DNA of 23,640 nt from IMG/VR virus record IMGVR_UViG_3300003323_000374, positions 1 through 23,640 of that record, one strand, 5' to 3'. The notes under the pieces were generated by a model, which did not search any database, was not told where the DNA came from, and saw only the letters and a program-made list of their open reading frames with translations. The translations under genes were made by a program, and so were the position numbers. Positions within the stretch are counted from its first letter, which is position 1. Every line of letters begins with the position of its first letter. Shown here in pieces: positions 1 to 23,640 of the stretch. The DNA comes from a virus.

Positions 1-42
1 TTCGATTCCACTCCTGGGAACAAACGAAAACAAGCAATATGA
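1..42 (+). CDS. possible C-terminal end of an upstream gene (partial)
   Basis: Frame 1 is open from the left edge and ends at TGA 40-42, overlapping the next start as ATGA, the tight coupling typical of this gene cluster. Only 13 codons are visible, so an open frame here could be chance. The same bases also resemble the 3' end of a tRNA (T-loop-like TTCGATTC at 1-8), and the two readings cannot be separated without the sequence to the left. Confidence 0.2.
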   Translation, partial: FDSTPGNKRKQAI

Positions 43-260
43 ATAGATTGTTAATAAACATGAAAAATAAAGTTGATACCATAAACGGTGCTATTCAAAT
101 GATTCATAAACTCAAAAATGGAGAAACTATCGAATTAAACGGACTTTATAAGTACACGATTTCTGCAAAGGAAAATAAAGATTTTGATTTCGACAAACGC
201 TTGAATGAGCTTTATACTGAACGTGAAAACTTACAAAAACGAATAAATAATTTACAATAA
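39..260 (+). CDS. small phage protein with C-terminal coiled coil, unknown function
   Basis: This is a 73-aa protein that I do not recognise by function. The last 35 or so residues are rich in Lys, Glu, Asn and Leu with heptad-like spacing, which suggests a short coiled coil. There are no Cys residues, membrane segments or signal peptide. An in-frame ATG at 60 (residue 8) is an alternative start. The start at 39 is favoured by its ATGA overlap with the open frame upstream, and the next gene starts directly after the stop. The context is the small-gene block before the lysis gene, where Mu-like phages carry accessory and regulatory genes. Confidence 0.6.
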   Translation: MNRLLINMKNKVDTINGAIQMIHKLKNGETIELNGLYKYTISAKENKDFDFDKRLNELYTERENLQKRINNLQ

Positions 261-527
261 ATGATAGAAATACTAAAAATGTTTGCTCTGGTAGTGCTAC
301 AGAATGCAAGTTTCACACTTGTAAGCCGGGCAAGAAACAGCAATAGTTTGACTTTTCATGCTATTGCCAGCGTAGCAAGTAACGGAATTTGGCTGCTGGT
401 TATTAAAAATGTGGTCCAAAACTTTGATAACACAGTCATGATGTTGGTGTACTTGGTTGGATCTGTTATAGGAAGCTTAGTAATGCATCATATTTCAATG
501 AAATATTTCGAGAAGAAAAAGCCTTAA
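261..527 (+). CDS. small phage membrane protein
   Basis: This is an 88-aa hydrophobic protein starting immediately after the preceding stop (TAAATG). Three hydrophobic stretches are visible: about residues 4-20, 32-48 and 58-76. The C-terminus is basic (EKKKP), predicting a cytoplasmic tail by the positive-inside rule. The segment around SRARNSNSLTFHAIASVASN is polar and conserved-looking, and similar small membrane proteins occur in other phages, but I know no assigned function. Size and topology would allow a holin or antiholin role. A better holin candidate lies at 19098-19640, so this is described only as a membrane protein. Confidence 0.65.
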   Translation: MIEILKMFALVVLQNASFTLVSRARNSNSLTFHAIASVASNGIWLLVIKNVVQNFDNTVMMLVYLVGSVIGSLVMHHISMKYFEKKKP

Positions 528-533
528 AATTTC

Positions 534-552
534 ATTTAAACACCATTTAAAC
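534..552. repeat. paired TTTAAA motif, copy 1 (intergenic)
   Basis: ATTTAAACACCATTTAAAC holds two TTTAAA palindromes 11 bp apart, about one helical turn. It lies 17-35 bp before the ATG at 569, in one of the few real gaps of the cluster. It belongs to a five-member set in this window. Confidence 0.55.
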
Positions 553-568
553 GCAAAAAATTAAACAA

Positions 569-1036
569 ATGATCACAAATGCTGTAATGAGAAGCCACCT
601 TGAAAAAAAATTTTCGAGATCGGAACTGGAACCGGCCATCTGGCTGCACACCAACTCAAGAACCGGTAACCTTCATGAGCTCACACCGGAAGAACTGGAA
701 AGCCTTTATTATATGTTTTTTCCAAAGCATCTGACGGTTTATGAAGAACTAAACAATCAGTACGCTGAGAAACATTTAAAAAGCCTTAGATCGATTGTTT
801 TAAAAGATGCTCAGTACATTGGATTGTATGATCCGGGTGACTGGACTCCATTTAACAACTTTATGCTTGAATTAAGCCCTTTAAAAAAAGCTTTGAAAGA
901 TTATACCGCCGAAGAATTTGAGCCCTTAATTAAGCAGTTTAAAAGCTTGAGAACAAAATACAACAGATCGGCAAAAATGCCAGGAACTAAAGAATGGCAT
1001 CACAAAAATAAACTGCCGTATCCATCTAAAAATTAA
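569..1036 (+). CDS. conserved phage protein in the Mu gp16/GemA position
   Basis: This is a 155-aa soluble protein with no signal or membrane segment. The N-terminal half contains an acidic helical stretch (LTPEELESLYYMFF) and the C-terminus is basic, with a WHHKNKLPYP segment. Function is not recognised from motifs. In Mu the order GemA (gp16), Mor/C-type regulator, lysozyme precedes the head genes. Here a protein of about GemA length precedes a small DNA-binding-like protein and an endolysin, so a GemA-like role is suggested by position only. The gene has its own 41-bp leader carrying a paired TTTAAA motif. Alternative: an unrelated DNA-associated early protein. Confidence 0.6.
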   Translation: MITNAVMRSHLEKKFSRSELEPAIWLHTNSRTGNLHELTPEELESLYYMFFPKHLTVYEELNNQYAEKHLKSLRSIVLKDAQYIGLYDPGDWTPFNNFMLELSPLKKALKDYTAEEFEPLIKQFKSLRTKYNRSAKMPGTKEWHHKNKLPYPSKN

Positions 1037-1037
1037 A

Positions 1038-1084
1038 AAGCTCATAGCCATATAGACCACGAGCTTGCAACTTGACAATTGCAA
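1038..1084. promoter_or_regulatory. inverted and direct repeats before the HTH-like gene
   Basis: The 66-bp gap 1037-1102 contains an inverted repeat AAGCTC (1038-1043) / GAGCTT (1061-1066). It also has two TTGCAA palindromes at 1065-1070 and 1079-1084, 14 bp apart. No T-tract follows, so this is not an intrinsic terminator. It may be an operator region for the regulator-like gene at 1103, but no clean promoter could be fixed. Confidence 0.25.
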
Positions 1085-1102
1085 ATATACTCATAATTCT
1101 GT

Positions 1103-1342
1103 ATGGCTTATAATAAAACTAACTACTACAAGAAAATTGTAAAAATCCAGGAGATCACGGAGGAATACAGATTCCGCCAGGGGTTGACCTATAAGGAGAT
1201 TTTCTACAGTTATATTGAGCCACAGTTCCACATATCCCGGCGAACCTTTGGAACCTATTTAGGAATACCGGCAAAACGTGAACTGAAAAAATTACAGGAA
1301 AAAGAGAACAGCAATGGAAATCAACTAACCTTTAATTTTTAA
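1103..1342 (+). CDS. small helix-turn-helix-like protein, candidate late-gene regulator
   Basis: This 79-aa basic protein reads as several helices. The segment GLTYKEIF...HISRRTFGTYLGI (about residues 27-55) looks like a helix-turn-helix: a helix that positions, a turn, then a recognition helix led by SRRTF. The tail after residue 58 is charged and probably disordered. Similar short proteins sit in Bacteroidetes Mu-like phages; I know no assigned role. It lies directly before the endolysin, the place of the Mor and C activators in Mu, and behind a repeat-rich gap. An activator of the divergent late promoters is a reasonable inference, unproven. It shows no clear sequence match to Mor. Confidence 0.6.
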   Translation: MAYNKTNYYKKIVKIQEITEEYRFRQGLTYKEIFYSYIEPQFHISRRTFGTYLGIPAKRELKKLQEKENSNGNQLTFNF

Positions 1343-1346
1343 TACA

Positions 1347-1847
1347 ATGGACAAAGTAACGCAAGAAAGAATCTCAAAACTACACCCAAGTGTAAGAGAA
1401 GAAGTAACAAAAATCATTAACGAATGTAACGCAAGTTTAACCGGCCGTGCTCAGGTCAGGATTTCACAGGGCCTGCGAACTTTTGAGGAGCAAAACCAAC
1501 TCTATGCTCAAGGAAGAACAATAGCCGGTAAAAAAGTAACCAATGCCAAAGCCGGGCAAAGCATCCACAATTACGGTTTTGCGGTCGATATCGTACTGAT
1601 CATTGACGGAAAAACAGCAAGCTGGGACACGGCAAAGGATTGGGACAATGACGGCGTTGCAGATTGGTTTGAGTGCGTCAAAATTTTTGCCCGTCATGGA
1701 TGGGATTGGGGTGGAAACTGGAAAACCTTCAAGGATCTTCCACACTTTGAAAAAAAGGCTATTCCTACTCAAAAAGGCCCTGTAAAAACCAGCTGGCGAA
1801 CGCTTATGAATATGCCAAAAGATAAACAAAACTATGTAATACTGTAA
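1347..1847 (+). CDS. endolysin, M15-family L-Ala-D-Glu / D-Ala-D-Ala type peptidase
   Basis: This 166-aa zinc peptidase of the VanY/M15 group cuts peptide bonds in peptidoglycan stem peptides at the end of infection. Visible M15 marks are GLRTFEEQNQLYAQGRT (about 42-58) with the conserved Arg44, then SIHNYGFAVD (72-81) giving zinc ligands His74 and Asp81, and LPHFE (131-135) giving His133 with an acidic residue. Length fits single-domain phage endolysins. There is no signal peptide or membrane anchor, so export would depend on a holin; the candidate is far away at 19098-19640. Position after the HTH-like gene matches the Mu order regulator then lysozyme, although Mu uses a different enzyme class. 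Confidence 0.92.
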   Translation: MDKVTQERISKLHPSVREEVTKIINECNASLTGRAQVRISQGLRTFEEQNQLYAQGRTIAGKKVTNAKAGQSIHNYGFAVDIVLIIDGKTASWDTAKDWDNDGVADWFECVKIFARHGWDWGGNWKTFKDLPHFEKKAIPTQKGPVKTSWRTLMNMPKDKQNYVIL

Positions 1848-1850
1848 AAC

Positions 1851-2177
1851 ATGAAAATAAACCCTAGATCTGCTACCTTAAGACCTGAAATCATCTGTAT
1901 AGATGATTTTGGGGATGAAATGGAAATGCCGACTCGCTGCGATTGTGGACAATGGTTTGACTTAAACGATGGTTTCTGTAGTAAAACAAAGAATCAGACC
2001 ATTTGTGAAGCTTGTCACGATTTGGAGGAGGATATAGAAGATTATGAAAATGAGATTGATGACCTGGAAACCTATATTGAAAATCGGGAAAACGTTCGCC
2101 AAAACAAAAAACAGTTGAAACTTATTAAAGTAAAGCTGAAGGAAAAGAAATCTCAGTTAAACAATAGAAGATTTTGA
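1851..2177 (+). CDS. small zinc-ribbon-like, coiled-coil protein
   Basis: This 108-aa protein begins 3 bp after the endolysin stop. It has a Cys cluster of form C-x-C-x10-C-x8-C-x2-C-H (about residues 30-56), compatible with one structural zinc site. An acidic, then basic, coiled-coil region follows from about residue 57 to the end, rich in Glu, Asp and Lys with repeated Leu/Ile. The family is not recognised. The layout (metal-binding head, long helix) suits a protein-protein adaptor or a small regulator. Close packing with the endolysin suggests shared transcription, but nothing in the sequence ties it to lysis. Confidence 0.6.
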   Translation: MKINPRSATLRPEIICIDDFGDEMEMPTRCDCGQWFDLNDGFCSKTKNQTICEACHDLEEDIEDYENEIDDLETYIENRENVRQNKKQLKLIKVKLKEKKSQLNNRRF

Positions 2178-2179
2178 AA

Positions 2180-2509
2180 ATGAATGTAACGATTAATATT
2201 GACTATGACCAGTTATGTGTGATTAACTCAGTAATGTCTGAGCTGGATCACGTCAGCTTTCCTGGATTAAAACGAAACCTTAAAACTATTGTTTCGATAT
2301 GCCTTGATTTGAGAGAAAAGCTTCTTAAAAAAGCGATATCCACAAGAACTAGTAAAAAAGCATTTAAACTCAAGTTAAAATACTATATGGCGGAAGCTTT
2401 GCTTAACTATCTGGTAGAGTTTGAGAAAAGCTTTTCTGCTGTTCGTGGAAGTTATGAGGCCAACACTCTAATTGTGGTTAGAAATCAGTTACATCAGCAA
2501 TTGCAATAA
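2180..2509 (+). CDS. small phage protein, unknown function
   Basis: This is a 109-aa protein from ATG 2180. A TTG two codons upstream at 2174 is possible but ATG is preferred, since it falls 2 bp after the preceding stop. The sequence is helical-looking and basic, with a Lys-rich middle (around residues 50-75). It has no signal peptide, membrane segment or motif I can name. It is the last gene before the strong terminator whose stem overlaps its stop codon, so it closes the first operon. Confidence 0.55.
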   Translation: MNVTINIDYDQLCVINSVMSELDHVSFPGLKRNLKTIVSICLDLREKLLKKAISTRTSKKAFKLKLKYYMAEALLNYLVEFEKSFSAVRGSYEANTLIVVRNQLHQQLQ

Positions 2510-2552
2510 ATATGAATGGCTACGGAAATCCGTAACCATTCATATTTTTTTT
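2508..2552 (+). terminator. strong intrinsic terminator
   Basis: A 12-bp outer stem (AAATATGAATGG / CCATTCATATTT) plus a C-A mismatch and a 5-bp inner stem (TACGG / CCGTA) with an AAAT loop is followed by an uninterrupted T-tract to 2552. The outer stem begins inside the stop codon of the preceding gene. In the other direction the hairpin is followed by ATTTATT, so it may also act as a weaker stop for leftward late transcription, which has no terminator of its own at 3094. Confidence 0.88.
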
Positions 2553-2568
2553 GTTCCAATTTTACAAT

Positions 2569-2775
2569 ATGGAAAAATTTAGAATAAGCGCCCAGGATCA
2601 CATTATTAAAAATGTAATTGAATGTTTAGAATGCAGTATTTTTGGTCAAGGTTTAACAGAATCCTGGCACTATGAATTACTTAATGACTGCACCATAGAA
2701 TTTACATTAAAAGAAGGTAAAGAGGTTAAGATATCAGATATTTTCTGGTTAGGTTATTTTACAGCAACAGATTAA
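2569..2775 (+). CDS. small unrecognised protein beyond the operon terminator
   Basis: This is a 68-aa acidic protein starting at ATG 2569, just 17 bp after the terminator T-tract. A TTG at 2551 would add six residues but lies in the tract and is unlikely. It holds two Cys residues close together (ECLEC, about residues 18-22) and several aromatic residues. The family is not recognised. It is one of two genes isolated between the terminator of the early block and the end of the leftward late operon, a classic place for cargo (moron) genes. A promoter for it is not obvious, so it may depend on read-through. Confidence 0.5.
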   Translation: MEKFRISAQDHIIKNVIECLECSIFGQGLTESWHYELLNDCTIEFTLKEGKEVKISDIFWLGYFTATD

Positions 2776-2785
2776 TTTTAAGAGA

Positions 2786-3097
2786 ATGAAACTATTAGTA
2801 TTTATTTTATTGAGCAGCTTAATGAGCGCACAGGTAAATCCTGCAAGGAGCAAAGGAGAAGTTTTTAAACATCGCCCTGAACGGCCCTATGAAAATACAG
2901 ATTATTCCGGATTGGTTGTTGTAGAGCGGTCAATGTACGGATTGAATTTTCAGGACAAGCAATTGTCTTCAGATGTGAAACAGCGGATTGAGAAATTCTT
3001 TAAACGTCATTTAAACGGATATACAGAATTAAAAACGTACCAGATCCGGATTCAAAAGAAACGCAGTAAATGGTACGTTGATAATATTGAAATTTAG
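2786..3097 (+). CDS. secreted small basic protein, unknown function
   Basis: This 103-aa protein has a clear N-terminal signal peptide: MK, then LLVFILLSSL, then a cleavage-like MSAQ at residues 13-16. No lipobox Cys is present, so a soluble periplasmic or outer-surface protein is expected. The mature part is basic and ends with alternating charged and hydrophobic residues suggestive of beta strands. Family not recognised. Its stop codon overlaps the stop of the opposing gene at 3094 by 4 bp (TTAG). Exported small proteins in such cargo positions sometimes block superinfection; that is only a contextual guess. A paired TTTAAA motif lies within its 3' half (2999-3016). Confidence 0.55.
   Translation: MKLLVFILLSSLMSAQVNPARSKGEVFKHRPERPYENTDYSGLVVVERSMYGLNFQDKQLSSDVKQRIEKFFKRHLNGYTELKTYQIRIQKKRSKWYVDNIEI
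2999..3016. repeat. paired TTTAAA motif, copy 2 (coding)
   Basis: TTTAAACGTCATTTAAAC has the same 11-bp spacing as the intergenic copies. It lies inside a coding sequence, where it also spells Phe-Lys-Arg-His-Leu-Asn, so codon content alone might explain it. Confidence 0.4.
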
Positions 3098-3606
3098 TCG
3101 AAATATTTAGTCTGCAAACCGCTTGTAAGACTAATGTCTTTATATTCACCTTTTGAGTCTTCAGAGGTGAATTTGTTTTTATAGCTGCATGTATAGACTA
3201 AAATAAACTGATCTGTAATAACAGGTTCAGTATTGAGATCTTCTGTCGCAGGAGTTAACTTTCCGGTGTCGTCACTTTCAAATTTTCTCAGGATCTCGTC
3301 TGTTAAATCTTTGTAATCAATAAATTTCAAAGCTTCAGCAGTATTATTCCCTAGACTACTGGTATCTCTGAGCTGTTCAAAACACAATCTGAAGGTAACT
3401 GAAACTACTGGCGGTTTCTGCCGGTGATCAATGCTCCAGCTGACAAATATTGCCGGTTGTGGATAAATATCAAAACTTTCCGGTTGGATATCCTGACCGC
3501 CATACAAGTCAATAAATTGAGGGGGTAAAATCCCCTTTTCTCTGTACTTATCCTTTATTTTTTCTTCTTCAAAGGTTGCTATTAATTTGCTGTAAAATGC
3601 TTTCAT
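3094..3606 (-). CDS. phage tail protein, putative tail terminator
   Basis: This 170-aa protein is the last gene of the leftward late operon, overlapping the stop of the gpG-like gene by one base (TAATG). It has no membrane segments or signal. The central part has strand-like segments around AIFVSWSIDH and VSVTFRLCF, consistent with the small alpha/beta fold of tail-completion proteins. In Mu-like phages a gene near the gpG-type morphogenesis protein encodes head-tail or tail completion functions, so tail terminator is the best contextual call. I cannot confirm it from a motif. The 3' end runs 4 bp into the convergent gene and no terminator hairpin is visible. Confidence 0.6.
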   Translation of the reverse strand: MKAFYSKLIATFEEEKIKDKYREKGILPPQFIDLYGGQDIQPESFDIYPQPAIFVSWSIDHRQKPPVVSVTFRLCFEQLRDTSSLGNNTAEALKFIDYKDLTDEILRKFESDDTGKLTPATEDLNTEPVITDQFILVYTCSYKNKFTSEDSKGEYKDISLTSGLQTKYFD

Positions 3607-4160
3607 TAGTTCCCGTTTCTGCTTATTTCGTTATCTAGTTCCCGTGATAAGAATCTTTCAATCCTTCTGTTTAAAATTGCTGATTCACCTAAAAACTGGC
3701 GTTTTGGCATATTAATATTCATTCGCCTGGTGTGAGATCTGATATTCACTGTTGTCCCTGAACGTCTTTGTTGATATCTTCCTCTTGAGTCTCTAGTCCT
3801 TTGGGATGACATTCGCCTGGTGTGAGCTTTTACCGTAACTGTTTTGTTAATCTGGCCGCCTTCATTATGTATTTGCGCTTTAGGATCATCAGTTCCGATA
3901 TATACATAATAGTTCCCCTGTGATATCTTCCGGATACTTCGTTTTAGTCTTCCGGTTCTTACCAGGATAGAACCCCGAGCCGGACGTTTTCGTTCTTTCC
4001 AGGGCTCACGGTTTCTATCTATCCAGTTTTTCTGTACAAACCTTTCTTTGGAGAAATTAACAGCGATAACCCCCACCTGACCTATACATCTATTGAGAAA
4101 GGCGGGTTTGTTCACCTTTTTCAGTTTTTCAAAAAAGTCTGTCTTAAATTCTACACTCAT
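3606..4160 (-). CDS. phage virion morphogenesis protein (Mu gpG-like, Phage_tail_S)
   Basis: This 184-aa protein has the family signature: a Trp/Lys-rich PWKERKRP stretch, ILVRTGRLKRSI (65-76), the strand YVYIGTDDP (about 85-93), AQIHNEGG (95-102) and the C-terminal MPKRQFLG (151-158). Members take part in head-tail joining or tail completion. Residues 104-150 form an Arg-rich insertion between the IHNEGG and MPKRQFLG elements, containing HTRRM twice exactly 30 residues apart (113-117 and 143-147). It lies 3 bp after the tape measure stop and overlaps the next gene by one base, so it is translated within the same leftward late message. Confidence 0.87.
   Translation of the reverse strand: MSVEFKTDFFEKLKKVNKPAFLNRCIGQVGVIAVNFSKERFVQKNWIDRNREPWKERKRPARGSILVRTGRLKRSIRKISQGNYYVYIGTDDPKAQIHNEGGQINKTVTVKAHTRRMSSQRTRDSRGRYQQRRSGTTVNIRSHTRRMNINMPKRQFLGESAILNRRIERFLSRELDNEISRNGN
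3721..3826. repeat. 16-bp direct repeat pair inside the gpG-like gene
   Basis: ATTCGCCTGGTGTGAG occurs at 3721-3736 and 3811-3826, exactly 90 bp (30 codons) apart. It encodes the duplicated HTRRM element and points to an internal duplication of the Arg-rich loop. Confidence 0.75.
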
Positions 4161-4163
4161 GGT

Positions 4164-6164
4164 TTATGTTGTTTCCAGGTTTCTCATAATTCTCATCATT
4201 GCTTCATTGAACCAGTCTTCAATATCCTGTTTTGTCATTCCTTTGAATTCTTCAGGTTTGGCATTGATTCCGCCACTGTTAAGAGAGCCGATTGTTATTG
4301 TGATATTTCGCACCTGTTTAGCTTCTCCAGCAACCCTGTTAATACCATCTTTCAGCTTAGTTTTTTTATCTTTCCCGGAGCCTAACGGATTCTTAAAGTC
4401 GCCGCCTTCAGTTCCATAAAGTGAATTCTGATCATTTGGCTTACTCGGTTTCAGAAGCTTTTCGGAATGAGCTTTCATTGCATCCAGGTATTCCGGTCTT
4501 TTTTTAGCTAATGCCTCTTCAGGGGTATCAGTAAGGTCCATATCCTCACGGAACTTGTGAACAGTACCCTGCATTTCCTTTGCGGCTCTTCCTAAAGATC
4601 CAGGTAAATAAGACAGCATTCCAAGCAGTTGCTCAATAGGCTGTACAAGCACATCTAAAAGCACAATCCCGATACGTTCTAAACCGGCAATGATACCACC
4701 ATCTTTAAAGGCTGTTTTAATACTATCCCAATGATCATACAGCAATTTAAGAGCAGAAATAACCCTGCCGATAGGCCCCATAAATAAAAGCAAAGTCGCT
4801 CCCCATTCGTCATATTTGGCAATAGCCAGGGCAATAATGGCAATCAGAGCCGAAATTCCGAGAATAATCCACGTCACCGGATTCGCCAGCAATGCCGAAT
4901 TCCATGCCCATGTGGCCACGGTGAGAACTCCCAGAGCAGCAGTAAAGCTGAAAAAAACAGGAATCAAAGTATCTACATTCCTATACATCCACTGAAACAA
5001 AGGAGCTAATTTTTCCAATGCTGTAGTAATGTATGGTAAGGCTTCCTGTCCTAACTTAATCATGGAAGCTTTAATATTGTTCTGTATCATTTGATATTTC
5101 TCCATTGGAGTCATTGAATCGATGTAAGCCTGATTCAATGATCCCTGAGAATCTGTTGTGGCCATTGTTGCTTTTTTAAGCCCCTCCACATCCTGAGCAA
5201 GTGTTTGGAATCCTAATGCTGTAGACTGGTCAAAGCCTAATGAGCTCAATTTTCTGATTTTCTGTTCATCCGTTAAACCGTCCATTTGTTTATTAACTTC
5301 AGTAACGATATCAATTAGAGGACGGATCTTTCCGGCAGATGTAAAAATGTTAATTCCTAGTGCTCTGAAACCACTTATATATTTACCGGTTTTGGAATCA
5401 ATTTTTCCCATTGCCACATCAGCATTAGAAAGGGTTCTCATAATACCCTCTAATGCAGTTGTTGACTGCTCAGCACTTAATTTTGTAGTTAATGAAGCAA
5501 AAGCTCCGGCGGTTGATTCCAGATCGTAACCAATACTTCTGGCCAAAGGAATGATTTTAGGAAGATATCGGGCGATATCTTTAAATTCTGCGTTACCTTC
5601 CTTAACGGTCTCAAAGAGGACATCATACACCTTGTTGATATCCTGACCGGATGACATCATCGTAGCAATACCGGCTCCTGCCACGGTTTCGACATCTGTA
5701 AAACCGGCCTTTGCTGCTCTCATGGTTGGTTCCAGGGCTTTTAATGACTGATCAACATCCAATCCGGCAGATATGATCCTGGTAAAAGCTTTTGGAACTT
5801 CGTCCAGATCTGAAACGTTACGGGAACCTATATCCAGGAGATTATCAGAGAGCCCCCGGAGCTCCTTTTTTGAGAGCCCGGCGGTGACGTTGATTTCTGC
5901 CATTTTTTTCTCCCAGTCATTGGCCATTGTTGTGGCCTTACCCAGGAAACCTATTGCGGCCATAAATGCAGCCCCAAAAACCAAGGATGGATTTTTTAGT
6001 TTATCCAGGGCCCCATCAAGCCCCGGAACCATGTCGATCAAGGATTGAAACTTCTGTTTCATTCTATCAACTCCCTGATCCCATCTGCTCTGTAACCTCT
6101 GCAAACCATTGTTAAAAAGCTTTGCTGACAGGTCTACGAGCATCATTAATTTTGAAGTAGCCAT
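4164..6164 (-). CDS. tail tape measure protein (TP901-type)
   Basis: This 666-aa protein sets tail length and is expelled with DNA. ATG at 6164 is chosen because it lies 4 bp after the upstream stop; a frame-open ATG at 6206 would overlap that gene by 38 bp. Residues from about 70 to 280 match TP901-type tape measure cores (KKELRGLSDNLLDIGSRN, then repeated Ala/Gly-rich helices such as AAKAGFTDVETVAGAGIATM). Two hydrophobic stretches follow near the middle (IPVFFSFTAALGVLTVATWAW and WIILGISALIAIIALAIA), typical of tape measures that cross the inner membrane. The C-terminal quarter is Lys/Asp/Gly-rich and probably flexible. It is unusual in lying on the strand opposite the tail sheath, tube and chaperone genes. 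Confidence 0.93.
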   Translation of the reverse strand: MATSKLMMLVDLSAKLFNNGLQRLQSRWDQGVDRMKQKFQSLIDMVPGLDGALDKLKNPSLVFGAAFMAAIGFLGKATTMANDWEKKMAEINVTAGLSKKELRGLSDNLLDIGSRNVSDLDEVPKAFTRIISAGLDVDQSLKALEPTMRAAKAGFTDVETVAGAGIATMMSSGQDINKVYDVLFETVKEGNAEFKDIARYLPKIIPLARSIGYDLESTAGAFASLTTKLSAEQSTTALEGIMRTLSNADVAMGKIDSKTGKYISGFRALGINIFTSAGKIRPLIDIVTEVNKQMDGLTDEQKIRKLSSLGFDQSTALGFQTLAQDVEGLKKATMATTDSQGSLNQAYIDSMTPMEKYQMIQNNIKASMIKLGQEALPYITTALEKLAPLFQWMYRNVDTLIPVFFSFTAALGVLTVATWAWNSALLANPVTWIILGISALIAIIALAIAKYDEWGATLLLFMGPIGRVISALKLLYDHWDSIKTAFKDGGIIAGLERIGIVLLDVLVQPIEQLLGMLSYLPGSLGRAAKEMQGTVHKFREDMDLTDTPEEALAKKRPEYLDAMKAHSEKLLKPSKPNDQNSLYGTEGGDFKNPLGSGKDKKTKLKDGINRVAGEAKQVRNITITIGSLNSGGINAKPEEFKGMTKQDIEDWFNEAMMRIMRNLETT

Positions 6165-6168
6165 AAAT

Positions 6169-8685
6169 TTATTTAATTTTGATACCGGTTCTCTGTTTGG
6201 TATCATTGTTTAAGTTGTACCAGTCTATAATCTCTAATCCTTCCATCTGATCGTTAAGGTTTACCGTTACTACAACCGCTCTGTCCTTATAGAATTTCAC
6301 ATAATTGGAAGTGAATTTGTTTTTATCCAGGTTATTCATCCATACTTCATCCGGGGCCTTGAGGATATCTTTAATGTGTGGAAATACCTGATGTTTGTCT
6401 TCTTTCAGGGCTTTTCCGGATGTATTTCTGTCGAATGTCTTTTCCGGAAGAACCATTTTTCTATTCAAATAATCAGAGAATCCCATATAGTCAGAATCTT
6501 TTTCTTTTTTGAAGAGTTCTTTTGCATTGTCTGAAGTAATGGTCTTATCCAGGGAGATAGGTTTTAAATCTGCCTTTAAATCGCTCCATTTTTTTAAACC
6601 ATACTTGTCATAGGTCATAGCGTTTAAATCAGCAGGAAGCCCCTTATTGTCACTATAAAACTGTTTTTTTGTAAAGACCTGTTTCAGATCTCCACGGTTG
6701 ATTTCAAATTGTGAATTTTTATAATTGACATCACGGGAATAGATGAGCTCTGTGGCAGTCCTGCCGGATATCGCTTTGCCGGAACCGATGTACTGAAGCA
6801 TTTCACATCTGCAACCAAATCCATTTGGCGGCCATAGTTTCATCGCTTCTTTGTCATTGAGATCAAAAATTTTTCCATCCAAGATGGCGTGAGCTTCACG
6901 CACGTTTTCGTCACCGACTGTCTGATACTGGACCAAATGGGTTACACTGTCTTTTTCTGCCATGAAACGAACATATGCAGCTGAATTCTGGCCGACTGCA
7001 ACAGAGAGATTGTACTCAGTTTGCAGGTATGTTGTGTTAAGGTCATCCGTTTTCTCAAGGCATAATTTTTCAAATTCCCCATAATCCCGGATGCCCTTTT
7101 CTCCATCTGTTAACAGTTCTGTCATCGAGGCGTAACGAGCTTCCGTCTTGCTTGCTGAGAATTCAAACAGATTGTACTCCATCATCTGCAAAACAAGCTG
7201 ATCAGGTCCGGTATAAGGATTGTATGTTTTGAAATTATCCCTTAAGCCTTTGACCATCAGTAAGGCTTCTGAGGCAATAAGATCGCCTTTTGCGCCTAGT
7301 ATGTTTTTGTTGTCATAAACAGCACGTACAAGCTTTTTAACCAGCTTTCGGATATTGTCTTCAGAAATTGAATCTACAGGCGTATTGTGCTTTCCACAGG
7401 TGCATTCAAAATTATACCTGTTTGGTCGGACTGAACACATAGTCTGCGGGAAAAATCCTGCTGCTATATTTGCGCTGCTATCCTGGTTCAAAGTTTTTTT
7501 TTTGCCTTCAATAGGGATATTGAAGGTTTGAGAAATCCATTCCGTCTGAACATCATATCCGTTGCTTATCAGTCCGGATGTGATATTCCATAATTCAGTT
7601 AAAGAGCTTTCCTGTTCAGCTGTTTTCCATTCAAAAACATCATCATCGCTGATATTATATCCCTGCTGCCTTAACAATGGGAATAACTGATCATTCACAA
7701 TAAATTGGATCTTTCTTTTGTCAGCCTGAGCAATACGATTGTCTAAAGATCTTTCATGCACTTCTGTCTGTGACCTGTTGGTTCCCTGATCACTCAGCAT
7801 GGTAGATCCTACGAGTACTTTTGAGATCTCGTTTGAATTCGCCTGCATAAACTGCATATAAACCTGATAGGCATCCTGACGGTTAGCTTCCTGGAATTTG
7901 ATATCTGTACCGGTCGGAAATGTACCAACAGAAGCCTGTCCCAGGTTAAGCAACATTTCATGCACTAAATCAATTGCTTTTGCATCTGTTGTGTTGGTTG
8001 TGGCAGTAATCAGAGGCATTCCAAACTTTTCGCAAAATTCGGCCCATGCCTGCATCACATTACGTTTCCAGATAAGGTTAGGAATAATGTTATTGATAAT
8101 CCCCAGATTAAAATTTTCTCCAATCTGTAATATCCACGGATCAAAAGCCGGATTGCTGTAATCAATAAAAGCGGGTTTTGTGATGTCTGGAAAAATCTTT
8201 TTTCTAGTAGGAACCACATTTCTGCGGGGGAGAAAATTCATTTCAATTTTTTCACCCTGGAAAGAAAGGAACTCTGCTACATTGGTCCCCCTTATTGTTT
8301 CGTCTATAGATCCGTCCAGAAAGTTATAGAACCACTGCTGTTGCAAAATGAAGGTTATTTCCTCATTGACCTTTTTGGTCTTTCGGTTCATCACCTGGTA
8401 ATCGGTATTCAGTGTTGAAGATTTACGCATTTCGATCTGTGACTGAAGGTGGCCGTCAGTCATAAGATCATCCACAAGGTCATGGTATAGGTTAAATTTT
8501 GGATCTTCGGGATTTGTGGCAGCCATTGTCGATTGACGCCATTTCTGGATATTCTTACGGCTGTTATCCTTGAACGATTCTACAACCTGGGTGATTTTTG
8601 GATTTCTGCGTCCTGCTGCCTTTTTTTCAGGACTGGCAGAAACGGGGCTTTTAGGGCGTGTAATATCAAAACCTAATATTCTCAT
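6169..8685 (-). CDS. portal (DUF935/gp29-like) fused to gpF-like minor head protein and a nuclease-like C-terminal domain
   Basis: This is an 838-aa fusion. Residues 30-415 or so resemble Mu gp29-type portal proteins (DUF935): LVDDLMTDGHLQSQIEMR near 70-87, KRNVMQAWAEFCEKFGMPLI near 208-226, and VLVGSTMLSDQGTNRSQTEVH near 290-310. A linker at 417-433 carries Cys417, Cys428, Cys430 and His433. Residues 555-632 hold the gpF minor head signature: YQTVGDENVREAHAILDGKIF, then PPNGFGCRC. After a linker, 735-838 resembles phage BECR-fold (Barnase/EndoU/ColicinE5/RelE) nuclease-like domains, with FPHIKDILKAPDEVW (768-782), alternating strands and a final DWYNL. Mu encodes portal and gpF separately, and ordinary members lack the tail domain. 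The nuclease call is inferred by pattern; catalytic residues are not assigned. Confidence 0.88.
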   Translation of the reverse strand: MRILGFDITRPKSPVSASPEKKAAGRRNPKITQVVESFKDNSRKNIQKWRQSTMAATNPEDPKFNLYHDLVDDLMTDGHLQSQIEMRKSSTLNTDYQVMNRKTKKVNEEITFILQQQWFYNFLDGSIDETIRGTNVAEFLSFQGEKIEMNFLPRRNVVPTRKKIFPDITKPAFIDYSNPAFDPWILQIGENFNLGIINNIIPNLIWKRNVMQAWAEFCEKFGMPLITATTNTTDAKAIDLVHEMLLNLGQASVGTFPTGTDIKFQEANRQDAYQVYMQFMQANSNEISKVLVGSTMLSDQGTNRSQTEVHERSLDNRIAQADKRKIQFIVNDQLFPLLRQQGYNISDDDVFEWKTAEQESSLTELWNITSGLISNGYDVQTEWISQTFNIPIEGKKKTLNQDSSANIAAGFFPQTMCSVRPNRYNFECTCGKHNTPVDSISEDNIRKLVKKLVRAVYDNKNILGAKGDLIASEALLMVKGLRDNFKTYNPYTGPDQLVLQMMEYNLFEFSASKTEARYASMTELLTDGEKGIRDYGEFEKLCLEKTDDLNTTYLQTEYNLSVAVGQNSAAYVRFMAEKDSVTHLVQYQTVGDENVREAHAILDGKIFDLNDKEAMKLWPPNGFGCRCEMLQYIGSGKAISGRTATELIYSRDVNYKNSQFEINRGDLKQVFTKKQFYSDNKGLPADLNAMTYDKYGLKKWSDLKADLKPISLDKTITSDNAKELFKKEKDSDYMGFSDYLNRKMVLPEKTFDRNTSGKALKEDKHQVFPHIKDILKAPDEVWMNNLDKNKFTSNYVKFYKDRAVVVTVNLNDQMEGLEIIDWYNLNNDTKQRTGIKIK

Positions 8686-8715
8686 GAGAATTATTTTTTA
8701 TTGTATTTAAAATGA

Positions 8716-8734
8716 GTTTAAACGCTGTTTAAAC
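8716..8734. repeat. paired TTTAAA motif, copy 3 (intergenic)
   Basis: GTTTAAACGCTGTTTAAAC lies in the 56-bp gap before the portal fusion gene, the only sizeable gap in the leftward operon. It sits 31-49 bp upstream of that gene's start on the minus strand. The core TTTAAACGCTGTTTAAA is identical to the copy at 15412-15428. Confidence 0.65.
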
Positions 8735-8741
8735 AATGTAT

Positions 8742-9161
8742 TTACCATCTGTTAATTTCTGACGGATACTTTGAGGAGATTTTAATACCTATCATACTGT
8801 TTCCGCTGTCATCCGTAAGTGGTGGTAAATCGGCTGTATTTTCTCCTTTGGCCGCCAGCTTCAGCCAGTCGATTGCATCCTGATATCTCTGAGCTCTTAT
8901 ATCTGGCATTTTTCTAGGGATTGGAGTGTATAAATGATAAAGAGAACAGTCCAGGACAATCATCACAATATGACTGTTTCTTTCATCGCCTGTTTTGGAA
9001 AAGATCTTCTCTACATCGTATTTCCCGGATAAATAATTTTTAACCTGGGAAATACCCATCTGCTCAGCAGCTTTTATTTTGGTTTCTGAATAATTCTCAA
9101 GGAGAATGTTTTTTATTTCGGTGCGCACTAGAACGCTGTAGTCGTCATCTGTAATAAACAT
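8742..9161 (-). CDS. DUF1320 (Mu gp36-like) head-tail connector protein
   Basis: This 139-aa protein follows the DUF1320 pattern: an N-terminal YSVLVRTEIKNIL segment, AAEQMGISQVKNYLSGKYD (about 32-50), a run of hydrophobic helix residues (HIVMIVLDCSLYHLYTPIP), then RAQRYQDAIDWLKLAAKGE (about 89-107). Mu gp36-type proteins act between capsid and tail. Here it sits directly after the terminase large subunit (3 bp apart) and before the portal fusion, a packaging-plus-neck block. The C-terminal 30 residues are Ser/Asp/Gly-rich and likely disordered. Confidence 0.82.
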   Translation of the reverse strand: MFITDDDYSVLVRTEIKNILLENYSETKIKAAEQMGISQVKNYLSGKYDVEKIFSKTGDERNSHIVMIVLDCSLYHLYTPIPRKMPDIRAQRYQDAIDWLKLAAKGENTADLPPLTDDSGNSMIGIKISSKYPSEINRW

Positions 9162-9164
9162 AAT

Positions 9165-10760
9165 TTAAAATCTGTTAGGGTTACGGTCATTGATTTCCTT
9201 CCGGCTGGTAGTCCTGGGAGGTATTTTATTGATTGCAGCTGCAACATTTAATTTGCTAATGGCTGACTGTAAGGCATCGGGTCCGTCATCATGTGCCCCG
9301 CTTCCTTGAGAAAAAGCAAGAAGCTGATTGACGAGCTCGTGATTGTCTGTAGATTCCCGGTGTTTTTCATTGAACCAAATGTTGCCACGCTGGAAATATC
9401 CCTGCATGCTTTCAATACGGTCAAACTTTCCTGATTTTGTTTTTTCGTCAGCTACAACAGGAATGTACCAGCCCACTTCATCACCAACAGCGTCAAAATC
9501 GCTCACAAATTCATCCTGAGCAAATAGACCTTCGATGAAATAAGAAATATTATAATTAAGAAGACTGTTATCCTGAACATACTCATAAAGCCACTTAGCA
9601 ACATTGTATCTTGATGTCTGTCTCACAAAAGAATTGAGGATATGAAATTCACGTCCTATCTTACCTGCAAATATCATTGCCTTAAAATCCCCTTCATTTT
9701 TGTATGAAAGGTCACCATAAAACACCAGGGCATCATATGAGCGAAACTGTAACCGGGGTTTATACTGTATCCATTCGTTTTTAAAGAGTTTTCCTTCCAC
9801 GATATGGACGTGCATGTATTCACGCATGAACGATCTGTAAGGGGTAGACAGATATTTCAGTTTCCAGTATTCAGCAGTGGTTTTTTCTGGCCAGTTAGGT
9901 TCAAAGGTTGTTAAATTTTTAACCGCCGGAACTGTAAGGGTAAAGAATGTAGATTTAAGTCCAGCCTCTTTTAATTTCTGAGTAATGATCTTAAATTCTT
10001 CCTTCAATTGGTTGATCAGGGTATTTTTATGGAAGTTGTTATTAGCTACAACAAATCTGCGATAGGGAGAACCTTCATCAAAGGTCCCTTTGGCATCCTC
10101 CCAGGCAAAATCAAATAATTTTGTTGAAAGATCATCGTTATTCACCCTTTGCCTGGTATCCACGTCATCAAAAACAATATAATCCGGACGGGATGAACCT
10201 TCACGCAATCCCCTTGGTGATTGTCCAGGAGTTGAAGTCATAAACTTGGCTCCATCTGTTGTGGTAAAATCACCATCAGACCAGTCACCATATTTGAACT
10301 TTTTACCGTAATAGTGGACAAATTTCTGATTGTAGCTGAACTCGGCCTGAATATCAGAAATCAGCTTTTTGGCCTTCTTATCTGTTTGACCAAATAAAAG
10401 CATGAATTTTAATTCACCAGTAACATAGAGGTATAAAGGGATTCCTAAATCAATATGTACAGACTTTGCGCCTGATCGGTAAATTTCCGCCAGAACATCA
10501 CACACCGGATTTTTAATGATAAGATCTGCAAGTTTCTTATGATACCAGGCACATTTTACTTTTGCATAATGGGGGAAAAATTCTTCAAACCAAGTGATAT
10601 AATCTTTTTCCCATTCTAAACGCTTCTTTCTTCTCTCTGTTGGAGTTTCATTTGGGTTAAGTCCTGAGCCTGTAGATTGTTTAATGCCTTTGCAATGCTC
10701 ATCATAATCGAGGAGCATTTTTTCATAGACTTTTGTTAATTTAAAATCTGTAGTACTCAT
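9165..10760 (-). CDS. terminase large subunit
   Basis: This 531-aa packaging motor cuts and pumps phage DNA into proheads. The ATPase half shows a variant Walker A, RSGAKS (95-100), followed by VHIDLGIPLYLYVTGE as in Mu-type large terminases. Walker B is DYIVFDD (193-199) after the STPGQSPRGLREG loop. The nuclease half shows acidic positions expected of an RNase H-like fold: FYGDLS (347-352, Asp350), an acidic strand near FIEG (408-411) and HDDGPDAL (490-497). Length is normal for the family. Its start overlaps the stop of the small subunit gene by one base. Confidence 0.94.
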   Translation of the reverse strand: MSTTDFKLTKVYEKMLLDYDEHCKGIKQSTGSGLNPNETPTERRKKRLEWEKDYITWFEEFFPHYAKVKCAWYHKKLADLIIKNPVCDVLAEIYRSGAKSVHIDLGIPLYLYVTGELKFMLLFGQTDKKAKKLISDIQAEFSYNQKFVHYYGKKFKYGDWSDGDFTTTDGAKFMTSTPGQSPRGLREGSSRPDYIVFDDVDTRQRVNNDDLSTKLFDFAWEDAKGTFDEGSPYRRFVVANNNFHKNTLINQLKEEFKIITQKLKEAGLKSTFFTLTVPAVKNLTTFEPNWPEKTTAEYWKLKYLSTPYRSFMREYMHVHIVEGKLFKNEWIQYKPRLQFRSYDALVFYGDLSYKNEGDFKAMIFAGKIGREFHILNSFVRQTSRYNVAKWLYEYVQDNSLLNYNISYFIEGLFAQDEFVSDFDAVGDEVGWYIPVVADEKTKSGKFDRIESMQGYFQRGNIWFNEKHRESTDNHELVNQLLAFSQGSGAHDDGPDALQSAISKLNVAAAINKIPPRTTSRKEINDRNPNRF

Positions 10761-11203
10761 TACTGTTCCTGTTGTGCTTTATATAGGAGAAACATCTTAT
10801 GCCATTCAAGGAATGAGACAGCCGCTTCCGGATCTTGTACTGCCATCCACGAATCAAACTCTTTTAATACTGCCATAGCGATCTGAGCTGAGACCTTATC
10901 AGAAAGGAGCTCAATTGCCTTTGTTACTGCTGCGATTGCTTTTACATCAATCTTTGAATCTTTGCCTTCTGCGAGATCTCCGAGTTCAGTCATTAAGACC
11001 TTTTTGATGTTGTTTGGAGCAGTTAAGTATTGTTTCCTTTTTTCATCCCAGGAGATATCACCCTGTATTCCTTTACGCCATCTACCAATTGTCTGTTCAG
11101 TTACATCAATAGTACCGGCAATTGCTTTTGCCGTCATTCCTTCCTCAACAAACATCTTCTCAGCTAATGCACGTAAGGGCTCATTATTTACTCTTTTTGC
11201 CAT
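10760..11203 (-). CDS. putative terminase small subunit (HTH protein)
   Basis: This is a 147-aa protein from ATG 11203; an upstream in-frame start at 11260 would cover the divergent control region and is rejected. The N-terminal part carries a helix-turn-helix (AEKMFVEEGMTAKAIAGTIDVTEQTIGRWRKG, about residues 13-44) of the type used to bind pac or cos DNA. A basic linker and a helical C-terminal half (KAIAAVTKAIELLSDKVSAQ) follow, suited to oligomerisation. It starts the leftward late operon and is coupled to the large subunit by a TAATG overlap, which supports the assignment. Confidence 0.82.
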   Translation of the reverse strand: MAKRVNNEPLRALAEKMFVEEGMTAKAIAGTIDVTEQTIGRWRKGIQGDISWDEKRKQYLTAPNNIKKVLMTELGDLAEGKDSKIDVKAIAAVTKAIELLSDKVSAQIAMAVLKEFDSWMAVQDPEAAVSFLEWHKMFLLYKAQQEQ

Positions 11204-11216
11204 TGTACACTTTTGG

Positions 11217-11226
11217 GCAAACTTCC
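11217..11226 (-). promoter_or_regulatory. candidate leftward late promoter -7-like box
   Basis: Read leftward this is GGAAGTTTGC, giving GAAGTTTG against TAnnTTTG, one mismatch in TA. It is the mirror image of the rightward box about the centre at 11262. No -33 box at the usual distance was found. The start ATG of the terminase small subunit gene follows 13 bp further on. Confidence 0.3.
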
Positions 11227-11273
11227 AAACAAAAAAGACGGTTTTTTTAAAAAGTGGCAACCCTTGCCGAGGA

Positions 11274-11306
11274 TTTACAAACCTCTGTTTCAGTGTTTTA
11301 AGTTTG
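11274..11306 (+). promoter_or_regulatory. candidate rightward late promoter
   Basis: TAAGTTTG at 11299-11306 matches the Bacteroidetes -7 consensus TAnnTTTG. A weak -33 candidate, TTTAC, starts at 11274 with about 20 bp between. Transcription would start near 11310-11313, leaving a leader of about 15 bases before ATG 11327. The poor -33 box suggests activator dependence. Confidence 0.42.
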
Positions 11307-11326
11307 CTAAAAAATCAATCGGACAC

Positions 11327-12496
11327 ATGATATTCGGTATTAATGAAAACACACTAACGATGTACGGAACCATATGGGAATATGATGGTACGGACTTCGT
11401 TTATTACTTGAGCCTTCTTGAGAAAAAATACTCAGAGATAACAATAAGACTGCACACGTACGGCGGGAGTGTTTTTGCCGGAAATCTAATGTGTAACGCT
11501 GTTGAGAGATCCAATGCAGACATTACAATTATAATAGATGGGCTAGCCGCCTCGATGGGTGCGATTTTCATACTATCCTCCAAAAAAGTAAAAATCGTAA
11601 ATAACGGATACGTGATGATTCACGCACCCTCTAGTGGCTCCTATGGTAATGCAAAAGATCACGAATCCAATGCAAAGCTTTTGCGCTTAATGGAAGATAA
11701 TTTTGAGCATAAACTTATGCTCAGAACCGGCAGATCAAAAGAAGAAGTAAGAACCTGGCTCGATTCTGATACGTGGCTGAGCGCTCAGGAGGCTTTAGAT
11801 CTTGGACTGGTTTCAGAAATTATCCCCGCATCTATTGATACAGTGTATCCTTCATTCGTCCCTGAAGAGGTGGGAGAAACGGAGGTTTTCAATATGTATG
11901 CTGCCTTGCTTACCTCTATTCCTACACCGGCGGTCAGTGCCTTTATGGGTTTTCCGCAAGTTCAGGCACAACAAACACAACAAACAAATTTTAACGACAA
12001 TATGAAACAGTTATTAATTACTGCGTTTGCCCTAAAAGAGGTAACAGCGCAAAGTGCTGATACGGCGGTATTACAAGCTTTACAAACCGAGTTTACAAAC
12101 CTGACCACAGCAAAAAACACTGCTGAATCCGCCAAAACAGCAGCAGAGAATAAACTCAAAGAATTTCAAGACGGTCGTATCAAGGCAATTATTGACGGTG
12201 CAGCTGCTGGTCTTGGAAAAACCTTTACGGAAGATGAACGAAAAACTTATGAGTCTATTGGTGCTACTTCCGGGGTTGAAGCTCTTGAATTAGTGTTCAA
12301 GAACGTAACAAAGCCTCAGGCTCCTAATATTTCAGCAGCAATTCAGGCAGGCGTACAGTCCGGGGCTGTAACTGCTGGCAGGGAAAGTTGGGATTTTGCC
12401 CAGTGGCAAAAAGAAGATCCAAAAGGTCTGGAAAAAATGGCGGCTGAAGAAGCTGAAAAATTCCAGGCATTGTTTAACGCAAAATACAGTAAATAA
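11327..12496 (+). CDS. prohead protease (ClpP/S14 type) with C-terminal scaffold
   Basis: This is a 389-aa protein from ATG 11327; a frame-open start at 11213 would run through the divergent control region and is rejected. Residues 1-165 are ClpP-like: GGSVFAGN near 46-53, Ser76 in GLAASMGAI, His99 in MIHAP and Asp148 in SDTWLSAQEALDLGLV form the expected catalytic triad. A Pro/Gln-rich hinge (about 195-222, including QAQQTQQTN) leads to an Ala/Glu/Lys-rich helical region (226-389) typical of scaffolds. The protease would trim capsid and scaffold during prohead maturation. The same gene plan is found in Mu gene I. The major capsid gene follows 2 bp later. Confidence 0.9.
   Translation: MIFGINENTLTMYGTIWEYDGTDFVYYLSLLEKKYSEITIRLHTYGGSVFAGNLMCNAVERSNADITIIIDGLAASMGAIFILSSKKVKIVNNGYVMIHAPSSGSYGNAKDHESNAKLLRLMEDNFEHKLMLRTGRSKEEVRTWLDSDTWLSAQEALDLGLVSEIIPASIDTVYPSFVPEEVGETEVFNMYAALLTSIPTPAVSAFMGFPQVQAQQTQQTNFNDNMKQLLITAFALKEVTAQSADTAVLQALQTEFTNLTTAKNTAESAKTAAENKLKEFQDGRIKAIIDGAAAGLGKTFTEDERKTYESIGATSGVEALELVFKNVTKPQAPNISAAIQAGVQSGAVTAGRESWDFAQWQKEDPKGLEKMAAEEAEKFQALFNAKYSK
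12002..12496 (+). CDS. possible nested scaffold protein from an internal start
   Basis: ATG 12002 (Met226 of the protease-scaffold) sits exactly at the hinge between protease and helical domains and would give a 164-aa scaffold alone. Mu makes scaffold gpZ this way from inside gene I. There is no clear Shine-Dalgarno sequence, though Bacteroidetes often lack one, so the evidence is position plus precedent. Confidence 0.3.
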   Translation: MKQLLITAFALKEVTAQSADTAVLQALQTEFTNLTTAKNTAESAKTAAENKLKEFQDGRIKAIIDGAAAGLGKTFTEDERKTYESIGATSGVEALELVFKNVTKPQAPNISAAIQAGVQSGAVTAGRESWDFAQWQKEDPKGLEKMAAEEAEKFQALFNAKYSK

Positions 12497-12498
12497 TC

Positions 12499-13419
12499 AT
12501 GCCAGAATTACAAGATGGATTATGGGCGATCCAGTATTTAGAGCCCCAGTTGCTTGAAGATTTCAGGAACTACAATGACGATTTTATAGGAACTTTAAAA
12601 GCTCCGAATCCGGCAGCTATCGGAGAGGATGGGATTCTCTTTAATAAACTGATCAATAATGTCGGTTTTAAAGTTAATGCTAATTCTGATTTTACTCCTG
12701 TTCCAATGACCGGGAAAAAAGGATTGGTTATCTGGGATAAACTGGATACAACTCCAACATTATGTACAGATAAAGAACTTCGAGGGATGGCATTTGATAA
12801 AGAGGCCGCTATCAGAGTAGAACATACAAATACCTTCAAAATTGGAGTGAGAGATTATGTTCTTAACAAACTCGCACCGGCAAACAGCAGTAACGCAAAA
12901 ATGCCTGTAATCAGGACCACAGGAGCAGCGTTTGAAGGTCGTAAGCGTTTAACGTATTCCGATTTGCTTAATTTTTATAACAAAGTCGGGAAATTGAATC
13001 TTTCTGATAAATCAGGCTGGTATATGGTTTTGGGTGATGATCACAGAGCTGACCTTTTGGAAGATAGGGCAAATACTACCAATTACCGTGACCTGGAATT
13101 TGATAAGGAAACAGGGGAAATTAAAAGATTTTTCAAAATGAAATTCTTTGAGAACAATGATACTCCATTGTACAGTGCTTCAGGAGATCTAAAATCTTTA
13201 GGGTCAATTGCTGCTCCAACAGATCAAAGAGGTTCAATTTTCTATTATGCACCAAACACTGTTTATCACATTGAAGCTGTAATAGTACTGTATAAGGAAA
13301 TGAAAAATGATACCAGGTCAAAAGATCCACAGTCTGAGTTAAGACTGCATACCTATGGTCTTTGTGAGAAAAAACAGGAACATGGGTTCGGGGCAATCAT
13401 TTCAGAAAATGCAACTTAA
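12499..13419 (+). CDS. major capsid protein
   Basis: This 306-aa protein lies directly after the protease-scaffold gene, the usual place of the main head protein. The sequence is of mixed alpha/beta type with an extended N-terminal arm (LEDFRNYNDDFIGTLKAPN) and a central helix and strand region (DKEAAIRVEHTNTFKIGVRDYVLNKL, about 96-122), fitting an HK97-like fold of the Bacteroidetes Mu-like group. It has no signal or membrane segment. The name rests on position, length and general resemblance, not on a diagnostic motif. Confidence 0.8.
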   Translation: MPELQDGLWAIQYLEPQLLEDFRNYNDDFIGTLKAPNPAAIGEDGILFNKLINNVGFKVNANSDFTPVPMTGKKGLVIWDKLDTTPTLCTDKELRGMAFDKEAAIRVEHTNTFKIGVRDYVLNKLAPANSSNAKMPVIRTTGAAFEGRKRLTYSDLLNFYNKVGKLNLSDKSGWYMVLGDDHRADLLEDRANTTNYRDLEFDKETGEIKRFFKMKFFENNDTPLYSASGDLKSLGSIAAPTDQRGSIFYYAPNTVYHIEAVIVLYKEMKNDTRSKDPQSELRLHTYGLCEKKQEHGFGAIISENAT

Positions 13420-13430
13420 AAACTACTGTT

Positions 13431-13766
13431 ATGACAAAGAGACAGGAAGAATATTCAACACAGTTTTTTATAGATCATCCGGATACTAAAAAACTTTACC
13501 TGAACCCTGACGGGGAATGGTTCACGGATGATGACTACGCACTTAACAGCTTGAAAAAGGATAAGGATGGAAATGTTATTGGAGAAATCGAAATTATAAC
13601 ACCTCCTGAAGCTGATATTAATGATGTAGGGAATCTTACTGATACTACCGGTAAAAACGAGAATTCAAATCCGGATAATGTACAAACCCCTGCTGATAAT
13701 GCTGTGAACGCCAGTAATACAGGTAAAGACGAACAAACAAAATCAACTTCAAAATGGCAAATATAA
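13431..13766 (+). CDS. small acidic structural-region protein, unknown function
   Basis: This is a 111-aa protein. Residues 1-60 contain the element FFIDHPDTKKLYLNPDGEWF, a pattern I associate with a conserved but unnamed protein between capsid and tail genes in Bacteroidetes phages. Residues 65-108 are rich in Asn, Asp, Thr and Pro and probably disordered. It overlaps the sheath gene by 13 bp. Its place suggests a head-completion or capsid decoration role, but nothing in the sequence proves this. Confidence 0.6.
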   Translation: MTKRQEEYSTQFFIDHPDTKKLYLNPDGEWFTDDDYALNSLKKDKDGNVIGEIEIITPPEADINDVGNLTDTTGKNENSNPDNVQTPADNAVNASNTGKDEQTKSTSKWQI

Positions 13767-14995
13767 ACGGCGTAAATTTTAAAAAGGGTAAAGTCGGAAC
13801 AAACAGGATCGGTATTGATGATGCAATCAGTGGCATCATCTTAACCGGTCCAAAACCGACAAACCTTGAATTTGATACCCCTGTGGTGGTGTACAATATT
13901 GAGGATGTAGAGAGCCTGGGAATTACAAAAGAGTACGATTCTACCAACAATGTCAATGTTTATGAACATTTTTCAGAGTTTTACAGATTCGCTCCTGTAG
14001 GAACAGCCCTATATTTTATCATGGAGGCACAAACAAAAAAGCTTGTAGATCTTTGTGCTGATCCTGCAAAAAAACTCTTAATCTTTGCTGAAGGAAAAAT
14101 CATTCAGCTTGCTATCGGTCTTAACCTTGCAGCCTCGGCAACAATTACCATGCTTAATGGTGTTCCTGATGATGTTTATAACTCCATTGCGAAAGCTAAG
14201 GAACTGGAAGAATGGTCTGAATTAAACTTCATGCCGGTATCTGTATTCCTTGAAGGATATAGTTACGGGGGAAATGCTGCCAGTTCTGCAAACCTTCGAG
14301 ATCTTGAGAACCTTTCAGCTGAGGGAGTAACCCTTGTGATCGGACAGGATTTCGATGTTGCAAAAAACAAAACCGGAAATGCGCAGAAATATGCATTTAT
14401 TGGTACTGTTCTAGGCGTTTGTGCTTCATGTTCTGTTAATCAGAATATTGGGGAAAATGAAACCAAAAACCTTACCCACGAATCAAGAAAACTCCTTGTA
14501 AATCCGGGGTTATCTAATCACAAATTAATCAAGGACCAGTTTTCTGACCTTCAGACACTGGAAAATAAAGGCTATGTGTTTGGTCTTACTTATACCGGCC
14601 TTGCAGGAGTAAGACTTAATAACGACCACGTCTGCAGCCCGATTATTTTGGATGACAACAACAATATGAATGAGCATACTATTGCTTATGGCCGTACATC
14701 AAAAAAAGCCAGAAGAGCCCTGAGAACAGTATATCTGCCTAAAGTTAAAACTGATCCGGCTGTTAATCCGGAAACGGGAAAAATGCTTCCTGGCGTTGTG
14801 GTGGCTTATGAAGCTTTAGGAGATGGGGTTTTTGCGAATATGAAAAGAGCCGGCGAGATTTCAGGGGGGAAAACTTATGTAGATCCTAACAGTGATGTGA
14901 TTGTAGCTAAAGTCTTAGACATCGGCTTTAAATTGATTCCTAAGGGAAATATTGGTGAAATTAACGGAACTATTAACCTTAAAACACAATTATAA
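13754..14995 (+). CDS. contractile tail sheath protein (DUF2586-like)
   Basis: This is a 413-aa protein. Sheath-like features are an N-terminal MANINGVNFKKGKVGTN arm, a domain with repeated Gly/Ala strands, and a C-terminal part with VYLPKVKTDPAVNPETGKMLPG and a final strand GEINGTINLKTQL that would dock on a neighbouring subunit. The neighbour downstream is a small tube protein, coupled by a TAATG overlap, the constant order in contractile phages. Length suits the DUF2586 sheath group. Its presence makes this a myovirus-like particle. Confidence 0.85.
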   Translation: MANINGVNFKKGKVGTNRIGIDDAISGIILTGPKPTNLEFDTPVVVYNIEDVESLGITKEYDSTNNVNVYEHFSEFYRFAPVGTALYFIMEAQTKKLVDLCADPAKKLLIFAEGKIIQLAIGLNLAASATITMLNGVPDDVYNSIAKAKELEEWSELNFMPVSVFLEGYSYGGNAASSANLRDLENLSAEGVTLVIGQDFDVAKNKTGNAQKYAFIGTVLGVCASCSVNQNIGENETKNLTHESRKLLVNPGLSNHKLIKDQFSDLQTLENKGYVFGLTYTGLAGVRLNNDHVCSPIILDDNNNMNEHTIAYGRTSKKARRALRTVYLPKVKTDPAVNPETGKMLPGVVVAYEALGDGVFANMKRAGEISGGKTYVDPNSDVIVAKVLDIGFKLIPKGNIGEINGTINLKTQL

Positions 14996-15408
14996 TGAGT
15001 GAGATTATCAGAAATGGTAAAGCCTATGACAGCGTTGATGTTAAGGTGCAAATCAATGGTGTTCCTATCAATGTCAAGTCATTGTCCTACGGAAACGAGC
15101 AGGAGCATCAATTGAACCATACTTTAGGGGCAGATGCAACCTCCTGGTCAATGGGAAAGAAAACACCTTCAGCGTCAGTAACTCTGATGATGGCTGATTC
15201 TGTTCCATTGGAAGTTGCAGCAGGAGGAAGCCTTTTAAAGGTCAAACCTTTTACAATGACCGTTGAATTTGTTAATGAATATAACATCATTGTTGTAGAT
15301 AAAATCATTGCAAAATTCCAAAGTGAAGGGCGAGAAGTTACCGGAGATATGGGACTCGAAAAACAATACGATCTGTTTGCCTTAAATGTAGCTCTCAATG
15401 TATTGTAA
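14995..15408 (+). CDS. tail tube protein
   Basis: This 137-aa beta-rich protein starts at the overlapping TAATG after the sheath gene. Tube-like features are the strand pairs YDSVDVKVQINGVPI and MTVEFVNEYNIIVVDKI, and the final KQYDLFALNVALNVL strand. Size and order (sheath, tube, chaperone) are those of contractile tails. It is followed by a 71-bp gap, one of the largest in the operon, which may set off high expression of this abundant protein from the next gene. Confidence 0.85.
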   Translation: MSEIIRNGKAYDSVDVKVQINGVPINVKSLSYGNEQEHQLNHTLGADATSWSMGKKTPSASVTLMMADSVPLEVAAGGSLLKVKPFTMTVEFVNEYNIIVVDKIIAKFQSEGREVTGDMGLEKQYDLFALNVALNVL

Positions 15409-15410
15409 CT

Positions 15411-15429
15411 ATTTAAACGCTGTTTAAAG
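15411..15429. repeat. paired TTTAAA motif, copy 4 (intergenic)
   Basis: ATTTAAACGCTGTTTAAAG lies just after the tail tube stop and 51-69 bp before the chaperone start. It shares a 17-base identical core with the copy at 8717-8733. It is not a terminator, as no T-tract follows. Confidence 0.65.
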
Positions 15430-15479
15430 CAGTAAGTTATCAAAAAAAATCAAATATATCTAACGTCAAACATTACAAA

Positions 15480-15800
15480 ATGTTACAAGAAGTAAACCAA
15501 GAAACAAAAGATGCCTTAAAAAAAGAGCATGGAGATAAATTGAAAAGTTTGATTCTTCCAATGAATGATGAATCAACAGAGGAACTCGAAGTGCTGGCCG
15601 TTGTCCCATCCAGATCCGTTGTAGGACAATCCATGAAGTACATGAATAGCGATCCTAAGAAAGGACAGGAAATTCTAGTCAAGAACTGTATCCTGACCAG
15701 CAAGGAGCTTGTTTTGAATGATGACGGGATGTTCTATGCCGCTGCTGGGTTGTTAACAGAGCTTATTCCGATCAGACAGGGAAAGTTTGGGAAAGTTTAG
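15480..15800 (+). CDS. tail assembly chaperone, upstream (unshifted) product
   Basis: This 106-aa protein is the short form of the tail assembly chaperone pair. Its position right after the tube gene matches lambda gpG, P2 gpE and the Mu equivalent. The region EELEVLAVVPSRSVVGQSMKYMN (about 36-58) looks like the core domain, and there are no membrane or signal segments. Six bases before its last three codons lies GGGAAAG in the G GGA AAG phase needed for -1 slippage, and the -1 frame stays open for a further 65 codons. The short form is expected in large excess over the fusion. Confidence 0.83.
   Translation: MLQEVNQETKDALKKEHGDKLKSLILPMNDESTEELEVLAVVPSRSVVGQSMKYMNSDPKKGQEILVKNCILTSKELVLNDDGMFYAAAGLLTELIPIRQGKFGKV
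15779..15785 (+). other. -1 ribosomal frameshift site GGGAAAG
   Basis: The heptamer reads G GGA AAG in the upstream frame, the slippery sequence known from the lambda G-T pair. It opens a tandem 10-bp repeat, GGGAAAGTTT twice (15779-15798), but the second heptamer is out of phase for -1 slippage. A small inverted repeat TTAGA / TCTAA (15797-15801 and 15811-15815) lies 11 bp downstream, across the stop codon, and could act as a weak stimulator. Confidence 0.8.
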
Positions 15801-15982
15801 AGGGCTCAGGTCTAAGCTATAAACAGGAAAGTGATTTATATATGAAGGCAGATGCACTGATCAGTCATTTCCTTCATGTACCTTTCCCGGAAAACCTTGA
15901 TGATGAAACCTGGGCATTAAAATGGGCACAGGTCGGATGGTTAGCAGATATGGGAATATTAAATGTTAAAAAACTTCAATAA
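15785..15982 (+). CDS. tail assembly chaperone, -1 frameshift extension
   Basis: After slippage at GGGAAAG, reading continues from 15785 as VWESLEGSG... to TAA 15980-15982, adding 65 residues to the first 102 for a 167-aa fusion. The extension looks like real protein, with a conserved-looking Trp-rich end (DDETWALKWAQVGWLADMG). No start codon with suitable spacing exists before Met at 15842, and the stop overlaps the next gene start as TAATG. This explains the otherwise empty 181-bp stretch after the unshifted stop. In P2 and lambda the extended form links chaperone to tape measure and tube. Here the tape measure is encoded elsewhere on the other strand. Confidence 0.82.
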   Translation, partial: VWESLEGSGLSYKQESDLYMKADALISHFLHVPFPENLDDETWALKWAQVGWLADMGILNVKKLQ

Positions 15983-16599
15983 TGACAAACGGTGAATCAA
16001 TAGTGATCAATTTGGCGGCCAGATATGCAGCTGCATTTGGAATAATGGCAGTAAGCAATAAGATCAATCAGGCAGTTGTCACCCGTGAGGAAAATCAGTA
16101 CAATATTGATGTTTACGAAGACTTTGACCCTGATTTTGAAGCTGTGACAATGTCCTACAGATCCTCTGATCAAAATATTGAATTGAAATTTGCTAAAATG
16201 CTGGAAAGTTCCGGAGACGGTTCAATCTATGCTCCACCGCTGATGCTGGGATTCAGCCGTGAAAAGAACCTTATTGAAACAGAGGTTTCCGGTGGTGATG
16301 CGGTAGTGATTGAACGCTGGGGAACAAAGCCCTGGCAGATAGATATCCGGGGGATTTTGATTGATGTTGAAAACAGACGATATCCATCTGATAAAGTGGA
16401 TGCCTTATGCAGATTTTTTGAAAATAACAGCACCATAGCAGTCACAGGACAGCAATTTATTGAAAAAAATATTAAAAGTATTTACTTAAAATCAGTAAAC
16501 ATAACAGCTGTAGAAGGGTTTCAGGATACCATACAATTTACCTTATCAGCTTCCAGCATCAATGAAGTGAATTTCACTTTAATAAAACCTAATGAATAA
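15982..16599 (+). CDS. tail tip/hub-associated protein (possibly DUF6046)
   Basis: This 205-aa protein is translationally coupled by TAATG on both sides. The middle and C-terminal half are strand-rich: PWQIDIRGILIDVENRRYPSD (about 115-135), then a short helix and KSIYLKSVNITAVEGFQDTIQFTLSAS. This resembles the Bacteroidetes phage family I know as DUF6046, but I hold that name loosely. Position between the chaperone and the hub corresponds to the LysM or circularisation-type proteins that join the tape measure to the hub in Mu and P2. A role at the tube-hub junction is therefore likely. Confidence 0.6.
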   Translation: MTNGESIVINLAARYAAAFGIMAVSNKINQAVVTREENQYNIDVYEDFDPDFEAVTMSYRSSDQNIELKFAKMLESSGDGSIYAPPLMLGFSREKNLIETEVSGGDAVVIERWGTKPWQIDIRGILIDVENRRYPSDKVDALCRFFENNSTIAVTGQQFIEKNIKSIYLKSVNITAVEGFQDTIQFTLSASSINEVNFTLIKPNE

Positions 16600-17684
16600 T
16601 GCCTTTACATTACTATGACATTAATATCAGGATTACCATTGCTGAGCGTATTCAGTTTTCAATCGTCAAATCAATCAAAATTGAGAGTACTATTGAAAAG
16701 TTTTCAGATACGGCAACAATAGAATTACCCAGGGAGTTTAAAAATGCTGTAGATAACAATGAGCGGTTATCACTGGAACGCAAAAACTTGCTTGATTACC
16801 TTAAGGTAGGTGATTCAATAGTTATTGAAGCCGGTTACAACGGGGACCTTTATACAGAGTTTACAGGTTACCTTTCAAGTGTAGGGGCTGAAATCCCGAT
16901 AGTACTTGAGTGTGAGGATGAAATGTATAAACTGAAAAAAATGGCGCTTATTAACCACACTTTCAAGGCTGCAAGCTTAAAAGAAGTCCTACAGTTTATC
17001 GCTCCCGGATACGAGGTTAATGCACTGGATATGCCGGTTGGAAAATACATGATAGAACGTGCCACACCTTACAAAGTTATAGAAGATCTCAAAGAGAAAT
17101 TTGGCATTCGCTGTTTTTTTAAGGGAAAAGTACTTTATGCAGGGCTTACAGTGGATTTTAAACCTCAAACAGTACACGATTTTACTTTTGGAAAGAATAT
17201 CCGGGGAAGCACAGATCTGAAGTACAAAACACAAGCAAGCCGGAAATGTCTGATAAAAGCCGTTTCGATGCAAAAAGGCGGCAGTGACAAAAAAGTCACC
17301 TATGAATATGGTGAGCCTGGTGAGAGTGAAATTTCCTTACATGCTCCACTGAATTTAAACCAGCAGCAACTTAAGGAATGGACCGAAAAATATTATTACT
17401 CGATGGTGTTTGATGGTTATGAAGGGAGTGTTGACGGGTGGTTTTATCCACGTACTGAAGTGGGTGACAGTGCCAATATTACAGACCCAAACTATCCTAC
17501 AGGATATCGTGACGGACAATATTTTATTGATGGTGTAACAACCTTGATTGATGAATCAGACGGAATAAAAAGACAAAACAAATTAGCATTTAAAATAAAA
17601 AGCAATGAAGAATTTAATCGGCCTACTTATGGTCATATTACTATTACTCCCAGGATGCAGCGCAGTAAGAAAAAACGTGCCTGA
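16599..17684 (+). CDS. baseplate hub protein (gp27/gpD-like)
   Basis: This 361-aa protein has features of the gpD / T4 gp27 hub: an N-terminal beta domain (IESTIEKFSDTATIELPRE, about 27-45; VGDSIVIEAGYNG, about 71-83; FTGYLSSVGAEIP), a middle domain starting near LKEVLQFIAPGY, and a late barrel containing VGDSANITDPNYPTGYRDGQYFIDGV. It ends in a basic tail (QRSKKKRA). The hub holds the spike and receives the tape measure end. The last 80 bp overlap the spanin-like gene in another frame, so the basic tail and the lipoprotein signal are encoded by the same DNA. Confidence 0.83.
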   Translation: MPLHYYDINIRITIAERIQFSIVKSIKIESTIEKFSDTATIELPREFKNAVDNNERLSLERKNLLDYLKVGDSIVIEAGYNGDLYTEFTGYLSSVGAEIPIVLECEDEMYKLKKMALINHTFKAASLKEVLQFIAPGYEVNALDMPVGKYMIERATPYKVIEDLKEKFGIRCFFKGKVLYAGLTVDFKPQTVHDFTFGKNIRGSTDLKYKTQASRKCLIKAVSMQKGGSDKKVTYEYGEPGESEISLHAPLNLNQQQLKEWTEKYYYSMVFDGYEGSVDGWFYPRTEVGDSANITDPNYPTGYRDGQYFIDGVTTLIDESDGIKRQNKLAFKIKSNEEFNRPTYGHITITPRMQRSKKKRA

Positions 17685-18138
17685 TTTACCTCCTCCATTA
17701 ATTCAAAAAGACAGTATTACCGAAACAAAAACCGTAACTGTTACGGTAAGGGATACCGTTTTTGTTTCGGAGCCGGACAGCCTGTATTATGAGGCTTATA
17801 TTGATTGTGTTAATAACAAACCGGTGCTCAAAGATCCAAAACAGAAAAATACTCCAGGAGTTAAGTCAGATATCAGTCTAACGGATGGAAAACTTAAAAT
17901 TTTGGTGAATACTGAAGCGCAAAAGCTGTTTCATAAATGGAAGGAACAATATACAGAATCAACAAAAAACCAAACTCAAAAAATACCGGTCCCGTATCCG
18001 GTTATTAAAAAAGTAGAAGTTCCGGCAGAACTTTCATTTTTTCAGACACTTTATATCTGGCTTGGTAAAATTGTCTTTTTTGCGCTGATCGGTTGGATTT
18101 TATATAAAATACCGTGGAAAAGTTTCTTGAGGTTATAG
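17605..18138 (+). CDS. putative unimolecular spanin (lipoprotein with C-terminal membrane anchor)
   Basis: This 177-aa protein begins with a lipoprotein signal: MK, a long Leu-rich core and LPGC with Cys18 as lipid site; Ser at +2 fits outer-membrane sorting. The periplasmic part (19-148) contains a Val/Thr-rich strand (KTVTVTVRDTVFV) and a basic helical stretch (residues 104-127). A single transmembrane helix follows near the C-terminus (about 149-168) with a short basic tail WKSFLRL. Outer-membrane lipid at one end and inner-membrane helix at the other is the plan of one-protein spanins such as T1 gp11, which fuse the two membranes after the wall is cut. It overlaps the hub gene by 80 bp and the spike gene by 25 bp. 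The Pro at -2 of the lipobox is not ideal. Confidence 0.68.
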   Translation: MKNLIGLLMVILLLLPGCSAVRKNVPDLPPPLIQKDSITETKTVTVTVRDTVFVSEPDSLYYEAYIDCVNNKPVLKDPKQKNTPGVKSDISLTDGKLKILVNTEAQKLFHKWKEQYTESTKNQTQKIPVPYPVIKKVEVPAELSFFQTLYIWLGKIVFFALIGWILYKIPWKSFLRL

Positions 18139-18608
18139 CAAAACAAAGTCAAAAGTCATTACCGGTTAACCGTTCTACCTCGATCGGAACCGTTACGGAA
18201 ATAACCGGAATGACTTGCACTGTAGAAAGAGAAGGTCTTCCGCCTTTATTTGATGTTCGTTTCAATGCGATTGATAAAAATTTTGATAATTGCATTCTGA
18301 TTTATCCTGCTATAGGATCTGAAGTTCTTTGCCTGGTAGTGGAAAACGAACCGGCAGAAACAGCGATTGTCAAATACACTGAAATTGACAAAGTGATCAT
18401 TACAATAGGTGGAGCACGTTTTGAAATGTCTGGTGGAAAGTTCGAGGTTAAGAATGAAACCAGTGATCTAAAGCAGATTTTAACAGATGGATTTAACCAG
18501 CTTAAAAATGCAATAATTACTACATCTTCAGGACCCGGACAATTTTCTGACAAGGATAAACTAAAGTTTGAAACCCTTAAAAATGACACCGAAAATCTTT
18601 TTAAATAA
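18114..18608 (+). CDS. baseplate spike protein (gpV / Mu gp45-like)
   Basis: This 164-aa protein follows the hub. An OB-fold-like N-terminal part spans about residues 20-90 (IGTVTEITGMTCTVEREGLPP, then a strand with the IGSEVLCLVV pattern). A strand-rich region with Gly turns follows (VIITIGGARFEMSGGKFEVKN, about 93-113), typical of the triple beta-helix of central spikes. The final 50 residues are helical and acidic, longer than a simple tip, and no His/Cys metal tip is evident. Its start lies inside the spanin-like gene and its stop overlaps the next gene by one base. Confidence 0.8.
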   Translation: MEKFLEVIAKQSQKSLPVNRSTSIGTVTEITGMTCTVEREGLPPLFDVRFNAIDKNFDNCILIYPAIGSEVLCLVVENEPAETAIVKYTEIDKVIITIGGARFEMSGGKFEVKNETSDLKQILTDGFNQLKNAIITTSSGPGQFSDKDKLKFETLKNDTENLFK

Positions 18609-18811
18609 TGCCATTAAACGACGCCCAATTTATACAGCAGACTGTTACCCTCCAGGAGGAAATGGAGGGTAAAACAGACAAGATCACCGCACGCCAGGAA
18701 TATGCCGAAAAGCTGTTAAAGCTGATTAAAGACTATTTAAAGAGTGCCTCCATTGAAATCACCGGAACAAGTAACCAGGGAGCCTTTACCGGAACCGGGA
18801 AAATTACATAA
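18608..18811 (+). CDS. small baseplate-region protein, unknown function
   Basis: This is a 67-aa protein coupled by TAATG to the spike gene. The first 45 residues are helical and charged (LQEEMEGKTDKITARQEYAEKLLKLIKDYL). The last 20 contain Gly/Thr-rich turns, ending GTGKIT. I do not recognise the family. Lying between spike and wedge, it is probably a virion or assembly part, but this rests on position alone. Confidence 0.6.
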   Translation: MPLNDAQFIQQTVTLQEEMEGKTDKITARQEYAEKLLKLIKDYLKSASIEITGTSNQGAFTGTGKIT

Positions 18812-18813
18812 CC

Positions 18814-19101
18814 ATGAGAAAGGATATTAAGGTTGATGACAACTATAAAGCTGTAATCGAAGATGGTGACTTTGTGATCAGTGAATCAGACCGACAACAT
18901 GTAATAGATATCACCTTTGCGCATCCAGGCGAATACAAAGCCTATCCTTTAATAGGGTTTGGCGCAATACTGCAAATAAAGAAAAATCCTGATCCTAATC
19001 AGTTTAAACGTGATTTAAAGATTCAATTGGAGTATGATGGTTACCCCAATCCGGATATTGATCTCTCAGCAGGGTTTGAAAACTTGAAAATAAACATATG
19101 A
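18814..19101 (+). CDS. baseplate wedge protein (gp25/gpW/Mu gp46-like)
   Basis: This 95-aa protein has the length of gp25-like wedges. It carries the pattern of an N-terminal strand (DFVISESDRQHVIDITFAHPG), YPLIGFGA (about 48-55) and a helix with a charged repeat (FKRDLKIQLEYDGYP). gp25-like proteins help anchor the sheath initiation ring. Gene order spike, small protein, wedge, then the gpJ-like wedge matches contractile tails. Its stop overlaps the holin start by 4 bp. A paired TTTAAA motif lies in its 3' part. Confidence 0.8.
   Translation: MRKDIKVDDNYKAVIEDGDFVISESDRQHVIDITFAHPGEYKAYPLIGFGAILQIKKNPDPNQFKRDLKIQLEYDGYPNPDIDLSAGFENLKINI
19002..19020. repeat. paired TTTAAA motif, copy 5 (coding)
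   Basis: GTTTAAACGTGATTTAAAG again has 11-bp spacing. It lies inside the gp25-like gene, 78-96 bp before the holin start, and encodes Phe-Lys-Arg-Asp-Leu-Lys, almost the same peptide as copy 2. Coding constraint could explain it. Confidence 0.4.
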
Positions 19102-19640
19102 AAGAATTATTAATTTATAAAAAGCCTGTCATTGCAATACTGGCAGCTACAAAAAAACCCGCTGTGATTGTTCCTGCTTTAGGATTCCTGTCACTTTCTG
19201 ACTGTACTTTAGGTATTTTCCTACTATTGGGGCTAATGGCATTAGATTTTGTCACGGGGGTCCTTGCATCCTGGAACATGTGGAAAAACTCAAAAATAGA
19301 AAGTAATTTTTGGAAGTATGGATTTTCTAGTTCCAGGATTCGACTGTCTATTGCGAAAAGTGTTACTTATTTCCTGCTTATTATCTGCTCCTATGGTATT
19401 GAGGAGATATTTAAAATAAAAAGCTTTGGTGCTAATAGCTATACTGAACATGAAATAACAATCTCTCTTTTGGCCATAGCGTTTGCATGCTCAATAGAGT
19501 TTTACTCAATATTCTTTGAAAACCTTCCTAAAGCCGGATTTGATATCTGGAGCTATTTCAAGAAAATGACTTCAAAAATTAAATCTGGAATAAGTACAAT
19601 TAAAGATATCACCAAAGATGACAATAACAGTGCTGCATAA
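19098..19640 (+). CDS. phage holin (Phage_holin_4 type)
   Basis: This 180-aa membrane protein has hydrophobic segments at about 22-57, 85-104 and 119-140. The first contains LLGLMALDFVTGVLASW with the DxxTG element at 50-54, a mark of Phage_holin_4-type holins, followed by a charged loop and SSRIRLSIAKSVTYF. The C-terminus (about 150-180) is Lys-rich, then acidic, as in holins with a cytoplasmic tail. It would release the signal-less M15 endolysin. It lies inside the baseplate operon, 17.7 kb from the endolysin, overlapping genes on both sides (4 bp and 23 bp). Holin function is inferred from the family pattern. Confidence 0.8.
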   Translation: MKELLIYKKPVIAILAATKKPAVIVPALGFLSLSDCTLGIFLLLGLMALDFVTGVLASWNMWKNSKIESNFWKYGFSSSRIRLSIAKSVTYFLLIICSYGIEEIFKIKSFGANSYTEHEITISLLAIAFACSIEFYSIFFENLPKAGFDIWSYFKKMTSKIKSGISTIKDITKDDNNSAA

Positions 19641-19914
19641 TCAGACTCTATTAGATATTGCCATTCAGTACACCGGGATAGTTAAGAATAGCTTTGATAT
19701 TGCGGTTTATAATGGTATTTCTGTGTCAGATTCATTAACGCCGGGAACGTCAATTACTATTCCTGATAATATTGAAACCGATGAAGATATTATTACTTAT
19801 TACCTGGTGAATAGGCTTCAGCCGGCCACGGAAATAGATCCTGATTTAATTACAGTAACCCCATTGTCTGGAATCGGATACTGGGAAATAGAAAATGAAT
19901 TTACAGTAGAATGA
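19618..19914 (+). CDS. LysM-like baseplate protein
   Basis: This 98-aa protein starts 23 bp inside the holin gene. The first 50 residues match a LysM domain: VLHNQTLLDIAIQYTG, a helix, then a second NGISVSDSLTPGTSITIPD unit. The rest is acidic with no named domain. LysM domains bind peptidoglycan or serve as structural modules in tail proteins, as in T4 gp53. The gene lies between a gp25-like and a gpJ-like wedge, so a baseplate wedge component is the most likely role. It stops within the next gene's first codons. Confidence 0.7.
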   Translation: MTITVLHNQTLLDIAIQYTGIVKNSFDIAVYNGISVSDSLTPGTSITIPDNIETDEDIITYYLVNRLQPATEIDPDLITVTPLSGIGYWEIENEFTVE

Positions 19915-20750
19915 GAACAGTAGAAGAAATTTACAATTCCCTTATTGAAAAAAAGGCCACTTATCCTGATTTGGATGGTTTGAACTCAACCTCTAAAGTA
20001 TCAATATGGCGGCTTTTATTGTGGGTTTTTGCATTTGCGATTTACATCCATGAAAGGATTTTTGAAGAGTACAAAAAGGAAATAGCGTTATTGATCCAGG
20101 AAGAGAAAAGCCATACGCTTAGATGGTACAGAAATAAAGCTCTAGCATTTCAATATGGTTTTTCTCTGCTTCCGGATGATGATCAATTCCAGAATAACGG
20201 TTTTACAGATGCACAGATTGAAGCTTCTAAAATTGTTAAATACTCAGCAGTTACAGAAAGTGAAGATCAAAGCCGGTTGATTATTAAAATAGCTACTGAA
20301 TCCGGAGGGCTATTGCAGCCTATAACCGATGATCAAAAGCAGGCATTTGAATATTATCTATCTGAAATTAAAGATGCCGGGGTAAAAACAACTGTTATCA
20401 ATTACCGACCGGATAAATTACAGCTTTTCTTAAAAATCAAGCGAGATCCGAATGTCATTGATTCAAATGGAGTGTCAATTCTAAACGGAAACGAACCGGT
20501 TCCGGATGCCTTACAAAAATTCCGTAAGGAACTGCCATTTAATGGAGAATTGGTTTTAAATAGTCTGGTTGACCGGTTGCAGGTAATAGACGGGATTATC
20601 TACCCTCATTTAATTGCTGCGAAAACGTCCTGGATTGATCCGATTTTAGGGGATTATGGAAACTGGGAGAATATAGAAATCTCAAAGATTCCAGTGAGTG
20701 GATATTTTGAAATTGATTACCAAAACAGCAGTATCGAATATGTGGTATAA
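19911..20750 (+). CDS. baseplate wedge protein (gpJ / Mu gp47-like)
   Basis: This 279-aa protein resembles gpJ/T4 gp6-type wedges: an N-terminal helical region (WRLLLWVFAFAIYIHERIFEEYKKE, about 33-57), then a strand-rich middle with Gly turns and repeated EDQSRLIIKIAT-like strands, and a C-terminal part containing FNGELVLNSLVDRLQVIDGI. The hydrophobic WRLLLWVFAFAIYIHERIF stretch is a conserved helix of the family, not a true membrane segment. It follows gp25-like and LysM genes and shares an 11-bp overlap with the next gene. Confidence 0.8.
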   Translation: MRTVEEIYNSLIEKKATYPDLDGLNSTSKVSIWRLLLWVFAFAIYIHERIFEEYKKEIALLIQEEKSHTLRWYRNKALAFQYGFSLLPDDDQFQNNGFTDAQIEASKIVKYSAVTESEDQSRLIIKIATESGGLLQPITDDQKQAFEYYLSEIKDAGVKTTVINYRPDKLQLFLKIKRDPNVIDSNGVSILNGNEPVPDALQKFRKELPFNGELVLNSLVDRLQVIDGIIYPHLIAAKTSWIDPILGDYGNWENIEISKIPVSGYFEIDYQNSSIEYVV

Positions 20751-21207
20751 CCTTAAAGCTCAGAATTTAGTTCTGCAAAGTCTTCCAACTTTTTTACGAA
20801 CTGGTGCAATAAGTTCCCTGCTGGCATTAGCGGCTTCAGAACTGACCGATTTAAATAATGCTTTAGTAGTAAACAGAAATGTTTCAATATCTAAAGTTTC
20901 ACATAATTCCCAGGTCTGCAAGCTTCGTAAAATCCTTAATGATACGTTTGACTACGAACGGAGGATTAAGGTTGTAGAACCAACATTTAAAAAGCCTAAG
21001 TATATATATACAAGGGCAGAACAAAAACCTAGGTGGTTAGGGAAAATGATTATTTACAGGAAATCTGAAACTGAAGGAAACGGAATTGATTTCTCAGTAA
21101 TTATTCCTGGAGAATTAAAGAACTACCAAACAGAAATTAAAGCCCTGGTCAACTTTTATAAACTGGCAGGCAAGCAATTTAAAATTATTATTGATGAGAC
21201 GATTTGA
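20740..21207 (+). CDS. tail protein in the gpI / Mu gp48 position
   Basis: This is a 155-aa protein from ATG 20740, preferred over a frame-open ATG at 20698 because it overlaps the upstream stop by only 11 bp. Helical N-terminal half, then a basic stretch around FKKPKYIYTRAEQKP, then strands including GIDFSVIIPGELKNYQ. I recognise no named domain. In Mu and P2 the gene after gpJ encodes gpI/gp48, which connects wedge and fibres, so the call is by order. Its stop overlaps the next gene by 14 bp. Confidence 0.65.
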   Translation: MWYNLKAQNLVLQSLPTFLRTGAISSLLALAASELTDLNNALVVNRNVSISKVSHNSQVCKLRKILNDTFDYERRIKVVEPTFKKPKYIYTRAEQKPRWLGKMIIYRKSETEGNGIDFSVIIPGELKNYQTEIKALVNFYKLAGKQFKIIIDETI

Positions 21208-21955
21208 TTTTGATCAGACTGGAGGATTTGAATTAGTTACTGAAAGCCTTTCAGGTCTTCAGGAAGCTTATAGTATTTATACTGGAGCCTTAAAAATGGC
21301 AGGAGACAGGGCCATTCTATCGGGATGCGAAGAATTGGGAGGAACTGTAACTGATGGATTTGTTTACATTAATGGTGAGCTGCTGGAATTTAAAGGAGCA
21401 GTGAAACAAGATACAGTAATCATTAAAGAGGAAACCACAACCGTACAGTTTGAAGATGGCACAGTAAAGCCGTTTGAGACCTATAGATATGTCACTTTTG
21501 GATATTCAACAGTATCTATCCCCTGGAATTCTTTTAAAAGGGTTCCTCCACTAAACGAAATCCCGGCACAGCTTAGCGCTTTAAATACTAAAATTGATAG
21601 TTTTATCATTGCATTAGGTTATTTGCGTAAAGGTGAAGTATTTATTGGCGATGTGAATGGAAAAACTATAGGTTGGGAGTATGTGGGTACAGATTATAAG
21701 GTTAAGCTAATTAATAATACCAATGGCAGCGGTGGCGGTGGTGATGATCATTATCAAATAACCCTTAATAACGCTCTGGAAGACGCAAATTATAAAATAT
21801 TTACTTCTATCCGGTATAATGGCAATTACGTCGCAAATAATGACGTAATAGTAACGGTATCAAATCTTACAACTACAGGATTTCAATTTTCGGTAAGGGA
21901 GTTGTCCCAGGATACACAAAACATAACTGTTGATTATATAATATTTAAAAAGTAG
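21194..21955 (+). CDS. conserved distal tail / fibre-associated protein
   Basis: This is a 253-aa protein from ATG 21194; a preceding TTG at 21191 is weaker. The opening RRFDFDQTGGFELVTESLSG and the following LSGCEELGGTVTDGFVYINGELLEF resemble a conserved structural protein of Bacteroidetes phages, whose exact role I do not know. A Gly-rich linker (SGGGG, about 186-190) separates this module from a C-terminal beta-rich domain of about 65 residues (ITLNNALEDANYKIFTSIRY...), likely trimeric or host-facing. Position just before the long fibre gene supports an adaptor or short fibre. Confidence 0.68.
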   Translation: MRRFDFDQTGGFELVTESLSGLQEAYSIYTGALKMAGDRAILSGCEELGGTVTDGFVYINGELLEFKGAVKQDTVIIKEETTTVQFEDGTVKPFETYRYVTFGYSTVSIPWNSFKRVPPLNEIPAQLSALNTKIDSFIIALGYLRKGEVFIGDVNGKTIGWEYVGTDYKVKLINNTNGSGGGGDDHYQITLNNALEDANYKIFTSIRYNGNYVANNDVIVTVSNLTTTGFQFSVRELSQDTQNITVDYIIFKK

Positions 21956-21957
21956 TC

Positions 21958-23622
21958 ATGAAGATTTCAAAAATAACTTTAAGGAACTTATTTTCAAAGG
22001 GTCAAAAACCTAATCAGGAAGCCTTTTTTAACTTCTTCGACAGTTTTTGGCATAAAGATGAAGAGATTGATCAATCGTCTGTAAAAGGGCTCGAATCAAC
22101 TTTGTCTAATAAGCTGGATAAAGGTGTAGAAACAACATTGTTAAATGCCTTTAATGATGCTGTTAAAACAAGTGTTTCAGGCGTCAAAGGAGAGGCGTTT
22201 CCAAGTTCGTCACCTACGCACTATGATCCTGCCACCTATCCGAATGGCCTATATGAAAAATGGGATGTAACAACAGCAGGAACATATGTTAATTTTATAA
22301 AAGCGGATACTAATCCTGTAGAAGTTACAACAGCCGATTTAGATTTAAATCAGATACAAATAGCTGTTACTAATGGTGTTGCAAAAAAGCTAACAAAATC
22401 ACTTCCACAGGCTCAAAATAAAATAGATGTCTGGGTTGCTGGGAATTATTCATCCGGAAAACAGGTTATTAACCCAAATGATCAGTCAATTTATGAAGCT
22501 AATTCCAATGTTATTTCGTCTGATATTCCTGGTGTTTCTACTAAATGGGTGAAAATTGTCGGGGGCGAAAGTGAACCGACAAAAACAACTTTTACAGCAA
22601 GTATAAAGTTTGATAAGAAAAGACAGTATTCTACTATTAACCAAGCCGGGAATATTAATTTTATTCTTGATAGTGCTGGAACAGAAAAAAATGCTATATA
22701 TAAGGTTGAAATTGTTTCTGATGGAGCAGGTGAAATTGATTTTTCAGTAGATTTTGAAGTTATTGGGGAAGTAGATAAAACTAAAAATCAAGTTATTTAT
22801 TTCACACGTGAAAGTCTAGTTGAGTTTAAGCCTACCGCTGTTATCATGAATGTCGGTAAATCGGGGCAGACAACCCCCATAAATTTAGATGATGATGCTG
22901 AAATCTTTTATAATAAAATTCTTGCTACTGGAGCTACTTTAACAAATACGGAAATAATTGCAATGAATAACTTTTATTTGGCTATGAAATCACATGGTTA
23001 TTATTCTAAAATGAAAGGCATTTATATTGTGATGGGAAATAATACAGCTTCGAGGCTGTTAAATGGTGTGCCTGGAAAACCTGACGCTACTTTAGTTTCT
23101 GGAACAGTTACAAATGATGGAATTAATGGAGTACTAGACTCAGGAATGAAGCCGTCCGAAATATTTGCACTAGATAGTTTTTCTTATGGAATTCATAATA
23201 CTACACCTACTTATAGCAATTTAGGAAGTATGGGATGTTCAGTAAGTTCTACAAGTGGTATTCTATTAATATGTACAGCTATTACACCATCTGGACAGTT
23301 TTTCTTTTCAGGACCCAATAGGGATATCTATGCAAATGCTGCAAACGCAGATTCGCTAGGTGTTTATGTTGTTTCAAGAACAGGATTATCTATGGCTAAA
23401 TTATTTAAGAATGGTAATTTACTTTTCACTCATTCGGTTTCTCAAGGTTCAGGGACTTTACCAAATATTAATTTTGCAATTGGAGGATACAATAATAATG
23501 GTATATTTGAAGAAGATACGAGAACAACAAAATGGGCTTTTTTGGCAGACGGATTAACTGATTCTGAAGTTGTAAACGTTACGACAGATTTTAATAATTT
23601 AATGACAGCAATAGGAAGGTAA
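21958..23622 (+). CDS. tail fibre with LamG/lectin-like C-terminal domain
   Basis: This 554-aa protein is the likely host-binding fibre. The N-terminal 80 residues are helical (KISKITLRNLFSKGQKPNQ, then NKLDKGVETTLLN) and would attach to the preceding tail protein. The middle has repeated short strand motifs (KWDVTTAGTYVNF, KQVINPNDQSIYEANSN, KWVKIVGG) of the kind found along fibre shafts. From about residue 310 the sequence resembles concanavalin-like lectin folds: FYLAMKSHGYYSKMKGIYIV, GVLDSGMKP, NINFAIGGYNNNG and WAFLADGLTDSEV. The DNA of this last third looks more AT-rich than the rest, compatible with exchange of the host-range module. No start of a diversity-generating retroelement is visible before the window ends. 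Confidence 0.75.
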   Translation: MKISKITLRNLFSKGQKPNQEAFFNFFDSFWHKDEEIDQSSVKGLESTLSNKLDKGVETTLLNAFNDAVKTSVSGVKGEAFPSSSPTHYDPATYPNGLYEKWDVTTAGTYVNFIKADTNPVEVTTADLDLNQIQIAVTNGVAKKLTKSLPQAQNKIDVWVAGNYSSGKQVINPNDQSIYEANSNVISSDIPGVSTKWVKIVGGESEPTKTTFTASIKFDKKRQYSTINQAGNINFILDSAGTEKNAIYKVEIVSDGAGEIDFSVDFEVIGEVDKTKNQVIYFTRESLVEFKPTAVIMNVGKSGQTTPINLDDDAEIFYNKILATGATLTNTEIIAMNNFYLAMKSHGYYSKMKGIYIVMGNNTASRLLNGVPGKPDATLVSGTVTNDGINGVLDSGMKPSEIFALDSFSYGIHNTTPTYSNLGSMGCSVSSTSGILLICTAITPSGQFFFSGPNRDIYANAANADSLGVYVVSRTGLSMAKLFKNGNLLFTHSVSQGSGTLPNINFAIGGYNNNGIFEEDTRTTKWAFLADGLTDSEVVNVTTDFNNLMTAIGR

Positions 23623-23640
23623 TGTCTACAATTGGAATAA
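23622..23640 (+). CDS. start of the next gene (partial)
   Basis: ATG at 23622 overlaps the fibre stop as TAATG and runs open to the right edge as MSTIGI. Coupled starts of this form are the rule in this operon, so a gene is likely, perhaps a fibre assembly or second tail protein. Only six codons are visible and no function can be given. Confidence 0.45.

Follow-up and report, generated by a model that had tools for sequence, protein, structure and literature searches.

How are the two late operons of a Mu-like phage switched on when they diverge from a gap of only 123 bp? The DNA analyzed here, a 23,640-base IMG/VR virus record referred to over its whole length as the window, comes from a Mu-like phage of Bacteroidota (Flavobacteriia). 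Its nearest GenBank phage is Flavobacterium phage fF4, and related prophages are carried by Elizabethkingia, Epilithonimonas and Flavobacterium. In the ORF map, a terminase/portal operon runs leftward to 3094, headed by the gene for the terminase small subunit (TerS; 10760-11203, minus strand; phrog_4151, phrog_2538) and including that for the large subunit (9165-10760, minus strand; phrog_38, 8e-61). A protease/capsid/tail operon runs rightward to 23622, headed by the gene for a ClpP-like head maturation protease (11327-12496, plus strand; PF00574, phrog_94). The 123 bp lie between the TerS start at 11203 and the protease start at 11327.

Concentric symmetry and outward-facing boxes between the operons

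A preliminary description of this DNA placed an inner palindrome, an outer inverted repeat and TTTT/AAAA flanks around one centre at 11262. Coordinates read directly agree. The palindrome consists of GGCAA (11256-11260), CCC (11261-11263) and TTGCC (11264-11268); the arms of the concentric inverted repeat, each a box with its following C, are GCAAACTT (11217-11224) and AAGTTTGC (11300-11307); the flanks occupy 11211-11214 and 11310-11313; and every pair sums to 2 x 11262. Also borne out are the outward-facing -7-like boxes attributed to the outer arms, namely TAAGTTTG rightward (11299-11306, plus strand) and GAAGTTTG leftward (11218-11225, minus strand). The description's further statement that the usual -33 boxes are missing holds as well, as no TTG or TTTG stands at -33 on either side of the window and no such element is conserved in relatives. 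This is weak evidence by itself, since the -33 element is faint in Flavobacterium promoters generally (PMC6847099).

Both boxes match the -7 box of Bacteroidota sigma-ABfr, TANNTTTG, in that A-11 and TTTG-5 are invariant on both sides, at the exact distance, in near relatives, apart from two near relatives with ATTG in place of TTTG in the rightward box. Because the G of this box lies at -5 relative to the start (PMC6847099), transcription is predicted to begin at about 11213 leftward and about 11311 rightward, so that the dyad is centred at about -49 relative to either start. The two boxes of the window differ from one another (TAAG versus GAAG), and only the right-hand one has T-12. That base is nearly invariant in host boxes, whereas it occurs in 36 of 87 rightward and 8 of 87 leftward phage boxes. 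Conversely, G-9 is almost absent in hosts and present in 36/87 rightward phage boxes. Rightward late boxes with this base include TAAGTTTG and TATGTTTG; in F. johnsoniae promoters it is almost never found there.

Taken alone, the concentric symmetry of the window is suggestive. A comparable concentric pair (inner arm at least 5, outer arm at least 8) arose in 35 of 20,000 dinucleotide shuffles of 11204-11326, corresponding to a post hoc p of about 0.002. It is the relatives that settle the matter: on comparative evidence, the dyad is real and functional.

Fixed spacing and a 21-bp ladder in related phages

Relatives were gathered from viral contigs, genomes and phage records with TerS and protease queries; a first scan of genome contigs with the protease query gave no matches. 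Measured from the dyad centre to the C of the leftward CAAA and to the G of the rightward TTTG, the spacing is exactly 44 bp on each side in all 26 distinct near relatives (51-98% identity in TerS). The invariant columns in these are the A and TTTG of the boxes, the ATTG variant apart, and the AA..TT of the core. When CAAA-to-TTTG distances were counted without supervision across 113 distinct regions, 59 had 88 bp, 15 had 109 bp and 13 had 130 bp; other distances occurred 1.28 times on average and 6 times at most, leaving aside side peaks at 80/81, which we ascribe to a second CAAA. Within the 88-bp class the core GCAA-N3-TTGC is exact in 45/59 regions, at least one half is present in 57/59, and the dyad score has its sole peak at the centre midway between the boxes. 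These results, together with the dyad score and a position weight matrix (PWM) considered below, define a central 21-bp unit at 11252-11272, centred on 11262, as the predicted activator-binding site. The spacer columns have a mean identity of only 0.34 and are nearly saturated with substitutions, and leader length, from box to start codon, varies freely among regions. The fixed distance must therefore be selected and not merely inherited. The 113 regions are related by descent and the counts are not independent, a difficulty that the tree described below and the spacer saturation answer only in part.

The preliminary description had proposed looking for the symmetry in related phages, and the 44 + 44 geometry of the near relatives meets that proposal. 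It had also named as a refutation conserved promoters without a shared centre, which were sought in the 88-bp class and not found. Chance symmetry, or conservation of coding sequence in an N-terminal extension of the protease ORF, is scarcely credible as the source of the pattern. The protease frame is indeed open from a TTG at 11213 in the window, and in some relatives too, but the dyad and the spacing persist across an otherwise almost random spacer, which neither chance nor coding would explain, and the comparative data refute this reading. The N-terminal extension from TTG 11213 also fails as a gene model, since stop codons and changes of frame occur in, for example, L004/L020, L008/L018, L010 and L025. 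Some relatives carry a conserved-looking peptide, ..FFKKWQPL.., in this upstream frame (11213-11326); others have stops, so the frame is not coding.

The three spacing classes are separated by steps of 21 bp, or two helical turns. In the 109-bp and 130-bp classes the dyad score has maxima at precisely 44 bp from either box, with a third peak, from a middle unit, in the 130-bp class, and self-identity at a shift of 21 is 0.60 and 0.53, respectively, against about 0.25. From the dyad peaks and this self-identity we therefore infer that the interval between the promoters contains between one and three 21-bp units, contiguous where there are several. In the two longer classes, each outer unit keeps the 44-bp distance to the box on its side. 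The window belongs to the one-unit class, in which the single predicted site must serve both promoters. On a quick TerS tree built from few columns, spacing class changed at least 11 times, always among 88, 109 and 130, that is, by multiples of 21 bp. Complete dyads in tandem at a 21-bp pitch, such as TTGCAAGCCTTGCAA twice, were seen in L137 (109-bp class) and in the unclassified L105, whose intergenic region has three neighbouring pattern matches (G734).

Repressors commonly have a dyad between two promoters as well, and the central dyad could in principle be an operator through which a repressor silences both late promoters in the prophage. We regard this as very unlikely. The central site overlaps neither -7 box; a repressor would need neither the fixed 44-bp distance nor, in the 109-bp and 130-bp classes, a correctly spaced copy for each promoter; and T-12, which host promoters retain, is often absent from the boxes. 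Activation is favoured because poor boxes are combined with a fixed upstream dyad, and because a fixed site-to-box distance, with a separate copy for each promoter where there are several units, is what an activator needs. The preliminary description had envisaged one central operator serving two activator-dependent promoters at equal distance. The 44 + 44 geometry, the centred dyad signal and the outer units of the longer classes all support it.

About a quarter of the 113 regions fall outside all three classes. Among them are hankyphage p00, Peternella and TCUEAP3, which have the same gene order and no clear fit to the geometry or the ladder. The TerS/protease intergenic region of TCUEAP3, where the divergent gene order is alike, contains GGTATCATACC-type repeats, and that of Peternella contains CTGTAGG-N5-CCTACAG and a repeated ATTCCGTATG; these are perhaps the sites of other activators. 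In two human faecal phages (L078, 12-85; L079, 1380-1454) a tRNA-Met (CAT) comes immediately after the rightward late -7 box and ahead of the late genes. In Flavobacterium davisii the prophage TerS frame is interrupted by stop codons in two overlapping matches (L052/L056), and from its sequence this prophage looks decayed.

The element also appears to be unique within each genome. The PWM of site plus box finds its sole match in the window at 11262, on both strands, at 41.1 and 39.3 bits; the next match scores 3.1 bits, and shuffled sequences reach up to 8.2. The complete genome of fF4, a phage reported to be released spontaneously by F. columnare ATCC 23463, is matched at the homologous place only, where the G of the rightward box is at 19358 (plus strand) and the C of the leftward box at 19270 (minus-strand promoter), and no further site-plus-box copy rises above shuffled background in either the window or fF4. 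Across 35 records, the pattern of a site with a box at 44 bp stands out at the divergent place, while its other matches mostly have two mismatches and occur at about control level. As far as pattern searches can tell, the divergent element is probably the only late switch of the phage.

A small helix-turn-helix protein as the candidate activator

The preliminary description had put forward as a candidate binder the 79-aa protein encoded at 1103-1342 (plus strand), directly before the gene for an endolysin of the M15/VanY peptidase type (1347-1847, plus strand; PF13539, phrog_15351). Members of its family are present in 27 of 44 records (E<=0.1), and a deeper profile found remote homologues in 16/27 mostly remote records. 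An AF2 model (pLDDT 90) has a helix-turn-helix (HTH) formed by helices 30-42 and 46-53.

Two opposite recombinants bear on the identity of the binder, in a comparison where L065 stood in for the near-identical region of L145. In L164, a TerS of the L157/L172 group is combined with an HTH protein that shares 74% identity with that of L145; its sites are of the L145 type and its spacing is 130 bp. L149 shows the reverse: its TerS belongs to the L145/L150 group (57-59%), its HTH protein is of the type found in L157/L172/L176 (52-63%), and it has the GCAA-TTGC site and 88-bp spacing of the latter three. In these two natural recombinants, on sequence comparison, site type and spacing track the small HTH protein and not TerS. 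This matters for the possibility that the same divergent promoter and central activator site are used by a different binder, whether TerS, another phage protein or a host factor. TerS heads the leftward operon, contains an HTH of its own and is co-inherited by position, yet in both recombinants site and spacing go with the HTH protein. Another binder is therefore improbable, although it cannot be dismissed. The 79-aa protein is likely to be the late activator, and the candidacy has gained from the recombinants; it rests on co-inheritance, these two included, and on gene position, without binding data.

The AF2 model of the 79-aa protein has no clear structural match. Foldseek searches (PDB, BFVD) and VIA-align with the model returned no convincing relative, only generic HTH/wHTH matches; its comparison with the Mu transpososome gave a Z of 5.1. 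Searching sequences of solved structures with the protein gave only weak matches to RpoN DNA-binding domains (E 0.03). According to the authors of the fF4 study, HHpred connects the gene preceding that of the endolysin with Mu mor (PMC7761591). That gene is ORF14 in their numbering and ORF13 by our count, and its identification with the 79-aa gene rests on adjacency to the endolysin. No match to PF08765 (Mor) passed the cut-off in 36 records and none at all was found in the window, and hhalign of the 79-aa profile against Mu Mor/C gave a probability of 0.8% over 12 columns, with a Mor/C profile of two sequences only. These profile tests do not place the 79-aa family in the Mor family.

Proposed mechanism and comparison with known late switches

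Most probably, then, positions 11213-11311 constitute a divergent late promoter pair with one shared central activator site; the starts, the binding, the activation and the use of one dimer from two sides are inferred. What our data establish for this explanation is the sequence itself, its geometry, its conservation, its uniqueness in each genome and the fact that site type is inherited together with the small protein. The activator, most likely the 79-aa protein encoded at 1103-1342, would be made from an early or middle transcript. The host housekeeping RNA polymerase would read both -7 boxes (AnnTTTG core), which may be too weak to function unaided. A dimer of the small phage HTH protein would bind the central dyad and, being symmetric, could offer one subunit to the polymerase on each side, and so would activate leftward transcription of the terminase/portal operon and rightward transcription of the protease/capsid/tail operon. 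Synchronous expression of the two operons is plausible, though not shown: with 98 bp between them, one polymerase might assist the other, interfere with it or have no effect.

The closest precedent is the PO/PP region of coliphage P2, where one annotated site for Ogr (or P4 delta) at 3057-3087 lies between divergent starts at 3016 (minus strand) and 3127 (plus strand). As predicted for the present phage, the starts are equidistant from the site, to within a base, and a terminase/portal operon is transcribed one way and scaffold/capsid genes the other. The present phage thus has the layout expected of an Ogr-type system, in which one dyad stands midway between divergent operons for terminase and capsid. 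In Smp131, likewise, PP' and PO' are assigned to one TGT-N12-ACA (PMC3931495). An exact TGT-N12-ACA was not found between the two P2 starts, so the comparison with P2 rests on the record annotation and PMC3931495. P2 differs in several respects. Ogr is a zinc-finger protein (CX2CX22CX4C), whereas the 79-aa HTH protein has no cysteine and does not qualify as an Ogr. P2 has four late promoters, against apparently one divergent late pair per genome here, and the present phages combine -7 boxes of the Bacteroidota type with between one and three 21-bp units.

The likeness to Mor suggested in the preliminary description stands as a way of working and fails as family membership, for want of a PF08765 match. 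At Mu Pm, a Mor dimer on a dyad centred at -43.5 replaces the -35 element (PMC4390567). The present pair resembles Pm in relying on a phage-coded activator dimer on a dyad, here by inference. Mu also has its activator gene just before the lysis gene (lys after C), as the 79-aa gene precedes that of the endolysin, and the Mor/C-type combination of such a gene order with a dyad upstream of a promoter without a -35/-33 element is present here. Unlike the present pair, Pm is unidirectional, and Mu assigns Pm to Mor and its late promoters, of which there are several, to C. The bidirectional promoters of E. coli described by Warman, Grainger and colleagues likewise use symmetric DNA to drive divergent transcription. 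There, a -10 element is shared and the two polymerases exclude each other (PMC12825309), while here two separate boxes stand 88 bp apart and the shared element is the activator site.

The shared-site layout is already known from P2; novel here are the family of the activator, the type of host promoter, the 21-bp ladder and the reliance on an apparently sole switch. In literature searches we came across no account of late promoters or late regulation in the Mu-like phages of Bacteroidota. A more general proposal, which we hold with no greater conviction for than against, is that of a modular switch: an activator family unrelated to Mor/C and Ogr, acting on one to three contiguous 21-bp units placed 44 bp from the end -7 boxes in the sole late promoter region, with a single dimer serving two polymerases at once in the one-unit form. 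The analysis provides a concrete late-control model for Mu-like phages of Bacteroidota. The 88/109/130-bp ladder constitutes a natural experiment on activator distance and helical face in polymerase recruitment, and bears on whether a single dimer is able to act on two polymerases. Should the model be confirmed, activator and site together would form a compact, orthogonal switch for bidirectional expression in a phylum with few genetic tools.
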